Source of the DNA: Methanobrevibacter smithii ATCC 35061 | GTDB taxonomy: Archaea > Methanobacteriota > Methanobacteria > Methanobacteriales > Methanobacteriaceae | Reading direction: 5' to 3' | NCBI RefSeq assembly: GCF_000016525.1 | Contig: NC_009515.1 | Location: forward strand, 1,204,501 to 1,268,500 | DNA: 64,000 bases | Program-made: the position numbers and the translations under genes | Shown here: piece by piece, positions 1 to 64,000 of the stretch | Position numbering within the stretch: the first letter of the stretch is position 1 | Layout of the letters: every line of letters begins with the position of its first letter | The notes under the pieces: model-generated | Told to the model about the DNA's origin: nothing | The model's input: the letters and a program-made list of their open reading frames with translations, nothing else | Database searches by the model: none

Positions 1-743
1 GACCAAATATTGATGTAAGAGTATTCGGATCTGGAGCAAAAATGAATCCTGAACAAGTAGAAGATGTTGTACCAAAAGTTGATCAATTTGACCCAGATTT
101 CTGTATCTTCATTAGCCCAAACCCAGGAGCACCTGGACCAGCTAAAGCAAGAGAATTGTTATCTGAAAAAGACATCCCGGCTATTATCATTGGTGATGCA
201 CCAGGTAAAGGTAAAAAAGATGAAATGGATGAACAAGGATTAGGATACATTATTGTAATGTCTGACCCTATGATTGGTGCAAAAAGAGAATGGTTAGACC
301 CAACTGAAATGGCTATTTTCAACGCAGATATTCTCAAAGTGCTTGCAGAAACCGGAGCTTTAAGATTAGTTCAAAACACAATTGACGGTGTAATTGACGG
401 AGCTGCAGCAGGAAATATCGAATTACCTAAACTTATAATTACTGCTGAAAAAGCTGTTGAAGCAGCTGGATTTGAAAACCCATATGCAAAAGCAAAAGCT
501 ATTGCAGCATATGAAATGGCTGGAGCTGTTGCAAACTTAGATATGAAAGGATGTTTCATGACCAAAGGTTTCGAAAACTTCATCCCATTAGTAGCAGCAG
601 CACATGAAATGGCAGCATCTGCAGCAGCATTAGCTGATGAAGCTAGAGAAATTGAAAAAGGAAACGATTCTGTTTTAAGAACCCCTCACATGAAAGAGGG
701 TAACACTGGTTGCAAAACCGACTTAATCAGTAAACCAGAATAA
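1..743 (+). CDS. mtd: F420-dependent methylene-H4MPT dehydrogenase, 5' end missing
   Basis: Cytoplasmic enzyme of hydrogenotrophic methanogenesis that reduces methenyl-H4MPT to methylene-H4MPT with reduced coenzyme F420. The reading frame is open from base 3 (PNIDVRVFGSGAKMNPEQ), so the ATG at 42 is internal and about 30 N-terminal residues lie upstream of the window. The 246 visible residues match the Mtd family throughout (FISPNPGAPGPAKARELL; the Ala-rich C-terminal helices; the ending RTPHMKEGNTGCKTDLISKPE-like). It is followed by a hairpin and T-run, so it probably ends its transcript. This gene is the strongest single marker of a methanogen. Confidence 0.97.
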   Translation, partial: PNIDVRVFGSGAKMNPEQVEDVVPKVDQFDPDFCIFISPNPGAPGPAKARELLSEKDIPAIIIGDAPGKGKKDEMDEQGLGYIIVMSDPMIGAKREWLDPTEMAIFNADILKVLAETGALRLVQNTIDGVIDGAAAGNIELPKLIITAEKAVEAAGFENPYAKAKAIAAYEMAGAVANLDMKGCFMTKGFENFIPLVAAAHEMAASAAALADEAREIEKGNDSVLRTPHMKEGNTGCKTDLISKPE

Positions 744-756
744 ATATAAAAATTAA

Positions 757-793
757 AAGTAGCTTTTTAGCTACTTACATTATCTTTTTTTAG
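757..793 (+). terminator. Hairpin plus T-run after mtd
   Basis: A 7-bp stem AAGTAGC/GCTACTT (757-763 with 770-776) has a T-rich loop and is followed by a run of T at about 786-792. It lies 14 bases after the mtd stop and before the convergent TMEM175-like gene. Confidence 0.7.
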
Positions 794-816
794 ACAACAA
801 AATTTTTTAAAAAAAA

Positions 817-1452
817 TTAATTCTTTATAAATCTTTTAGCTATTTTTTTTATCATTGTTGCAAAAAGCACAATAACATAAACATACATACCTGCTAAAGG
901 ATTGAACAATGCCAATACTATTGATATCAAAGCCAACACTGGTGGAATACTTAATTCAATAAGCATAATCCTTTTATGAGGTTCTATAAACTTATAAATC
1001 CTTTCTTTAACTAAATTTTCTTTAAATAAATAAATATATAAAATCAGATAAAGCAATCCAACCAACAGGATAATCAAACTAAAAATAATTACGCTTTGAG
1101 AGTAATGATAAAAAGACAATACAAAAGAAGTTGAAAACGGTATTAAAACCACCAATGCCAAAATAGCCAAATTTATTGTAAGAATAGTATTATCCACTTT
1201 TTTATACATCGGAATAGCATTAGTAGATGCCCAAAAATTTGAAAGAATAATAAAACTAATTAAATACAGGGATAACTGCGGCAACAGATTATTAACCATG
1301 TAATCATTTAATTGAGCAGAAGAATGTATTGAATTAACTGACGGAACAACAATCTCCAAAGCAAGCAAAGTCAAAGCTACAGCATAAACTCCATCAGTTA
1401 TTGCACTTAAACGATCATGAGATGCCCGTTGAGAGAAATCTTCACCTGCCAC
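817..1452 (-). CDS. TMEM175-like (DUF1211) integral membrane protein
   Basis: A 211-residue protein with about six hydrophobic segments. Residues 14-34 hold the family signature in the form R-x2-AITDGVYAVALTLLALEI, comparable to the R-x3-FSDGVFAIA-type motif of prokaryotic TMEM175/DUF1211 proteins, which are potassium-permeable channels. The canonical FSD is ITD here, so ion selectivity cannot be assumed. The start is GTG immediately after the hisB stop (TAA then GTG), so translation is probably coupled to hisB, although no functional link to histidine synthesis is evident. The basic C-terminus (KKIAKRFIKN) probably faces the cytoplasm. The family call is fairly sure; channel function is inferred. 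Confidence 0.75.
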   Translation of the reverse strand: MAGEDFSQRASHDRLSAITDGVYAVALTLLALEIVVPSVNSIHSSAQLNDYMVNNLLPQLSLYLISFIILSNFWASTNAIPMYKKVDNTILTINLAILALVVLIPFSTSFVLSFYHYSQSVIIFSLIILLVGLLYLILYIYLFKENLVKERIYKFIEPHKRIMLIELSIPPVLALISIVLALFNPLAGMYVYVIVLFATMIKKIAKRFIKN

Positions 1453-2031
1453 TTATAAAACACCTTTTGTACTAGGAATCTCATCATGCTCTATCTTTAT
1501 TGCTTCTTTTAATGATTTGGCAAAAGCTTTAAAGACCGCTTCAGCCTGATGATGATCATTTGCTCCTTTTGAAACCCCGTAAATATTTAATTTAGCCGAA
1601 GATACAAATGACTCAAAAAAGTGAACAACAATTTCAGAAGTCATGTCTCCAATTTTTTCATTAGTAAAATCAAATTCCATATTGCAATAGCTGCGCCCAC
1701 TAATATCAATAGCTACTTTAGCTACTGATTCATCCATAGGTACTGTAGCATCAGCCATTCTTTTAATTCCCCTTTTATCTCCAATAGCTTGCCTGAAAGC
1801 TTCACCCAATAATATACCGACATCTTCAATAGTGTGATGGTCATCAATTTCAATGTCTCCTTTTGCATCAACAACCAAATCAATCATTGAATGTTTTGAA
1901 AATGCCTCCAGCATATGATTAAAAAAATTCACACCAGTTGAAATATTATATTTTCCCTTTCCGTCAAGATTCATTTCTATTTGTATATCTGTTTCAGATG
2001 TAGTTCTTGAAACATTTGATTTTCTATCCAT
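1453..2031 (-). CDS. hisB: Imidazoleglycerol-phosphate dehydratase
   Basis: Catalyses dehydration of imidazole glycerol phosphate to imidazole acetol phosphate in histidine biosynthesis. The 192 residues match the monofunctional enzyme, without the HisB-N phosphatase domain found in enterics. The metal-binding motifs are visible: DHHTIED at residues 64-70 and a second DHHQAEA motif near residue 160. It starts at ATG 2031 and abuts the TMEM175-like gene. Other his genes (hisD, hisG) lie elsewhere in the window, so the pathway is dispersed rather than in one operon. Confidence 0.96.
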
Positions 2032-2076
2032 AGCTATTCCTCAAACTATTGTTAAATTAAAAGAAGAGTAAATTAT

Positions 2077-2277
2077 TCACTCTTCCGGAGCATTACGTAT
2101 AATTTTAATGCAGTGTTCAGGGCATGCCATCGCACATATAGTACAAACATGACAATATCTTAAATCCAATACATGTGCAACATCATTTATTTTCCATATT
2201 TTACCTGCTTTTGGACAAATATCATAACAGGACCCACATCCCGTACATCTGCTTTCATCAACCTCAATTTTTAAAAT
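2077..2277 (-). CDS. 2[4Fe-4S] ferredoxin with a probable ATT start
   Basis: A short protein of about 66 residues with two clusters: C-TGC-GSC-YDIC-P near the N-terminus and C-HVC-TIC-AMAC-P in the second half, both C-x2-C-x2-C-x3-C-P. It is therefore a soluble electron carrier of the bacterial 2[4Fe-4S] type. No ATG, GTG or TTG lies in frame between the upstream in-frame stop and the first cysteine. The best candidate is ATT at 2277-2275, about 6 bases after a GGGGGA tract that could act as Shine-Dalgarno sequence. The first ATG is inside the second cluster and too late. It lies 16 bases after the ModE-like gene, probably in one operon, and may serve a molybdenum or tungsten enzyme. The start is uncertain; the reading frame is not. 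Confidence 0.8.
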   Translation of the reverse strand: MLKIEVDESRCTGCGSCYDICPKAGKIWKINDVAHVLDLRYCHVCTICAMACPEHCIKIIRNAPEE

Positions 2278-2293
2278 AAAAATTCCCCCAGAA

Positions 2294-2986
2294 TTATAAC
2301 TTTAAAGTGGCAACAGACATTGCTTTAAATCCAATATATACTTCTTTACCAATTGTAAGATTTAAATCTTTTTCTGCAGATAAAGTTATGTCAGAATATA
2401 AATTAAGTCCACCAACATCTATTTTTACACGAATAACCTCTTTTTCCAGTTTCATTTCAATGATTCTTCCTTTAATAATATTACGAATACTGGAAGTCTG
2501 AGGTTCCAGCATGACAAAAATATTATCATAGCTGATTAATGCCAGTAATTTGTCTCCCACTTTATAATTTCTATTTAACGGAGTGTTAATCTCAAATTGT
2601 TTCATTTTAACAGTCATGATTCCTTTAGATTCATCAATGTCTAAAACTTCAGATTCAATTTCATTAACATCCTTATGCAATTCCATAATAGCATTAATTT
2701 TCTTACATTCTTTTAAAATAGAATAACCTTCATCAGTAAGGGTAGTTCCCCCACCTCCACCTTTTCCACCTTTAGTTGTATTAACAATTTTGACATTAAG
2801 TGCTGATTCTATTTTATCAATATAATTCAATGCTGTTCTATAAGAAACCTTAATTGATTTAGCGGATTCAGTCATTGACTCAGTATCTAGGATGCTTTCC
2901 AATAATTGATATTTTTTACCATCCAATAAGAAGGAATTCCCATCAACATTGATTTTATATTCAACACCTGCCTTCACATCGGTCAT
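2294..2986 (-). CDS. ModE-like transcription regulator with Mop/TOBE domain
   Basis: The N-terminal half (about residues 10-100) is a LysR-type winged helix of the ModE family, with the tell-tale glycine-rich loop TKGGKGGGGGTTLT near residues 72-85. The C-terminal half carries a Mop-type oxyanion domain (SSIRNIIKGRI ... GKEVYIGFKAMSV), preceded by a more divergent similar segment. ModE proteins bind molybdate or tungstate and regulate transport and molybdoenzyme genes, which fits methanogens that use Mo/W formylmethanofuran dehydrogenase. I chose ATG 2986, not TTG 2989, because GGAGG lies 7 bases upstream of the ATG. The ferredoxin gene follows 16 bases after the stop. Confidence 0.85.
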   Translation of the reverse strand: MTDVKAGVEYKINVDGNSFLLDGKKYQLLESILDTESMTESAKSIKVSYRTALNYIDKIESALNVKIVNTTKGGKGGGGGTTLTDEGYSILKECKKINAIMELHKDVNEIESEVLDIDESKGIMTVKMKQFEINTPLNRNYKVGDKLLALISYDNIFVMLEPQTSSIRNIIKGRIIEMKLEKEVIRVKIDVGGLNLYSDITLSAEKDLNLTIGKEVYIGFKAMSVATLKL

Positions 2987-3316
2987 CAATATTCCTCCAA
3001 AATATAATGAAGAATATTATGATTTTTATAATTAAATAATGTTTCGATGAAAAAATATTAAAAATAACAGATTATTTAAATAAATACCTGTAAAAAGTTA
3101 TTGAATAATAACATAGACTTATTCTAAAAAGCAATGCTGATTAATTATCGATATTTTTCTTAATATCTTTAAACACTACCTAAATAAATTAAAAAAATTA
3201 AAATAAAAATAAAATAATCATAATAATCAAAATAAAAGTTGTTATATTAATTTTTAGTTATTTTAAGAAATATAAATAAATAAAAAAAGGATTTGAAAAA
3301 TATAATCGTGCAAATT
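2987..3316. other. AT-rich intergenic region, no gene seen
   Basis: This 330-base gap lies between the ModE-like gene and the flippase stop. It holds a GGAGG ribosome site near 2993-2998 for the ModE-like gene and an AT-rich stretch (ATTATAAAAATC-like on the minus strand near 3015-3040) that could be its TATA element. T-rich tracts on the minus strand just after the flippase stop could terminate it. I see no ORF or stable RNA. Confidence 0.5.
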
Positions 3317-4873
3317 TTATCTGAATTCGATTTTTTCAACTAAATCCAACATTTTACCCATAACTTTAGACAAAGGTCCGAATTTAGAGGATAATGCTCT
3401 TAAACCCACAATATCCTCCTGAGTGAAGAATCTTACAAGTATTAATGCAAAGAAGTACACAATCATACAGACAATAATTCCTACAAACAACCAGGATGTT
3501 GTCTTAGGCATAATATATGCAACAACACCCATTATCATTGAAGCAGCAAATATTTTAATTACTGAAACTTTAGGGGCTTTAACCTGAGTTAATTTGAATA
3601 CCATATAAAGTATAGGCACCATCATTGCAAAACAGGCTATTGAAGTAGCTGCAGCACCGCCTGCAATACCTAAAGTTGGAACCATAACCCAATTTAAAAC
3701 AGCTGTCAAAATAGCTCCAAATACTAATATGTACATAGGAATTCTCGGATTACCAATACCCTGAACAATACTTGTTGAAATTGAAAATATTGAGTAGAAT
3801 GTCATACCAATAGACAAAATAGCTAATGCAGATGCACCTGCAACATAAGCCGGATTAGTGAAATAAAGCAATCTTAAAATAGGAGCTGCAAAACAAGCCA
3901 ATCCTATACACATTGGAACAACGAACAGTAAAGAAAATTTATATGCTTCAGAAACATATTTTTCCAGTGCTACCTTATTTCCCGCCCTGAATGCCTCAGA
4001 AGAAGCCGGCAAAATTGTTGTAGCTATTGAAATAGAAATCATTAATGGCAATCTGGATATAGGATCAGCAGCTGCAAAAAATCCGACAGCTTCTAAAGCT
4101 AAAAATTTACCCATAACCATAGTACAGATATTGTAAATAAGCATTTCAGCAATAGCTGTAATAATTACAGGAATGGAGAATTTAACTAAAGTAGTAGCCA
4201 AATTCAATTCATCTCTCCAGGTAAACTTAAAATCTACACTGGCAGGAGGAATATATTTTGCCATATGATGTCTGAATATATATACTGCAGAAACCGCTGC
4301 CGCTGCAAAACCTATTACAGTACCCCACAGTGCACCAGTAACAGAAAATCCAATTAAAACAAATGCAGTTGCAAATAAAATCATTCCTAACTGCTCTACA
4401 GCACGAGTATATACAATATACTCCATTTTATATACTCCCTGGAATGCTCCTCTAAAAGCACCGACAATAACACTAAACGGAGTAATAAGACCTACAATCT
4501 GCAGGGGAACAAGTGTTTCCGGTTTTCCCAAATAATCGTAAGCAAGCCATGGAGCAACAATGAAAACCATAATTACTCCAAAGAATATTCCCAGAAATAC
4601 CATGATTTTTAAAGCTACATAAATCGTTTTACGGGCCATGTCATGTTCATTTACAACTTCATATTCTGCAACATACTTAGCTATTGCCGGAGGGAGTCCA
4701 CCAGCAGACAATGTTTGGAATATTCCCTGAAATGGCAAAGTAGTAGCTAAAATACCCCAACTAGTTGGGCCTAAAAGAGCAGCCATTAAAAAACGGTACA
4801 GATACCCTCCAATACGGAAGATAATATTACCTATAAAAATAATAAAGCTACCTCTAACTAACTTATTTGCCAT
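3317..4873 (-). CDS. MOP-superfamily polysaccharide flippase
   Basis: A 518-residue polytopic membrane protein with about 14 hydrophobic segments. The N-terminus (GSFIIFIGNIIFRIGGYLYRFLMAALLGPTSWG) is typical of the polysaccharide-transporter/MurJ-like branch of the MOP superfamily. Such proteins flip lipid-linked glycans across the membrane, here possibly precursors of surface polysaccharide or pseudomurein. The C-terminus (VMGKMLDLVEKIEFR) is amphipathic. It stands alone between long AT-rich spacers. A Wzy-like polymerase is found 9 kb away (13.4 kb), which would be a natural partner, but no glycosyltransferase cluster surrounds either gene. The substrate cannot be told from sequence. Confidence 0.85.
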   Translation of the reverse strand: MANKLVRGSFIIFIGNIIFRIGGYLYRFLMAALLGPTSWGILATTLPFQGIFQTLSAGGLPPAIAKYVAEYEVVNEHDMARKTIYVALKIMVFLGIFFGVIMVFIVAPWLAYDYLGKPETLVPLQIVGLITPFSVIVGAFRGAFQGVYKMEYIVYTRAVEQLGMILFATAFVLIGFSVTGALWGTVIGFAAAAVSAVYIFRHHMAKYIPPASVDFKFTWRDELNLATTLVKFSIPVIITAIAEMLIYNICTMVMGKFLALEAVGFFAAADPISRLPLMISISIATTILPASSEAFRAGNKVALEKYVSEAYKFSLLFVVPMCIGLACFAAPILRLLYFTNPAYVAGASALAILSIGMTFYSIFSISTSIVQGIGNPRIPMYILVFGAILTAVLNWVMVPTLGIAGGAAATSIACFAMMVPILYMVFKLTQVKAPKVSVIKIFAASMIMGVVAYIMPKTTSWLFVGIIVCMIVYFFALILVRFFTQEDIVGLRALSSKFGPLSKVMGKMLDLVEKIEFR

Positions 4874-4964
4874 AACATAACCTAATAAAAAAAATTTGAT
4901 TAAAATAAAAAAACTATACTAATATAAATTAATTTTACTATATAAATATACTCATTGCAATAAC

Positions 4965-5552
4965 TTAATCAATGTATTTTTTTAAAAATTTTTCAAATTC
5001 TGTTAATGTTCTGTTTAATGATTCAAAACCATAATCATCTTTTTTTATATCTTCAATAGAATCTCTAGACCAAAAAGAAGCTCCCAAATTAGATCCAAAA
5101 GGTCCACCACTTACCGGGATTATTCCATGTATCATGAAATAAGTTATATTTTTTAAATGGGCAAAATCCTGACCTCCTGTTCTGTCTCCACCAACAGCAA
5201 TACTCATTCCAATTTTTCCTCTTAAAATATTATAATCAACAGCTTCCAGAGCACGTGTTCTGTCCATAATAGCTGACAAGTTACTGCTTATACCTCCGCT
5301 TTGAACAGGAGTAGCCAGTATTAGTCCGTCACATTGCTGAAGTTTTTCATATACTTCCAGCATATCATCATGACTAATGCATTTTTTGTGTTCCAAGCAA
5401 TAATCACAATGCATACAAGGACCAATATCTTTTCCAAAACAACTAAATAGCTCTGTTTCAAATCCATGATTATTTAATTTATCCAATGCTTCCTTCAAAA
5501 CATGGTATGTTGTATCATTTCTAGGACTCCCACAGATACCAAAAACTTTCAT
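4965..5552 (-). CDS. Iron-sulfur flavoprotein (Isf / NADPH-dependent FMN reductase family)
   Basis: A 195-residue flavodoxin-fold protein. It starts KVFGICGSPRNDTTYHVL, the FMN phosphate-binding loop of this family. The compact cysteine motif CMHCDYCLEHKKC (about residues 47-59) is the 4Fe-4S site of archaeal Isf proteins, which pass electrons from ferredoxin to FMN and can reduce oxygen or peroxide. Further family motifs are DGLILATPVQSGGISS and GGDRTGGQ. It is divergent from the MFS exporter at 5631 and separated from it by 78 bases, so the two may share a regulatory region. The physiological acceptor is unknown. Confidence 0.85.
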   Translation of the reverse strand: MKVFGICGSPRNDTTYHVLKEALDKLNNHGFETELFSCFGKDIGPCMHCDYCLEHKKCISHDDMLEVYEKLQQCDGLILATPVQSGGISSNLSAIMDRTRALEAVDYNILRGKIGMSIAVGGDRTGGQDFAHLKNITYFMIHGIIPVSGGPFGSNLGASFWSRDSIEDIKKDDYGFESLNRTLTEFEKFLKKYID

Positions 5553-5630
5553 TTAATCAACCTCAATTAAATGTTTATAATTAAATACTTTAAATAGTTT
5601 AAACAAATTTAGAAATATTAAATTAAACTG

Positions 5631-7175
5631 GTGATAATTATTACAAAAGATAAAACAACATGGCTCCCACTTATATTGGTGGCATTGGCTTCATTTATAA
5701 TAACTTTAGATTCGACTTTTATGAATGTAAGTATTTCACAACTAGTTTTAGACTTAAATACTTCGTTAAGCACAATACAATTAATTATTTGTTTTTATAC
5801 TTTAATTACTGCCTCATTAATGCTTGTTGGATCTAAATTACAGGATATTGTCGGAAAAAAGAAAATATTTTTAATAGGTGCACTAATTTACGGAATGGGT
5901 GCACTAATTGCTTCCATAAGTCAGAATGCAACTACATTATTTATTGGATGGTCCATACTTGAAGGATTGGGCGGTGCATTGATGACCCCCGCTACAATTT
6001 CCATAATTAGTGGAACATATAAAGATAACAAACGTACCTTTGCCCTTGCAATCAGCAGTGCAATTGCAGGAATAGCTGCAGCTATCGGACCATTATTTGG
6101 AGGAGTTGTAACTACATTTTTAAGCTGGAGATTCGGATTTGTACTTGAACTGTTAATAGTTGTATTCATATTCTTATTCTCATATAAAATTAAAAACTTT
6201 AAACCTCACCTTACCATAAGTGATTTTGATATAATTGGAGCTATTTTATGTGTAAGCGGATTGATAAGTCTTGTTTTGGGAATATTATGTTTAAAACACC
6301 ACCAGTTAACAACATTGATTTTAATTTCATTATCAGTTATTTTACTTGTAACTTTCGGAATATTTGAAAATAAACAAAAGAAAAAAGGAAAAACACCTTT
6401 AGTAGATATCAGCTTACTTAAAAATCATAATTTAAAAACAGGAATGGGAATACGTTTGATAACTAATTTATCACTTGCCGGAGCATTATTTGCAGTGTCT
6501 GTATTCCTGCAAAGTGTATTGCATTTAAGTGCATTTAAAACCGGATTAACTTTACTTCCATCCACAGTTGGCCTTCTAATAACTTCATTACTTGCTCCGA
6601 AATTAGCTATGAAATTTAATCATAAAATTATAATGATTATAGGATTCATATTGGCTATCGGATCAACATTTTTACTTAAATACCAATTTGGATTAAATAC
6701 ACACTTCATAGACATAGCCCCAGGATTAACCGTCTTTGGACTGGGATTAGGATTTGTCATTTCACTTGGTGTGGACATTTCACTTAATACCACTCCTGAA
6801 GAAAAACAAAGTACAGCATCAGGACTTATTACAACAAGCCAAACTTTAGGATCATCAATGGGAACTGCCATAATCGGATGTATTCTCATAATTGGAGCGT
6901 TTAGCGGATTGCATGATGCAGTAGATACTTATGCTCCCAATTATCTAGATGACAACAATATTACCCACCACAGTGGAAAATATCTTGAAAAATTAGGTCA
7001 TGTAAACACAACAGAACTGAAACATGAAAACAGCCTAACTGAAAAAATTGTAAATACCATATTAAAAGACGCAATGAAACTTGTGATGGATGTTACGGCA
7101 ATCCTGCTGACAATTGGATTATGTCTAACCTTAACACTACACGATGAGAAAATTAGAAAAAAATATAATAACTAA
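5631..7175 (+). CDS. MFS drug-exporter-type transporter (DHA2/EmrB-like, 14 TM)
   Basis: A 514-residue major facilitator with about 14 hydrophobic segments. Visible motifs are LDSTFMNVSISQL in helix 1 (motif D1 of the 14-TM group), GSKLQDIVGKKKIF (motif A, GxxxDxxGxxxxF type) and GIAAAIGPLFGGVVT (motif C, typical of antiporters). It probably expels small hydrophobic compounds by proton antiport. The start is GTG 5631; the nearby ATG at 5660 is out of frame. No local regulator gene is present. The region from 480 onwards contains an extra hydrophilic loop (HDAVDTYAPNYLDDNNITHH) before the last helix. Confidence 0.85.
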   Translation: MIIITKDKTTWLPLILVALASFIITLDSTFMNVSISQLVLDLNTSLSTIQLIICFYTLITASLMLVGSKLQDIVGKKKIFLIGALIYGMGALIASISQNATTLFIGWSILEGLGGALMTPATISIISGTYKDNKRTFALAISSAIAGIAAAIGPLFGGVVTTFLSWRFGFVLELLIVVFIFLFSYKIKNFKPHLTISDFDIIGAILCVSGLISLVLGILCLKHHQLTTLILISLSVILLVTFGIFENKQKKKGKTPLVDISLLKNHNLKTGMGIRLITNLSLAGALFAVSVFLQSVLHLSAFKTGLTLLPSTVGLLITSLLAPKLAMKFNHKIIMIIGFILAIGSTFLLKYQFGLNTHFIDIAPGLTVFGLGLGFVISLGVDISLNTTPEEKQSTASGLITTSQTLGSSMGTAIIGCILIIGAFSGLHDAVDTYAPNYLDDNNITHHSGKYLEKLGHVNTTELKHENSLTEKIVNTILKDAMKLVMDVTAILLTIGLCLTLTLHDEKIRKKYNN

Positions 7176-7213
7176 GCTACATAATTATAATATTAAATAT
7201 AGAGGAATAAAAT

Positions 7214-7999
7214 ATGAAAACTGGAAAAGGTGTTGTAAAAAAATATTCTAGAGAATACAATAGAACTCTTAAAAATGGTGAAAAGAAAAAATACACAACA
7301 AAACAGATACAAATCACAATACCTAAACATGATGATATATACGAAGATAAAGAAGAAGTTTTAATTATTCCTCAAAGTGAAATTGAAGAGTTTAAGAACT
7401 TGGAAGATAAAGTTAGTGCACTTGAAATAGCCAATTATATCTACACCAATGAAATAGAAACCACCCCAAAAGTAAATGTCGAAGCATTTGAAAATGAGAT
7501 TAATCAGCTTAAACAAGAAAAAGATCAATTATTATCTACTCTTGAAAATGAATCTTCAAAATTAGAAACTTTAAAAGACAAGCATTCTAAATTAATTGAA
7601 GAAAACGAAAACATCAAAACCAAATTCGTGAATATCAAACAGGAAACTGAAAACATCAAAACCAAATTCACAAGCATAAAAGACGAAAACAAAAACCTCA
7701 AGGACAAATGTTCATACATAAAAGATGAAAACAAAAGCATTAAAGATAGCTACGAAAGAATAAGCAATAAATACACTAGCTTAAAACAGGACACACTTAA
7801 TACTAAAACCAGCTATGCAAATATTTTTGAAAGTAATCAAAACCTAGAAAAAGAACTTAAAAGTATGTATGATGAATACAACGAATTAGTTGATAAATAT
7901 AATGAATTAGAAGAAGAAAATTACTTCCTCAAATCAAATAAAAGTCATGATGAATATATAGCTAATAGAATTAAAGAATTTATTTTAAAAACAGACTAA
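7214..7999 (+). CDS. Long coiled-coil protein of unknown function
   Basis: A 261-residue protein. The first ~75 residues form a compact basic/acidic domain (GKGVVKKYSREYNRTLKNG ... YEDKEEVLIIPQSEIEEF) I cannot assign. From about residue 85 to 250 it is almost continuous coiled coil, with near-repeats of 14-15 residues such as ENIKTKFVNIKQET, ENIKTKFTSIKDEN, KNLKDKCSYIKDEN and KSIKDSYERISNKY. At the DNA level the segments coding ENIKTKF are nearly identical, so the array may have grown by duplication. There is no signal peptide or membrane segment. GAGGAATAAAAT precedes the ATG as ribosome site. Its end overlaps the convergent zinc-ribbon gene by 4 bases. It may be structural or scaffold-like; no function is claimed. 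Confidence 0.7.
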   Translation: MKTGKGVVKKYSREYNRTLKNGEKKKYTTKQIQITIPKHDDIYEDKEEVLIIPQSEIEEFKNLEDKVSALEIANYIYTNEIETTPKVNVEAFENEINQLKQEKDQLLSTLENESSKLETLKDKHSKLIEENENIKTKFVNIKQETENIKTKFTSIKDENKNLKDKCSYIKDENKSIKDSYERISNKYTSLKQDTLNTKTSYANIFESNQNLEKELKSMYDEYNELVDKYNELEEENYFLKSNKSHDEYIANRIKEFILKTD

Positions 8000-8274
8000 A
8001 ATTCATCATCCCAGAACTCTTCTGGACACCATCTTTTTAAACCTGGTATAAATCCAACAGTAATACCTGTAGCTTGGTTTTCAGGCAATCTAGGATTTTT
8101 TTCCATCATTTCCTTTGTTTTTCTTGTAATCATTTCTTCAAGAGTTATATCAGGTTCTGTAAATTCCCCATTTTGAAAACAATCTTTACAATATTCATCA
8201 TTTAAACTACCATCTGCGTTAGTACCATAATCTGCTTTTACAATTGGCCTGCCGCAAGAATTACAAAATCCCAT
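7996..8274 (-). CDS. Small putative zinc-ribbon protein
   Basis: A 92-residue protein. It starts GFCNSCGRPI and continues DGSLNDEYCKDCFQNGEFTEPDITLEEMI, the pattern of the putative zinc-ribbon domain Pfam Zn_ribbon_2 (PF12674): two CxxC pairs at about residues 4-7 and 29-32 that would bind one Zn. The second half ends in GLKRWCPEEFWDDEF with a lone cysteine. Proteins of this family are uncharacterised. It is convergent with the coiled-coil gene, overlapping its stop by 4 bases. A hydrophilic cytosolic protein is expected. Confidence 0.7.
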   Translation of the reverse strand: MGFCNSCGRPIVKADYGTNADGSLNDEYCKDCFQNGEFTEPDITLEEMITRKTKEMMEKNPRLPENQATGITVGFIPGLKRWCPEEFWDDEF

Positions 8275-8299
8275 ATTATAATCTCCTTTTTTAAAAAAA

Positions 8300-8331
8300 A
8301 ATAGAATAAATTAAATCAAAAGATTTAATTT
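8300..8331 (-). terminator. Terminator hairpin overlapping the fae-hps stop codon
   Basis: The perfect 10-bp stem AAATTAAATC/GATTTAATTT (8308-8317 with 8322-8331) has a 4-base loop. On the minus strand it is followed by ATTCTA and a run of nine T. The fae-hps stop codon (8325-8327) lies within the stem. Confidence 0.75.
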
Positions 8332-9551
8332 ACTTGTTCGTCTTCATCAAGTGCAAGTCTCATACTATCTGGATCTTGTGGGAAATGTGCTAAGAAGTCT
8401 TCAGCAGCTCTTCTTACATCTCTAGAACCAATAATGTATCTACCTGCAATAATAATATCTGCACCTTTTGAAGTAGCTTCCTCTACTTTATTAGGAGTAA
8501 TTCCTCCAGCTACTGCAACTAAACCGTCACCAATGAGTTTTTTAATGGATTTAATATTACCCCATTCAGTCATTTCACTGGTATCTTCACCTTTTTCAGC
8601 TTTGTAAGTTTCTAAATCCACATTTCTGTGTAATAAAACTATATCCGGTTTTAAGTCATCTGGAAGAGCAGATAATTTTTCTTCAAAGTCAGCCACATTC
8701 ATCATATCAAGGATTGAATAAATACCTTGTTTTTGAGTTTCATGAATAGCTTTCTTAATAGATTCGATAGTTCCAAGACCAGAAATAGCTACTGCATCTG
8801 CTGTTTCATCTGCAGCCATTTTTATTTCTACTCTACCAACATCTAAAGTTTTTAGGTCAGCTATAATGAATGCACTTGGACGTAATTCCCTAATTTTTCC
8901 AACAACACCGACACCGAATTTTTTAACAAGTGGAGTTCCCGCTTCAATAAGAACTCTTTCTTTATCAGGCAAATCGTTGATGATTCTTTCCATAGCGTCT
9001 AAGTTGTCTAAATCAAGTGCAACTTGTAAATATGGTGGGGACCAAAGTTTTTGTACTCTGAAGCCCATAATTGGGTGAGTTCCACGATCTTTTTCTGCAA
9101 GTACTTTGTCAATAGATGGGTAACCTTCCATAGCCCTTCTAATAGCTAATTTAGTTGCTCCATAGTTGTATTGATATATTTTCCTATAATTTTTTGCAGC
9201 AGGGTCAATAAATACACTTACATTAATTACGATGTCCTCAACGATGTCTTTTGGAATGTATCCTTCTTCTACTGCATCAGCTACTGCCCTACCAACAGCA
9301 GTTTGTGCAGGTCCAAATACTTTAGCAGCATCGTCTAAATCTCCAACAGTAACTTTAGGAATGATTAAAGTTGCTGGTTTAGTCATTAAATTTGGTCTAA
9401 TTACAGTGGTTAATGGAGTGTGGCCCACAGATAAATTTGATAATCCGTTTGCAAAAGCTTGACCTACAGGTCCTTCTTTTTCACCGATTATTAAATCAAT
9501 ATGAGCTAACTCGTTTCCATCACCAATAAGAGCTTCTCCTATATTGTACAT
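8325..9551 (-). CDS. Bifunctional formaldehyde-activating enzyme / 3-hexulose-6-phosphate synthase
   Basis: A 408-residue fusion typical of methanogens. The Fae domain (about residues 1-160: [38 protein letters not shown]) condenses formaldehyde with H4MPT. The HPS domain (about 165-390: [67 protein letters not shown]) is a TIM barrel of the orotidine-phosphate decarboxylase superfamily that interconverts ribulose-5-phosphate plus formaldehyde and hexulose-6-phosphate. In archaea without the oxidative pentose-phosphate route it runs toward ribulose-5-phosphate, and Fae captures the released formaldehyde. GGAGG lies upstream of ATG 9551. Confidence 0.95.
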
Positions 9552-9721
9552 TAAATAGTTCCTCCGTATATTATATACAATATATAATTATATTTTTTTA
9601 ATTAAATAAAGCTAACTACTAAAAAACAAGTTACTGATAATATTGCTCTAAAAGTGTAAATTTTGATTTAAAATACAATAATGCCCTAAAAACATGAAAT
9701 TAAAGCTTAAAAAAAGATAAA

Positions 9722-9735
9722 AAATATATATAAGT
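9722..9735 (+). promoter_or_regulatory. TATA-like element upstream of the candidate RNA
   Basis: The sequence AAATATATATAAGTCC reads like an archaeal BRE/TATA element, placed about 20-25 bases before the first hairpin of the candidate RNA. The genome is AT-rich, so this alone is weak evidence. Confidence 0.35.
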
Positions 9736-9749
9736 CCTTACAAAGTATA

Positions 9750-9890
9750 ATCTGGAATATGTAACTAAAACATATTTCAAAATTATTGAAAGGTTAGTCA
9801 TGAATGTCTTATCAAACCTCCATATATTCAATAAACACATCACCTTGAATAAATAGATATGTGGATTTATCCCCCCACATATCTATAATT
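9750..9890 (+). ncRNA. Candidate structured small RNA between fae-hps and thrS
   Basis: Successive hairpins are visible: 9754-9762 with 9770-9778 (9 bp, one wobble); AGGTT/AACCT at 9791-9795 with 9815-9819; TATTCAA/TTGAATA at 9825-9831 with 9845-9851; and a perfect 12-bp stem ATAGATATGTGG/CCACATATCTAT at 9853-9864 with 9875-9886. No protein over 20 residues fits; the only reading frame with a ribosome site is an 18-codon ATG frame at 9800. The strand is inferred from the TATA-like element. The hairpins would also form on the minus strand. It matches no RNA class I can name. Confidence 0.4.
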
Positions 9891-10035
9891 CTCATAAAAA
9901 TATGTTTGATTTATCCAACACTTATTTTACACTAAAAGAAGTTAAATTCATGAGAGAAAAAATAGTTATAATTTTTTTATCCAATACCGAAGATTATGAA
10001 AATTAATAATCAGACACATCCATAACTAAAAAAAA

Positions 10036-10085
10036 GTTTATTTTTCAAAAAAAGAAAGATTGGAAACCTTCAAAAAAGAAGGTTT
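10036..10085 (-). terminator. Terminator hairpin overlapping the thrS stop codon
   Basis: The 8-bp stem AAACCTTC/GAAGGTTT (10064-10071 with 10078-10085) has a 6-base loop. On the minus strand it is followed by CCAATCTTTC and a T-run. The thrS stop (10084-10086) is in the stem. Confidence 0.7.
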
Positions 10086-11910
10086 ATTGGAAATTAATTC
10101 TTGTTGAGATATCTTTTGGTAAAGGTAATCCTCTGTAAGGCATTCCTTTGGTTTTGTCAAGAATCTCTTTAATTAATTCATCCACAGTCATGTCAACCTT
10201 TTCACCAGTTTCACGAACTGTTACGGAGAACACACCAGATTCTTTTTCATTGTCTCCAACAACAAATATGTAAGGAATCCATTCAGTAGCAGCATTCCTT
10301 ATTTTTTTACCAACACTTTCATCCCTGTCATCTACATCAACACGAATATTTTCAGCATTGATTTTATCATATAATTCATTAGCAAAGTCTTTGTGATCTT
10401 CACCAACAGTTATAATCCTTACTTCAATAGGACTTAACCAGGTAGGTAACATTGGAGCTTTTTCATCTAATTCAATAGCTGTTTTTTCAAGTAAACTGCA
10501 GATAACCCTTTCTATACTTCCAGTTGGACTGCAGTGAAGAATAGTTGGATAATGTTCTTTTCCATCTTCTCCAAGATATGTAATATCAAATCTTTTACCA
10601 CTTTCAACATCTATTTGAACAGTCGGATTTTCAATTGGTCTTCCTAAGTAGTCAATAGCTGCAAAGTCTATTTTACAAGACCAGTAATGTTTTCTTTCAG
10701 GTAAAATTTCAAGTAAAACTGGTTTACCTATTTTTTTACCGATGCTATACATCCAATCTTTATTTTCATCATAGAAATCTTTAGTAGCTCTGAAAATTAT
10801 TTCATAATTAACATCCAAATCTACACCTGTCTGAATACACATATCAGTTTGTTTTGAGAATTCTTCTAAGGTACTGTTCATATCAGCACAGAAACTATGG
10901 AAATCCGGCATAGTAAATGCTCTTAATCTTTTAAGACCTACAACTTCTCCTTTTTTCTCAAAACGGAAACTGTAAGTGGATAATTCATAGAGTTTTGCAG
11001 GTAAATTTTTCCAGGTAATAAATGGATCAGCCATTACTCTAAATGCACCAAAACAGCATGCAAATCTAAGCATTAAGTTTTTCTTGGTGTCTGTTCTGTA
11101 TTGTCTTTCTCCAAATTTAGCTGCATGAACATTAATAGCTTCGTTGTCCAAATCATAGAAAATTGGAGTTTCAATAGGCATTGCTCCTTGGTCTACAACT
11201 AAATTATAAACATAATCAGCAAGTAAATCGCGAACTAAACGTCCTTTTGGGAACCATTTGAGGTTTCCTACATCAGATGCACTTTCATAGTCACATAACT
11301 CTTTTTCCCTCATTAATTTAACATGAGGTGGTTCTCCTGCATCAGATGCGCCGGTACCAAGTTCATAGCTAACAAGTTTTTCCAACTGATCATTTTCAAA
11401 TTTGAAATCATCAATATCGATAATTTTATCTCCATCCAGAATAGACCATGAAGAAGGTTTTTTCTCTACTTCCTCTTCCTCTTCCTCTTCAGCAGTAATG
11501 GTTCTTGAAAGTTCACTTAATGGGTGTCCTTTACAGGAAATTTCAAATGCCTTATACCATCCGAAAGGTACTCTTTTAACATTTAATCCTTCAGCATCTA
11601 AAGCTTCTTCAGCATCTTTTAATACTTGAACAGCTACTTTTGGAGAGCTTAAAGAAGAAGATAAGTGAGCATATGGATATAAAACTATATTTTCTGCTTT
11701 AACTTGGTCATTAGTTTTAATAACTTCTTTAACTAAATTTTTAACAATCCCTTGTGGGTTATTTTCGTCGTCTTTTTCAACAGCTGTAAATACAACTAAA
11801 GATTCGTCAAATGCTCCTTGTTTTTTAGCATCTTCGATTTCTTCAGCTACAGGTGTTTTATTTTTTACATTGTAATTTAAATAATCAGAATGAATAAGTA
11901 GTATTCTCAT
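10084..11910 (-). CDS. thrS: Threonyl-tRNA synthetase, archaeal type
   Basis: A 608-residue class II synthetase that charges tRNA-Thr. The N-terminal ~140 residues ([19 protein letters not shown] ...) form the archaea-specific D-Tyr-deacylase-like editing domain that removes mischarged serine. This replaces the bacterial N2 domain and accounts for the length. A Glu-rich linker (about residues 140-147) connects it to the catalytic core, which includes [39 protein letters not shown] (motif 2) and [18 protein letters not shown] (motif 3 with the active-site Arg). The C-terminal anticodon-binding domain starts near residue 490 ([14 protein letters not shown]). A terminator hairpin overlaps the stop. 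Confidence 0.97.
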
Positions 11911-12011
11911 TTAACCACCATAAATATATTAATTTAAATTATATTGATTATATTATTTAAAACATGTTATGCGATAAATAATTATACAACAACAATCCAT
12001 AAAATAATATT

Positions 12012-13367
12012 ATGAGAATTATATTAGCAGGAACTGGTAGTGCAGTTGGAAAAACAACAATAGCTACTGGAATTATGAAAGCATTAAGCGAAGAATATAA
12101 TGTCCAACCATTTAAAGTAGGGCCAGACTATATTGATCCAACTTACCACACATTAGCTACCGGAAATACCTCAAGAAATCTTGATTCATTTTTTATGAAA
12201 GAGGGACAGGTAAGAGATGCATTTTTAAAAGCCATGGAAAAAAAAGACATTGCAATTATTGAAGGCGTCCGTGGCCTTTATGAGGGTATTGACTCTATAA
12301 ATGATATTGGAAGTACAGCATCAATAGCTAAATCTTTAAATGCTCCTGTTATTTTAATTATTAATTCTAGAAGTTTAGTAAAAAGTGCTGCTGCTTTAGT
12401 TTTAGGATTTAAAGCATTAGACCCTGAAATTAATATTGCTGGAGTCATACTAAATAAAGTAAAAAACAATGCCCATTACTTAAAGACTAAAAAATCCATT
12501 GAAGAAATTACTGATGTTGAAGTAATCGGAGGAATTATCCGTGATGACTCAATATCCATTGAGCAAAGACATTTGGGATTAGTTCCTGCAGTTGAAAGAG
12601 AAAATTCCCTGTCTTTTATTGAACTTTGGTCAAATATAATAAAAGAATCTATTGATTTAGACAGATTGGTTGAAATAGCTAAAGAGGCTCCAAAATTAAC
12701 TTCACCAAGAGAAGATATCTGGAATAAACTGAATAAACAGAAGGTTAAAATTGGAGTGGCATATGATGAAGTATTTAATTTTTATTATAAGGAAAATATT
12801 GAATCTCTGGAAGCCAATAGCTGCAAAGTGGAATATTTCTCACCTCTAAAAGATGAATCCCTTCCAGATGTAGACGGATTATATATTGGCGGAGGATATC
12901 CTGAATTATTTTCTAAAGAATTATCCCAAAACACAGTCCTGCTAAAACAGATAAAACAATTCCATATGGAAAACAGACCTATTTTTGCTGAATGTGGAGG
13001 TTTAATGTATCTTATGAATTCTATTCATGAAGACAAACAAGTTGGAGTTTATCCATATAATTCAATTTTAACTGATAAAGTTCAGGCCTTAAAATATACA
13101 ATAGCCGAAGTTAAGAAAGACAATATAATCTCTAAAAAAGGTGAAAAATTCAATGGACATGAATTCCATTACTCAAAAGTTCTAGTAGACAATTCCAATA
13201 TAAAACATGATTTAGCTTTTAATATTTTAAGAGGAAAAGGTTCATATAATAATCAAGACGGATTTATGGAAAAAAACACACTTGCAAGCTATGTACATAC
13301 ACATGTAGCAGCTATGCCTAATTTCGGAGGGAATTTAGCTATTTCTGCAAGAGAAGTTGGAGGATAA
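12012..13367 (+). CDS. cfbB: Ni-sirohydrochlorin / cobyrinate a,c-diamide synthase
   Basis: A 451-residue amidotransferase. The P-loop [10 protein letters not shown] (residues 7-16) opens a dethiobiotin-synthetase-like ATPase domain, with [12 protein letters not shown] and [13 protein letters not shown]. The C-terminal class I glutamine amidotransferase domain has its nucleophile at Cys328 ([10 protein letters not shown]) and a late His (SYVHTHVAA). The enzyme amidates the a and c side chains of sirohydrochlorin-derived macrocycles with glutamine and ATP. In methanogens the same family supplies CfbB (coenzyme F430) and CbiA (cobalamin); sequence reading alone does not separate them, so CfbB is my preferred but not certain call. 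The Wzy-like gene starts 5 bases after the stop. Confidence 0.85.
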
Positions 13368-13372
13368 TTTTT

Positions 13373-14470
13373 ATGAACTTTAAAAACTTTGACTTTTTTT
13401 CACCATATATTGTAGCAATTGCAATAATGGTTTTTTTATCAATGGGATATATCGGATCATTTAATTACAGATTCGAGTATCCTTTAAGTGCAGAAACAAT
13501 CGGAACAGTTTTACTTGCAACACTGGTATTTTTAATTGGAGCAGGAATTATAAAATCTCAAGTTACAATATATGAAAATGAATCTTCTCCAATATATATA
13601 AAAATAAACAACTTTTTTAACCAAAAAATATTAATTACACTTGTTTTAATAGCGATTATACTTCAATCAATAAATATGATTCTTATTGGAGGAATTCCAC
13701 TTTTCAACAGCGTACTGAAATCAAATGCAACTACAAACATCTGGAGAATAGCTTATCCATTATTTTTAATTATGATAAATCTTTTAATAGCCAAATATTA
13801 TAAAAAAAGATATCTGATTTTGGTTTTAATTGGAGCTTTAATATTTGGATTAAATGGATATAGAACATCAGTACTTGGAATTTTAGCCAGTATATTTATT
13901 ACAATGTATTATATCAATAAAATAAATAGAAAAATAGGAATTTTATTTGTGGGATTGATCATAATCGGTTTACTGGCTATCGGATATATTGCATCACAGT
14001 CCATTTCAGGCCAGCACTGGATGTTGAATCCTCTTGAGCTAATATTTTACAGAGCAGGATTTACCCTTGAAGTATTTCAAAGAATCTTAAACTTGGGAGG
14101 CACTACTCATGGCCATATTTTATCTATGATTTTTTCAAGTGGCAGCCCAAGAACTTTTATTGGACTGTATGTCCTTACAGACAATGTTTGTATAACTTCC
14201 ACCATGTTTGGACCGGCATATCTTGATTTTGGATTAACTGGTGTTTTAATACAAATGTTTTTCATGGGGATATTCTTAAAAGTCCTCAATATAGTTGGAA
14301 AATATAAAAAAGAAGTTGGAATAGGAATCTATTCCATAATTTTAACACATACCTTAATCTGGATTGAAACAGGACCTACAGATATTATGATATGGTTCCT
14401 GTATTTATTGGGATTTATTGTGATTGTTTTAAATTATAAAAATATTAAATTTAAACAAAAATTAATATAA
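13373..14470 (+). CDS. Wzy-like oligosaccharide repeat-unit polymerase (multi-TM)
   Basis: A 365-residue protein of about 10 hydrophobic segments with a larger extracytoplasmic loop in the middle (SQSISGQHWMLNPLELIFYRAGFTLEV). The pattern LIFGLNGYRTSVLGILASI followed by an aromatic-rich loop resembles the archaeal oligosaccharide repeat-unit polymerase family, O-antigen-polymerase-like proteins that join lipid-linked glycan units. It begins 5 bases after cfbB, so the two are co-transcribed although functionally unrelated. Its stop region overlaps the convergent Mrr-like gene by 20 bases. The assignment rests on topology and local resemblance, so it could be another glycan membrane enzyme. Confidence 0.6.
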   Translation: MNFKNFDFFSPYIVAIAIMVFLSMGYIGSFNYRFEYPLSAETIGTVLLATLVFLIGAGIIKSQVTIYENESSPIYIKINNFFNQKILITLVLIAIILQSINMILIGGIPLFNSVLKSNATTNIWRIAYPLFLIMINLLIAKYYKKRYLILVLIGALIFGLNGYRTSVLGILASIFITMYYINKINRKIGILFVGLIIIGLLAIGYIASQSISGQHWMLNPLELIFYRAGFTLEVFQRILNLGGTTHGHILSMIFSSGSPRTFIGLYVLTDNVCITSTMFGPAYLDFGLTGVLIQMFFMGIFLKVLNIVGKYKKEVGIGIYSIILTHTLIWIETGPTDIMIWFLYLLGFIVIVLNYKNIKFKQKLI

Positions 14471-15359
14471 TCAATATAATTAATGAAACAAAGAATATAA
14501 CGGTTCCTCTAATAATGAAATACCTGTTTCTTTCTGAAAAGAAATAAGTTAATCCATAAGACATTACTAATGCAACAAGCATTTCAACTAAACCGCCAAT
14601 TCCACCACCAGCTTTTAAAACATTGCCTAAAAGATAGGATAATGCATAAGAGACAATTACAACTAAAAGTATAACTGCTATAGGGTTAGCTAAAAGTCTG
14701 GATAATGTTTCACTAATATTAAAACTCATTTTTGGTTTAGAATCATAATAATAAGAATTTACAGGAGCCAAACTTGCTCTTTGTTGAGACCTATTATGAC
14801 CTTCAAATTTAGACAGCAATCCATGAGAACGATGAGAGTTATCATAAGCATGCAAAGAATTTGAGCTGTTATAAATAAATTCTTTTTCATCCTGTTTTCT
14901 CATTAAATAATCCATATCATCAGAATCATATGAATAATCATAATAATCTTCATTAGCTACTTCCTCTTCTTTTCCGACATCCAAAGTTGATTGAGTTTCT
15001 GTTTTATCCTGATATTTTTTAGCCAGTTCAACTAAATCATCCCTATCAACAAGCTTGATATTTTTTCTAAGAGCATAATTAGTAGCCTGATTTGTAAAAC
15101 TAGATGATGCAATAATAGCTACTTTAGAAGCTTTTAAACTTTCAGCTACACGTTCCATATCTCTTAATACATCAACGCCAACTTCAAAATTTTTATCATA
15201 GTTTTTACATGCTACAACTACTCCAAAATCCCCGATTGTTGTAGGCAAAATTGCATAAATATCTATAACCCTTTGTGAAGTTTTAAAATTCTTATAAACT
15301 TTAAAACCTGAATCCTCCATCACTTTAGCTATAAAATTAATCAATTGTGGTTTTTCCAA
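14451..15359 (-). CDS. Mrr-like nuclease-fold protein with C-terminal membrane anchor
   Basis: A 302-residue protein. Residues 1-115 resemble a PD-(D/E)XK/Mrr-type domain: an N-terminal helix, VIDIYAILPTTIGDFGVVVACKNYDKNFEVGVDVLRDM and KVAIIASSSFTNQATNYALRKNIKLVDRDDLVELA. In the Mrr pattern (D-x-n-(E/D)xK) the visible candidates are D49 (VIDIY) and the VACKNYD segment. The middle (about 120-210) is low-complexity and acidic, then tyrosine/serine-rich. Residues 228-302 hold two or three membrane helices ending at the stop. Membrane-tethered Mrr-like proteins are poorly characterised. It overlaps the Wzy-like gene by 20 bases in convergent orientation. Defence or DNA-repair function is only a suggestion. 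Confidence 0.6.
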   Translation of the reverse strand: MEKPQLINFIAKVMEDSGFKVYKNFKTSQRVIDIYAILPTTIGDFGVVVACKNYDKNFEVGVDVLRDMERVAESLKASKVAIIASSSFTNQATNYALRKNIKLVDRDDLVELAKKYQDKTETQSTLDVGKEEEVANEDYYDYSYDSDDMDYLMRKQDEKEFIYNSSNSLHAYDNSHRSHGLLSKFEGHNRSQQRASLAPVNSYYYDSKPKMSFNISETLSRLLANPIAVILLVVIVSYALSYLLGNVLKAGGGIGGLVEMLVALVMSYGLTYFFSERNRYFIIRGTVIFFVSLIILIILIFV

Positions 15360-15481
15360 TTTTCCACCCGTAAGTGTTTATTTCAAAAAAAATCTATTAA
15401 TATAATTTATACATGAAATTGTTATTAAAGTTTATCATATCAGCATAAATTATTTTAAGTACCAAAATATTATTAAAATAT

Positions 15482-16258
15482 ATGAAAGCATTAATAAGTA
15501 ACGATGACGGAGTAAATGCAACAGGAATACTAGCTGCCAAAAATGCAATTGAAGATTTATGTGAAGTTTGTGTAGTGGCCCCTGAAACCCAACAAAGTGG
15601 AATTGGACATGCAATAACTCTTTATGACCCTTTAAGAATAAATCCAACAACTTTAAGAGATAAAAGCCAAGCTTATGGAGTAACTGGAACACCAACTGAT
15701 GCAGTTACCTTCGGATTATTTGAAATTATGGGAGAAAAACCGGATATAATGATTTCTGGAATAAACACCGGTTTCAATATTGGAAAAGCTGAATTAACAA
15801 CTTCCGGAACAATAGGTGCTGCACTTGAAGCTGCAAGTTTTGGAATTCCTTCAATAGCTATTTCTCAGGAAGTTACAAGAGATTATATTAAATTTGAAAA
15901 TGGAACCGTAGATATTGATTTTAGTTTTGCAGGTAAAATGCTTAGAAAACTTGTAAAAATAGTATTTAAAAAAGGATTGCCTGATGGCATTGACTTATTA
16001 AATGTAAATATACCTGAAAATCCAGTAGATGAAGAATTTGAAGTTGCAAAACTTGGAAACAGAATGTACACTCCAATAATTCAAAGAAGATTGGATCCAC
16101 GTGGAAAACCTTATTATTGGATTGGAGGAGACCCTTACAATTCAGACTGTGAAGGTACAGATGGCCATTGCCTTAAAAAACTAAATAAAGCAACCATAAC
16201 CCCACTTACAATTGATTTAACCGGAGAAATGGATTTAATAAAAGAATGGTTAAAATAG
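15482..16258 (+). CDS. surE: 5'/3'-nucleotidase SurE
   Basis: A 258-residue metal-dependent nucleoside monophosphate phosphatase (survival protein SurE family). Hallmarks are the N-terminal ISNDDGVNATGI (metal-binding DD at residues 7-8), VVAPETQQSGIGHAITL, GTPTDAVTFGLFEI and the pair MISGINTGFNIG / TSGTIGAALEAASFGIPSIAIS. Its length is typical. It is cytoplasmic and probably acts in nucleotide salvage or stationary-phase housekeeping. The stop at 16256-16258 is one base from the stop of a convergent 47-residue gene. Confidence 0.95.
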   Translation: MKALISNDDGVNATGILAAKNAIEDLCEVCVVAPETQQSGIGHAITLYDPLRINPTTLRDKSQAYGVTGTPTDAVTFGLFEIMGEKPDIMISGINTGFNIGKAELTTSGTIGAALEAASFGIPSIAISQEVTRDYIKFENGTVDIDFSFAGKMLRKLVKIVFKKGLPDGIDLLNVNIPENPVDEEFEVAKLGNRMYTPIIQRRLDPRGKPYYWIGGDPYNSDCEGTDGHCLKKLNKATITPLTIDLTGEMDLIKEWLK

Positions 16259-16259
16259 C

Positions 16260-16403
16260 TTAAAGTTTTAAATCTTTAAGTATTTTATCTCTTTCTTCAC
16301 GAAGTTCATTTAAAATTTTCTCGTCATTACACCCTTCTTTTTGCAATCTAGCTAAAGTTTGTGTAATTGCTTCTAAATTTTGTTCTAATAAATTAATTGC
16401 CAT
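16260..16403 (-). CDS. Small helical protein of 47 residues
   Basis: The reading frame starts with ATG at 16403 and ends with TAA at 16260-16262. It encodes a charged, probably all-helical peptide (MAINLLEQNLEAITQTLARL ... NDEKILNELREERDKILKDL) with regular leucine spacing, consistent with a helical hairpin or short coiled coil. It fills the space between convergent surE (1 base away) and the Sm-like gene's promoter, and its codon use looks like that of neighbouring genes, so I take it as real. I recognise no family. A role in protein-protein contact is the only structural hint. Confidence 0.6.
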   Translation of the reverse strand: MAINLLEQNLEAITQTLARLQKEGCNDEKILNELREERDKILKDLKL

Positions 16404-16513
16404 AATCTATTTTATGTAAACATTAAGTATATGAACTTTATTAACAAACAACTGCATAAGTTATATAAAGCTAAAAAATTAATATTATAATATAAAAATC
16501 AAGGTTTGATTTA

Positions 16514-16711
16514 ATGAACAACAATGATGAAATTAATAAATTATTTTTACAATTTAAAGGTAAAAATGTTAGTGTAGATCTTAGAGACGATAATCGCAGT
16601 GAAGGCAAAGTAATAGCTGTTGATAATTACTTAAATCTAGTCCTTGAAACTGAAAACGGATTAGAAACTATAAAAGGTGGAAATGTAGTTTTAGTTAGTT
16701 TAAAAGACTAG
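16514..16711 (+). CDS. Sm-like (LSm) RNA-binding protein
   Basis: A 65-residue protein covering the whole Sm fold: Sm1 (KNVSVDLRDDNRSEGKVIAVDNYLNLVLE, with the DxxxN-type RNA-binding loop DNYLNL) and Sm2 (TIKGGNVVLVSL). Archaeal LSm proteins form heptameric or hexameric rings that bind U-rich RNA and act in RNA processing. A weak TATA-like element is near 16485. It is convergent with the marker-12 gene: its stop at 16709-16711 is immediately next to that gene's stop (16712). Confidence 0.9.
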   Translation: MNNNDEINKLFLQFKGKNVSVDLRDDNRSEGKVIAVDNYLNLVLETENGLETIKGGNVVLVSLKD

Positions 16712-17716
16712 CTAATAATCTACTAAAATCCCCAAAATCTCCTTTTTACCATTATAAACATCTCTAGCTATTTGTGCTGCGCCAATAGCTCCGGATTCTT
16801 TAGAAATAATTTTTAAAGAATACTTGTTTTTAAAGTACTTGTTAATCTCATTTTCAAAATTAAAAGGTTTGGTTGCACTGCCTACAGAACCTGTTAAAAC
16901 AATACCTTCAATTTCATTTTCACAAACAACATCCAAACCTGCAATTTCCATAGCTACAGTCATTATTAAAGTATCAATAGCCAATTTAGCTTTTTCATCC
17001 CCGGATTCATAATTATCCAATAATTGATCTTTCATATTAGCTACTTTACCGTCAATATCAGCTATTTTTATAGCACCTGCATGTGAAAAACGATTATTTG
17101 CTGAAAAATCTTCCTCATCAATTTGTCTTATCATTTCCAGATCAATTGGTCCATGGACAATACCCATAGCACCTAAACAAGCATCCATAGCTCCTTTAAT
17201 TTTACCGTTTTCAATTAAAATATCCACACTATTGGAGCTAATATCTGCTACAATCATATTTTTCCAGCCAGTTTCTAAAAATGCATTATAACATATGCTA
17301 ACTTTTTCAGGACTGGCCTGATGAGAGTAAGCTGCTCTGAATAATTTATCCAATGAATCAGAATCCTTATGAAGACCAGGTATCATAACAGCCGGAATAT
17401 TTGAGTCCTCTATTTCACTAAAAACAAATGTTCCTCCGCCGGTGACCTTTCCGGCTCCATTAATAGATAGAATTCCCCTATTTTTTACCTGAGTAATGTT
17501 TTGAATCTTATTTATCCCATCACCCATTGCATAAGTAACTGCCATCAAATCAATAGAGTTTAAATCAACTCTTTTAGATAATTCCTCAATAGCCGATACT
17601 TTGCCCTGTTTACTTTCTTCTCTTCCAATTTTAAAAACATCTATAACTTCACCATCATCAGACATAATACAAAAAGAGATTCCAGTAGTTCCATGATCCA
17701 TTCCTATAAAAACCAT
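16712..17716 (-). CDS. Methanogenesis marker protein 12 (UPF0285 family)
   Basis: A 334-residue protein of the ASKHA (sugar kinase/Hsp70/actin) fold: VFIGMDHGTTGISFCIMS is the phosphate-1 loop, with GAMDACLGAMGIVHGPIDL and IVLTGSVGSATKPFNFENEI further on. This family is found in essentially all methanogens and in almost no other organisms, and its biochemical role is unknown. I start it at ATG 17716, giving the family N-terminus MVFIGMDHGTT, rather than the TTG five codons upstream. It abuts the Sm-like gene tail to tail. Confidence 0.9.
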   Translation of the reverse strand: MVFIGMDHGTTGISFCIMSDDGEVIDVFKIGREESKQGKVSAIEELSKRVDLNSIDLMAVTYAMGDGINKIQNITQVKNRGILSINGAGKVTGGGTFVFSEIEDSNIPAVMIPGLHKDSDSLDKLFRAAYSHQASPEKVSICYNAFLETGWKNMIVADISSNSVDILIENGKIKGAMDACLGAMGIVHGPIDLEMIRQIDEEDFSANNRFSHAGAIKIADIDGKVANMKDQLLDNYESGDEKAKLAIDTLIMTVAMEIAGLDVVCENEIEGIVLTGSVGSATKPFNFENEINKYFKNKYSLKIISKESGAIGAAQIARDVYNGKKEILGILVDY

Positions 17717-17765
17717 AATAATTGCATCCAAAAAAATAATTATAAAAAAAAGAGAAAAAAGAGAA

Positions 17766-17787
17766 ATAATGATTAAATTATTTAATC
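17766..17787 (-). terminator. Terminator hairpin overlapping the ilvC stop codon
   Basis: The 17-base inverted repeat GATTAAATTATTTAATC (17771-17787) contains the ilvC stop (17782-17784). On the minus strand it is followed by ATTATTTCTC and T-rich runs. Confidence 0.65.
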
Positions 17788-18774
17788 ATCTTTTTGTAAT
17801 CCACAAGCTTTTCTGAGTCTTTCTCCAACAACTTCAATAGTTTCTTGGTCTTCAGCAGCCCTCATTTCTTTTAAGTTTGCTGCATCAGTTGCATTTTCAT
17901 CAGCAAATTGTTTTTTGAAAGTACCATCTTGAATTTCAGATAAAACTTTTTTCATACCTTTTTTAGTTTCTTCAGTTATGACATAGTCCCTTCTGGTTAA
18001 TCCACCATATTCTGCAGTATTACTTACATCTTTCCACATTCCGCCGAAACCATGTTCATAAATATCATCAACAATAAGTTTTACTTCGTGACAGGTTTCA
18101 AAGTAAGCAATTTCAGGTTGGTAACCAGCTTCTACTAAAGTTTGGAAACCAGCATTAATTAATGCAGTAAGTCCACCACATAAAACAGCTTGTTCACCAA
18201 ATAAATCAGTTTCAGTTTCTTCTTTAAAAGTAGTTTCAATTACACCAGCTTTAGTGAAACCACAAGCTTTTGCCATACCTAATGCAAGTTGTAATGCATC
18301 TCCAGTAGCGTCTTGTTCAATAGCTACTAATCCAGGAATTCCAAAACCGTCTAAGTAAGTAGTTCTTACTCTAGAACCTGGTCCTTTAGGAGCAAACATT
18401 ACAATATTAACATCTTCATCAGGTTTGATTAATCCAAAGTGAATGTTATATCCGTGAGAGAAGGAAATGGTATTTCCAGCTTCAACATAAGGTGCAATTT
18501 GTTCATTGTAAACTTTTTCTTGGATTTCATCAGGAAGTAAAATATGGATGATATCTGCTTCTTTAGCTGCATCAGAGAAGGTTTTTACAGTCATACCATC
18601 TTCTTTAGCTAAATTCCAAGAATTACCATTTTCTCTAAGTCCAACAATAACATTGACACCACTGTCAGCCATGTTTCTAGATTGTGCTCTACCTTGGCTT
18701 CCATAACCCATTACAGCTACGGTTTTACCTTCAAGAGCATCAGTATTTACATCTGATTCGTAATACATTTTCAT
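17782..18774 (-). CDS. ilvC: Ketol-acid reductoisomerase
   Basis: A 330-residue class I enzyme that converts acetolactate or acetohydroxybutyrate to the dihydroxy acids of valine/isoleucine synthesis, using NADPH and Mg. Motifs are [13 protein letters not shown] (nucleotide fold, residues 19-31), [11 protein letters not shown] and the KARI C-terminal knot domain with [13 protein letters not shown] and [17 protein letters not shown] (metal site). I start it at ATG 18774 because GGAGAAGTTAAA precedes it; 17 extra codons upstream are open but would place the ribosome site inside the gene. The rest of the pathway (ilvN, ilvB) is upstream beyond a long gap. Confidence 0.96.
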
Positions 18775-18997
18775 TTTAACTTCTCCTATATAATTGATAA
18801 ATGTGAGATATTTAAAGTACTTCAAATATCAAGTAGTATATATTATTTTTTCTACTTATAAAAGTAACTAATGTTAAGAAAAATTATTATTTTATACAAA
18901 ACTTATTGATTTAACATCAATATTTCTCAATCAGGTTAATTTTAAATTATAAGAACAATATCTCAATTAAAAGTAATTTTAACTGGTTAAAATACGT

Positions 18998-19011
18998 TTA
19001 AATTTATATAA
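18998..19011 (+). promoter_or_regulatory. TATA-like element before the small hydrophobic ORF
   Basis: TTAAATTTATATAAG matches an archaeal TATA element. A start of transcription about 25 bases downstream (near 19030) would give a leader of about 100 bases containing the hairpins at 19024-19042 and 19100-19122. Confidence 0.4.
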
Positions 19012-19099
19012 GTTAAAATACAACTATATTTTAAAAATATAGACTGAACTCCATCTAGATGAGGACAATTAAATATGAATAATAAAATTATATCATATA

Positions 19100-19122
19100 C
19101 CTCCTACTAAATAAGAAGGAGG
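19100..19122 (+). promoter_or_regulatory. Hairpin sequestering a strong ribosome binding site
   Basis: CCTCCT (19100-19105) can pair perfectly with AGGAGG (19117-19122) across an 11-base loop. AGGAGG is a full Shine-Dalgarno sequence 8 bases before TTG 19131. CCTCCT equals the anti-Shine-Dalgarno core of 16S rRNA, so the leader imitates the ribosome and could hold translation off. Confidence 0.55.
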
Positions 19123-19130
19123 AATCCATC

Positions 19131-19208
19131 TTGAATTATGAGTATTTTTCTATAATTCCAATAATTATATGTTTTTTCATAATTATGATTCTTGAAAAAA
19201 TATTATAA
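19131..19208 (+). CDS. Candidate 25-residue hydrophobic membrane peptide
   Basis: The TTG start at 19131 sits 8 bases after AGGAGG, and the frame ends at TAA 19206-19208. The peptide begins NYEYFSIIP after the initiator, continues with a run of Ile/Phe (IIICFFIIMIL) that can span a membrane, and ends EKIL. The size and profile resemble type I toxin peptides or small membrane-subunit peptides. A 9-bp pairing TTCTATAAT/ATTATAGAA (19148-19156 with 19214-19222) encloses most of the ORF, and T-rich sequence follows at 19230-19250. There is no homology claim. The frame could be chance in AT-rich DNA, but the ribosome site is unusually good. Confidence 0.4.
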   Translation: MNYEYFSIIPIIICFFIIMILEKIL

Positions 19209-19384
19209 TAACTATTATAGAATAAGAGAATTATTTTTGGCTTTTTATCTTTGCTGAAACCCTTATTTAGCACAGTCTAATCATTTTTTCCAAGTTAATT
19301 CTCAAAATAAATCAAATTCAAAAACATTACCATTACGATTTATAAAAAAATAATAAATTATTAAAATAAGATTAAAATTATAAA

Positions 19385-19506
19385 AATGTTGTTAGATTAT
19401 AAGTTCATACCTATAATCCCCTTAATAACAACATTGTCTAGATAAGACTATTTTCTCATACTTGAATTATAAGAAAGTATAAGCAAACCCCTTTGGCTTT
19501 GCTTAT
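19385..19506 (-). ncRNA. Candidate structured RNA with terminator-like 3' hairpin
   Basis: Four hairpins lie in a row: ATAAGCAAA/TTTGCTTAT (19479-19487 with 19498-19506), ATACTT/AAGTAT (19458-19463 with 19475-19480), GTCT/AGAC (19436-19439 with 19445-19448), and a long stem AATGTTGTTA/TAACAACATT (19385-19394 with 19426-19435) extended by GATTATA/TATAATC (19395-19401 with 19412-19418). The minus strand is preferred because the long stem is then followed by TTTTATAATTTT and a TATA-like AATTATATATATT lies upstream at about 19520-19535. No protein fits. It is separate from, and not antisense to, the small ORF at 19131. Confidence 0.4.
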
Positions 19507-19611
19507 TAATTAGTAGCCAATAATATATATAATTTCTGTTTAAACAAAAGAAAAATTGATAATACCTTAAAAAATTGCTTTAGATGTGAAATATTTAATT
19601 AAAATACCTAA

Positions 19612-19649
19612 AAATAGAAAAAAGTAGACGATAATTATCTATCATCTAC
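19612..19649 (-). terminator. Terminator hairpin around the can stop codon
   Basis: The 10-bp stem with one wobble, 19624-19633 with 19640-19649, has the can stop codon (19635-19637) in the loop. On the minus strand it is followed by TTTTTTCTATTTTT. Confidence 0.7.
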
Positions 19650-20162
19650 TACAACATCTAATTTACCTGTAACAATGTCCATCATAAGACCATGAATTGG
19701 TACATCTGGAATAAGAGGATGATTTCTAATTTTTTCAACTGTGTCTATAACATTTTCCTCTTCATCTTCAAATCCGCCAATCCAAGATTTTAAATCAACT
19801 TTGTCAATTTCTTCTTGAGGGATTCCCCTCTCAATCATAGCATTTCTTAATTTATCAGGGTCAGAACCTGCCATTCCACATTCGGTGTGGCCAATAACCA
19901 AAACTTCTTCAGCACCAAGTGAGAAAATTGCAGCAGCTATTGAACGAATAGCATCTTCACCTACAATTGTATTTCCTGCATTTTTGATTATCTTAGCATC
20001 ACCCCTTCCAATACCAAGCGCTGGTTCTAAAAATCCAGTTAATCTACAATCCATACAAGTTAAGATAGCTAACTTTTTTTGGGGATGGTGGGATAATTCC
20101 TCACCTACAAATTCATCTACAAATTTCTTATTATTCTCCAAAATTTCATTAAGGATCATCAT
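19635..20162 (-). CDS. can: Beta-class carbonic anhydrase
   Basis: A 175-residue zinc enzyme that interconverts CO2 and bicarbonate. The Zn ligands are visible: LTCMDCRLTG (Cys34, with the Asp/Arg dyad), and VIGHTECGMAGSD (His and Cys about residues 87-90). It belongs to the short archaeal Cab type. The start ATG 20162 overlaps the ilvN stop (ATGATGA), so it is translationally coupled to the acetolactate synthase subunits. That enzyme releases CO2, which may explain the pairing; equally, it may simply supply bicarbonate to carboxylases. Confidence 0.93.
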   Translation of the reverse strand: MMILNEILENNKKFVDEFVGEELSHHPQKKLAILTCMDCRLTGFLEPALGIGRGDAKIIKNAGNTIVGEDAIRSIAAAIFSLGAEEVLVIGHTECGMAGSDPDKLRNAMIERGIPQEEIDKVDLKSWIGGFEDEEENVIDTVEKIRNHPLIPDVPIHGLMMDIVTGKLDVVVDDR

Positions 20163-20650
20163 GAACGAAATCCACGGGACATTGCAGTAAGACCAGTACG
20201 TGAAATCTTTTTAATACCATATCCTTTTAAAAGGGATAGGAATGCATCTATCTTTTCAATGTCACCTGTAATTTCAATAATTAAAGCTTCTTCACAAACA
20301 TCTACAATTTTAGCTCTAAAGATGTTTACATACTGCATTATTTCTGCTCTAGCTTTTTCATTTGGAATATTAACTTTAACTAGACATAACTCTCTTTTAA
20401 CAGCATTTTCAGTGATATCTTTTATTTTAATAACATCTACAAGCTTATTCAGTTGTTTTGTAACTTGCTCCAATAATTTTTGATCTGCTTTAACAGTGAT
20501 AATCATACGGGCCAATCCTTCAACTTCAGATTCTCCAACTGTAATACTATCAATGTTAAAACCTCTTCTTGTAAATAGGCCAGCAACTTTTTGCAATACT
20601 CCCGGCTTATCTTCAACTAATGCATTTATAACATGATATTCTAAAGCCAT
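20159..20650 (-). CDS. ilvN: Acetolactate synthase small (regulatory) subunit
   Basis: A 163-residue protein with an N-terminal ACT domain (HVINALVEDKPGVLQKVAGLFTRRGFNIDSITVG) and the C-terminal ALS-SS domain (VKRELCLVKVNIPNEKARAEI ... VDVCEEALIIEITGD). It activates the catalytic subunit and confers feedback inhibition by valine. It is 9 bases downstream of ilvB and overlaps the start of can by 4 bases. Confidence 0.96.
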   Translation of the reverse strand: MALEYHVINALVEDKPGVLQKVAGLFTRRGFNIDSITVGESEVEGLARMIITVKADQKLLEQVTKQLNKLVDVIKIKDITENAVKRELCLVKVNIPNEKARAEIMQYVNIFRAKIVDVCEEALIIEITGDIEKIDAFLSLLKGYGIKKISRTGLTAMSRGFRS

Positions 20651-20659
20651 TTAACTCAC

Positions 20660-22351
20660 CTATACATCTTTTTCAAGTTTATATTCACCAATCATTTCAT
20701 CAATAGCTGCACCTGGCGGCACCATCGGTAAAGTTTCATCTTTATCAATTATAACATCAAGCAAAATAGGTTCATTATCCTTAATAGCTGATTTTAATGC
20801 CTCTTTAGTTTCTCCAGGTTTTGTAATTCTGGTTGCATTAACTCCAAAACTTTCAGCTAATTTAACAAAATCAGGACTTGTTCCTAATTTAGTTTCAGAA
20901 TATCTTCCATTATATAATAAGTTTTGCCATTGATAAACCATTCCAAGAGTTCTATTTTCTAAAACAACTGCAATAACAGGAATATCATAATCTTTAATAG
21001 TAGCTAACTCCTGACAAACCATTAAAAATCCTCCGTCACCATTAATGGATACAACAGGATCTTCAGGACATGCTACTTTAGCTCCAATAGCTGCAGGCAA
21101 TCCGAATCCCATAGTTCCCAAACCCCCGGAAGATATGAATTTACGTGGCTTTTGAGTATCATAGAAATGAGCCGCCCACATTTGATTTTGACCTACATCA
21201 GTTGTTAAAATAGAATCAGGAGTTAAAACTTCACTGATTTCTCGGATAACACTTTGTGGTTTTAATGGAATATCATCATAAGTAACTCTAGGGAAACATT
21301 CTTTTTTACGTTCTATAAGAAGTTTAACCCATTTTTTTGCATCTTCGTTACTTTCATAATCTTTTAAAACATTATTTAATGAAGATAAAACATTTTTAGC
21401 ATCCCCTACAATAGGCAAATCAACATCTACATTTTTACCTATTTCAGCAGGATCAATGTCTATATGGATAATTTTAGAATTAGGTGCAAAACTGTCTAAT
21501 CTTCCTGTTGCCCTGTCTGAAAATCTTATACCTACAGCTATAATCAAGTCACTTTCATTTATTGAATCATTAGCTACTTTTCTTCCATGCATTCCAAGCA
21601 TGCCCAATGCCATATCATCTGTTTCATCAATAGCTCCTTTACCAAGTAATGATGTCATGACCGGAGCATTAATTAAGTAAGATAATTCTTTCAACTCCTG
21701 TGAAGCATTAGCTAATATAACTCCTGCACCTGCAAGGATAATCGGTTTTTTAGATTCCCTTATTAAATCACGGGCTTTTCTAACTTGTTTAATGTTTCCT
21801 TTTAAAGTTGGATTATAACCTGGTGTTGAAATTAATGAATCATCAAAAGAATCCAATTCTCCTTCCTGAATTTCTTTTGGAACATCAATTAAAACCGGAC
21901 CCGGCCTTCCACTTTCAGCTATTTCAAAGCTTGTTTTAACAATGGAAGGTATTAAATTAGGATCTTTTGGCTGGAAACTGTGTTTAGTAATAGGCATAGT
22001 AATTCCTATAATATCAGCTTCTTGAAAAGCGTCATTACCTATTAAATGTGTTGGTACTTGACCAGTAATAGCTATGATTGGAGAAGAATCCATATAAGCA
22101 GTAGCAATACCGGTTACAAGATTAGTTGCACCAGGGCCAGAAGTAGCCAAACACACACCCACTTTACCAGAAGCTCTTGCAAATCCATCTGCTGCATGAG
22201 CTGCACACTGTTCATGTCTAACCAATATATGATCCATGTCTGCATCATATAACATGTCATAAAACGGTATGGTTTGTCCTCCAGGATAACCAAAGATTGT
22301 ATTTACCCCCATTCTTTTTAGGGATTCAATTATTGCTTCTCCGCCTCTCAT
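20660..22351 (-). CDS. ilvB: Acetolactate synthase large (catalytic) subunit
   Basis: A 563-residue thiamine-diphosphate enzyme for the first common step of branched-chain amino acid synthesis. Features are RGGEAIIESLKRMGVNTIFGYPGG at the N-terminus, the activating Glu in LVRHEQCAAHAADGFARASG (about residue 47), a FAD-binding-like middle domain, and the ThDP motif GDGGFLMVCQELATIKDYDIPVIAVVLEN (GDG-x-n-N, about residue 430-460). It is first in the operon ilvB-ilvN-can. ATG 22351 is followed directly by the family N-terminus MRGGEAII. Confidence 0.97.
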   Translation of the reverse strand: MRGGEAIIESLKRMGVNTIFGYPGGQTIPFYDMLYDADMDHILVRHEQCAAHAADGFARASGKVGVCLATSGPGATNLVTGIATAYMDSSPIIAITGQVPTHLIGNDAFQEADIIGITMPITKHSFQPKDPNLIPSIVKTSFEIAESGRPGPVLIDVPKEIQEGELDSFDDSLISTPGYNPTLKGNIKQVRKARDLIRESKKPIILAGAGVILANASQELKELSYLINAPVMTSLLGKGAIDETDDMALGMLGMHGRKVANDSINESDLIIAVGIRFSDRATGRLDSFAPNSKIIHIDIDPAEIGKNVDVDLPIVGDAKNVLSSLNNVLKDYESNEDAKKWVKLLIERKKECFPRVTYDDIPLKPQSVIREISEVLTPDSILTTDVGQNQMWAAHFYDTQKPRKFISSGGLGTMGFGLPAAIGAKVACPEDPVVSINGDGGFLMVCQELATIKDYDIPVIAVVLENRTLGMVYQWQNLLYNGRYSETKLGTSPDFVKLAESFGVNATRITKPGETKEALKSAIKDNEPILLDVIIDKDETLPMVPPGAAIDEMIGEYKLEKDV

Positions 22352-22462
22352 TATAAAAACCTTAATTTTTTTTATTTAATGATTAAAGTTTATTAATGAA
22401 AATATATAAAAGTATCTTAGTTTTTTAAGAAAAAATAATGAAAATTAAAATTTGAAAAAAAG

Positions 22463-23368
22463 TTATTTTAAAAAGTGATAAAGAACTGCTTTTTGTGCAT
22501 GAAGTCTGTTTTCAGCTTCATCAAAGACCACTGATTGAGGACCATCAATAACTTCACCACTAACTTCCTGACCACGAATAGCCGGTAAGCAATGCATAAA
22601 AATAGCCCCATCATTAGCTAAACTCATTAAATTAGAATTAACTTGATAAGGTGCAAAATCTTTTTGTCTTTGTTCTGCTTCTTTTTCATCACCCATACTT
22701 ACCCAAACATCAGTATAGACTACATCCACATTATCAAGAGCGACTTTTAAATCAGAACTAATAGTAATTTCCTTGTTATGTTCTTCTGCTAATTTTTTAG
22801 CCATATTAACAATGTCTTCGTTAGGTTCATAACCTTCAGGGCATGCTACAGACATGTCCATTCCAACAAGAGGTGCCATTAAAAGCAAAGAATTACATAC
22901 ATTGTTTCCATCACCAACAAAACAAAGTTTTTTGCCTTCCAATTTACCCAAATGTTCCTGAATAGTTAACATATCAGCTAAAGCTTGGCAAGGGTGTTCC
23001 AAGTTAGTTAAACCACTGATAACCGGAACATCAGAATATTTAGCTAATTCCACAACATCATCATGTTCAATAGCACGTATCATTATTCCATCTACAAAAC
23101 GACTTAAAACTTTTGCAGTATCCGGAATAGGTTCTCCTCTACCCATTTGTAATTCTGAAGAGGATAAAAACAATGCCTGACCACCTAACTGATACATACC
23201 TACATCAAAAGATACCCTAGTCCTTGTAGATGATTTTTGAAATATCATAGCTAATGATTTACCTGCTAAAGGTTTTTCTTCCATTTTTCCTTCTTTGAAA
23301 TTTTTAGCTAATTCTAAAATATCCAGTACTTCATCTTTGATGTCACAAACAGACAATAAATTGCTCAT
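22463..23368 (-). CDS. argF: Ornithine carbamoyltransferase
   Basis: A 301-residue enzyme that makes citrulline from carbamoyl phosphate and ornithine. Motifs are FQKSSTRTRVSFDVGMYQLGG (carbamoyl-phosphate loop STRTR, about residues 45-49), GLTNLEHPCQALADMLTI (HPCQ), and the ornithine-specific MHCLPAIRGQEVS (HCLP). The nucleotide-like linker LCFVGDGNNVCNSLLL is also present. It is a single gene with AT-rich spacers on both sides. The paralogous aspartate carbamoyltransferase (pyrB) is at the right end of the window. Confidence 0.97.
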   Translation of the reverse strand: MSNLLSVCDIKDEVLDILELAKNFKEGKMEEKPLAGKSLAMIFQKSSTRTRVSFDVGMYQLGGQALFLSSSELQMGRGEPIPDTAKVLSRFVDGIMIRAIEHDDVVELAKYSDVPVISGLTNLEHPCQALADMLTIQEHLGKLEGKKLCFVGDGNNVCNSLLLMAPLVGMDMSVACPEGYEPNEDIVNMAKKLAEEHNKEITISSDLKVALDNVDVVYTDVWVSMGDEKEAEQRQKDFAPYQVNSNLMSLANDGAIFMHCLPAIRGQEVSGEVIDGPQSVVFDEAENRLHAQKAVLYHFLK

Positions 23369-23593
23369 AGTTTAACCCTTCTTTAATCTTAACAAAATAA
23401 AATATATATAATTATTATATATTAAAGTTTTCTATACCATTTAATATAACAAACAGAAATAAAAGCATATTATAAAGCTAAAATGATTTTTAAGGTTTAA
23501 TCCTGAAAAATAAAGCTAAAGTTTTAAAAAAAGGATTAAAAAAGAATTTAAAAATCTTTTTTACCTATTTTTTAAAAATAATAATCCTAAAAT

Positions 23594-24904
23594 TTAATTT
23601 AAGATTTCTTTCATGTGTTCTACTCTTTTATTAACAAGGTCAGTAGTTCCCACATCACTTCTGTGATATACATTACCTTTTATACAAGCACATGCTTTTT
23701 CAGCTATTTTTTCAGCTTCTTCAATACTGTCTCCACTAGCTACAATACCTAATGCTCTAGAACCTGAAAGGTGAATTTCGTCATCTTCAAGACCTACTGC
23801 TGCATAGAATACTTTAGCTCCTAAATCTTCAATAGTTTTTTCATCCACTTCAATAGTTTCGCCTGCATGAGAAGTTTCAGGATATCCGTCAGGAACTATA
23901 TATTTACATACGCTAGCTTTGTCATTGAATTCCACTTTATCTAAATTACCGTCAACAATAGCCTGACATACATCAGCTAATGGAGTTTTAAGTAATGGTA
24001 AAACATTCATAGCTTCAGGATCTCCAAATCTTGCATTATATTCTATTAATTTAGGCCCATCTGCAGTTAACATAAATTGACCATAAAGAATACCTTTATA
24101 TGGTTCTGCTTCTTTTGCAATAGCTTTCAATGTAGCTTCCATTATTTTTACTGCTTCATCATAATCATCCTGAGATAAAAATGGTAATAATCCTCCTTTA
24201 TCAGAGTAAGAACCCATTCCACCAGTAATTGCACCTACATCTCCTTCAAAAGCATGAGGATGATCCTGTGCTGCAGGCATTGGTGCAAGGTGAGTTCCAT
24301 CACAAAAAGCCTGAATAGTAAATTCTTCACCAATTAACCTTTCTTCAATAATAACCTGAGTAAAACCACCCATTGCATTATCAATTACTTCTTTGGAATA
24401 TTCTTTAGCTTCCTGATTATCTTTTAAGTGGTCGCCTACGATTTTAACTCCTTTTCCACCAGTTAAACCTACAGGTTTTACTACAACATCCCTGTCAAAG
24501 TCATCTAAAAATGCACTAACATCATCATAATTGTCAAATACTTTGTAAACAAGAGATCCCTCAATATCATAATCTTCAAATAATTTTCTCATGAAAGATT
24601 TGTCAGTTTCTATTCTGGCTGCACTTTGAGACGGTCCGACACAGCTAATTCCATTTTTTTCAAGTTCATCAACAATTCCTTTACCTAAAGGAGCTTCAGG
24701 ACCAATAAATGCTATGTCAATATTGTTATCAACAGCAAACTTGGCTACTTTTTCTATTTCCCCTTCATCACCCTGTGCAAATTCAGCTATTTTTGAAATA
24801 CCAGGATTTACTTTGCTCATATAACAATATAACTCAACATCATCTTTAAGTGCATCTGCTATTGCATGTTCACGAGCACCAGTTCCAACTACTAAGACCT
24901 TCAT
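23594..24904 (-). CDS. purD: Phosphoribosylamine-glycine ligase
   Basis: A 436-residue ATP-grasp enzyme of purine synthesis (GAR synthetase). The N-terminal domain starts [18 protein letters not shown]. The ATP-grasp core has [17 protein letters not shown] and [19 protein letters not shown], and [20 protein letters not shown] is the Mg/ATP-binding signature. It is divergent from the first MATE gene, with about 84 bases between the starts. Confidence 0.97.
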
Positions 24905-24988
24905 AATAATTCACCAATTTCTTAATATATTATAGATTTATATAAATTGACATTAAAATATATTACCTATATTTTAAGGGGAAATCGA

Positions 24989-26350
24989 ATGGAACTAAAC
25001 AATAATATGAAAGATATTACTGGCGACCCTAAAAAAGCTGTTAAAAAACTGGCTTATCCCATTATAATAAGTATGCTTCTTATAATGAGCAATAATCTTA
25101 TAGATAGTATTTGGGTTGCTGGATTAGGTCCCAGACCACTAGCTGCAATCGGTTTTGTAACTCCATTATTTCTTATTTTAGCAGGAATTGGAACAGGTAT
25201 TGGTGCAGGTGTAAATTCATTAATTTCCCGATATGTCGGAAGCAAAAATCAGTTAAAAGCAAACGAAGCAGCTATCCAGTCAATAGTTTTAGGTATTATT
25301 GTTTCCATAATAGTTACAGTTATTTTTGTAGTAATTCTAGAACCGACACTTTATATCATGGGTGCGAAGGAAGTATTTAACTATGCAATTGATTACGGAA
25401 GACCATTATTTATATTTTCAATAGTTACAATACTTCCGGTAGCTTATGCAGGAATATTCAGAGCTGAAGGAGATATTAAAAGAGCAACCCTTCCAATGTG
25501 TATTTCAGCTATTCTAAACATGATTTTAGACCCTATTTTTATTTATACTTTAAATTTAGGAATAACTGGTGCGGCGATAGCTACATTAATTAGTATTTTT
25601 ATTGAACTGCTGATAATTCTTTATTGGATGTTTATTAAAAAAGACACATACTTCAAATATACATTTAAAAACTTTAAAATCAATTGGGGGATGTATAAAG
25701 AAATTTTAAATGTAGGAATTCCCGCAGGGCTTGAAGAACTTCTAATGGCAGTTGTTGCAATTGCAGTTAATTTAATCTTTGAAATAGTTGGAGGAACATC
25801 GGCTGTAGCTACCTATACAATTGTAATGAGATTAATAAGCATTGCAATAATGCCTACTATAGGAATTGCAACTTCAACCATTACAGTTGTTGGAATAGCT
25901 TACGGAGCACGTAATTTTAAAAATATCAAAATAGCTACAAGATATTCAATTAAATTAGGACTTATATTTTCAATTGTAACTTCACTGATATTTATTGTAT
26001 TTTCCAACCAAATTGCATTTCTCTTTTCATATTCGGCAAACAGCAGTTCACTTGCTCCAACAATCAGCTACATCTTAAATTTTGTATGGCTATTTATAAT
26101 TCCAGTAGCTTTCGGTGCAACAGCGAGTTATGCATTCCAGGGAATGGGTAAGGGAATAACAAGTTTTCTTTTAACAATGCAAAGAGAAGCTATTTTAGTG
26201 ATTATATTTACATTCATACTTGGAATCAGCTTATCATTAGGAGTTCGTGGTGTTTATTACGGATTAATTATCGGTAATGCTATCGGGTCTGCTGTAGGGC
26301 TTTTATGTATTGAAATATTTATTAAACGGCTCTTTCAAAAATTTGTATGA
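24989..26350 (+). CDS. MATE-family efflux transporter (copy 1)
   Basis: A 453-residue protein with 12 hydrophobic segments of the MATE/NorM type. Family motifs are DPKKAVKKLAYPIIISMLL (helix 1), NNLIDSIWVAGLGPRPLAAIGFVTPLFL and AGIFRAEGDIKRATLPM. It exports cationic or hydrophobic compounds with Na or H antiport. I use ATG 24989, which has AAGGGGAAAT upstream, rather than the ATG 14 codons earlier. It is closely similar to the next MATE gene and looks like a tandem duplicate. The palindromes found before copy 2 are absent here. Confidence 0.9.
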   Translation: MELNNNMKDITGDPKKAVKKLAYPIIISMLLIMSNNLIDSIWVAGLGPRPLAAIGFVTPLFLILAGIGTGIGAGVNSLISRYVGSKNQLKANEAAIQSIVLGIIVSIIVTVIFVVILEPTLYIMGAKEVFNYAIDYGRPLFIFSIVTILPVAYAGIFRAEGDIKRATLPMCISAILNMILDPIFIYTLNLGITGAAIATLISIFIELLIILYWMFIKKDTYFKYTFKNFKINWGMYKEILNVGIPAGLEELLMAVVAIAVNLIFEIVGGTSAVATYTIVMRLISIAIMPTIGIATSTITVVGIAYGARNFKNIKIATRYSIKLGLIFSIVTSLIFIVFSNQIAFLFSYSANSSSLAPTISYILNFVWLFIIPVAFGATASYAFQGMGKGITSFLLTMQREAILVIIFTFILGISLSLGVRGVYYGLIIGNAIGSAVGLLCIEIFIKRLFQKFV

Positions 26351-26551
26351 TTTTTTTAATTTTTTAAATTAATTAATCCACCAATGCTCTTTTTATCAAG
26401 TTTATTTTTATCAAAATAGTTTTTAAATCGTTTATTTATTCTTTGTTTAACATGAAATTTACAAAAAAATGGGGTTTAACTTATAATTTTTATCATATTT
26501 TAGAATACCCAGTAAGTATTACCAGCTACCACAACATTTAAATACTAACAA

Positions 26552-26585
26552 TTGCATATGCAAGAGTAATACTTGCACATGCAAG
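26552..26585 (+). promoter_or_regulatory. Paired palindromic operators before MATE-marR
   Basis: TTGCATATGCAA (26552-26563) and CTTGCACATGCAAG (26572-26585) are near-identical palindromes. Their centres are 21 bases apart (57.5 and 78.5), two helical turns. They lie just downstream of the TATA-like ATTTAAATAC (about 26537-26546), thus over the expected transcription start. The MarR-family protein encoded in the same operon is the likely binder, giving autorepression. Confidence 0.75.
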
Positions 26586-26599
26586 AATTGAGGTGGAAA

Positions 26600-27970
26600 A
26601 TGTCAGGAAATTCAAATGTAGAAATATTAAGAGGAGACCCTAAAAAGGCAATAAACAAATTAGCTTACCCAATTATTGGAAGTCTACTTCTAGTAATGTT
26701 AAATAATATTATAGACAGTGTATGGGTCGCAGGTTTGGGTTCAGACCCTCTAGCTGCAATAGGTTATATTACCCCATTATTTATGATTTTAGTAGGGGTG
26801 GGAAACGGTATAGGGGCCGGAGCAAACTCCCTTATTTCAAGGTTTATAGGAGCTAAAGATAAAAAAGGAGCAGACAGTGCAACAGCACATTCATTAATAT
26901 TAAGTATAATTATTTCAATAGGTTTTATGGTGCTTTTCATTGCAATATTAGACCCTATATTAAAAATTATGGGAGCAAGTGAAGTATTAAATTATTGTAA
27001 AGAATATGGAGTAGTACTGTTTATCTGGACTTTTTCATTAGTAATACCTGCAATCATCGGAGGAATATTTAGAGCAGAAGGAGATGTAAACAGAGCAACA
27101 CTTCCCCTTGCAGTTACTGCTATTGCAAACATGATATTGGATCCAATATTTATTTACGGATTAAATCAAGGTCTAGCAGGAGCCGCTATGGCAACAGGAA
27201 TAGCCGGACTTATTGGACTTTTAATGCAAATTTACTGGATTTATGTTAAAAAGAACACTTATCTTTCATACAGCCTTAAAAACTTTAAAAATAACATGAA
27301 AATGTATGCAGATATTTTAGCAGTAGGAATTCCAGCCAGTTTAGAACAGTTAATCATGGCTATACTTGCAATTATAGTTAATTTCTTATTGACAGTAGTC
27401 GCAGGAACCACAGCTGTTGCAGTATATACAGCAGGTTGGAGAATCATCTCTGTAGGAATCATTCCTGCAGTAGGAGTAGGAACCGCAGCAGTTACAGTAG
27501 CAGGAGTATCTTATGGTGCCCGTAATTACGATAAAATTAAAACAACTGTCAGATATGCAGTGAAACTAGGATTTATAGTTTCATTAATAACATGTATTTT
27601 AATCCATGTCTTTGCGGGACAAATTGCATATATATTTTCATATTCATCAAACAGTAGCCAATTAGCCCCACTAATAACAAAATTCCTACAGTTAATGTGT
27701 TTATTTGTATTGTTTGTACCATTTGGAGCAACAGCGGCAAATGTATTTCAGGGACTTGGAAAAGGAACTGTTTCACTTGGTCTAACAATTATGAGAGAGT
27801 TTATTTTAGTTTTACTCTTTGCATGTTTGTTTGCATTCCCATTAGGTCTTGGAGAAATAGGAGTATATATTGGAATGCTTGCAGGAGGCTTTATTGGTTC
27901 TATAATCGCATATATAATCATTGAAATCTATGTTAAACGTCTAATTGGAGGTCAAAAACATGGGGCTTGA
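26600..27970 (+). CDS. MATE-family efflux transporter (copy 2)
   Basis: A 456-residue 12-TM protein paralogous to the preceding MATE gene (shared NNIIDSVWVAGLGSDPLAAIGY, GGIFRAEGDVNRATLPL and GARNYDKIKTTVRYAVKLG). It starts at ATG 26600 with GAGGTGG 5 bases upstream; the ATG nine codons earlier would lie inside the second palindrome. It is likely derepressed by a ligand of the downstream MarR protein, whose start overlaps this gene's end by 11 bases. The substrate is unknown; bile salts or antimicrobial compounds are plausible for a gut methanogen, but this is inference. Confidence 0.9.
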   Translation: MSGNSNVEILRGDPKKAINKLAYPIIGSLLLVMLNNIIDSVWVAGLGSDPLAAIGYITPLFMILVGVGNGIGAGANSLISRFIGAKDKKGADSATAHSLILSIIISIGFMVLFIAILDPILKIMGASEVLNYCKEYGVVLFIWTFSLVIPAIIGGIFRAEGDVNRATLPLAVTAIANMILDPIFIYGLNQGLAGAAMATGIAGLIGLLMQIYWIYVKKNTYLSYSLKNFKNNMKMYADILAVGIPASLEQLIMAILAIIVNFLLTVVAGTTAVAVYTAGWRIISVGIIPAVGVGTAAVTVAGVSYGARNYDKIKTTVRYAVKLGFIVSLITCILIHVFAGQIAYIFSYSSNSSQLAPLITKFLQLMCLFVLFVPFGATAANVFQGLGKGTVSLGLTIMREFILVLLFACLFAFPLGLGEIGVYIGMLAGGFIGSIIAYIIIEIYVKRLIGGQKHGA

Positions 27971-28406
27971 AGACGAAGAAAATGTTCCAACAATCCCATT
28001 TATTTCAACAATACACAGAAAGTATGGAATTTTTTTAAATCATAATATGAAAGATTATAATTTAAGTTTTGGACAGTACCCAATTTTAATAAGATTATAT
28101 GATGAGGGGCCGTCAACACAGCAAAATCTAGCTAAAATATTCCAACTTAATGAAAGTACCATAACACGAGCACTAAACAAACTAGAAGAAAAAGAATATA
28201 TTGAAAAACACCCCGACTATGAAAACAAAAGAAAAAATTATGTCAAAGTTACTCCCAAAGGTGCCAAAATAGCTAAAGAAGTTATGGACTACGATGAACA
28301 GTGGGATAAAATTTGTAGTGAAAATTTAAGTGAAAAAGAGTTTGAAGAATTTAAAACCACACTTAAAAAAATATATTCAACTATAGTAAAAAGAGAAGAA
28401 AAATGA
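27960..28406 (+). CDS. MarR-family transcription regulator
   Basis: A 148-residue winged-helix regulator. The recognition segment is STQQNLAKIFQLNESTITRALNKLEEKEYIEKHPDYENKRKNYVKVTPKG, a standard MarR wHTH with the wing. It starts at ATG 27960 with GGAGGT 7 bases upstream, inside the end of the MATE gene (11-base overlap). As the operon starts with two palindromes, it most likely represses its own operon and the exporter, and releases DNA on binding a small molecule. Confidence 0.9.
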   Translation: MGLEDEENVPTIPFISTIHRKYGIFLNHNMKDYNLSFGQYPILIRLYDEGPSTQQNLAKIFQLNESTITRALNKLEEKEYIEKHPDYENKRKNYVKVTPKGAKIAKEVMDYDEQWDKICSENLSEKEFEEFKTTLKKIYSTIVKREEK

Positions 28407-28421
28407 GTTTTTACAACTCAT

Positions 28422-30149
28422 TTACATTTTTTGAGGAGCTGGAACTCCTAAAATATCTAAAGCATTTTTTAAAGTAGTTTTAGCCCTATCAACTAAAACA
28501 AGTCTTGTATCTTCTACATCTGAACCAATAACTTGTTCAGCTTTATAGAATTTATTAAATGCACCAGCCAAATCCTGACAGTATTGTGTAATATTGTGAA
28601 TCCTTTTTTTGTTAGCACAGTCTTCAATAACCTGTGGGAACTTAGCTATTGTCCTAATTAAATCTTTTTCATTTTCATTAGGAACCCAGTCATCAGATAC
28701 AGCTAAAGAAGATACATCCTTACCGGATTTTTTAAGTAATTTGCATGCTCTTGCATGAGCATATTGAATAGAAGCACATCCTCGCTCAAAGCTTAATGCT
28801 TCATCCCATTTAAAGGTTAAGTGTTTTTCAGGAGATAATTTAGCTATAAAGAACCTGATAGCTCCAACACCAATATCTTCAGCCATCGGTTTAATTTCTT
28901 CATCAGTTAAATCAGGGTTTCTGGATTTAATTTCATCAGCTGCTCTTTTTACAGCTTCATCAACCAATTCATCAACTGAAACAAATACTCCTTTTCTTGT
29001 AGACATGGATCCTGAAGGAAGTGTAATAAATTCATAGAATATAACTTCAGGAGGAATTTCTCTTAAAATCTCTTTAAAGATTACATTAATCTGTTGAGCT
29101 GCTAATTTATGGTCTGAACCTAAAATATCTAAAACCACATCCCCCTGAGTAGCTTTGTATCTGTGATAAGCTAAATCTCTTGTTGAGTAAAGTGAAGTGC
29201 CGTCAGACCTTCTAAGTACAAATTCTTTTTCAATTTGGAAGCAGGTTAAATCAATATAAGTTACATCACCATATGAGACAAATCCTTCATGGTCAAAGTA
29301 TTTAATCATGTCATCCACTTCACCACTTCTTACAAACTGACCTTCCCATACAAAATCATCGTGGTTTATATTGATTCTATGAAGTGTTTCCTTAATTCCT
29401 AAAAGACAACTTTCAACTACTTCTTCGAATATTTTATTTAATTCAGGTTCTGCTCCACCTTCATATCTTTCAATCAAATTATCTACATGTGAAACTAAAC
29501 TTTCATCTTCGTTTAATTTTTGATTAGCTTTGAAATATAATCTTCCAATCTTATGGTCGATTTTATCTCCTTCCTGATCTTCAATTTTCAAACCAAGTTC
29601 GGTAATTCCAAATACAATAATAGCTATCTGTCTTCCCATATCATTTACATAATACTGAGTTTCAACTTCCCTACCAGCTACTTTTAAAAGACGATTTAAG
29701 GAATCACCAAAAATAGAATTCCTTACATGCCCAATGTGCAATGGACCGTTAGGATTAGCTGAAGTGTGTTCCAATATTATTTTTTCATCTGCCTTTGGAA
29801 GATGACCATAATCTTTTCCGACATACTCTAAAAGCTTTTTAGAAAAATTTGAGTAATCAATAAAGAAATTGACATATGGGCCAATAGCTTCCACTTTTTC
29901 AAATATTTCAGGAATTTCAAGTTTTTCTACAATTTCAGAAGCTATAAGATTAGGAGCTTTCCTTAATTTTTTAGCAAGTGAAAATGCAATAGTACTAGCT
30001 AAATCTCCCATGTCCGGATTTGGTGGAAATTCTAATCTAAAATTCTTTTCATCTTCAACCTGAAAATTTTCTAAAGTATTATCTACTTCAAACTTGTCTA
30101 AAGCATCACTTATAGCATCAATTGCTTGTTTTTCTATCTCAAAATACAT
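28422..30149 (-). CDS. argS: Arginyl-tRNA synthetase
   Basis: A 575-residue class I synthetase. The N-terminal Add-1 domain recognises the tRNA D-loop. HTSANPNGPLHIGHVRNSIFGDSL contains the HIGH motif (about residue 128). MSTRKGVFVSVDELVDEA carries a KMSKS-equivalent (SMSTRKG). The C-terminal DALR anticodon-binding domain includes ASIQYAHARACKLLKKSG. GGTGAGTTA precedes ATG 30149. The signal peptidase gene lies 15 bases upstream, so the two are likely co-transcribed. Confidence 0.97.
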   Translation of the reverse strand: MYFEIEKQAIDAISDALDKFEVDNTLENFQVEDEKNFRLEFPPNPDMGDLASTIAFSLAKKLRKAPNLIASEIVEKLEIPEIFEKVEAIGPYVNFFIDYSNFSKKLLEYVGKDYGHLPKADEKIILEHTSANPNGPLHIGHVRNSIFGDSLNRLLKVAGREVETQYYVNDMGRQIAIIVFGITELGLKIEDQEGDKIDHKIGRLYFKANQKLNEDESLVSHVDNLIERYEGGAEPELNKIFEEVVESCLLGIKETLHRININHDDFVWEGQFVRSGEVDDMIKYFDHEGFVSYGDVTYIDLTCFQIEKEFVLRRSDGTSLYSTRDLAYHRYKATQGDVVLDILGSDHKLAAQQINVIFKEILREIPPEVIFYEFITLPSGSMSTRKGVFVSVDELVDEAVKRAADEIKSRNPDLTDEEIKPMAEDIGVGAIRFFIAKLSPEKHLTFKWDEALSFERGCASIQYAHARACKLLKKSGKDVSSLAVSDDWVPNENEKDLIRTIAKFPQVIEDCANKKRIHNITQYCQDLAGAFNKFYKAEQVIGSDVEDTRLVLVDRAKTTLKNALDILGVPAPQKM

Positions 30150-30164
30150 TAACTCACCTTTAAA

Positions 30165-30587
30165 TTACAAACCTCTTAACCAAAGAGAAATATTTCCAAT
30201 ATATGGAATAACAATAGGATGGCCATCCCAAGTCAATACCCTTTCATTTATTTGATCTGCTGTTGCATAATATGGGTCAGGATGACTGTTATGGTCTCCT
30301 TTAATCATATAATACGTTGTTCCATTTATTTGTGTAATATTAATTACCCTATGAATTACAGGTTCATTATACCATGTTGCATCGTAAACAACAATGTCTC
30401 CTACCCGAACATCACTAGGATCAAATTCATGAATTCCTAAAAAATCAGCTTTTTCAACAGCTACAATATCTCCCCTATAGAAAACAGGTTCCATACTTCC
30501 TGAGACAACTACATTTAAGTGTTGGGCAGCTATTAAAACTACTGCAAGAATAACGATGTAAGATATGATTTCTTTATAATCTGTCAC
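30165..30587 (-). CDS. Archaeal signal peptidase I (SipW/Sec11-like)
   Basis: A 140-residue membrane protease that cleaves secretory signal peptides. An N-terminal membrane helix (IISYIVILAVVLIAAQHL) precedes VSGSMEPVFYRGDIVAV with the catalytic Ser (about residue 31). EPVIHRVINI provides the His that replaces the bacterial Lys, and MIKGDHNSHPDP provides the Asp, so this is the Ser-His-Asp archaeal/ER type. A hydrophobic C-terminal end (IPYIGNISLWLRGL) may be a second membrane contact. The start is GTG 30587 with AAGGTG five bases upstream. Confidence 0.9.
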   Translation of the reverse strand: MTDYKEIISYIVILAVVLIAAQHLNVVVSGSMEPVFYRGDIVAVEKADFLGIHEFDPSDVRVGDIVVYDATWYNEPVIHRVINITQINGTTYYMIKGDHNSHPDPYYATADQINERVLTWDGHPIVIPYIGNISLWLRGL

Positions 30588-30724
30588 GCTAACACCTTAA
30601 TAATTAAATATATATTAATAATTATAAATAATTTAGCTAAATCTTATAAAATATTTTTAAACATATGGATTGATGGTTAAATTGTTGATAAAATAAATTA
30701 AAAAATAATGTCAAATAGATGACA

Positions 30725-31996
30725 CTATCCTTTTTTCTTAAAAGCCACTTCCAAAGCTACTTCAATAGCTTCTGCAGTTTGTGTTAAGTCCTCCATACTG
30801 TGAGCACTTGAAATAAAGTTACATTCAAATTGACTTGGAGGAATGAAAACCCCTTCTTTTAATAATGCTCTAAAGTATCTCAAGAATCTTTTTGCATCAG
30901 AATTATGGGCATCGTCATTATTATAAACTGGAGCAGGGTTGAAATATATCTGGAACATTGATCCGCAGCCCACAGGAGTAATATTATACCCCTGTTCATC
31001 AATAATTGACTGAATATTGCTTCTTAAAAAGTTTCCTTTTCTTTCCAAATCTTTGTAGAACTGATTATCCAACTGTTTTAATGTAGATATTCCTGCCTGA
31101 ACAGATATTGGATTACCGCTGAAAGTACCAGCCTGATAAACTGGTCCATTAGGTGCTATTAATTCCATTATTTCTTTTTTACCTGCAAAGGCACCCATAG
31201 GCAAACCTCCACCTACAATTTTACCCATTGTAGTTAAATCAGGAGTTACACCATAATATTCCTGAGCTCCACCTCTAGCTAATCTGAAACCAGTTATAAC
31301 TTCATCAAATATTAATAAAATATTATTTTCTTCAGTAATTTTTCTTACAAATTCCAAAAATCCTTTTTTAGGTTCAATACAACCAATGTTACCCATAACT
31401 ACCTCCATAATAAGACAAGCTATGTTATCACCATCTTTTTGGATCAAATCACTTAAAGCTTCTTCATCATTGAAAGGTACAGAATAGGTATTTTTAGCTG
31501 TATCAAGAGGAATTCCTTTAGTATCTGGAACACAAGATTTACCAGGTTCTCCTTTAACTAATGTATAATCATGAGCACCATGATACGCACCGTCAAATTT
31601 AATAATTTTATCTTTACCTGTAAAACCACGGGCTAATCTTATAGCACTCATAGTAGCTTCTCCACCACTATTTACAAATCTTACCATTTCAGCACTAGGT
31701 ATTCTGTCAACAACTTCTTTTGCTAAAATGATTTCATTTTCAGTTGGAGTACCATAAGCAGACCCGATTGTTAACTGATTGGACACTTCCCTAACTACTT
31801 TAGGATCAGCATGACCAAGTATTAAAGGACCATAAGCCAAACAGTGGTCAATATACTTATTTCCATCAACATCATATATTTTTGAACCGCTAGCTTTTTT
31901 AACAAAAAATGGATATGGTTCAAATGCACGAACTGGAGAGCTAACTCCCCCAGGAATGAATTTTTTGGATTCTTGGAATAAATCTTTGGAAAACAT
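30725..31996 (-). CDS. hemL: Glutamate-1-semialdehyde 2,1-aminomutase
   Basis: A 423-residue PLP enzyme that forms 5-aminolevulinate in the C5 route, the entry to haem-type tetrapyrroles, cobalamin and F430. Motifs are [64 protein letters not shown] and the PLP lysine in [18 protein letters not shown] (about residue 260). It directly follows the cbiC gene (10 bases), consistent with shared tetrapyrrole supply. Confidence 0.97.
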
Positions 31997-32005
31997 ATTA
32001 TCACA

Positions 32006-32635
32006 TTATAAATTTTGAATTAAAGAGTTTACACAAGCCACAGCTATTGGTGTTCCACCTTTAGGGCCTTCAACAATAATATTTGGAATATTTGAATTTC
32101 TTAAAGCTTCTTTTGAATCTGCAGCACCTACAAAACCAACAGGAACTCCAACAATAGCCTTAAGGTTCATTTCACCTTTTTCATATAAATCCATAGCTTC
32201 AAAAACAGCTGTTGGAGCATTACCAGAAACAACAATTCCTTCAAAATCATTTCTTGCAGCATACCTCATAGCAGCAGCCGCTCTTGTAATTTGATTTTCT
32301 TTAGCTATTTTTTTAACTTCCTCATTTTTAATAAAACATTCAACTTCTCCCTCATATTGAGTTATACCATATTTAACCATATTAATATCAGTTAAAATTG
32401 TTTCTTTATTTCTTAAAGAAGTCATAGCTGCTTCAACAAAATCAGCACTCATATGTACAAGTTTAGCATATTCTGGATCAGCTGTAGAGTGAACAATACG
32501 TTCAACAATATCTCTCTCAGCAGGAGCCAAATCTTTAATGTCATCACCAATAAGGCCGCGAATAATTTCCCTACTTTTAGTAGCTATATCATAACCTTGT
32601 TTAGTTGATGCACCCATAAACATCTGATTTTTCAT
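32006..32635 (-). CDS. cbiC: Cobalt-precorrin-8 methylmutase
   Basis: A 209-residue enzyme that moves the methyl group from C-11 to C-12 to form cobyrinate. Motifs are AERDIVERIVHSTADPEYAKLVHMS (catalytic His in RIVHSTAD), TDINMVKYGI, VVSGNAPTAVFEAMDL and PVGFVGAADSKEALRNSNIPNI, ending GGTPIAVACVNSLI. The open frame extends upstream to 32776, but that part overlaps the next gene and lacks family similarity. ATG 32635 or the ATG codons at 32623 and 32617 are the real candidates. No Shine-Dalgarno sequence is visible, and a TATA-like ATTATAAATATA lies about 30 bases upstream, so the transcript may be nearly leaderless. Confidence 0.93.
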   Translation of the reverse strand: MKNQMFMGASTKQGYDIATKSREIIRGLIGDDIKDLAPAERDIVERIVHSTADPEYAKLVHMSADFVEAAMTSLRNKETILTDINMVKYGITQYEGEVECFIKNEEVKKIAKENQITRAAAAMRYAARNDFEGIVVSGNAPTAVFEAMDLYEKGEMNLKAIVGVPVGFVGAADSKEALRNSNIPNIIVEGPKGGTPIAVACVNSLIQNL

Positions 32636-32696
32636 AGTACTAATATATAATGTTAATATATTTATAATTTTAAAAATCAGATTATTAAAAAAAAGT

Positions 32697-33905
32697 TTAT
32701 TCTTTAGATGCAGACAAACCTGCCAAATATCCTGTAGAAAATGCAATTTTAAGATTATAACCGCCAGTAGGACCAACAGGTTCTAAAACCTCACCAGCAA
32801 AATATAAATCATCAGTTATTGTTGATTCCATAGTTTTAGGATTAATATTTTCAATATTTATTCCACCTAAAGTAACATGGCTTAAATCTTTATTAAAACC
32901 GGAGATTTCAAATTTGAAATTTTTTAAAGCTTCAATTAACTTATTTTTTTGTTTTTTATTAATTCTGCTTAACTGAGTTTCCCCGTCAATCTCAAGATGT
33001 TCCAAAAAGAATTTAATGAAATTATTAGTTAAAAAGTATTTTAAATAGTTTTTAATAAATGTTTTTCCCTTATCCTGAAAATCATTGGTAAATTTAACTC
33101 TTAATTCTTCCTGATTAACATCAGGACACAAATCAACAGACAACACTTCATCTAATTCAATATCCCCATTATCCAAAATATTATAATCAGTATTTCTGGA
33201 AATTTCACTACTTATATTTAAAATTCCCGGCCCTGTTAAACCTACATGACTTATTAAAACATTGCCTTTAATTTTAAAGGTTTTATATTTTATAACAACA
33301 TCATATAATGTAATTCCTGCAATGTCTGACAGGTCTTTTTTAGTTATTAATGGAACTAGTCCATATTTAATATCTGTAACCGGATTATCCGTCAGATAAT
33401 ATCCGTCTCCAGTTGAACCTGTTTTTGGAAATGTAGCTCCACCAGTAGCTATTATGACTTTTTCAGCAATTATATCATTATTTATTATAAAATTATCTTC
33501 TTTTTTAATATCTGAAACTTCATAATTGTATTTTATAGTTATATCTTTTAAGTAATATTTTAAAATAGCCAATATATCCTGAGATTTCTCTGTTTCAGGA
33601 AATACCCTATTATTATCTTCAACTATAAAATCCAGACCTCTGTTTCTAAATAAGTCCAGTAGCATTTCATTTGTAAAAGTGTAAAAAGAGTGTTTTAAAA
33701 AGTTTTTATCATGAAAAGAATTTAATAGCTTTTTAATTGGCTTTTCATTAGTTATATTGCATCTGCCCCCTCCAGTAATAAGAAGTTTGCTGCCCAAAGA
33801 TGAGTTTTTTTCAAGCAATACAACATTCAAATCTGCAGAAGCAGCAATTGCAGCCATTATTCCTGCAGGACCTCCGCCAATTATAGCTATATCAAATTCT
33901 TCCAT
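32697..33905 (-). CDS. HI0933/YhiN-type FAD-dependent oxidoreductase
   Basis: A 402-residue flavoprotein. FDIAIIGGGPAGIMAAIAA (FAD dinucleotide motif) is at the N-terminus, followed by LITGGGRCNITNEKP, the diagnostic HI0933-family motif, and VIIATGGATFPKTGSTGDGY in the middle. The C-terminal FAD motif is DDLYFAGEVLEPVGPTGGYNLKIAFSTG. The family is widespread, of unsettled function, and related to BaiN. I chose ATG 33905 over TTG 33914. The gene follows aspS by only a few bases, suggesting co-transcription. Confidence 0.9.
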   Translation of the reverse strand: MEEFDIAIIGGGPAGIMAAIAASADLNVVLLEKNSSLGSKLLITGGGRCNITNEKPIKKLLNSFHDKNFLKHSFYTFTNEMLLDLFRNRGLDFIVEDNNRVFPETEKSQDILAILKYYLKDITIKYNYEVSDIKKEDNFIINNDIIAEKVIIATGGATFPKTGSTGDGYYLTDNPVTDIKYGLVPLITKKDLSDIAGITLYDVVIKYKTFKIKGNVLISHVGLTGPGILNISSEISRNTDYNILDNGDIELDEVLSVDLCPDVNQEELRVKFTNDFQDKGKTFIKNYLKYFLTNNFIKFFLEHLEIDGETQLSRINKKQKNKLIEALKNFKFEISGFNKDLSHVTLGGINIENINPKTMESTITDDLYFAGEVLEPVGPTGGYNLKIAFSTGYLAGLSASKE

Positions 33906-33917
33906 ATTAATCAAAAT

Positions 33918-35237
33918 TTAAGGAGTTAATCTGTGTCTGTCTCTTGGGAAGAGAACTGTTTCACGAATATTTTCAACACCTGTAAGTACCATAGCTAATC
34001 TGTCAGCACCTACACCCCAACCAGCATGAGGAGGCATACCATATTCGAAAGCTTTTAAGTAGCTGCCAAATGAAGCTACATTTAATCCTTTTTCTTCAAT
34101 TTGTTTTACTAAAACATCATATTGGTGTACACGAGTAGCACCAGAGGATAATTCCAAGTTATTATACATCAAATCAAATGCATGTGCTTTAGTAGGGTCT
34201 TTGGAATTAGGCATTACGTAAAATGGTTTAATTTCAGAAGGCCATTCAGTTAAGAAGTAGAATCCTCCCATTACATCACCTAATGCTTTTTCACCTGCAC
34301 GGGATAAATCTTCACCCCAGCTCATTTCAACATCTCTGGAGTTTACAATATCAACTGCTTCATCATAAGTTACAACAGGGAAAGGACCGTCAGGAACAGG
34401 CATTTCATGTTCTAATATATTTAATTCTTCTTTACAGTCTTCATTAATGTCAATGATAACTTGTTCAAGCATATTATTAAGTATTTTCATTACATCAATA
34501 TCGTCCATAAAAGAAGCTTCCGCATCAATAGAAACAGCTTCATTTAAGTGTCTTAAAGTATCATGTTCTTCAGCTCTGAAAATTTGACCGATTTCAAATA
34601 CTTTATCCATTCCACTAGACATCATCATCTGTTTGTATAATTGTGGAGACTGACCTAAGAATGCTTCTTTTTCGAAATATGTAATTGGGAAAAGTTCAGT
34701 TCCTCCTTCAGTAGCAGAAGCTACAAGTTTTGGAGTGTTAATTTCCATAAATCCATTTTCATAGAAGAAATCCCTTATAGTATGGAACATTCTATTTTTA
34801 ATTTTAAAAATAGCACTGACATTATCCCTTCTTAAATCAATGAATCTGGAGTCTAACCTGGTATCAATTTCAGCTTTAACTTTATCAGTAGGATCCATAG
34901 GAAGTGGCTGATTAGCTAAGTTTAAAAGATTAATTTCTTTAGGAATAATTTCAACACCAGTAGGTGCTTGGTTAGCTTCCTGAACTGTACCTTTAATAGC
35001 TACAACGGATTCTTTTCTAAGTTTCCTAATATCTTCAAGTATTTCTGCATCTACTTTTTTACTTGGTGCGGTAATTTGTACCTTACCTTCTCTATCTCTA
35101 ATAATAACAAAGATGATTCCACCTAAATCACGGATTTCATGTACCCAACCCATGACGATGACATCTTGTCCAGTTAAATCAGGAGTGACATTTTTAGTAT
35201 AATTTGTTCTTCTCCATTCATTTAATAAACCTTGCAT
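33918..35237 (-). CDS. aspS: Aspartyl-tRNA synthetase, probably non-discriminating (Asp/Asn)
   Basis: A 439-residue archaeal-type class IIb synthetase without the bacterial GAD insertion. Domains are the N-terminal OB fold ([27 protein letters not shown]), motif 2 ([24 protein letters not shown]) and motif 3 ([28 protein letters not shown]). In the OB-fold segment GWVHEIRD, His occupies the place held by Trp in the discriminating enzyme of Thermococcus. This is known to relax anticodon recognition, so Asp-tRNA(Asn) would be made and then amidated by GatCAB (gatA is at 52.99 kb). The discrimination call is inference from that residue. Confidence 0.95.
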
Positions 35238-35597
35238 TGGTTCACCTCTAGGTTTTTTAAAAAAATAATTATAATAAAATTAATTTTTCATTATATTAAG
35301 AAATTTAATTTTTATATTTAATAAAGTATTTGATTAACAAGCAAAAATCTATTTTTTATAAGACAATGAAAATAAAAGCTCTGAAAAGATTACTTATTAA
35401 AAGTTATCATTTAAAATTATTTAATAACTGATAAAAAAGAATATTAAAAAAATATATGCTTAATTAACCTAGTGAACTTTATTAAATCATAAGCAACTAA
35501 ACAGATTAAATATTTTCTTTTTAAAATAATCAACATAGCTTTTATTTATTATTAAATATTATATATTAAAATATTAAAGACTAAATTGTGTGATTAG
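35238..35597. other. Divergent promoter region between aspS and ilvD
   Basis: This 360-base AT-rich region lies between divergent starts. A TATA-like TATTATATATTAAAAT at about 35557-35572 suits ilvD. The ilvD ribosome site is GTGTGAT just before ATG 35598. The aspS promoter should be near 35270-35330. I see no ORF, stable hairpin or operator I can name. Confidence 0.5.
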
Positions 35598-37247
35598 ATG
35601 AAAAGTGACAATATTAAAAAAGGAATTCAAAGAGCACCACATAGGTCTTTACTTAGGGCATGCGGTCTTGGAGATAATGATTTTGATAAACCTTTTATTG
35701 GAATAGCTAACAGTTTCACAGAAATTGTTCCCGGACATATTCATCTTAGAGAACTTGTTGAATTTGTAAAAGAAGGAATAATAGCTGCTGGTGGTATTCC
35801 ATTTGAATTTAACACTATGGCTATTTGTGATGGAATCAGTATGAATCATGAAGGAATGAAATACTCACTTCCTTCCAGAGAAATCATAGCTGCCACTGTT
35901 GAAAGTATGGCTAAAGGACATAGCTTTGACGGATTAGTGCTTATGCCCAGCTGTGATAAAGTAGTTCCAGGTATGCTTATGGGAGCTGCCAGAGTGGATG
36001 TTCCTACAATCGTAGTTACCGGAGGACCAATGGCAGCAGGACAATACAAAGGTAAAAATGCAGATTTAATTACAGTATTTGAAGCTGTCGGTCAGGAATC
36101 TGCTGGTAAAATATCTGAAGAAGAAGTCTACGAAATTGAAAAATGCGCCTGCCCCGGTGCAGGCAGCTGCTCAGGATTATTTACTGCAAATACCATGGCA
36201 TGCGTAACAGAAACTCTCGGATTGTCCCTGCCGTTTTGTGCTACAACACATGCAGCAGATAAGGCAAATGAAAAAATGGCTTACAATTCAGGAAAACAAA
36301 TTATAAAATTAGTAGAAGCTGACTTAAAACCTTCTGATATTTTAACACAGGAAGCATTTAACAACGCAATTACAGTAGACATGGCTCTTGGAGGATCAAG
36401 CAATACAGCACTTCATATTCCAGCAATAGCTAATGAAGTTGAAGATGTTGAAGTTACTCTTGATTTATTTGACAAAATCAGCAGAGTAGTTCCCCATATT
36501 TGTCTAATTTCACCAGCAGGTACAGACACAATGATGGATTTACATAAAGCTGGAGGAATTCCAGGAGTATTAAAAACACTTGGAGATAAAATCGACACAT
36601 CTGCTATTACTGTTACAACAAAAACATTAGGGGAAAACATAAAAGATGTTGAAGTTACAAATACTGATGTCATTCATCCATTAGATAACCCTATACATAA
36701 AGATGGGGGAATAGCTATATTAAAAGGAAATATTGCGCCTAATGGATCAGTTGTTAAAAAAGGTGCAGTTTCACCAGATTTAATGCATCTCAAAGGACCT
36801 GCTAAAGTATTCAACAGTGAAGAAGAAGTTACTCAAGCTATATTTGACCACGAAGTGGAAGAAGGAGACATTTTAGTAATCAGATATGAAGGTCCTAAAG
36901 GCGGTCCTGGAATGAGGGAAATGTTAAATCCTACCTCTGCACTTGCAGGTATGCAAATCAAAAATGTAGGACTCATTACAGATGGAAGATTCTCAGGAGG
37001 AACTAGAGGCCCATGTATCGGACATGTATCACCTGAAGCAATGTCTGACGGTCCAATTGGAGCCATTGAAGATGGAGATATAATAGAAATTGATATTGAA
37101 AACAGATTCATAAATGTAGAACTATCTGATGAAGAAATATCAAATAGATTAGCTAATAGAAAAAATCCAAAAAGAGATGTTGATGGATGGTTATCAATAT
37201 ACAGTAAAGTTGTTCAATCAGCAGATACCGGAGCTATATTGAGGTAA
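35598..37247 (+). CDS. ilvD: Dihydroxy-acid dehydratase
   Basis: A 549-residue Fe-S dehydratase that forms 2-oxo acids in valine/isoleucine synthesis. Cluster and Mg ligands are seen in [19 protein letters not shown] (CDK motif) and [30 protein letters not shown]. The C-terminal swivelling domain has [18 protein letters not shown] and [23 protein letters not shown]. The hisD gene starts 5 bases after the stop, so valine/isoleucine and histidine genes share a transcript here. Confidence 0.97.
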
Positions 37248-37252
37248 TTTAG

Positions 37253-38527
37253 ATGGAACTTTTAAGATATGAGGATATTGATTTATCACAAACTGTTAAA
37301 AGATCAGAAGAAGATGTAAACAATGTTTTAGACACCGTATCTGATATTTTAAAAAATGTTAGACAAAATAAAGATCAATCCTTAAAAGATTATACACAAA
37401 AATTCGACAAAGTCATAATAGATAATTTAAAAGTTACAGATGAAGAAATAAAAGAAGCTTATGATACATTAGATGACAATTTATTGGAAGCTCTGAAAAA
37501 AGCGGCTGCAAATATTGAAAAATTTCATAAAAAAGAAATTCCTGAAGAATGGAATATTGAAGTTAGAGAAGGCATAACTGCCGGACAAATTGTAAGACCA
37601 ATAAACAGTGTTGGCTGTTATATTCCAGGGGGAAGAGCAGCTTACCCCTCTACAATTCTAATGACTGTGATTCCTGCAAAAATAGCGGGAGTTAAAAAAA
37701 TTATCTGCTGTTCACCTCCACAAAAAGACGGTAAAATAGGTGATGCAATTTTAGTAGCTGCTCATTTAGCCGGAGCCGATGAAATATATAAAGTAGGTGG
37801 GGCTCAGGCTATTGGAGCTATGGCTTATAGTACCGAAAGCATTCCTAAAGTTGAAAAAATTGTAGGTCCTGGAAACATTTTCGTAACCGCTGCTAAAAAA
37901 TTAGTGTATGGAGAAGTGGACATCGAGTTTCCGGCAGGACCGTCTGAAGTGCTAATACTTGCAGATAAAACAGCTAATGCAGAATATATTGCTACAGACA
38001 TATTATCACAAGCAGAACATGACCCTAAAGCATCCTGCTTTTTTGTAACAGATGATGAAAACTTAGCTGAAGATGTTTTAGAATTTGTAGATAAAAAAAC
38101 TGAAGATGCTCCAAGAGCTGAAATCATAAAAGAAGCTCTGTCTAATAGCGGAAAAATTATCCTTACTAAAAACTTTGAAGATGCAGTATATGTTACAAAT
38201 GAATATGCTCCGGAACACTTAGTTATTATGACAAAAGATGACGAAAGCACATTAAGTCAGATAAATAATGCAGGATCTATATTTTTAGGAAAATATTCTC
38301 CAGTTGCATGTGGAGATTATGGATCCGGAACTAACCATGTACTTCCAACAGGTGGAGGAGCTAAAATGTATTCCGGATTGTCTACAGAATCATTTATTAA
38401 AAAACCGACAGTTCAAAAAATCACACAGGAAGGTTTGGAAAAAATATCAACAACATGCATCCCAATAGCTGAATATGAAGGATTATTTGCACATGTTGAC
38501 TCAATCAAAACCAGATTAAATAAATAG
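37253..38527 (+). CDS. hisD: Histidinol dehydrogenase
   Basis: A 424-residue NAD and Zn enzyme for the last two steps of histidine synthesis. Motifs are [84 protein letters not shown] (Zn-binding Gln/His), [10 protein letters not shown] (catalytic Glu-His) and [15 protein letters not shown]. It sits 5 bases behind ilvD. The promoter is presumably that of ilvD. Confidence 0.97.
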
Positions 38528-38597
38528 TCTGGTTTATTTTTTATTTTTCATATGCTTGCCAAAAGCATTAATTATAACTAATATATAATAATTAACC

Positions 38598-39716
38598 ATG
38601 TCCACTTTACATAAGATGAAAGTTTTAACTGACTCTGCTCAGTACGATTTATGCGACTATGTAAATCATCAAAAATCATCACAAGTAAATCTGCCTGGAA
38701 TATACCATGCTACAGGCCATAATGGATGCCAAATACCATTATTTAAAACACTGCTTACAAATAAATGCAAAAATGACTGTAAATACTGCATTAATCAATC
38801 CAAAAGAACTTTCACCAGATTAGAATTAAAACCTGAAGAACTAGCTAAAGCTTTTATGACCTACTACAATAAAGGTCTTGTAAACGGTTTGTTTTTAAGT
38901 TCAGGTATTGCAGACAATGAAGATTCTACAATGGAAAAAACAATAGAAACCTGCAGATGTCTTAGAAAAGATTACGGTTACGATGATTATATACATCTAA
39001 AAATAGTTCCGGGAGCATCAAAAGATTCCATTAAAAGAGCTATGGCGCTTGCCAACAGAGTCAGTATTAATATTGAAGCCGCTACACCAAGCGGTTTGGC
39101 TGAACTGTCATCTACAAAGGATTATAAAAAAGATATACTGAAAAGATTACATTGGATAGATTCACTTGAAAACAGTTCTACAACATATCCAAATTCTACT
39201 CACACTACACAGTTAATTATCGGTGCAAATAACGAAACAGATAAGGAAATTCTACATAGAATAGATAAAATATACAAGAATTCCAAATTGCACAGTGCAT
39301 ATTACAGTGGATTTACACCGATTGAAGGTACTGAATTTGAAAAAAAAGACAGCTGCAATAGCCAAAGAGTAGGCAGACTTTACAATGCCGACAGTTTATT
39401 AAATGATTATAATTATAAACTTAAAGAATTGGTATTTGAAGATGATGACAGATTATCCCTAAATATTGATCCTAAAATTTTAGCTGCAAGTAATATGAAT
39501 ATATTTCCTGTAGAAATTAATAATGCACCATTTATTGACCTGATAAGAGTTCCAGGTATTGGTGTAAAATCAGCTAAAAAAATAATTTCTATTAGAAAAA
39601 GATATAAGTTTACAAAAAAAGAAGAGTTAAAAAGATTGGGAATAGCTGTAAATAGGGCTGAAAAATACATTAAATTAGATGGAGAATATCAGCCTAGTTT
39701 AGATATCTTCGAATAA
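38598..39716 (+). CDS. Radical SAM protein with C-terminal helix-hairpin-helix (DNA modification/repair type)
   Basis: A 372-residue protein. CKNDCKYCINQ (about residues 55-65) is the CxxxCxxC SAM/4Fe-4S motif. TIM-barrel core follows, with FLSSGIADNEDSTMEKTIE and VSINIEAATPSGLAEL. The C-terminal ~70 residues form a helix-hairpin-helix unit (FIDLIRVPGIGVKSAKKIISIRKRYKFTKKEELKRLGI) able to bind DNA. This architecture fits the putative DNA modification/repair radical SAM family often linked to a uracil-DNA glycosylase gene. No glycosylase gene is adjacent here. Its end overlaps the SegB-like gene by 18 bases in convergent orientation. Confidence 0.85.
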   Translation: MSTLHKMKVLTDSAQYDLCDYVNHQKSSQVNLPGIYHATGHNGCQIPLFKTLLTNKCKNDCKYCINQSKRTFTRLELKPEELAKAFMTYYNKGLVNGLFLSSGIADNEDSTMEKTIETCRCLRKDYGYDDYIHLKIVPGASKDSIKRAMALANRVSINIEAATPSGLAELSSTKDYKKDILKRLHWIDSLENSSTTYPNSTHTTQLIIGANNETDKEILHRIDKIYKNSKLHSAYYSGFTPIEGTEFEKKDSCNSQRVGRLYNADSLLNDYNYKLKELVFEDDDRLSLNIDPKILAASNMNIFPVEINNAPFIDLIRVPGIGVKSAKKIISIRKRYKFTKKEELKRLGIAVNRAEKYIKLDGEYQPSLDIFE

Positions 39717-40436
39717 TTCCCAAATCTCAGGATATTTTTTAGAAACCGCTTCATCAATTAAAACTGAAGCTTCTTTACTAATACTGAATTCAGGTTCTGT
39801 TTTTCTTAAATACCTGAATACTGCTGCAGATTGTGAAGACCATAAAGTTATTCTTGGATTTTTATCAACAATCTCTTTAACTTCAGCCACATTCTCTAAA
39901 ATTTTTTCCTGTTCTTTTTGATCTTGTATGCTTTCTTCATCACTTTCACTGCCAGGTAAGTCTTCGGATGATGTTTCAATATTTTCAGCTTCCTCTTGGT
40001 TGATATCCTCATCAGTATCATCTTCCACAGTATCTATTTGTTGGTTTTCACTAGATTCATCTTCTTCTACAATATTTTCTTGAATATTTTCATCATCTAC
40101 AATATCTTCACTAGATTCCTCTTCTTCACAAGTATCATCATCAAAAGATTTTGTATCTTCTACAATTTTATCACTGGACTCTTCATTTTCAGAAATTTTC
40201 TCCACAATTTTCTCGCTAGATTCATCATTTTCAGAAGTTTCTTCTACAATTTCTTCATTAGAATAATTATCTTCATCAACATTTTCTACAACATCCTCGT
40301 TAGATTCTTCCTGTTTTTCATCTTCACCTAACATGTCTTCTAAAGATACTGCAGAATTACTGTCAAAATCCTCATCATAAAAATCAGGAATTAAAGAATC
40401 TAATCCTTTACCTAAACCTGTTGATTTTTTAGCCAT
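39699..40436 (-). CDS. SegB/ParB-like partner of ParA: GLGKGLDSLIP tail, acidic linker, possible RHH domain
   Basis: A 245-residue protein in three parts. Residues 1-20 carry TGLGKGLDSLIP, the N-terminal ParA-contact motif of bacterial ParB (KGLGKGLxALI). Residues 21-180 are an extremely acidic low-complexity linker of imperfect repeats (SSEKIVEKISENE, SSDKIVEDTK, SSEDIVDDEN). Residues 191-245 form a small ordered domain: strand NPRITLWS, helix SAAVFRYLRK, then SISKEASVLIDEAVSKKYPEIW, a layout compatible with ribbon-helix-helix DNA binding, as in archaeal SegB and plasmid omega/ParG. The ParB nuclease-fold and HTH core are absent. The start codon abuts the ParA stop (TAG then ATG), with GGAGGTAATTAG as ribosome site. 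A DNA partition role is inferred. Confidence 0.7.
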   Translation of the reverse strand: MAKKSTGLGKGLDSLIPDFYDEDFDSNSAVSLEDMLGEDEKQEESNEDVVENVDEDNYSNEEIVEETSENDESSEKIVEKISENEESSDKIVEDTKSFDDDTCEEEESSEDIVDDENIQENIVEEDESSENQQIDTVEDDTDEDINQEEAENIETSSEDLPGSESDEESIQDQKEQEKILENVAEVKEIVDKNPRITLWSSQSAAVFRYLRKTEPEFSISKEASVLIDEAVSKKYPEIWELFEDI

Positions 40437-41213
40437 CTAATTACCTCCATCACGTTCTATAATTTCTTTAGCTAAACTTAGATAAGCTTTTGTACCTGTA
40501 CTTTCAGAATCATAAATTAAACAAGGTTTACCATAACTTGGAGCTTCAGCTAACCTGATATTTCTTGGAATCACAGTATTAAATAACAGATTAGTGCTTC
40601 CAAAATGATTTTTAAGTTCCTTGTAGACATCCTTACTGAGCCTTGTTCTTTTATCATATAATGTCAGAAGAATACCTTTGATTGGAACAGGTGTTCTAAG
40701 CCTCTTTTTAACTAAGTTAATAGTATTAATCAAATCAGCCACACCTTCCAATGCATAATACTCTGCTTGGATAGGTATAAGAACACTGTCAGCTGCAACT
40801 AATGCATTAACAGTTATAACACCTAAAGAAGGAGGTAAATCAATAAAGATATAGTCAAATAAAGGAGGTAAATCCTTAAGTGTTTCCTTTAAAACAATGT
40901 GATAATTTTCCTTTTTACTTAATTCAACCCCTGCTCCACTTAATGAAATATTACTTGGGACAATGAATAAATTCTTGATAAATGTAGGGATTGTTACTTT
41001 TTTAACACTTACATCCCCAATAATTGCATCATAAATAGTATTTTCTAATTTTGTTTTATCAATACCGAAGCTAGTAGTTGCATTACCCTGAGGATCCATA
41101 TCAATTACCAAAACACTTTTACCCATTACAGCTAGTGAAGTTGCTGTATTAACTACAGTTGTAGTCTTTCCACAGCCTCCTTTTTGATTCATTACAGCTA
41201 TTATTTCACTCAT
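40437..41213 (-). CDS. parA: ParA/Soj/SegA-type Walker ATPase
   Basis: A 258-residue partition ATPase. The deviant Walker A motif MNQKGGCGKTTTVVNTATSLA is at residues 8-28, with the signature first Lys. Walker A' (VLVIDMDPQGNATTSFGI) and Walker B (DYIFIDLPPSLGVITVNAL) follow. NTVIPRNIRLAEAPSYGKPCLIYD is the classic Soj C-terminal segment. Such ATPases bind DNA non-specifically as ATP dimers and move cargo held by a centromere-binding partner, here the downstream gene. Only a short leader with AAGGAG (near 41221-41227) separates the start from a 518-base heptad repeat array that may contain the promoter and centromere. Confidence 0.92.
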   Translation of the reverse strand: MSEIIAVMNQKGGCGKTTTVVNTATSLAVMGKSVLVIDMDPQGNATTSFGIDKTKLENTIYDAIIGDVSVKKVTIPTFIKNLFIVPSNISLSGAGVELSKKENYHIVLKETLKDLPPLFDYIFIDLPPSLGVITVNALVAADSVLIPIQAEYYALEGVADLINTINLVKKRLRTPVPIKGILLTLYDKRTRLSKDVYKELKNHFGSTNLLFNTVIPRNIRLAEAPSYGKPCLIYDSESTGTKAYLSLAKEIIERDGGN

Positions 41214-41236
41214 TAATTAATTCTCCTTATAAATGA

Positions 41237-41754
41237 TAAGTTCTAAGTTATTAGAAATAAGTTTTAAGTTATATCTTACAAGAGATAACTTCTAAGTTAT
41301 AACTTAAAAGAAATAACTTTTAACTTTTAAGAAATAAGTTAAAAGAGATAACTTATAGGATATAACTTAAAAGAAATAATTTTTAACTTTTAAGAGATAA
41401 CTTAAAAGAAATAACTTTTAACTTTTAAGAAATAAGTTAAAAGAGATAACTTATAGGATATAACTTAAAAGAAATAACTTTTAACTTTTAAGAGATAACT
41501 TAAAAGAAATAACTTTTAACTTTTAAGAGATAACTTAAAAGAAATAAGTTTTAACTTTTAATTAATAACTTATACCTCATAACTTAAAAGAGATAAGTTT
41601 TAAGTTAAAAGGTTTAATGTATAAGTTATATTTTATAACTTCTATCTTATAAATTCTATGTTTTAAGAAATAAGTTATAAATTATAAAGAATAAGAAATA
41701 AGTTAATAGTTATTAGTTATAACTTATCAGTTATAAGTTATAAGTTATAAATTA
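41237..41754. repeat. Array of 74 contiguous, in-phase 7-bp units next to parA
   Basis: From 41237 every seventh base starts a new unit without one insertion or deletion through 41754 (518 bases, 74 units). By my reading 21 units are TAACTTW and 15 are TAAGTTN, the reverse-complement orientation of the same word; most others are AAAGAAA, AAAGAGA, TAAGAAA or TAAGAGA, with more divergent units toward the right end (e.g. TATCTTA, TAAATTC). Stops occur in all frames, so it is non-coding. An extra weaker unit TAAATGA precedes at 41230. The size, phase and mixed direct/inverted order are what an array of binding sites for a dimeric RHH protein would look like. Confidence 0.95.
41314..41509. repeat. 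Two tandem 98-bp higher-order repeats inside the heptad array
   Basis: The 14-unit blocks 41314-41411 and 41412-41509 are identical by my reading except for one base (TAATTTT versus TAACTTT in the tenth unit). The last five units of the block are present a third time at 41510-41544. This shows growth of the array by recent duplication of multi-heptad blocks. Confidence 0.9.
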
Positions 41755-41981
41755 TAAAAATATTAAAATTAATCAAATATAAATTATTAATATTGTATAA
41801 GTCAAAAGCAATTGCTTTGAATTTTTCTATAAAACTAAGTAGGTATTACTTAAATCCATTATCGAATATTATGACAAATAATAATTTTACATCTAAAAAA
41901 CAGGTCATATCTAAATACAGAAGCAATTCTTAAATTAAAATATTCAAAAAAATAAAGAAAGAGTAGAGAATTAATCTCACT
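41755..41981. other. Spacer between heptad array and trpB2 stop
   Basis: This AT-rich spacer contains AATTTATATTTG on the minus strand near 41775-41785, a possible TATA element for a parA transcript that would include the array. It also has a hairpin CAAAAGCAATTGCTTTG at 41804-41820 that may end the trpB2 transcript. No ORF is seen. Confidence 0.4.
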
Positions 41982-43283
41982 CTATTTACTGTTTGGCATT
42001 TCACCAGAGAAATAATTTGCATAACCTTTTAAATCCAGCATACCATGTCCTGAGAAGTTAATAACAATGGTTTTTTCTTCTCCAGTTTGTCTGCATTTAA
42101 TAGCTTCATCAATACCTGCCTTAATTGCATGAGTAGTTTCCGGTGCCGGAACAATTCCTTCACATTTAGCAAATTGAATTCCTGCATTAAATACGTCTCT
42201 TTGATGAGCTGTTACAGGATTGATATATCCTTCATGTGCAAGTAATGAGATTTGTGGACACATTCCATGGTATCTTAAACCTCCTGCATGTACAGATGGT
42301 GCTACAAAGTCATGGCCTAAGGTATACATTTTAAGAAGTGGAGTAAATCCATTTGAATCTCCAAAGTCGTATTCATATTTACCTTCAGTTAATGTTGGAC
42401 ATGCACTCGGTTCTACTGCAATAAATTTAGTATCACTGTTTCCATCAAGTTTATCTTTAATAAATGGATATAAAGCACCTGCAAAGTTACTTCCACCACC
42501 AACACATGCAATCATAGTGTCTGGTTCTTCATTAGCTATTTCCAATTGTGTTTTAAGTTCCTGACCGATGACAGTTTGATGTAACATTACATGGTTTAAC
42601 ACACTGCCTAAAGTGTATTTTACATTGTCATTGTTTAGAGCTTCTTCCATTGCTTCTGAAATAGCTATTCCAAGTGATCCTACATGGTCAGGGTTTTCAG
42701 CCAATACTTTACGTCCAAATTCTGTATTTTCACTTGGGGAGGCAAAGACTTCTCCGCCATAAATATTCATGATGTTTTTCCTGTCTGGCTTTTGATTAAA
42801 TGATACTTTAACCATATATACAGTACAGTCCAAATCAAGTAATGAACAAGCAAGTGACAAAGCAGTTCCCCATTGTCCTGCACCAGTTTCGGTTGTTAAT
42901 CTTTCAACACCTTCTTTTTTAGCAAAGTATGCCTGTGGAATTGCACTGTTTAATTTATGTGATCCCGTAGGAGAAGTATCTTCCCTTTTGTAATAAATTT
43001 TAGCTGGAGTGTTGAGCTTTTCTTCAAGACGTTTAGCTCTAAATAACGGAGTTGGCCTTCCCATCTGCATGTATAACTCCCTTACTTTTTGTGGAATCTT
43101 AATGTATCTTTCAGTTGCAAACTCCTGGTCCAGTGCCGCTTTTGTAAATGCTTTTTGCAAATCTTCAATTTGATTTCTTCCTTCACTATTTTTTGGCATT
43201 GGAAGTTCACAAGGTAAATCAGCGTTAATATTGTACCATTTTTTTGGCACTTCTTCAGAGGATAATTCTATTTTATAATTCAT
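41982..43283 (-). CDS. trpB2: Tryptophan synthase beta chain, TrpB2 type
   Basis: A 433-residue PLP enzyme. [46 protein letters not shown] has the PLP lysine (HKLN). The insertions and sequence [23 protein letters not shown] mark the TrpB2 branch rather than TrpB1. The glycine loop [15 protein letters not shown] binds the PLP phosphate. TrpB2 makes tryptophan from indole and serine, or salvages indole. It stands alone, without trpA, and has TGTACA boxes upstream, so it is probably tryptophan-regulated. Confidence 0.93.
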
Positions 43284-43300
43284 ATTAATAGATTGTATAA

Positions 43301-43336
43301 TGTACTATTTAAAACTTTACTGTACACTTTTGTACA
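43301..43336 (-). promoter_or_regulatory. TRP-box-like TGTACA repeats at the trpB2 promoter
   Basis: TGTACA occurs at 43321-43326 and 43331-43336 (10 bases apart) and TGTACT at 43301-43306. They flank a minus-strand TATA-like element TTTTAAATA at about 43305-43313. TGTACA is the TRP-box core bound by TrpY in Methanothermobacter. The placement next to TATA suits repression by blocking promoter access. Confidence 0.7.
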
Positions 43337-43373
43337 ATTAATATTTTAATAGAATAAAAACCTATTTAGAAAT

Positions 43374-44408
43374 ATGAAAATTTTAGCTATTGATGTTGGA
43401 ACAGGAACTCAGGACATACTAATTTATAATGACGAAAAAGAGCTGGAAAACTCAATTAAATTAGTTCTGCCTTCTCCACACTTATACATTTCCCAACAAA
43501 TTAAAGAAATTGAAAATGACATCTATTTTGACGGTGAAATAATGGGTGGGGGAAAATTAAAAAAAAGTATTCTTGAACATATGGAAAAAGGTTACGATGT
43601 AGTGATGGAAGCAAATTGTGCTAAAACAATAAGAGATGACCTTGAACAGGTTAAATCATATGGAATTAAAATAGCTGATGAAAATAAAAGCTATGAAGGA
43701 TACACTAAAATCCATTTAGGAGATATAAACATTAGAAAGTTATCTGAATTTGTATTAGGATATGATTTAGACTTTGATATTGATAAAATAGCTATTGCAG
43801 TTCAAGACCACGGATACAATGAGAATATGGGAGACAGGGACTTCAGATTTGAAAAAATCAGAGAAAAATTAAATGAACCTGTCGAACCTGAAAGCTTTGG
43901 ATTCCGTGAAAATGTTCCAGAGTACTACTCCAGAATGAAAGCAGTAGAAAAAACCCTTAAAAAAGAAGGTATTGAAGAAACACCTCTTTTAATGGATACA
44001 AAATTTGCTTCAATAGCTGGAATGTGCTATGATGAAGAAGCTTCCAAATTAAACAGTTTTATAGCTATTGATATTGGAAACGGACATACTACTGCAGCAT
44101 CAATAGAAAATGGTAAAATTCAGGGATTATTTGAGCACCATACTTCTAATTTAACTGCTGAATCACTTGAAAATTACATTAACAGACTAGCTAGTGGAGA
44201 AATTACAAATGAAGAGATTTACAATGACCATGGTCATGGAGCACATGTTCTAAATCCAATATCTAAACTAGAAAAAGTCATTGTCAGTGGCCCTAAAAGA
44301 GAATTGATTGAAAAAACCAACCTTGACTGGCACCATGCATGTCCCGGAGGAGATGTTATGATGACCGGAACTATTGGACTAATCAAAACTATTGAATGGA
44401 ACGAATAA
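43374..44408 (+). CDS. DUF1786 family protein (ASKHA-fold, uncharacterised)
   Basis: A 344-residue protein with two phosphate-binding segments of the actin/Hsp70/sugar-kinase fold: MKILAIDVGTGTQDILIYN at the start and FIAIDIGNGHTTAASIENGKI about residue 225. It has a late GPKRELIEK and HACPGGDVMMTGTIGLI. It matches the archaeal DUF1786 family, sometimes mislabelled pyruvate-formate-lyase-activating enzyme, and the true function is unknown. Conserved histidines (DHGYN, DHGHGAHVLN, WHHACPGGD) suggest metal or substrate binding. The PHP protein gene starts one base after its stop, so the two probably work together. Confidence 0.8.
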   Translation: MKILAIDVGTGTQDILIYNDEKELENSIKLVLPSPHLYISQQIKEIENDIYFDGEIMGGGKLKKSILEHMEKGYDVVMEANCAKTIRDDLEQVKSYGIKIADENKSYEGYTKIHLGDINIRKLSEFVLGYDLDFDIDKIAIAVQDHGYNENMGDRDFRFEKIREKLNEPVEPESFGFRENVPEYYSRMKAVEKTLKKEGIEETPLLMDTKFASIAGMCYDEEASKLNSFIAIDIGNGHTTAASIENGKIQGLFEHHTSNLTAESLENYINRLASGEITNEEIYNDHGHGAHVLNPISKLEKVIVSGPKRELIEKTNLDWHHACPGGDVMMTGTIGLIKTIEWNE

Positions 44409-44409
44409 A

Positions 44410-45069
44410 ATGTATAGGCTAGATTCTCATATACACTGCCAGTATTCTCCAGACTCTTCTACAAAAATAGATGATATCATAAAAAAATCTATTGAAGATA
44501 AAATTGATATCATAGCTATCAGCGATCATAATACAGTAGAAGGTTCTAAAGTTGCAGTCGAAAAAACAAAAGATACTGAGAATCTGCTTGTAATTCCTTC
44601 AATTGAGATTTCATCTTCTAAAGGACATATTCTTGGATTTGGCTGTGAAGAAGTAGTTCCAAGAGATTTGGAACCTGAAGAAACAATTGACATGATTCAT
44701 GACCAGGGAGGATTGGCTATTATTCCACATCCTTTTTGTTTTTACAGACACGGACTATTATGTAAAAGCAACCCTGATGAATTAAATTTTGATGCTATAG
44801 AAACAAGAAATGCCCGTTTTATCGTTGGATGGTGTAACTTTAAAGCTAAAAAATTAGCTGATAAAAAAAACATACCACCATTAGGAGCAAGCGACTCCCA
44901 TTATATTGACTTTTTAGGTGACTGTTACAGTCTAATTGACTGTGAATTAGATATTGATAGTGTTTTAAAATCTATTAAAAAAGGTCAGGTAGAGGCTCAC
45001 GGAAAGGGAACTTCAAATATAAAATTATCAAAATATCTATTTGACAAGCATGTCCGTAAATTATATTAA
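44410..45069 (+). CDS. PHP-domain metal-dependent phosphoesterase
   Basis: A 219-residue protein of the PHP superfamily. LDSHIHCQYSPDSSTKIDDII (HxH metal motif), IIAISDHNTVEG (DHN), VIPSIEISSSKGHILGFGC, AIIPHPFCFYRHG and the late GASDSHYIDFLGDCY provide the trinuclear metal site. Such proteins hydrolyse phosphoesters such as histidinol phosphate, nucleotides or 3'-phosphates. I start at ATG 44410, one base after the DUF1786 stop; the earlier ATG at 44392 is inside that gene. It could be a small-molecule or oligonucleotide phosphatase. Confidence 0.85.
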   Translation: MYRLDSHIHCQYSPDSSTKIDDIIKKSIEDKIDIIAISDHNTVEGSKVAVEKTKDTENLLVIPSIEISSSKGHILGFGCEEVVPRDLEPEETIDMIHDQGGLAIIPHPFCFYRHGLLCKSNPDELNFDAIETRNARFIVGWCNFKAKKLADKKNIPPLGASDSHYIDFLGDCYSLIDCELDIDSVLKSIKKGQVEAHGKGTSNIKLSKYLFDKHVRKLY

Positions 45070-45091
45070 AAAAAATAAGGGATAATAAGAG

Positions 45092-45370
45092 TTATTCACT
45101 CTTTTTTACAATTTTTATCTCAATAGTTGAAACATTTGTTTTTTCACCATTGTAAGTGTCTATTTGTTCTGTAGCAATACTAATATCCTCAACATCAGCG
45201 TTTGGGATAAACCCATTTCTAACAATTTCTGCAGTGTCTACGGCACGACTAATAGCTTTACCTCTTGCTTTAAGAGATACATGGTCTGCACCACCGTTAA
45301 ATTGTGTCACTACTGCTAGAACATAGTTCATTACTGGTTTACTACCAATAAAGATAACATTTTCTTCCAT
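45092..45370 (-). CDS. albA: Alba DNA/RNA-binding protein
   Basis: A 92-residue chromatin protein. [51 protein letters not shown] matches Alba; the conserved binding Lys of crenarchaeal Alba is in the GSKP region. It dimerises and coats DNA or RNA. Together with the histone at 61.3 kb it represents the nucleoid proteins of this organism. It is a stand-alone gene convergent with the PHP gene. A TATA-like AAATTATACAC on the minus strand lies near 45405-45415. Confidence 0.95.
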
Positions 45371-45442
45371 AGTATCATGACTCCATATAGACTGTTATAC
45401 AGTTAAGTGTATAATTTTTTTAACATATAAATATTGCTTTAG

Positions 45443-46978
45443 CTAATTTTTTTCCATTAATAAAATCTTATTAATAGAATCTAAAACAGCCAATATACTA
45501 GCCATTATTACATCATCGTTAGTTGCTCTACCAGTTGATTTATTACCTTCACCATCAGAAGAAATAACAAATACTTCAGCTAATGCATCAGTACCTCCAG
45601 TAATAGCTTCTAAATTGTATTCTTCAAGTTCAATGTCCATTGTATCCTGAATCAATTCCCTTATAGCATTAATAGCTGCATCAACTGGACCTACACCAGT
45701 ACAGGAGGTTTCTTTTAATTTTCCATTAATGTTCAGTTTAACGGTAGCTGTTGGAGATACAACAGCTCCAGATAATATTCCTAAACCTTCAAGTTTAATC
45801 GGAGTTTCTTTAGCACTGCTTATTTCAGTTATAGCAATAGCTCTTAAATCATCATCAGTAACTGTTTTACCTTTATCTCCAAGAGCTTTAATTTGATTAA
45901 ATACTGTTTGGAATTGTTTTTCTGTTAAGTCAATGTTATAATGTTCTAATTTAGCTTTTACTGCATTAGCTCCAGTGTGTTTTCCTAAAACTATTCTTCT
46001 TGAATGTCCTACAAGTTCCGGAGAAATCGGTTCATAAGTTAAAGCATTGTTTAACACTCCGTGAACATGTATACCTGATTCATGTGCAAATGCATTAGCT
46101 CCAACAATAGGTTTGTTAACAGGCATTTTAATACCTGTAATGCGACCTACAAATTCAGACAAGCTATATAACTGTGTTGTATCAATATCCAAGTCAATGT
46201 TGTAAGCGGCATGCAGTGCAACAATAAGTTCTTCAAGAGAAGCATTACCTGTTCTTTCTCCCATACCGTTAATTGTTACATGAGCCTGATTTGCTCCGCA
46301 TTCGATAGCAGTTAATGTATTTGCAGTAGCTAAACCAAAATCATTATGAAAATGAACACTAATTGGAGTAGTGTAGCGTTCTTTAAGATTAGTGATTAAT
46401 TCTCTAGTTATGACAGGAATCAATACTCCAACAGTGTCTGGAACATTTAAAAAGTCAGCGCCTGCATCTACAACAGCATCATAAACATCAAATAAATAAT
46501 CATGTTCTGTTCTTGTTGCATCTTCTGCAGAAAATTCAACAGTCAATCCATGATCTTTTGCATATTCAACAGATTCAACAGCTGTTTCAATGACTTTTTC
46601 TTTAGACATTTTAAGTTTATAGTCTCTGTGCAATGGAGAAGTACCGATAAAAGTATGTATGTAGTCCAATCCGGAATCAAGAACAGCATCGATGTCTTTT
46701 TGCACACTACGAGCTAAACCTAAAACTGTAGCATTCAAACCTAATGAATTAAGTTCTTTTGCAGCTTTTCTTTCACCATTTGAGGATACAGGAAAACCTG
46801 CTTCTATTTTATCTACACCAAGTTTATCAAGCTTTTGAGCAATTTGAATTTTTTCATCAACAGTTAGAGCAACTCCAGGAGCTTGTTCACCGTCCCTGAG
46901 AGTTGTATCAAAAATATAAATCTTATCAGCAAGATTCATATTTTCCTTTTTTAGTGTCTCGATATTTTTACCATACAT
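45443..46978 (-). CDS. leuA: 2-isopropylmalate synthase family enzyme (LeuA, possibly CimA)
   Basis: A 511-residue Claisen-condensing enzyme. [21 protein letters not shown] (metal/substrate motif, about residues 29-49), [24 protein letters not shown] (HxH metal site) and [20 protein letters not shown] define the DRE-TIM barrel. The C-terminal ~120 residues form the regulatory LeuA dimer domain. Methanogens have three related enzymes: LeuA (leucine), CimA (citramalate route to isoleucine) and AksA (coenzyme B). AksA normally lacks this regulatory domain, so LeuA or CimA is meant. A second ATG at 46936 ([11 protein letters not shown]) is a possible alternative start. Confidence 0.85.
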
Positions 46979-47035
46979 AATTAAAACTTCCCATTTTAAT
47001 GTAATAGTAATTACTTCTTTTTAGATATTTAAAGT

Positions 47036-48271
47036 TTATCTTCTATTATGTTTTTTTATAGTTTTAACTACAACAACAACCACAACTAAGATTACAACCA
47101 AAACAGCTAATGTATAATATAAATATTCACAAGCAGGTACTTCACTTTTATCAATGTTTAATGAATATACATGTCCGCTATGATCTGCAAAGAATAAACT
47201 ATTTCCATTAATTACAGGAGAAGAAGTTATTTCTGAATTAAATAATATGGTTCCTGGATTGTAAGTAAATTCCTCTTCACCAGTGTATTTATTTAAAACA
47301 TAACCTGTTCCATCATTAGAACCAAATGCAATTAACTCTTCTTTTATTGCTGGAGTTGATTGAACCGGAGCTCCAGTAGCATGACTCCATTTAAAAGTTC
47401 CGTCTCTTAAATCAAGACAGGTTAAATTACCTTCATCAGAACCTATGTATACATTGTTATTATACTCATCAATACATGGAGAAGATTTAACTTTATTGTT
47501 TAAATCATAATCCCAGCATAAATCTCCATTTGTTTCATTTAAAGCATAAAGTGAATCATCATCAGACCCAATTATGATTTTACCATCTGCATATGCTGGA
47601 GAAGAGTAAACTGCATCTCCTGTAGCATATTGCCAGGTTATATTTGTGTTATTTAAATTTATGCAATAAACATTACCGTTAGTTGAACCAACATAAAGTG
47701 ATCCGTTAACAACAATTGGAGAAGACACTATTTCATCATTACCTAAATCTGCTTCAAAAGTTTTATTACCGTCAGCTATGTCAAATCCATAAATATGCCC
47801 ATTATCACAACCTACATAGACAGTATCATTATCTACATAAGCTGCCCCCTGAATAGATTCATCAGAAGTATTATATTTCCATAAAATATCTTGTGATTCA
47901 ATATCTATAGCTTTAAAACTTTGATTATTTCCTACAAATACTGTATTGTTACTTACTACAGGTGTTGCATTACTGTCTCCTTTTAAATTAAATGACCAGT
48001 CTTCAGTTCCGTTTTCCATGTCAATTACTTTTAAAATACCTTCCTGTGAAACAACATATAAAAAGTCCCCATAGATTGCAGGTGAGCCTATAACCGGTGA
48101 TTCCATGTTAAATGACCATAAATTTGTAACAAAGTCAGAATTATCATCAACATATCCTGTATGATTTAAATTACTTTGAAATGTGTTCCAATCAATATTT
48201 GCACCAGCTATCGGGCTGATACATAATATACAGATTATAAATCCGATTAATAATTTATTATATTTAGACAT
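47036..48271 (-). CDS. Surface-anchored PQQ-like beta-propeller protein
   Basis: A 411-residue protein. An N-terminal signal segment (LLIGFIICILCISPIAGANI, residues 7-26) is followed by about eight PQQ-type blades with recurring units such as GSPAIYGDFLYVVSQEGILK, TPVVSNNTVFVGNNQ, SSPIVVNGSLYVGSTNGNVY and SSPAYADGKIIIGSDDDSLY. A C-terminal membrane anchor follows (LAVLVVILVVVVVVVKTI) with a basic tail KKHNRR, so the propeller faces outside. No PQQ cofactor is implied; archaeal members are usually binding or adhesion modules. It lies 12 bases behind the ABC-2 permease gene in the same orientation. Confidence 0.85.
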   Translation of the reverse strand: MSKYNKLLIGFIICILCISPIAGANIDWNTFQSNLNHTGYVDDNSDFVTNLWSFNMESPVIGSPAIYGDFLYVVSQEGILKVIDMENGTEDWSFNLKGDSNATPVVSNNTVFVGNNQSFKAIDIESQDILWKYNTSDESIQGAAYVDNDTVYVGCDNGHIYGFDIADGNKTFEADLGNDEIVSSPIVVNGSLYVGSTNGNVYCINLNNTNITWQYATGDAVYSSPAYADGKIIIGSDDDSLYALNETNGDLCWDYDLNNKVKSSPCIDEYNNNVYIGSDEGNLTCLDLRDGTFKWSHATGAPVQSTPAIKEELIAFGSNDGTGYVLNKYTGEEEFTYNPGTILFNSEITSSPVINGNSLFFADHSGHVYSLNIDKSEVPACEYLYYTLAVLVVILVVVVVVVKTIKKHNRR

Positions 48272-48283
48272 CTTTTAGCCTCC

Positions 48284-49501
48284 TTAAATATCTCTATTAA
48301 ATCTTTTGACTCCAATGATAAAGAACAGTGCAGTGAATCCTAAAAGTATAGCTAAATCTAACCATACATCGCCTAAACTTTGACCTTTAATCATTACTCC
48401 CCTCATTGCATCGTTAAGATAAGTTAATGGGAATATATAAGCTATTTTTTGTAAAATCCAAGGCATAGTTTCAATAGGATAGAATACACCAGAAACAAAC
48501 ATCATAGGCATTGAAAATGGCATGACTATTTGAGTATAATCTTCCTGAGTGTTGGTTCTTGCAGACAACATGATACCAAAACCAACAAAACATAGTGCTC
48601 CAAAGAAAAGAACAATGAATGTTTGTAAGATTCCTCCTTTAATACTTACATTAAACAATACAATAGCCATGAATATTAATATAAGAGCCCTAACTAACTC
48701 AACAATAAGTTTAGATGCAATTTTACCTCCAACTACAGTTGAAATTGATGTCGGAGTCATAAATAATCTAGCTAATTCACCAGTTTCACGTTCTCCAGCT
48801 ATTGATGCACCCATACCCATCATACAGGACATCATTACAGTCATTCCTAAAACTGCAGGAACTAAAAAGTCAATATACTTAATATTTCCATATATTTTGT
48901 TAATATGGAGTGCAATATCATCCTTAAAATTATCAAATGTATGTCCAATTGAATTTGTAACATTTGCACTTTGAGTATTAGTAGCTAATTCAGATTGATT
49001 TAGAGGACTGGTACTATTTTCTAATTCCTGTGATGAAGGATTAGAAACTATGGCATTAGATGCTTCCATATTTGATAATTTAGCAAATATTCCCTGAGTT
49101 ACACTTTCCAATGTTGAAGAAGCCATTTGATCAGATGAATCCAAATACAGTGTAACCGCCTTTTGAGACACATTACTGTCATAATTTTCCGGCAGTATAA
49201 TTGCAGCTTTTACTTCTCCACTATCAACTCTCTCTTTTGCATCATCAACATCATCCATAACCTCTACTACATTATACTGATCCGTTGTTTTAATAGTATC
49301 CAATGTTACATCAGTTAAGTCACCGTGGCTTTGAGAAACAACAACTACAGGCAAATCAGTCATGTCTCCACCCATACCATAACCAAATAACAAAATCATG
49401 ATAATAGGAAAAATTAAAATTGAAATTAACCTTGGAGGATGTCTTTTTAAACTTAAAAGTTCTTTCTTAATCATCCAGCTAAATTTTCTAAGCTCTATCA
49501 T
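48284..49501 (-). CDS. ABC-2 type exporter permease
   Basis: A 405-residue membrane subunit. A cytoplasmic N-terminus (KKELLSLKRHPPRLISILIFPIIMILLFGYGMGG) enters helix 1, then a large extracytoplasmic domain (about residues 45-215, Asn/Ser-rich) and five further helices follow; SIAGERETGELARLFMTPTS is the family coupling-helix motif. It is paired with the ATPase whose gene end it overlaps (14 bases with this start). I start at ATG 49501 because GGTGA is 6 bases upstream; the ATG at 49507 would almost touch it. The substrate may be a drug, lipid or surface component. Confidence 0.9.
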   Translation of the reverse strand: MIELRKFSWMIKKELLSLKRHPPRLISILIFPIIMILLFGYGMGGDMTDLPVVVVSQSHGDLTDVTLDTIKTTDQYNVVEVMDDVDDAKERVDSGEVKAAIILPENYDSNVSQKAVTLYLDSSDQMASSTLESVTQGIFAKLSNMEASNAIVSNPSSQELENSTSPLNQSELATNTQSANVTNSIGHTFDNFKDDIALHINKIYGNIKYIDFLVPAVLGMTVMMSCMMGMGASIAGERETGELARLFMTPTSISTVVGGKIASKLIVELVRALILIFMAIVLFNVSIKGGILQTFIVLFFGALCFVGFGIMLSARTNTQEDYTQIVMPFSMPMMFVSGVFYPIETMPWILQKIAYIFPLTYLNDAMRGVMIKGQSLGDVWLDLAILLGFTALFFIIGVKRFNRDI

Positions 49502-50546
49502 CTTCATTCACCTCAGCTGTTGCTTTAATAAATACATCTTCCAGAGATGGTTCCTGTGTAAATATTGATTTGACAACTCCGCCTGCTTCAATAATGTCTT
49601 TTAAAACATCATTAACAGCATCATCATCAAAATTATCAATTCTCAAGTTAAAACGTCCGTTTTTAGCCATCTCAACACCATGTACTTTCGGATTAGATTG
49701 AATAGCTGAAATAATAGAATCATTATTTTCTTTAAGTAAAAAGGACATTTTCTTTAAGTTTAATGTTTCAATATCTTCTTTAGTAGATTTATTTACTTCA
49801 TTTTCATTTGAAATATCTCTTAAAGTATTTTTCATTTTAATTTCATGCTCTTCTTTTTCTTCTTTTAAAAGAGAATCCTTAAGACCTTGTGGAGTATCAT
49901 AAGCTACCAAATTACCAGTATTTATAATTCCCACATTATCACAAAGCATATCTACTTCATGCATATCATGAGAACATAAAATAATTGTATTTCCCTCGTC
50001 ATTTAACTCACGAATTAAATCCCATAATGTTCTTTTAGTAGTTGGATCAAGCCCGATTGTTGGTTCATCTAAAAATAATATCTCCGGCCTATGTACTAAA
50101 CTAGCTACAAGAGATGCCTTTTGTTTTTGTCCACCGGACAACTGTCCAACTCTTTTATTTCTAGCATATTTAATGTCTACTAATTCCATTAAATCTTCAA
50201 TACGGTCATGTTTTTCATCAACAGGAACACCGTAGTAATCAGCACACAATTCTGAATTTTCCTGAACTGTTAAATCTTTATATAAACTAACTTGCTGAGG
50301 AACCATTCCTAACAAATTTCTTACTTCATTCGGATTTTCCTGAACATCATACCCTCCAACACTAGCATGACCTGAAGTAGGTTGAATTAAACAGGTAAGC
50401 ATTTTAATTGTTGTGGTTTTTCCTGCCCCATTTGGACCAAGTAATCCAAAAATACTTTTTTCAGGAACTTTTAAATTTAAAGAATTAACAGCAGTGAAAT
50501 TTTTATAAACCTTTGTAAGATTCTTAGTTTCAATTGCATTTCTCAT
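49488..50546 (-). CDS. ABC exporter ATP-binding protein
   Basis: A 352-residue ATPase. Walker A is GPNGAGKTTTIKML (about residues 38-51), the Q-loop is in GMVPQQVSLYKDLTV, the signature is VGQLSGGQKQKASLVASLVHRPE, Walker B is ILFLDEPTIGLDP and the switch His is LCSHDMHEVD. The C-terminal ~110 residues (from about 240) are a charged extension of the DrrA-like type with an acidic stretch. ATG 50546 is chosen for its GGTGG six bases upstream; a longer open frame overlaps padR. It forms an exporter with the permease encoded downstream. Confidence 0.93.
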   Translation of the reverse strand: MRNAIETKNLTKVYKNFTAVNSLNLKVPEKSIFGLLGPNGAGKTTTIKMLTCLIQPTSGHASVGGYDVQENPNEVRNLLGMVPQQVSLYKDLTVQENSELCADYYGVPVDEKHDRIEDLMELVDIKYARNKRVGQLSGGQKQKASLVASLVHRPEILFLDEPTIGLDPTTKRTLWDLIRELNDEGNTIILCSHDMHEVDMLCDNVGIINTGNLVAYDTPQGLKDSLLKEEKEEHEIKMKNTLRDISNENEVNKSTKEDIETLNLKKMSFLLKENNDSIISAIQSNPKVHGVEMAKNGRFNLRIDNFDDDAVNDVLKDIIEAGGVVKSIFTQEPSLEDVFIKATAEVNEDDRA

Positions 50547-50964
50547 CGTTTTCCACCTTATGCATTTCATTATCTGACATATCTTCAATAAAACTTAACC
50601 AAAGAGGGCTATTAATCAGGTGCGCAAACTCACTTTTAAAACTTTTAAGTAAGATTTCACCTTCCTCTGTAAGAGAGTAATACTTAACACTTTTATTATT
50701 GCTAACTCCCCATTCTCCTTTTATAATCCCAGTTTTTTCTAATTTCCTTAGAATCGGATAAATTTTACTTGAATTTGTTTTATTATACTCAGTAGGATTA
50801 CACGAACTAAAAAATTCATCTAACTTTTTCATAATCCCATAACCATGGATTTTTTCTTTACTAATAATCCATAATATAATAATATGAGTTAAACCATTAG
50901 AACAATGCCTCATAATTTTTTTTGAAAGTTGATCAACATTTTTTTTACGTCTGAACATGGCCAA
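50530..50964 (-). CDS. PadR-family transcription regulator
   Basis: A 144-residue winged-helix repressor. GLTHIIILWIISKEKIHGYGIMKKLDEFF and SSKIYPILRKLEKTGIIKGEWGVSNNKSVKYYSLTEEGEILLKSF fit PadR, with a C-terminal helix for dimerisation. It heads the operon padR-ABC ATPase-permease-propeller, so it probably represses it and responds to an exported compound. TTG 50964 is five bases after GGAGGT, better spacing than ATG 50958 (11 bases), so a TTG start is likely. Its end overlaps the ATPase gene by 17 bases. Confidence 0.88.
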   Translation of the reverse strand: MAMFRRKKNVDQLSKKIMRHCSNGLTHIIILWIISKEKIHGYGIMKKLDEFFSSCNPTEYNKTNSSKIYPILRKLEKTGIIKGEWGVSNNKSVKYYSLTEEGEILLKSFKSEFAHLINSPLWLSFIEDMSDNEMHKVENDEKCN

Positions 50965-50996
50965 CTCAAACCTCCTAATTGTTATTTAAAAAAATT

Positions 50997-51036
50997 ATAT
51001 ATGTTAAATTTTGATATATAACAAAATAACATATAT
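50997..51036. promoter_or_regulatory. Inverted repeat in the padR promoter region
   Basis: ATATATGTTA (50997-51006) and TAACATATAT (51027-51036) are inverted copies, separated by 20 AT-rich bases that include ATTTTGATATATAAC. The centre-to-centre distance of 30 bases and the position just upstream of padR make it a candidate PadR operator. It also lies before the divergent gene at 51069. Confidence 0.5.
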
Positions 51037-51068
51037 ATAATTATAATATATAAAGTTAATCTTAAATC

Positions 51069-51788
51069 ATGAAATTAGGTTTTACAACATTAGCAATGTT
51101 TACCAGACCAAATAATGACATAATAGAAACTGCTAAAAAATATGAATTTGAAATGATAGAAATACTTGGAGAAGGCCCTTTTTTTAAAAATGACAATCTC
51201 GAATTTGCAAATACTGACTTGGAAATTTACATGCATGCTCCAACAGTTGATTTGAATATATCTAGTTTAAACACCGGAATCAGAAAAGAAAGTGTTAAAC
51301 AGATGAAAGATGCTCTGGATTATGGAAAAAAAATAAATGCAACTGCTTTAACCATCCATCCTGGGCAAATCGGAAGAAATGAAGACAGAATAAGGAAATA
51401 TGCACTGGAACTGGCTATTGAAAGTATTGGAGAACTTGTTGACTATTCAGACATTGTTGTTTCAGTTGAAAATATGCCTGAACGCTTCTCATTTTTAGGA
51501 AATAAAGTTGAAGAGCTTGAAAGAATACAAAATGAAACTGGCTGTGGCTTAACAATTGATGTAGGTCATGGAAACACTTGCGGAAATTGTGAAGAATTTC
51601 TGGATTTAAAAAACATTAGCTACTGTCACTTAAATGACAATAATGGTGTTAAAGATCAGCATATTACATTAGGTGAAGGAACTCTTGATTTGAATCTTCT
51701 TAAAAAAGTAGATAAAGGAATTATTGAGTTAAATAACTTTGATAATGTTTTAAAAAGTAAAGAAGTTATTAAAAATCTATTGAAATAA
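51069..51788 (+). CDS. Sugar-phosphate isomerase/AP-endonuclease-like TIM-barrel protein
   Basis: A 239-residue protein of the xylose-isomerase-like TIM-barrel superfamily. KLGFTTLAMFTRPNNDIIETAKKYEFEMIEILGE opens the barrel. Metal-ligand positions are seen in ALTIHPGQIGRN, VVSVENMPERFSFLG (Glu), LTIDVGHGNTCGN (Asp-His) and YCHLNDNNGVKDQHITLGEGTLD (His, and final Glu). The class includes sugar epimerases and endonuclease IV relatives; the substrate here cannot be told. It is divergent from padR and its end overlaps the HAD gene by 20 bases. Confidence 0.8.
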   Translation: MKLGFTTLAMFTRPNNDIIETAKKYEFEMIEILGEGPFFKNDNLEFANTDLEIYMHAPTVDLNISSLNTGIRKESVKQMKDALDYGKKINATALTIHPGQIGRNEDRIRKYALELAIESIGELVDYSDIVVSVENMPERFSFLGNKVEELERIQNETGCGLTIDVGHGNTCGNCEEFLDLKNISYCHLNDNNGVKDQHITLGEGTLDLNLLKKVDKGIIELNNFDNVLKSKEVIKNLLK

Positions 51789-52563
51789 CTTCTGAAATTT
51801 TTTGAATAACATAATCTGTTTTATTAATCAGTTTTGGAGAAACTTCTTCTTCCTGTTCAACAGTTAGAACAGATACATCAGCATTATTAAAAGCTAAAAC
51901 ATCATTGAGACCATCTCCAACCATCATTACTTTATATCCTCTGTCTTTTAAACATCTTACAACCTTACATTTGCCTTTTGGAGAAACTGTTCCAAAGGCA
52001 TGTTTTTTATTGACATTTAAAATTTCAGCTAATTTGTTAATGGCTCCCTTTCTGTCTCCAGATGCAATATAAATTTCAATGCCTCTGGATTGTAAAATCT
52101 TAATTGTGTCTATGACTTCAGAAAAGAGTTTGCCTGCAGAAGTAATAGTATAAACTATTTTATTTTTATTAATATCGATAATTACTGCAGGTCCGTTACA
52201 AAGTTCCATTTTAGGGATTTTTTCTTTTAAAATAGTAAACCCATCAGTAATATCACTAATAGTTGCCTGATTTTCATTTTCTAAAATATCAGTAACTTCT
52301 TCTTTAGTAGTTTCACAGCTTGTAAAGCTAACATCAAAGTCAATATTATGCTGTTTAATCACATCTGAAATTAAAGTGTTACTATCCAAATTCAAAAGAC
52401 AATTTGTATTGAACTGAAGAACTACAAGTGCTAAGGAATCCATAGAATCAATTAAGTGCAATGAATTAACATCAGTGAATAATTCTCCAGTTGAAACATC
52501 TTTAATAACCCTGTAGCGTTCAAGTAAAGTTCCAGAATTATCAAACACAATAGCTTTTTTCAT
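51769..52563 (-). CDS. HAD hydrolase, P-type-ATPase-like soluble phosphatase
   Basis: A 264-residue HAD protein. Motif I is FDNSGTLLERY (nucleophile Asp8; P-type-ATPase-like DxxGTL), motif II is IYIASGDRKGAINKLA, the motif III Lys is in TVSPKGKCKVV and motif IV is VMMVGDGLNDVLAFNNADVSV. The insert between motifs I and II (about 40-150) is a cap that may set specificity. Related archaeal proteins resemble the phosphorylation domain of P-type ATPases without membrane parts; their substrate is unknown. The gene is convergent with the TIM-barrel gene, overlapping by 20 bases. Confidence 0.82.
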   Translation of the reverse strand: MKKAIVFDNSGTLLERYRVIKDVSTGELFTDVNSLHLIDSMDSLALVVLQFNTNCLLNLDSNTLISDVIKQHNIDFDVSFTSCETTKEEVTDILENENQATISDITDGFTILKEKIPKMELCNGPAVIIDINKNKIVYTITSAGKLFSEVIDTIKILQSRGIEIYIASGDRKGAINKLAEILNVNKKHAFGTVSPKGKCKVVRCLKDRGYKVMMVGDGLNDVLAFNNADVSVLTVEQEEEVSPKLINKTDYVIQKISEVISIDF

Positions 52564-52990
52564 TTTGACCCCTCTTTAATTTTATTTAATTACTTGTACA
52601 CTATTTATAATTTTGTAAAAAAATATTCATTTAGGCAAATATTATTTTAATTTCTATGGTATGTTTAGGTATTATGAGAATTTCATAAACTGAAAACTCT
52701 GTAAACCCAGCACACAGTTTAGCTCCTGCATTAGTTATGAGCGAACAAGCTTTAAGCCAAGTTTTGATATTTATTATAGAACAACAATCAGTACAATCAT
52801 CACTGGATTAATCTATAACTTCTTATACTCCATCAAAGAAGCTTCACTTAACTAAAATTTGTCTTTAAATGACTCATAAATTAAATATGAACTCCGTTTA
52901 CTTTTTTTAAAAAAAATATCAATAACTTATATAAACCTTAAAAAATAAAATATCACTTATTATATATTATTATGATTATTAGGTGTTTTA
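52564..52990. other. Gap before gatA with possible decayed coding sequence
   Basis: The 427-base gap between divergent HAD and gatA genes contains, at 52694-52855, one open frame of 53 codons without a start codon and, in another frame, a shorter ATG frame from 52737. The base composition (less AT than the surroundings) hints at a gene remnant, but I recognise no family. A TATA-like TTATATATTATTATG near 52960-52975 and AGGTG five bases before ATG 52991 serve gatA. Confidence 0.4.
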
Positions 52991-54361
52991 ATGAATGTTA
53001 TTGAAAAATTAAATTCCATTCAAAATAAAGAAATGACTGCTAAGGAGAATGTAGAAAACTTCATTAAAGTTATTGATGAAAAAAATGAAGAATTAAATAT
53101 TTTCCTAGAAGTTAACAAAGAATCTGCTCTAAAACAAGCAGAAGCTATTGATGAAAAAATAGCTAACGGAGAAAAAGTTGGATTTTTATCTGGTTTAGTT
53201 TTTGGTATTAAGGCAAATATCAATGTTGAGGATTATATTATCTCTGCAGCTTCAAAAACCTTGGATAATTACTTCGGAAGTTATAATGCAACTGTAATTG
53301 ATAAAATATTAGCTCAAGACGGAATTATTCTCGGTATTACTAATATGGACGAGTTTGCAGCTGGAAGTTCAACTGAAACTTCCTGTTTTGGACCTACTCA
53401 AAACCCAGCAGCTCCTGGAAGAATCCCTGGAGGATCCAGTGGAGGAAGTGCTGCTGCAGTAGCTGCAGAAATGTGTGATATTGCTCTTGGTTCAGATACT
53501 GGAGGTTCAATCAGGAACCCTGCATCCCATTGTGGAGTTGTCGGATTTAAACCAACTTACGGTGCAGTATCAAGACAAGGTTTACTTGATTTGTCAATGA
53601 GTTTAGATCAAATCGGACCTTTATCTAATGATACCAGCGGAATTGCACTTGCCCTAAATGCAATATCCGATTATGATGAAACAGAATGTACCACCCTACA
53701 CGGGAAAAGACCTGACTTTACCAGTGCACTTGAAGAAAAATCTCTTGAAGGTATGAAAATAGCTGTTTGTAAAGAGTTTATTGATGTTACAGACGCTGAA
53801 ATTAATGTTGCTGTAAACAAAGCTATTCACAAATTAGTTGAAGCTGGTGCAGAACTTGTAGAAGTAAGTTTTGACAATATTGACTTATGTCTTCCAACTT
53901 ATTACTTAATCAACTATGTAGAATTCTTCTCAGCTACCAGAAAATATGACGGAAGGGATTACGGTTATAGAATAGAAGATGTTTGTGGAGAAGAAGTATT
54001 AAGAAGAATTGAAATCGGTTCCTACATTTCACAAAAAGAATACAGCGGAAAATTCTATAAAAAAGCTCTTCAAGCAAGATCCCTTATTAGAGATGAAATC
54101 AATGCTATGTTAGAAAATGTTGATTTAATTGTAGGTCCTACTGTTCCTAAACTTCCTCACAAAATTGGTGATGAATTAACTCCTATGGAAATGTATGCTT
54201 ACGATGTGTTAACTGTAATAGCTAATCTTGCAGGAATTCCGGCTGGAAGTATTAAAGCTGGTGAAGTAGACGGCATTCCTGTTGGTTTACAAATTCAGGC
54301 TAAACCATTAGATGATTTAAAAATCATTAAGGCAATGAGTGTATTTGAAAATGAAAATTAA
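52991..54361 (+). CDS. gatA: Glutamyl-tRNA(Gln)/aspartyl-tRNA(Asn) amidotransferase subunit A
   Basis: A 456-residue amidase-signature protein that releases ammonia from glutamine for transamidation of misacylated tRNA. Catalytic parts are [24 protein letters not shown] (Lys), [45 protein letters not shown] (cis-Ser and nucleophile Ser) and [25 protein letters not shown]. In archaea GatCAB makes Asn-tRNA(Asn), whereas Gln-tRNA is made by GatDE. This matches the AspRS at 33.9 kb with its non-discriminating signature. It is a single gene, with gatB/gatC not in the window, and is followed by a clear terminator. Confidence 0.95.
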
Positions 54362-54783
54362 TCCTAATAAATTATCATTTTATTAGAATTATTTTTTCTT
54401 TTTTACAAAACCTTTATTTTACTTATTTTTAGATATTTCACCGGCAAATATAATAAATACTGATTTTTAGGAAAAATCGACTTCATTAATGAGATTTTTA
54501 TTTTTAGTGCAACTTTTAAATTTTACACTTGAAATATATGTCCCCATTATGGTTACAGCAATATTAAAAATTGAATATAATGCATATTCATATATCAAAT
54601 TTTAAAAAATTATCAATGAATAACATTCATTATAATAAAATAACTGAATTAATTTCATCTAAAATTTTAATAATACTTATCTGTACAACTTCAGCCATTG
54701 GAGAATCTTCAATAATCCATCATTAATACAAATTGTGAAAGTATTATAAATCTTAAAATAAAATAGTTACACGAGGTTTACTT
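54362..54783. other. Gap after gatA: terminator then AT-rich spacer
   Basis: The first 45 bases hold the gatA terminator. Further on, an ATG frame of 37 codons from 54616 to 54726 is open but has no ribosome site and no recognisable sequence, so I do not call it. A TATA-like ATTATAAAT (about 54743-54752) and GAGGT before ATG 54784 belong to the next gene. Confidence 0.5.
54364..54404 (+). terminator. Terminator after gatA
   Basis: The 8-bp stem CTAATAAA/TTTATTAG (54364-54371 with 54379-54386) has a 7-base loop and is followed by a long T-rich run (54389-54404). It lies directly after the gatA stop. Confidence 0.8.
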
Positions 54784-56304
54784 ATGAAAAAAATAGGACT
54801 CGTCTATATAAAAGGAGCAGTTCCTGGATTTGAAAACTTTGGAGAACTACCTACCCATCTTGTTAAATCAAATGGATTAGTTGATGGTAAAAAAGCCAGC
54901 AATGAACTTGATGCATTAATTATACCTGGAGGTACACTTCTTGAATCAGGTGATATCAGCGATGACTTATCTAAAGAAATAAAACAAATAGCTAAAGATG
55001 GAAAACCAATTATTGGTGTTTGTGCAGGTTTACAATTATTAGCAAATCAGACAGACATCGGACGAAAGTCAGAAGTTCCAATAATAAAAGAAGGTCTTGG
55101 ATTAATAGATGTTAATCTTTCACCACTCATAAGCAGCGACCGTGTTAATGCTAAAGTTTATGACAATTCATTTATTACAAAAGGCCAGAATGAAGATGTT
55201 ACCGGATTCCATACACACACCTACGGTAAAATTGAAGGTGATGCCAAACCGTTATTCTACTCTAAAATTCAAAGAATGAATTATGGAGATGTAAATAAAA
55301 AATCCGAATACAACATTTTTTCAGGAGCATGTAATGATGACGGAAATGTTATAGGAACAATGATTCATAATATTTTAGATGAAAATCCTATTATTAGAAA
55401 CAACCTATTAAACTACATTGATGCTTCCAGTGAGGATATCGAATATATATTCGCTAAAAATAAAGAAGTCAAATCCAAAATAAACATGGAAGTTGGAATC
55501 GACTCAGGACATAAAATAGAAAAATTATCTGGAGAATTCTTAAAATATAAAAATAATGGAAAAGGCCCTAAATTCCTTATGATTGGAAGTAACGGATCTG
55601 ATTCCGGAAAAACATTTATTTTAACAGGACTGGCTGGAGCATTAAGAAAAAGAGGTCTAAAAGTGGCTCTTATGAAAGTAGGTCCCGATGCAAGAGATAT
55701 TGTTCCTGGTCTATACCTGACAAACGGGAAAATGGAAGATTACGGATCTATAAAAATCGGACATTTAGGCTGGATGGATATTAAACTGGCTATTGATAAA
55801 TTAAACAAATCAGATTATGATATTGTATTGATTGAAGGTGTTATGAGTGTGTTTACCGGATTACTGAATGAAAAAGTTCCATACTCTGCAAGTGAAATAG
55901 CTATGTCATCAGATATTCCAATGCTGCTTATGTCTGGTGTCAATAAGGGAGGTATTGAATCAGCGGCAGTTGATTTGGTAGCACATGCAAACATGCTAAA
56001 AAAACTTGGAGTTACAGTTGAAGCAATCCTCCTAAACAAGGTTTACAATCAGAATATATTTGAAAATGTGGTTCCGTACATCAAAAATAACACCCAGGTC
56101 AAAAATGTCTTAAATGTATCAAAACTGAAAATAGACGGACGCGGATTTACTCCTGAAGTTGAAATCAGATATGATCTGTTTTCAAAATATGCACTTGAAT
56201 GTGTTGAAGAAAATATTGATATAAATACAATAGCTAGTATGGCGAAAAATGTAAATTTCAATAGAATAGTTCCTTTTGAAGAAATAAAAAACAAGGTGAT
56301 ATAA
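54784..56304 (+). CDS. GATase / P-loop (dethiobiotin-synthetase-like) fusion with swapped domain order
   Basis: A 506-residue protein. The N-terminal ~225 residues are a class I amidotransferase of the CobB/CobQ type: DALIIPGGTLLESGD, IIGVCAGLQLLANQ (nucleophile Cys about residue 81) and VIGTMIHNILDENP (catalytic His). From about 260 a dethiobiotin-synthetase-like ATPase follows, with the P-loop IGSNGSDSGKTFILTGLAGAL, MKVGPDARDIVPGLY and IVLIEGVMSVFTGL. CbiA/CfbB/CobQ have these domains in the opposite order. Amidation of a cofactor or cell-envelope carboxylate is a reasonable guess. The unknown 141-residue gene starts directly after the stop. Confidence 0.75.
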   Translation: MKKIGLVYIKGAVPGFENFGELPTHLVKSNGLVDGKKASNELDALIIPGGTLLESGDISDDLSKEIKQIAKDGKPIIGVCAGLQLLANQTDIGRKSEVPIIKEGLGLIDVNLSPLISSDRVNAKVYDNSFITKGQNEDVTGFHTHTYGKIEGDAKPLFYSKIQRMNYGDVNKKSEYNIFSGACNDDGNVIGTMIHNILDENPIIRNNLLNYIDASSEDIEYIFAKNKEVKSKINMEVGIDSGHKIEKLSGEFLKYKNNGKGPKFLMIGSNGSDSGKTFILTGLAGALRKRGLKVALMKVGPDARDIVPGLYLTNGKMEDYGSIKIGHLGWMDIKLAIDKLNKSDYDIVLIEGVMSVFTGLLNEKVPYSASEIAMSSDIPMLLMSGVNKGGIESAAVDLVAHANMLKKLGVTVEAILLNKVYNQNIFENVVPYIKNNTQVKNVLNVSKLKIDGRGFTPEVEIRYDLFSKYALECVEENIDINTIASMAKNVNFNRIVPFEEIKNKVI

Positions 56305-56730
56305 ATGGCACTTAATTTAAGTCCGGAACAGGGAGTTAAGCTAACAAAAAAAGACAGAGTTCATGTTGCAAAAAAAATTAAACAGGGCTGGAAGGCAACA
56401 TGTCTGATTCCCGATTATGGCTTTGATAAAAATGGAGATATTCAAGTAATGTCTGACAGAAACCGCAGAGCTGTTAAAATCGTGAAAATCAAAGATGACG
56501 GAATATATATTGAAAAAGCATTGAAATCTAAAAACCTTAGAATTCCATGGGGTAAAATAAGTTTAGTTAGTCCAACTAAAGAAATTAAAGACGGACTGAA
56601 AATAGATATGTATGATGGTAAATATGTTGTATTTAGTATTTATAACTCATATAAAATCCAACAAATTACCCAATACATCTTTAATTATATAAATGATAAA
56701 AGAACGAATAATGAAGCTATGTATAGCTGA
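56305..56730 (+). CDS. Conserved-looking protein of unknown function (141 residues)
   Basis: The ATG follows the stop of the GATase/P-loop gene without a gap, so it is translated from the same message. The product is basic and soluble. From residue 45 to 135 it looks like a beta-rich domain: alternating hydrophobic strands (RRAVKIVKIKDDGIYIEKAL, LRIPWGKISLVSP, GLKIDMYDGKYVVFSIYN) closed by a helix (SYKIQQITQYIFNYIND). This strand pattern with one final helix is reminiscent of PH/GRAM-type modules, but this is fold-guessing only. The tight coupling suggests a partner or regulator of the upstream enzyme. Confidence 0.6.
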   Translation: MALNLSPEQGVKLTKKDRVHVAKKIKQGWKATCLIPDYGFDKNGDIQVMSDRNRRAVKIVKIKDDGIYIEKALKSKNLRIPWGKISLVSPTKEIKDGLKIDMYDGKYVVFSIYNSYKIQQITQYIFNYINDKRTNNEAMYS

Positions 56731-57411
56731 TTATTCTTTCAAATATTCTTTTATAATGTCTTCCCCTTTAAGTAAGACCAAACCATTTTCTTCAGCATAT
56801 TTTTTAGCATCAGCTACTGATGTTGCCTGACCGGTTTTGCTGTCCATCATTTCACAAACAACACAGACCGGAGTTACGCCAGCCATTTCACACATAGCCA
56901 ATCCAATTTCAGTATGGCCTCTTCTGTTTTTAACTAAACCGTCAGCCCCTCTTAAAAGACATACATGACCTGGAGACCTGAATGTTTTTCCAAAATCACC
57001 ATATCTTTCTTCTTTTAACATGATAGCCATTTCACTAATAGTCATGGCTCTATCATGGTCTGTAACTCCAGTAAATGAATCCCTATGATTTACCCATATT
57101 GAAAATGAAGATCTTTCATCATATGGAATGTCATTTGGAGCAAGTTCAGCTAAATCTGGATATTTTGAGCTAGCAGCTTCCATAATATCTGTCATAAATG
57201 GTAAATTAATAGCATCACAGTACTGTGGAGCTAAACAATTGCAGATTAATCCACCTGCATTATCTCTCATAGTAGCAACTGATTTTGGTGTAACAAATTC
57301 AGAAGCGATAATCATGTCTACCTCTCCTTCTCTGTCATCATCATCATAAACTAAAATAAATTCACCATTTCTTAATGCCTCAAAACCCATTTCTAAATCG
57401 TTTTTACTCAT
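56731..57411 (-). CDS. ribB: 3,4-dihydroxy-2-butanone-4-phosphate synthase
   Basis: A 226-residue enzyme that makes the four-carbon unit of riboflavin from ribulose-5-phosphate. FILVYDDDDREGEVDMIIASEFVTP carries the acidic metal loop (DDxxREGE, about residues 23-31), DRAMTISEM and RSPGHVCLLRGADGLVKNRRGHTEIGLAMCEMAGV follow. It is the monofunctional archaeal form without a RibA domain. An FMN riboswitch precedes it on the same strand, and AAGGAGATG lies before the ATG. Confidence 0.96.
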   Translation of the reverse strand: MSKNDLEMGFEALRNGEFILVYDDDDREGEVDMIIASEFVTPKSVATMRDNAGGLICNCLAPQYCDAINLPFMTDIMEAASSKYPDLAELAPNDIPYDERSSFSIWVNHRDSFTGVTDHDRAMTISEMAIMLKEERYGDFGKTFRSPGHVCLLRGADGLVKNRRGHTEIGLAMCEMAGVTPVCVVCEMMDSKTGQATSVADAKKYAEENGLVLLKGEDIIKEYLKE

Positions 57412-57467
57412 AGTAACATCTCCTTAATAGTGTAGAAACAGGGCTAAAAATAAAAAATAACTTTCTT

Positions 57468-57596
57468 ATTCTCTTCCATCCGGACTATCACCGTCGGTTT
57501 TGGATTTTAACCAAATCAGCACATTTTTGTGCTCGTGGACTTATCTATTTCAGAAACACCACCGGTGGAGAATTTCACTCCGCCCTGAGAATTGTA
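57468..57596 (-). promoter_or_regulatory. FMN riboswitch (RFN element) upstream of ribB
   Basis: On the minus strand the conserved RFN blocks occur in order: CAGGGCGGAGTGAAATTC, CTCCACCGGTGGT, an apical hairpin GAGCACAAAAATGTGCT, AAACCGACGGTGATAGTC and GTCCGGATGGAAGAGAAT. The closing P1 helix is ATTCTC with GAGAAT. The class binds FMN and represses riboflavin genes. It lies between ribK and ribB. A downstream GCCCTG (57439-57444) can pair with the aptamer's CAGGGC (57582-57587), and a T-rich run stands between, a possible expression platform. Confidence 0.93.
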
Positions 57597-57645
57597 CAAT
57601 GAAATAATATATAAATTATATTATAAAAAGTTTCTTAAAACATTT

Positions 57646-58020
57646 TTAAAATTCAACACTTACCGTATCTCCGTCTTCAAGATTTAGCTTATCCCTAAGT
57701 TTATCTTTAGCTATAAACTCCAAATAATTTTCTTCATGTGTAGTTTTAGCCGGAAATACAATAGCCCCAGTAACTTCATCATTTAATCTTGCTTTTATAT
57801 ATTTAACAGCACCAAAACCTTCATCAGGTTTTATAATATTTTTACATTCATTTTTCACTTTGTTGATTTGAGGAAGGTACTCTTCTGGAACTATAACATT
57901 TAAAGTTCCTGGATACGGGCGAAATCCACAATTTTTTTTAAAATTATTAACATAAAAATCCTGTGATAAAAAATAAGCGGCTTTGCCTAAACCAGTTGTA
58001 ACTGTTCCATCAATTTTCAT
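57646..58020 (-). CDS. ribK: CTP-dependent riboflavin kinase
   Basis: A 124-residue archaeal flavokinase that makes FMN with CTP. The cradle-loop barrel motifs are KIDGTVTTGLGKAAYFLSQD, FRPYPGTLNVIVPEE, GAVKYIKARLNDEVTGAIVFPAKTTHEENYLEFIAKDKLRDKL and DGDTVSVEF. I use ATG 58020 with GGAGGT seven bases upstream, not the ATG eight codons earlier. ribB follows on the same strand with the FMN riboswitch between, so FMN, the product of this enzyme, is the ligand that would control the next gene. Confidence 0.93.
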   Translation of the reverse strand: MKIDGTVTTGLGKAAYFLSQDFYVNNFKKNCGFRPYPGTLNVIVPEEYLPQINKVKNECKNIIKPDEGFGAVKYIKARLNDEVTGAIVFPAKTTHEENYLEFIAKDKLRDKLNLEDGDTVSVEF

Positions 58021-58258
58021 TAAAAAACCTCCAAATATATACAATGAATTATAATTTGATTAAAAATTATTGACTATATAATTAATTTAATTAAAAGTAG
58101 CTATTTCAGAATAAATTTTAAATTACACTAGCTACATCAAATACTAATTTATTTTTATTTACTAATATTTATTACGATATATTCCACCTTTAAAAACAAA
58201 TTTATTTTAACAATCAAATATAAATTTAAAAATAATATAAATTTTACAGGTAATGACT

Positions 58259-59908
58259 ATGGAAACTAAAACAATTTCAACCGATGTTTTAATTATTGGT
58301 TCAGGAGGAGCTGGTTCAAGAGCAGCTATTGAAGTAGATAAAGCTGGTCTTAAAGGACTTATTGTTTCAAAAGGACTAACTTTTAGATCTGGATGTACTG
58401 GAATGGCTGAAGGAGGATATAATGCTGTTTTTAAAGCTGTCGATGCTGATGATTCAATAGAAGCACATATTGAAGATACCTTAAAGGGAGGCAGCTATCT
58501 CAATGATAAAAAACTTGTAGATGTACTTGTTCACGAATCCCCTGACAGACTAATTGATTTAGAAAATTATGGGGCAATCTTTGACCGTCAAGAATCTGGT
58601 AAAATAAATCAAAGACCATTTGGTGGACAGCAATACAGAAGAACCTGTTTTCAGGGAGACAGGACAGGTCATGAGCTAATGACTGCTCTTAAAGAAGAAA
58701 TAATTAAAAGAGATATTCAAACTATTGAAGAGGTAATGGTTACATCTCTTGTTTTGGATGAAAGTTTAAGACAGGTTATAGGAGCTGTTGGACTAGATTT
58801 GGCAAACTCCCAAATAATCTATTTTAAAGCAAAAGCAGTTATACTGGCTAGTGGAGGAGCAGGCAATTTATATCCTATTACATCCAACACCATTCAGAAA
58901 AATGGTGACGGATTCATGCTTGCCTGGAATGCAGGAGCTAATCTGATAGATATGGAACAGATTCAATTCCACCCAACAGGAATGGTAACTCCAGATTCCA
59001 AAAAAGGAGTTCTTGTAACTGAAGCTGTAAGAGCTGAAGGTGGAAAATTATTAAATAAAGACGGCCAACGCTTCATGAAAAAATATGCTCCTGAAAAAAT
59101 GGAACTGGCTACCCGTGATGTTGTTGCAAGGTCTATTTATCAGGAAATCATTGAAGGAAGAGGCAGTGAACATGGCGGAGTTTATTTAGACATAACACAT
59201 CTTCCTGATGAGTTAATTGATGAAAAATTAGAAACTATGGTTCTGCAGTTTAAAAATGTAGGCATTGACATTAAAAATGAAAAAATTGAAGTGGCTCCAA
59301 CTGCACATCACTTTATGGGTGGTGTAAAAATTAATTCAGACTGCTCTACAAACGTACATAATCTGTTTGCTGCTGGAGAGGTGTCAGGAGGAGTTCATGG
59401 AGCTAACCGTTTAGGTGGAAATGCACTGGCTGATACTCAAGTATTTGGAAAAAGAGCTGGTGAAAGTGCAGCAAAAGTTGCAAGCAAAACTGATTTTAAA
59501 GAAAATCCTGAAATGGTCCATGAAGAAAAAACAAGAATTGAAAGCCTAATTAAAGACGGTTCCATTAATCCTATAGAGTTTAAAAATAACCTTAAAAAAT
59601 TAATGTGGGAAAAAGTCGGAATCGTTAGAGATGAAAAAAATTTAAATGAAGCTTTAAGACAGCTGCAAGAGATGGAAAAAGAGTTAAATGATTTAAAAGT
59701 TGAAAATAAAGCCCAATATAATACAGAACTTGTAACTGCTCTTGAAGTAATAAATATGGTTGAAATAGCTATTTTAGTTGTAAAATCAGCAATATTACGT
59801 AGAGAAAGTAGAGGAGCTCACTTCAGGTCTGATTTCCCTGAAAGCAATGATGCCTGGAAAAGAAGTATTGTTCTAAACAAAAATAAAATAAAATTTGAAG
59901 CTAGATAA
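58259..59908 (+). CDS. tfrA: Thiol:fumarate reductase (CoM/CoB) subunit A
   Basis: A 549-residue flavoprotein of the SdhA/FrdA family. STDVLIIGSGGAGSRAAIE (FAD site), SGCTGMAEGGYNAVF, the active-site region FGGQQYRRTCFQGDRTGHELM and IQFHPTGMV, HHFMGGVKINSDCSTNVHNLFAAGEVSGGVHGANRLGGNAL are typical. In methanogens TfrA with TfrB reduces fumarate with coenzymes M and B and gives the heterodisulfide, supplying succinate in a reductive partial citrate cycle. tfrB is not adjacent. ATG 58259 is favoured because AGGT is seven bases upstream; the alternative ATG is 58253. Confidence 0.9.
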   Translation: METKTISTDVLIIGSGGAGSRAAIEVDKAGLKGLIVSKGLTFRSGCTGMAEGGYNAVFKAVDADDSIEAHIEDTLKGGSYLNDKKLVDVLVHESPDRLIDLENYGAIFDRQESGKINQRPFGGQQYRRTCFQGDRTGHELMTALKEEIIKRDIQTIEEVMVTSLVLDESLRQVIGAVGLDLANSQIIYFKAKAVILASGGAGNLYPITSNTIQKNGDGFMLAWNAGANLIDMEQIQFHPTGMVTPDSKKGVLVTEAVRAEGGKLLNKDGQRFMKKYAPEKMELATRDVVARSIYQEIIEGRGSEHGGVYLDITHLPDELIDEKLETMVLQFKNVGIDIKNEKIEVAPTAHHFMGGVKINSDCSTNVHNLFAAGEVSGGVHGANRLGGNALADTQVFGKRAGESAAKVASKTDFKENPEMVHEEKTRIESLIKDGSINPIEFKNNLKKLMWEKVGIVRDEKNLNEALRQLQEMEKELNDLKVENKAQYNTELVTALEVINMVEIAILVVKSAILRRESRGAHFRSDFPESNDAWKRSIVLNKNKIKFEAR

Positions 59909-59910
59909 AA

Positions 59911-61218
59911 TTATTTACTAGCTTCTTTAAGCTCTTCAATAGCTTTTCTGGCTTTTTTATAAATTTCTTCTTCATCTAATGTAGTTAATTTTCTATTTTC
60001 CATTAAAATTTTACCGTCACAAATAGTAGTATCTACATTATAACCATTTGCGGAGTAAATGATATTGGAACTTGTAGCTGAACTATCCGGCACCATATTA
60101 GCATTATTGGTATCAATTAAAATTAAATCTGCTTTTTTACCAACTTCAATTGATCCTATTTCCTGTTCAAGTCCTAAAACTTCTGCACCTTTGATAGTTC
60201 CCATAGCTAATGCTTCATTAGAAGTTAAAGCTTTAGGATTTAATAAATTAACTTTTTGAAGTAAGGAAGCTGTTCTTAACTCCTCAATCAAATCCAAATT
60301 ATTATTTGATGATGCTCCATCTGTTCCAATTCCAACACAAATATCATTAGTGATTAAATCCTGAATTGGAGCTATACCTGAAGCTAATTTCATATTACTG
60401 CATGGATTATGTGAAATTTTAACATTGTTCCTTTTAATAATTTCAATTTCATTATGAGATAACCATACACTATGTGCAGCTACAACATCAGGACCTAAAA
60501 ATCCTATTGAATCCAAATATTCAAAGGGTCTTAAATCATGTGCTTCAAGTGAATCATTTATCTCTTTTTGAGTTTCACTAACATGAATATGAATTCCAGT
60601 ATTATACTCATTAGCTAACCATCTTACATCTTCCAATAAATCCTTTGAAGCTGTATACGGGGAATGAGGTCCAAAAAATACTTTAATTCTTCCATCAGCC
60701 ATCCCATTACATTTTTCAAATAAGGCTATGTTTTCTTTAATTTCATGTTCTCTTTTTTCATCATCACCAAAATCAATCATACCATAAGATAAAACTGCCC
60801 TAATTCCTGATTCTTCAACAGCTTTTGCAACATCTTCCATGTAAAAGTACATGTCACTAAAAGTGGTTGTTCCGGATTTAATTAATTCAATGGCTCCTAA
60901 AAGAGCACCAATATAACAGTATTCAGATGTAAGATTTGCTTCCATCGGCCAAATATTATCATTTAACCATGAATCTAAGCTCAAATCATCAGCCAATCCT
61001 CTAAACAAAGTCATTGACAAATGTGTATGAGTATTTACAAATCCAGGAAGTAATATTTTACCTTTAGCATCAATAACCTTATCTACATTACTTTCATCAA
61101 TATCAGTACCTATTTCTGCGATTTTATCATTTTTTATTAAAAGAGAACCTTTTATTTCTTTAAAATCTAAAGGGTTTAAAATTAATGCATCTTTAATTAA
61201 AATAGTATTATCAGTCAT
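59911..61218 (-). CDS. dadD: Amidohydrolase: SAH / 5'-deoxyadenosine deaminase (MtaD/DadD family)
   Basis: A 435-residue Zn amidohydrolase. PGFVNTHTHLSMTLFRGLADDLSLDSWL carries the HxH metal motif (about residues 63-68), FGPHSPYTASKDLL and IHIHVSETQKEI give further His/Glu residues, VVAAHSVWLSHNEIEI and GIGTDGASSNNNLDLIEEL the last His and catalytic Asp. In methanogens this family deaminates 5'-deoxyadenosine, SAH and MTA released by radical SAM and methyltransferase reactions. It is convergent with tfrA, two bases apart. Confidence 0.85.
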   Translation of the reverse strand: MTDNTILIKDALILNPLDFKEIKGSLLIKNDKIAEIGTDIDESNVDKVIDAKGKILLPGFVNTHTHLSMTLFRGLADDLSLDSWLNDNIWPMEANLTSEYCYIGALLGAIELIKSGTTTFSDMYFYMEDVAKAVEESGIRAVLSYGMIDFGDDEKREHEIKENIALFEKCNGMADGRIKVFFGPHSPYTASKDLLEDVRWLANEYNTGIHIHVSETQKEINDSLEAHDLRPFEYLDSIGFLGPDVVAAHSVWLSHNEIEIIKRNNVKISHNPCSNMKLASGIAPIQDLITNDICVGIGTDGASSNNNLDLIEELRTASLLQKVNLLNPKALTSNEALAMGTIKGAEVLGLEQEIGSIEVGKKADLILIDTNNANMVPDSSATSSNIIYSANGYNVDTTICDGKILMENRKLTTLDEEEIYKKARKAIEELKEASK

Positions 61219-61259
61219 AATAACACCTAAAAAAAATAAAAAAAAGTCAATTAAAATAA

Positions 61260-61469
61260 CTATTCTAAATTTTTAATAGCTAATTTAATATCTTCTGGTT
61301 TGATAGTTTTACGTTTAGCGATTTTAGCAACATTGTTTGCTTCAATTGCAACGTCACGAGCTACTTCTTCAAGATATTCAGCTAATTCAGCTTTAGCATC
61401 TTCACTAACTCTTTCAGCACCAGTATCTTTAATAATCCTTGCGATAGGAGCTTTTGGTATTTCAGACAT
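61260..61469 (-). CDS. Archaeal histone
   Basis: A 69-residue protein consisting of a single histone fold: IPKAPIARIIKDTGAERVSEDAKAELAEYLEEVARDVAIEANNVAKIAKRKTIKPEDIKLAIKNL. The RxT pair and the dimer-interface residues are those of the HMf/HMt family, which wrap DNA as extendable dimers. I start at ATG 61469, five bases after GAGGTGA, rather than three codons earlier. It is a single-gene unit. Confidence 0.97.
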   Translation of the reverse strand: MSEIPKAPIARIIKDTGAERVSEDAKAELAEYLEEVARDVAIEANNVAKIAKRKTIKPEDIKLAIKNLE

Positions 61470-61685
61470 GTATTTCACCTCAAACAGTTGATTTATAACT
61501 TATGATAATTTTAAATTAATCTTAAGCTTAATATCAATATAATTTCTATTATATTTAAAGATTTTGTATTATTTGATAGTAAAAGCTGAAAATATTAAAA
61601 AATATCCAGAATTTCAACACTTTAAAAAAGTATTAATAAAAAAAATGATATATCATATCACATAAATAAAATGAGAAGATTTAAA

Positions 61686-62546
61686 ATGAAATTAAAAATT
61701 GCTGTACCTTCTAAAGGAAGAATTAGTGACCCTTCAATATCCATCTTAGAAAAAGCAGGGTTAGGATTAAAAGATAATGCTAATAGAAAATTAATTTCCG
61801 CTACTTTTAATAAAGATATTGATGTAATGTTTGCTCGTGCATCAGACATTCCAAAATTTGTTGAAGATGAAATTGTAGATATGGGAATAACTGGTGTAGA
61901 CTTGATTAATGAAAGTGAAGCTAATGTTAAGGAATTAGTTGATTTGTCTTTCGGACAGACAAAATTAGTTTTAGCATCACCGGAAGATTCCACTATAAAT
62001 TCCATTGATGATTTAACATCAGATATGGTAGTAGCTACTGAATTTCCAACATTAACAAAAAAATACTTAGAAGAACATGGTTTAACATCAAAAATAATAA
62101 CATTAAGTGGTTCTACAGAAATTGCACCATTAATTGGAATAGCTGATTTAATTACTGATTTAACCAGTACAGGAACCACATTAAAAATGAATCATTTGAA
62201 AATTGTTGATGTAATTTTAGAAAGTACTATTAAACTTATCACTAATGACAACAGCTTTGAAAATAAAAAAGAATTAGTTGAAGCAGTAAGTACAAGTATA
62301 AAAGGAGTAATTGAAGCTGAAAGGAAAAAGCTTGTAATGATGAATGTTAAAAAAGAAAATTTAGATAAAGTTAAAAAAGTCATGCCTGCAATGACTGGCC
62401 CAACAATTTCAGAAGTATTATCTAAAGAAGAAACTGTAGCTGTACAAGCAGTTATAGATGAAGACGTGGTTTTCGAACTTGTTAACGATTTAAGAAATGC
62501 AGGTGCAAAAGATATTCTTGTCGTACCAATTGAAAGGATTATATGA
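61686..62546 (+). CDS. hisG: ATP phosphoribosyltransferase, long form
   Basis: A 286-residue enzyme that commits PRPP and ATP to histidine synthesis. KLKIAVPSKGRISDPSISILEKAG (substrate loop), MFARASDIPKFVEDEIVDMGITGVDLINE and IADLITDLTSTGTTLKMNHLK (PRPP motif) are typical. The last ~75 residues form the histidine-sensing ACT-like domain of the long form, so no HisZ is needed. ATG 61686 gives the family N-terminus; an in-frame ATG at 61671 adds five residues. The next gene overlaps the stop by 4 bases. Confidence 0.95.
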   Translation: MKLKIAVPSKGRISDPSISILEKAGLGLKDNANRKLISATFNKDIDVMFARASDIPKFVEDEIVDMGITGVDLINESEANVKELVDLSFGQTKLVLASPEDSTINSIDDLTSDMVVATEFPTLTKKYLEEHGLTSKIITLSGSTEIAPLIGIADLITDLTSTGTTLKMNHLKIVDVILESTIKLITNDNSFENKKELVEAVSTSIKGVIEAERKKLVMMNVKKENLDKVKKVMPAMTGPTISEVLSKEETVAVQAVIDEDVVFELVNDLRNAGAKDILVVPIERII

Positions 62547-63034
62547 AAATAGCAATAATTTACTCAACATCCAGCGGAATAACAAAAAAAGCTGCAAAAA
62601 TTTTATCAAACAAAATAAAAGCTAAAATTCAATTAATTCCAATTGAAAAAGCTAAAACAGCCTGTTTGTTAAAATATGATTTTATTATATTGGCCGGATC
62701 ATTATATCATGGAAAAGTCCAGGGAACCTTAAAAAGATACATATCCAGAAATATGGGAACATTAATGGAAAAACCGGTTGCTCTGTTTATGAACTGTGAT
62801 GAAAAATCAAATACTAAAAGTCATCTGAACAAAACATTTTCAGAACAACTTGTTAAATCATCATTTATTTCTTCAAATTTTGGTTATGAAATAAATCCTG
62901 ATGAAGGAAACTTTATAGATAAAATAAAAGCTAAAAAAACACTTTCCAGTGAAAATATTCCTGTATTGGATATGGATGAAATTGATAAATTTGCTAGTTA
63001 TATTAACAATTTAATTGATAAAAGAATTGAATAA
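62543..63034 (+). CDS. Flavodoxin-domain protein (HemG-like)
   Basis: A 163-residue flavodoxin fold. MKIAIIYSTSSGITKKAAKIL is the FMN phosphate loop (TxSGxT type), YDFIILAGSLYHGKVQGTLKRYI and KPVALFMNCDEK the next two FMN-contact regions. The shape is nearest to the flavodoxin/HemG (menaquinone-dependent protoporphyrinogen oxidase-like) group, but methanogens of this type make no haem through that enzyme, so it is more likely a general electron-transfer protein. The ATG overlaps the hisG stop by four bases. pyrB begins six bases after it, so hisG-flavodoxin-pyrB form one operon. Confidence 0.8.
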   Translation: MKIAIIYSTSSGITKKAAKILSNKIKAKIQLIPIEKAKTACLLKYDFIILAGSLYHGKVQGTLKRYISRNMGTLMEKPVALFMNCDEKSNTKSHLNKTFSEQLVKSSFISSNFGYEINPDEGNFIDKIKAKKTLSSENIPVLDMDEIDKFASYINNLIDKRIE

Positions 63035-63040
63035 AATGGG

Positions 63041-63991
63041 TTGATTAAAATTTTTGAATTAAAAAGTATAATTTCAATAAAAGATTTTGAAAGAAAGGAT
63101 ATTGATTATATTCTAGATGAAGCATCAAAACTAGAAGATATAGCTAAATCAAAAGAATGCTGTGATGAATTAAAAGGTAAAATCCTTGGATTGATGTTTT
63201 TTGAACCGTCAACAAGAACAAGATTATCTTTTGAAACATCTATGAAACGTTTAGGTGGAAACTGCATAGGTATTGAAAATACAAGATCATGTTCTGTTTC
63301 CAAAGGGGAAAGCATAGCTGACACTGCAAAAATGTTTGAGGGTTACAGTGATGCTTTAGTTATTAGACATGAATTAGAAGGCGTATCCAAATTCATATCA
63401 GATATTGTTGATGTTCCTGTGATAAATGCTGGAGACGGTGCTGGTCAGCATCCTACCCAGACATTACTTGATTTATACACTATCAAAAAAGAATTAGGGC
63501 AAATTGATAACTTAAAAATAGCTTTAGTCGGTGATTTAAAATTTGGTCGTACAGTACATTCCCTGTCCAATGCATTGGGATTATATGATAATGTGGAACT
63601 TTATTTTGTAGCTCCTAAAGAATTAAGAATGCCTCAAGAGGTTTTACACGATTTAAACAAAAAAAATATTCCATATACTGAAGTTGATAGTATAGAAGAA
63701 ATTATTGATAAAGTAGATGTTTTATATGTAACCAGAATCCAAAAAGAACGTTTTGGAGATTTAGATGAATACTTAAAAATAAAAGGAGCTTATATTGTTA
63801 ATAAAAAAATGTTAGAAGGTAAGGATGTTATTGTTATGCACCCATTACCAAGAATTGATGAAATAGCTACTGATTTAGATAACACCAAACATAACAAATA
63901 TTTCAATCAAGCATTTAATGCTGTTCCAGTTAGAATGGCCATTTTAAAAACTTTAATAAAAAACAATCCTAAATGGAATCATATTGAATAA
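63041..63991 (+). CDS. pyrB: Aspartate carbamoyltransferase catalytic subunit
   Basis: A 316-residue enzyme that starts pyrimidine synthesis from carbamoyl phosphate and aspartate. FFEPSTRTRLSFETSMKRLGG (STRTR loop, about residue 62), NAGDGAGQHPTQTLLDLYTI (HPTQ), KIALVGDLKFGRTVHSL and HPLPRIDEIATDLD (HPLPR) are diagnostic. The apparent start is TTG 63041; the ATG at 63036 is out of frame. No ATG or GTG is available before the first domain, so the TTG is real or the start is unusual. pyrI lies outside the window. Confidence 0.95.
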   Translation: MIKIFELKSIISIKDFERKDIDYILDEASKLEDIAKSKECCDELKGKILGLMFFEPSTRTRLSFETSMKRLGGNCIGIENTRSCSVSKGESIADTAKMFEGYSDALVIRHELEGVSKFISDIVDVPVINAGDGAGQHPTQTLLDLYTIKKELGQIDNLKIALVGDLKFGRTVHSLSNALGLYDNVELYFVAPKELRMPQEVLHDLNKKNIPYTEVDSIEEIIDKVDVLYVTRIQKERFGDLDEYLKIKGAYIVNKKMLEGKDVIVMHPLPRIDEIATDLDNTKHNKYFNQAFNAVPVRMAILKTLIKNNPKWNHIE

Positions 63992-64000
63992 AGTGTTTTT

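Follow-up and report, generated by a model that had tools for sequence, protein, structure and literature searches.

Introduction

Three described systems come closest to the candidate partition locus considered here, namely SegAB of Sulfolobus, delta/omega of plasmid pSM19035 and the bacterial ParABS (Soj/Spo0J). In Sulfolobus, the SegB site derived by ChIP is TCTAGA-S-TCTAGA, 13 bp in length, and SegB has many scattered sites and compacts DNA (PMC12284271). According to a review, SegB wraps DNA as a left-handed superhelix, like omega (PMC9178275). The RHH-ParB of pSM19035 needs at least four contiguous heptads to activate ParA (PMC9499535). For bacterial ParB, residues 1-10 of the Helicobacter protein, MAKNKVLGRG, were seen bound to ParA in a crystal structure, and its Leu7 and Arg9 are reported to be conserved among bacterial ParB (PMC11229316).

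SegAB has already been published for Euryarchaeota, including M. thermautotrophicus (PMC5120986), and euryarchaeal cassettes are also found in a 2025 study (PMC12284271). A 2016 review named the appearance of archaeal chromosome centromeres, and their possible clustering, as an outstanding question (PMC5120986). In Thermococcus sibiricus, a search with the Sulfolobus motif in the 2025 study gave no SegB site close to segAB; divergent sites were predicted instead (PMC12284271).

Gene organisation and neighbourhood

The window, that is the whole stretch of 64,000 nucleotides analysed, covers positions 1,204,501-1,268,500 of the single-contig genome (1,853,160 bp) of Methanobrevibacter smithii ATCC 35061. 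At 39699-41757 of the window, parA, segB and a tract of 7 bp repeats (heptads) are found together. The parA open reading frame (40437-41213, minus strand) encodes a Soj-type Walker ATPase of 258 aa that matches Pfam AAA_31 at 4e-62. Its partner, an open reading frame of 245 aa with a C-terminal profile match to SegB, lies on the same strand at 39699-40436, with a gap of 0 bp between the two genes. The first-pass annotation had proposed a triad of ParA, partner and adjacent heptads, and the three elements are all real, co-located and conserved. It had also set the locus between trpB2 and a radical SAM gene; a trpB-like PLP enzyme and a radical-SAM gene are indeed among the neighbours, and the biosynthetic surroundings further include ilvD, hisD and a leuA-like gene.

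The radical-SAM gene (38598-39716), which also encodes a helix-hairpin-helix, resembles TIGR03916 (putative DNA modification/repair rSAM) with a score below the cut-off. Two other identities of the locus were dropped: a defence system, for which the search gave weak ATPase matches only, and a plasmid or virus source, the relatives there being one viral and one weak plasmid match. A SegB relative with 44% identity is encoded on the IMG/VR viral contig L256.

The ParA ATPase and its SegB partner

The ATPase carries the deviant Walker A motif KGGCGKTT. Its top PDB matches were a ParA family protein (8ray, 250 bits) and then Soj (6iub, 212 bits), as opposed to 69 bits for the 220-residue chain of 7dut/7dv3/7dwr, whose PDB name is 'SOJ protein' and which we take to be Sulfolobus SegA. 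Going by these scores the ATPase is of the bacterial Soj/ParA type and nearer to Soj than to Sulfolobus SegA; in the earlier designation as a Soj/SegA ATPase, the first half holds and the second falls. The PDB ranking implies that the operon joins a bacterial-type ParA to a SegB-type adaptor with a ParB-type tail.

A profile made from the last 70 residues of the partner retrieved SegB from the PDB (7duv, E 1.2e-10; 7dv2, E 1.3e-10), and a Thermococcus relative of the partner matched Sulfolobus SegB at E 1.6e-11 in a profile search. The partner had been called SegB-like; from these profile matches, at E about 1e-10, it is a true member of the SegB family, by homology and not by mere resemblance. 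No Pfam or NCBIfam family covers the SegB domain, and the ParB CTPase/HTH domain is absent from the partner, in which searches of the same two collections found no ParB family. With the SegB domain as query, the PDB profile search gave no omega chain at E ≤ 10.

The C-terminal domain (39702-39911, minus strand) is predicted to have a ribbon-helix-helix (RHH) fold because of its sequence homology to Sulfolobus SegB. An AF2 monomer of the domain only (pLDDT 78) displayed an extended segment (20-27) followed by helices 28-37 and 48-61, which is the expectation for half an RHH dimer; the top Foldseek match of this model was SegB 7duv, yet at a non-significant E of 2.1. The AF2 model of a full-length SegB relative had a pLDDT of 64, and its fold matches were meaningless. 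Two tandem SegB domains within one open reading frame of about 320-365 aa were noticed at L234 (G371) and L235 (G385), downstream of ParA with period-7 upstream DNA.

The N-terminus of M. smithii SegB reads MAKKSTGLGKGLDSLIPD and contains the motif LGKGLDSLI at residues 8-16 (40389-40415, minus strand). Its positions L8, G9, G11, L12 and L15 were invariant in an alignment of 15 SegB relatives, and the equivalent tails are ALGRGLEALIS in Thermococcus and RLGRGLDALIP in Archaeoglobaceae. The ParB-type ParA-contact motif that had been suggested for the N-terminus is therefore present as LGKGLxxLI and invariant in relatives. A PDB search with the tail peptide returned zero matches, the peptide being too short for such a search. 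Tail and domain are connected by an acidic, low-complexity linker (39912-40382, minus strand), delimited by the alignment of relatives and a table of length and charge, and of variable length among these. Linker acidity correlated with heptad number over 27 clusters at a rho of about 0.6, a value that carries no correction for phylogeny and was set aside as evidence.

The heptad array

TRF reported the tract at 41227-41757 as a period of 7 with 75.9 copies and 0% indels, uninterrupted for 531 bp; it consists of about 75 contiguous units with the consensus STTATAA. As the reverse complement of STTATAA is TTATAAS, the tract may equally be described as palindromic TTATAA hexamers with a single G/C base between them. 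In the 160 nt upstream of parA, period 7 reached the floor p value (1/301, dinucleotide shuffles) and periods 5, 6 and 8-11 did not; the information in the heptad was 7.7 bits versus 3.1 ± 0.16 in shuffles. Scanning the window with four heptads gave 71 matches, nearly all inside the array, and 0 in five Markov windows. The adjacent heptad array of the first-pass annotation was confirmed by these results. Searches of the organism's own genome found it to be the sole array in 1.85 Mb. Outside it were two isolated triple heptads, both intergenic, at up to 3 mismatches in 22, with the reversed pattern as control giving 3 matches per strand; these triples (L258, about 543-564; L259, about 595-616) may be secondary SegB sites or chance.

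Part of the array, at 41286-41547, is organised in a higher-order unit of 98 bp (14 heptads) that TRF and the repeat families D4/D5 resolve into 2.7 copies with 95% match. The repetition of this unit indicates that the array grew by duplication of whole heptads and that the expansion is recent. Such duplication-driven growth in an AT-rich genome would also be expected of a neutral slippage microsatellite with no protein partner, an explanation that is extremely improbable and largely refuted by conservation across lineages: the S, TT and A columns are preserved at 86-96% in the window's array, not a single indel has entered its 531 bp, and the consensus, found beside segA, is common to separate lineages including Thermococcus.

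Conservation of the locus in archaea

SegB matches were found in 90 of the 96 genomes of the phylum of M. smithii, in 12/100 genomes of the phylum of a Thermococcales genome and in 9/296 genomes of the Archaeoglobaceae phylum. The parA and segB genes were adjacent in all relatives examined with both genes on the fragment, and overlapped by 4 bp in several order-level relatives. In Methanobrevibacter, heptads (about 25-80 units) were located directly upstream of parA in every locus with sufficient upstream sequence. In other families of the Methanobacteriales the 90 nt immediately preceding parA held about 8-10 heptads, and short sets of about 3-16 occurred in most other Methanobacteriota, Thermococcus, Archaeoglobaceae and some Halobacteriota, with about 4-16 in Methanosphaera and about 6-10 in Thermococcus.

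When the 160-nt test was applied to 36 representatives, period 7 was at or near the floor p value in most, and periods 5, 6 and 8-11 were not; the signal upstream of segA included loci of Thermococcus, Archaeoglobaceae and Halobacteriota (f32). At L232 several periods were significant. Six loci failed the period-7 test (L082, L087, L089, L100, L240 and L046); in two of these, L089 and L100, an array is present farther upstream than the region tested. The L046 locus belongs to a Methanothermus-like genome (G049), presumably Methanothermus fervidus, which contains segAB and no heptads upstream of parA. The STTATAA consensus was obtained separately from four groups, the window, 31 Methanobrevibacter, 8 f2/f3 and 9 Thermococcus segments, in each case by phasing the windows on the G/C column.

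Some further variants were noticed. Extra short heptad clusters outside the upstream array, at +1367 in L081, -1350 in L100 and +4812 in L109 relative to the parA start, are reminiscent of the secondary sites that occur in clusters in Sulfolobus. At L229 (G118:C1:474500-482500, 3180-4254), a second, divergent SegAB pair has an upstream repeat of 8 bp, with about 14 octads ending TAAST and with period 8 significant and 7 not; the genes downstream resemble NurA and HerA by eye. The locus L128 comes from a contig labelled 'Bacilli bacterium' that is probably mis-binned, since locus length and match values are identical to those of Methanobrevibacter L130.

Position relative to the probable replication origin

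A match to orc1/cdc6 starts 24 bp past the end of the window. Behind it, upstream of orc1, is an intergenic region of 0.94 kb with about 16% GC and several ORB-like TTTCAAGTGAAA repeats in both orientations (L257:3131-4071, genome about 1,269,630-1,270,570), which is the probable replication origin; ORB repeats in the intergenic region by orc1 are the canonical layout of archaeal origins (PMC4010727). The array is 23 kb from this origin. In 12 of the 14 complete or nearly complete Methanobacteria genomes segB and orc1 were 9-85 kb apart, the exceptions being G038 (310 kb) and G049 (203 kb). Distances to orc1 are not independent within a genus; with one genome per lineage, the proximity gave a Fisher p of 2e-4 over seven lineages, among them the two distant ones, all taken as independent by the test. 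The order and strand of the locus relative to orc1 vary between genera, so the proximity is not simply one frozen gene block.

The short distance to the origin might alternatively mean that the array serves replication, by unwinding or as an origin accessory, or compaction, with SegB as an architectural protein and no ParA-driven partition. Compaction of DNA by Sulfolobus SegB (PMC12284271) agrees with this, as does the strong single-strand folding of the array, although the latter is due to its palindromic repeats. We find this explanation improbable, because a separate, canonical ORB origin is present, the ATPase of the operon is a Soj-type ParA and SegB bears a ParA-contact tail.

The main rival to a centromere is an operator alone, in which the heptads would serve autoregulation of parA-segB, any centromere would be elsewhere or dispersed, and the lengthening in Methanobrevibacter would tighten repression. 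In most cases the array borders directly on the start of parA and an overlap with the parA promoter is unavoidable, the short versions suffice in most lineages, the segAB locus of Thermococcus is not origin-proximal, and the many sites of Sulfolobus SegB are scattered (PMC12284271). Against these observations, about 75 units over 531 bp far exceed the needs of repression, and the array occurs only once in the genome and lies close to the origin in most Methanobacteriales. RHH partition proteins, moreover, commonly use one set of sites for both roles, and an operator without a centromere is in our judgement rather unlikely.

Discussion

The locus is probably the chromosome's own partition locus, with SegB as the candidate centromere-binding protein. 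Since the partner belongs to the SegB family, the operon is of a type already known in Euryarchaeota and is not new. The heptad arrays appear to be: no report of them was found in the open-access literature, which was the scope of that search. The nearby origin, the short heptad sets of other archaea and the shared STTATAA consensus go beyond the first-pass annotation.

The functional reading that we prefer, and regard as probable, is that SegB coats the heptads, which would constitute an origin-proximal centromere and an operator in one, and that its tail activates ParA. The gene pair, the SegB homology, the tail motif and the array, with its conservation, uniqueness and closeness to the origin, are observed; that SegB binds the heptads, at what stoichiometry, that it represses its own operon and activates the ATPase, and that segregation in vivo follows, we infer. 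The steps may be depicted as follows. Neighbouring SegB dimers, roughly one to each 7-bp step, would line up along the tract of roughly 530 bp and coat it. Because only about 13 nt separate the tract from the start codon of parA, bound SegB would also repress parA-segB. Each bound SegB would display its N-terminal LGKGLxxLI tail on the flexible acidic linker, and by analogy such a coated array would present the tails densely towards nucleoid-bound ParA. Contact of the crowded tails with nucleoid-bound ATP-ParA would set off its ATPase activity, and the ParA gradient would carry the replicated origin regions apart.

A wider reading takes the 7-bp step as the general recognition unit of archaeal SegB, used as contiguous STTATAA-like heptads in Euryarchaeota and as two steps in the 13-bp site of Sulfolobus. 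The Methanobrevibacter operator would then have grown, to as many as about 80 units, into a regional centromere close to the origin, on which a mosaic adaptor (bacterial ParB tail and archaeal SegB domain) and a bacterial-type ParA would act. Taken as a whole this is tentative, and we give it somewhat less than even weight. The Thermococcus heptads are candidates for the divergent SegB sites predicted in that genus. The heptads provide a concrete candidate centromere at the sequence level for the Methanobacteriota, including the dominant methanogen of the human gut, and for Thermococcus, and through them the long-open question of how archaea mark their chromosomes for segregation becomes testable.

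SegAB and delta/omega, named as precedents by the first-pass annotation, are apt comparisons; the locus shares SegB homology with the one and contiguous, unspaced heptads upstream of the operon with the other. As in Sulfolobus, the gene of a ParA-type ATPase is directly followed by that of a SegB, here of predicted RHH fold, and the conserved heptads, as candidate sites, occupy the place upstream of segA where SegB sites are found in Sulfolobus. The Sulfolobus site has the same 7-bp step and an S between palindromic hexamers, whereas its letters differ from STTATAA. Sulfolobus also differs in having scattered 13-bp sites and a SegA-like ATPase, in place of one contiguous array near the origin, a Soj-like ATPase and a SegB with a ParB-type LGKGL tail. 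Like the present locus, with its predicted RHH adaptor and candidate operator, the delta/omega system of pSM19035 combines a ParA, an RHH adaptor and contiguous heptads doubling as operator, but it is plasmid-borne, with far fewer heptads and an omega that has no detectable sequence homology to SegB. The omega heptad is WATCACW and differs from STTATAA. With bacterial ParABS the locus shares a Soj-type ATPase, an adaptor with an LGRGL-type N-terminal motif and an origin-proximal candidate site, while the ParB CTPase/HTH domain of those systems is absent here and the site would be a heptad array in place of their 16-bp parS.

Follow-up and report, generated by a model that had tools for sequence, protein, structure and literature searches.

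What kind of protein joins a ParB-like N-terminus to a long acidic linker and a small C-terminal domain foreign to ParB, and on which DNA would it act? The question is raised by a minus-strand open reading frame in the window, the 64,000-nucleotide stretch of the Methanobrevibacter smithii ATCC 35061 chromosome analyzed here. As stated in the preliminary description of this DNA, the frame encodes a product with an acidic linker and a C-terminal domain that begins at NPRITLW; the product is 245 aa long and begins with MAKKSTGLGKGLDSLIP. Two further features lie beyond that description: the gene is the second of a ParA operon (its start, position 40436, directly follows the segA end at 40437), and a heptad array lies upstream. 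Based on sequence evidence (SegB homology, gene order, conservation of the N-terminal motif and of its presumed pocket, the array, the identity of the site motif and its distribution), we consider it highly probable that the frame is the euryarchaeal SegB of a SegAB partition system and that the array of 76 heptads is the centromere, probably also serving as operator. The features are listed in Table 1. At its 3' end (39699-39716), segB overlaps the 3' end of the convergent gene by 18 bp.

Table 1. Features of the predicted segAB locus (positions within the window)
Feature	Position	Strand	Description	Basis
Convergent gene	38598-39716	+	radical-SAM/HHH gene, convergent to segB	
segB	39699..40436	-	predicted ParA/SegA partner, 245 aa	ORF, homologues and SegB profile match
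RHH domain	39702..39860	-	predicted SegB RHH DNA-binding domain, residues 193-245, NPRITLW...PEFSIS...KYPEIW	hmmsearch to 7dv2
Linker	39861..40388	-	acidic with repeats, residues 17-192, variable among orthologues	length/charge table, 50 loci
Linker tandem repeats	40045-40131 and 40162-40252			Tandem Repeats Finder
N-terminal motif	40389..40418	-	predicted ParA-binding motif GLGKGLDSLI, residues 7-16	invariant columns, ParB-like spacing
segA	40437..41213	-	Soj/ParA-type ATPase	Pfam AAA_31 (4.2e-62)
Heptad array	41227..41757	.	candidate centromere/operator (segS), 75.9 7-bp units, consensus STTATAA	TRF

A profile of the C-terminal domain matched SegB of Sulfolobus solfataricus in an hmmsearch (7dv2, E-value: 1.5e-7); a second profile, built from short homologues of full length, matched SegB 7duv (E-value: 3.3e-13) in an alignment that extends to LDFLLKK near the Sulfolobus N-terminus, facing LDALI. 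By sequence, the domain is a homologue of the Sulfolobus SegB RHH domain, which makes the gene pair SegAB. SegAB is known from both Thermoproteota and Euryarchaeota, with M. thermautotrophicus named as a carrier (PMC5120986), and both SegB lengths of 94-300 residues and overlap of segA with segB have been described (PMC12284271). Because of the profile homology, and because SegAB was already known in Euryarchaeota, the window protein is best interpreted as a SegB orthologue of a known family and not as a ParB with a swapped domain. The domain replacement proposed earlier is accordingly not borne out, and the C-terminal domain, which had been called unrelated, would be the SegB RHH domain, partner of the adjoining SegA. 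The reported lack of the ParB CTPase and HTH core does hold: ParB_N (PF02195) had no match in SegB or anywhere in the genome, with 11 of 14 control genomes positive. Pfam and NCBIfam searches gave no significant match for SegB (DUF6546, at E-value 0.038, fell below the cut-off).

An AF2 monomer model of residues 168-245, built with 40 homologues (pLDDT 82), has a helix-(strand region)-helix-helix arrangement with no strand assigned. With this model, Foldseek matched no SegB or RHH structure and VIA-align gave no match. These outcomes speak against the SegB reading; RHH domains are obligate dimers, however, and the strandless model was set aside because a dimeric RHH had been folded as a monomer. 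In the sequences, the strand region reads PEFSIS in 121 of 124 euryarchaeal proteins, and PGF[KR]MS, PSFKMS or PGFKIS in Sulfolobales.

Homologues of SegB occur in 122 of the 138 family genomes, covering 17 of 17 genera; searched by itself, the C-terminal domain appears in 135 of the 151 genomes in the phylum (20/20 genera). Ten genomes of the same genus had no segB match (G063, G065, G069, G072, G080, G084, G086, G089, G092 and G094); at least one of them, G084, is 99% complete, and the absence may reflect either gene loss or an assembly gap. In the 50 loci that were read, the last 53 SegB residues and the N-terminal motif are near-invariant, and a segA-type gene lies directly upstream of segB wherever the contig covers this position, often overlapping it. 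Several more distant loci have other arrangements. In Methanotrichaceae archaeon Ch14 (L085, 2320-3417), a gene following a SegA gene encodes a single-chain SegB-like protein that combines two RHH domains with a repeat-containing linker. In Thermoproteota other than Sulfolobales (L181-L195), homologues of the SegB domain are short stand-alone RHH proteins of the QPRITFYSP type; the six of these loci inspected closely had no adjoining ParA gene and no N-terminal motif. The segB-like genes of two Halobacteriota-type loci (L160 and L164) adjoin Cdc6/ATPase-type genes, with no SegA within the stretch examined for L160. A contig labelled 'Bacilli bacterium' (L132, JAFRZY010000007.1) carries a Methanobrevibacter segAB locus with its heptad array, and the label of this MAG contig is probably a binning error.

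The 768-bp space upstream of segA contains 76 contiguous 7-bp units, for which TRF reported period 7 and 0% indels. The lag-7 excess of the array, 0.317, stands about 11 sd above the rest of the 64-kb window (mean -0.001, sd 0.029), and the next separate place in the window reaches 0.078, leaving the array as the sole such place. Relative to dinucleotide shuffles its z is 60, and that of other long arrays 15 to 50. When the whole chromosome (1,853,160 bases) was searched for TAASTTWTAASTTWTAASTT with up to 2 mismatches, all matches fell inside the array, which is effectively unique on the chromosome. DNA curvature was ruled out as the cause of the periodicity, the period being 7 and not 10-11. 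Most loci of the window's genus have the same period of 7 and the consensus STTATAA ahead of segA, as do genera g3, g5, g6, g7, g8, g9, part of g11, and g13. Long arrays, of 20-76 units, precede segA in Methanobrevibacter-type genera; of 78 such arrays, 51 hold one register from end to end, and 27 shift register once or twice.

Two adjacent heptads form a 13-bp palindrome, TTATAA-S-TTATAA (TTATAASTTATAA). The STTATAA consensus and the test for S-centred palindromes were fixed when only the published core AGA-S-TCT was known. Once the full published motif was also known, approximately 250 bp upstream of segA were scanned for every one of the 4096 possible h-S-rc(h) motifs. TTATAA-S-TTATAA ranked first of the 4096 in each of the held-out groups: Thermococci (12), f2 (3), f3 (7) and g12 (7). 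At five Halobacteriota-type loci, TTATAA tied for first with TTATCA, the signal being weak (mean 2.8 mismatches). Because TCTAGA-S-TCTAGA is the published ChIP-seq motif of S. solfataricus SegB (PMC12284271), 16 Sulfolobales served as a positive control, and the scan placed that motif first. Like the Sulfolobus site, the TTATAA-type site is 13 bp long, has a G/C centre and lies near segA, and since the half-sites of both are themselves palindromes, both can tile at 7 bp. As far as the motif goes, the layout of a SegB site (a 13-bp palindrome with an S centre upstream of segA) is found here with TTATAA as half-site. The window shows no enrichment of the Sulfolobus core AGASTCT, with 1 occurrence against 6.3 expected. 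We infer that the change of the RHH strand between PEFSIS and PGFKMS sets the TTATAA versus TCTAGA specificity.

Exact 13-mers are few per genome and clustered near segAB. Of 40 exact-site clusters located beyond 3 kb of segAB, 19 lie within 100 kb (4.0 expected), for a nominal p of 2e-9 that involves some rounded genome lengths, non-independent related genomes and a 100-kb limit set post hoc. G113 has no exact site near segAB.

The heptads might be an autoregulatory operator only, with the true centromere elsewhere or dispersed as in Sulfolobus. Autoregulation is common among RHH proteins, in many genera about 10-20 bp separate the array from segA, the short-array genera have few heptads upstream of segA, and the SegB sites of S. 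solfataricus are scattered. Three observations make this explanation unlikely. First, 76 units are far beyond the needs of an operator. Second, the 7-10 units of pSM19035 serve as centromere and operator together (PMC9499535). Third, the 250 bp preceding segA in G138 yielded no site, yet six ladders, with three overlapping exact TTATAASTTATAA sites in each, are spread over 63 kb at a distance of 31-94 kb from segAB (G138:C1:1073612-1136474, L233). Where a genus has few heptads, these may act as an operator alone; for the array of 76 heptads we prefer a centromere that probably doubles as one. The single Orc1/Cdc6 gene of this genome is about 23 kb from the array, and of 15 Methanobacteria examined, 13 have segAB at a distance of 10-85 kb from cdc6. 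The two loci lie far from each other in G138, G140 and each of the five Thermococci, and on these distances origin proximity was rejected as a general rule for segAB beyond part of the Methanobacteriales.

The linker of the window SegB is strongly acidic, with 75 D+E against 9 K+R over 176 residues. Tandem repeats are present in its DNA, but the preliminary count of about ten was generous: Tandem Repeats Finder reported 2.9 copies of a 30-nt unit and 2.2 copies of a 42-nt unit. Elsewhere in the window, a predicted coiled-coil protein (7214-7999) has 42-nt tandem repeats at 7601-7744. The alignment proposed with the preliminary description, in which linker length would vary between fixed ends, gave just this result: across 50 loci the linker ranges from 39 to 250 residues, with both ends of SegB fixed in Methanobacteriales and Thermococci. 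It was also suggested that the linker might be a DNA mimic or a phase-separating tail; the acidity itself would then be functional, with mimicry displacing SegA from DNA or the tail forming condensates. The strong negative charge of the window SegB fits this suggestion, as does the tracking of heptad number by linker length and charge at genus level (Spearman 0.75 and -0.79, respectively, n=15), although this correlation ignores kinship among non-independent genera and may reflect one or two events. However, charge over the 50 loci extends from strongly acidic to slightly basic, and the linker is neutral or basic in g2, g12, g13, g15, g16 and others. Acidity, confined to some genera, is not a property of the SegB family, and a role for it of either kind is distinctly improbable.

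The N-terminal motif GLGKGLDSLI has invariant columns L8, G9, G11, L12, L15 and I16. The pattern LGxG[LI]xx[LI][ILF] occurs near the N-terminus of 120 of 124 distinct euryarchaeal-type SegB proteins; of the other four, three are truncated at a contig end or masked, and the start of the fourth is ambiguous. The preliminary description had named non-conservation among orthologues as the finding that would make the ParB likeness accidental, and these counts are the opposite. In Myxococcus xanthus ParB, L11, L15, L18 and I19 bind ParA, and R13 is needed for ATPase stimulation, which is nearly abolished by R13A (PMC12462528). SegB L8, K10, L12, L15 and I16 have the spacing of L11-R13-L15-L18-I19. 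Of the 120 proteins, 107 have K or R as the central residue, 12 have M or L and one has N.

The partner surface is likewise of the bacterial type. SegA is the sole strong AAA_31 match in the genome, and its best PDB match is 8ray (E-value: 1.8e-73), which we regard as the D60A construct of M. xanthus ParA, since the alanine as well as the residues given in PMC12462528 occupy the right positions. At the eleven positions of the M. xanthus ParA pocket (Y81, E82, D110, V116, E117, L150, G151, L152, L155, L187 and L192; PMC12462528), the window SegA has Y, D, S, V, E, L, G, V, V, L and L, such that Y81, V116, E117, L150, L152, L155, L187 and L192 are matched by identical or conservative residues. 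Y81, E117, L150, L187 and L192 (M. xanthus numbering) are shared without exception by the 125 methanobacterial loci, a redundant set in which the same genomes were taken from two collections. Sulfolobales SegA is without Y81, L187 and L192, and SegB there starts SELDFLL, without LGxG. Together, the ParB spacing and the matching SegA pocket uphold the ParB likeness first noted, and we predict that the motif is a genuine ParB-type ParA-binding motif. It is very improbable that the likeness arose by convergence, with no action on the ParB-type pocket of SegA. Replacement of the central basic residue in 13 of 120 proteins would fit convergence, and the pocket region and activating peptide of Sulfolobus SegA do differ from those of bacterial ParA (PMC12462528); but four hydrophobic residues and the central K/R are spaced as are the residues mutated in M. 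xanthus ParB, and the pocket, kept in methanobacterial SegA, is partly lost together with the motif in Sulfolobales.

Gaps between the window array and that of its nearest relative measure 21, 105, 56, 14 and 7 bases, plus one single edge base, and such multiple-of-7 gaps could also come from slippage alone. That the array represents a degenerating AT-rich tandem repeat lacking any protein partner, resembling a SegB site by coincidence, is nevertheless scarcely credible: the genome is AT-rich, slippage yields such indels between sister species and TTATAA resembles the archaeal TATA box, but consensus and register are kept upstream of segA in many genera, with a short form in another class, TTATAA came first of 4096 in held-out groups in a scan that recovers the known Sulfolobus site, and further exact sites cluster near segAB.

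Compared with the SegAB of S. solfataricus and S. acidocaldarius (PMC12284271, PMC5120986, PMC12557731; PDB 7duv, 7dv2), the system shares a gene order in which a ParA-type ATPase precedes an RHH protein whose N-terminus is flexible, and a SegB of variable length whose larger orthologues contain repeats. It differs in having a full LGxGLxxLI motif with a bacterial-type SegA pocket, in the half-site and RHH strand, and in tiling its sites as contiguous lattices of up to 76 heptads in Methanobrevibacter-type genera. Unlike Metallosphaera SegB, with its predicted beta-helix, the window protein has a disordered acidic linker.

The delta/omega/parS system of plasmid pSM19035 is similar to the one predicted here in that an RHH centromere-binding protein contacts ParA via its N-terminus and binds contiguous 7-bp repeats, which in pSM19035 overlap the partition-gene promoters; each RHH dimer occupies one 7-bp unit, and at least 4 contiguous units are required for ParA activation (PMC9499535). 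The array, at 75.9 units upstream of segA, well exceeds four contiguous heptads at a partition promoter. Whereas pSM19035 parS has 7-10 non-palindromic WATCACW units, the chromosomal units here are palindromic STTATAA; neither the WATCACW heptad nor the omega N-terminal peptide was found, and that peptide (MIVGNLGAQKAKRND) is without the chromosomal ParB motif represented here by GLGKGLDSLI. Bacterial ParABS, as in M. xanthus (PMC12462528), shares the N-terminal ParA-binding motif with equal residue spacing. In place of its ParB/Srx CTPase domain, HTH and bacterial-type parS, this system has an RHH domain and heptad sites.

These comparisons suggest how the system may work. SegB dimers would bind the array side by side through the RHH domain, at approximately one dimer per 7 bp by analogy with pSM19035, while the disordered linker would hold the GLGKGLDSLI peptide outward. 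Like the bacterial ParB peptide, GLGKGLDSLI would dock in the pocket at the SegA-ATP dimer interface and trigger ATP hydrolysis, and the origin-proximal region would then be moved over the nucleoid by a diffusion ratchet. ParB reaches a high local peptide number by CTP-dependent spreading; here, tens of SegB dimers on a fixed lattice would provide it, with long linkers letting many of the N-terminal peptides reach SegA. For Methanobrevibacter-type genera in particular, we regard it as reasonably likely that a single regional centromere near the origin consists of 20-76 contiguous SegB sites, on which an RHH ladder presents tens of ParB-type peptides as a spreading-free alternative to the ParB CTPase clamp, that linkers lengthen and acidify with the lattice, and that TTATAA-S-TTATAA is the SegB site of Methanobacteriales and Thermococci.

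A 2016 review listed the nature of archaeal centromeres and the variation of SegAB in Euryarchaeota among open questions (PMC5120986), and a 2025 study of SegB, having detected no site close to segAB in Thermococcus sibiricus, assumed an unlike sequence there (PMC12284271). Our literature searches found no description of a euryarchaeal SegB site or heptad array, although one may exist elsewhere. Although the SegAB family is known, the centromere site in the euryarchaeal half of the archaea had not been located in the literature searched, and the TTATAA-S-TTATAA motif offers a concrete candidate. The system links archaeal SegAB both to the activation peptide of bacterial ParB and to the RHH/heptad centromeres of plasmids, and it marks a putative centromere in Methanobrevibacter, a main methanogen genus of guts and rumens.
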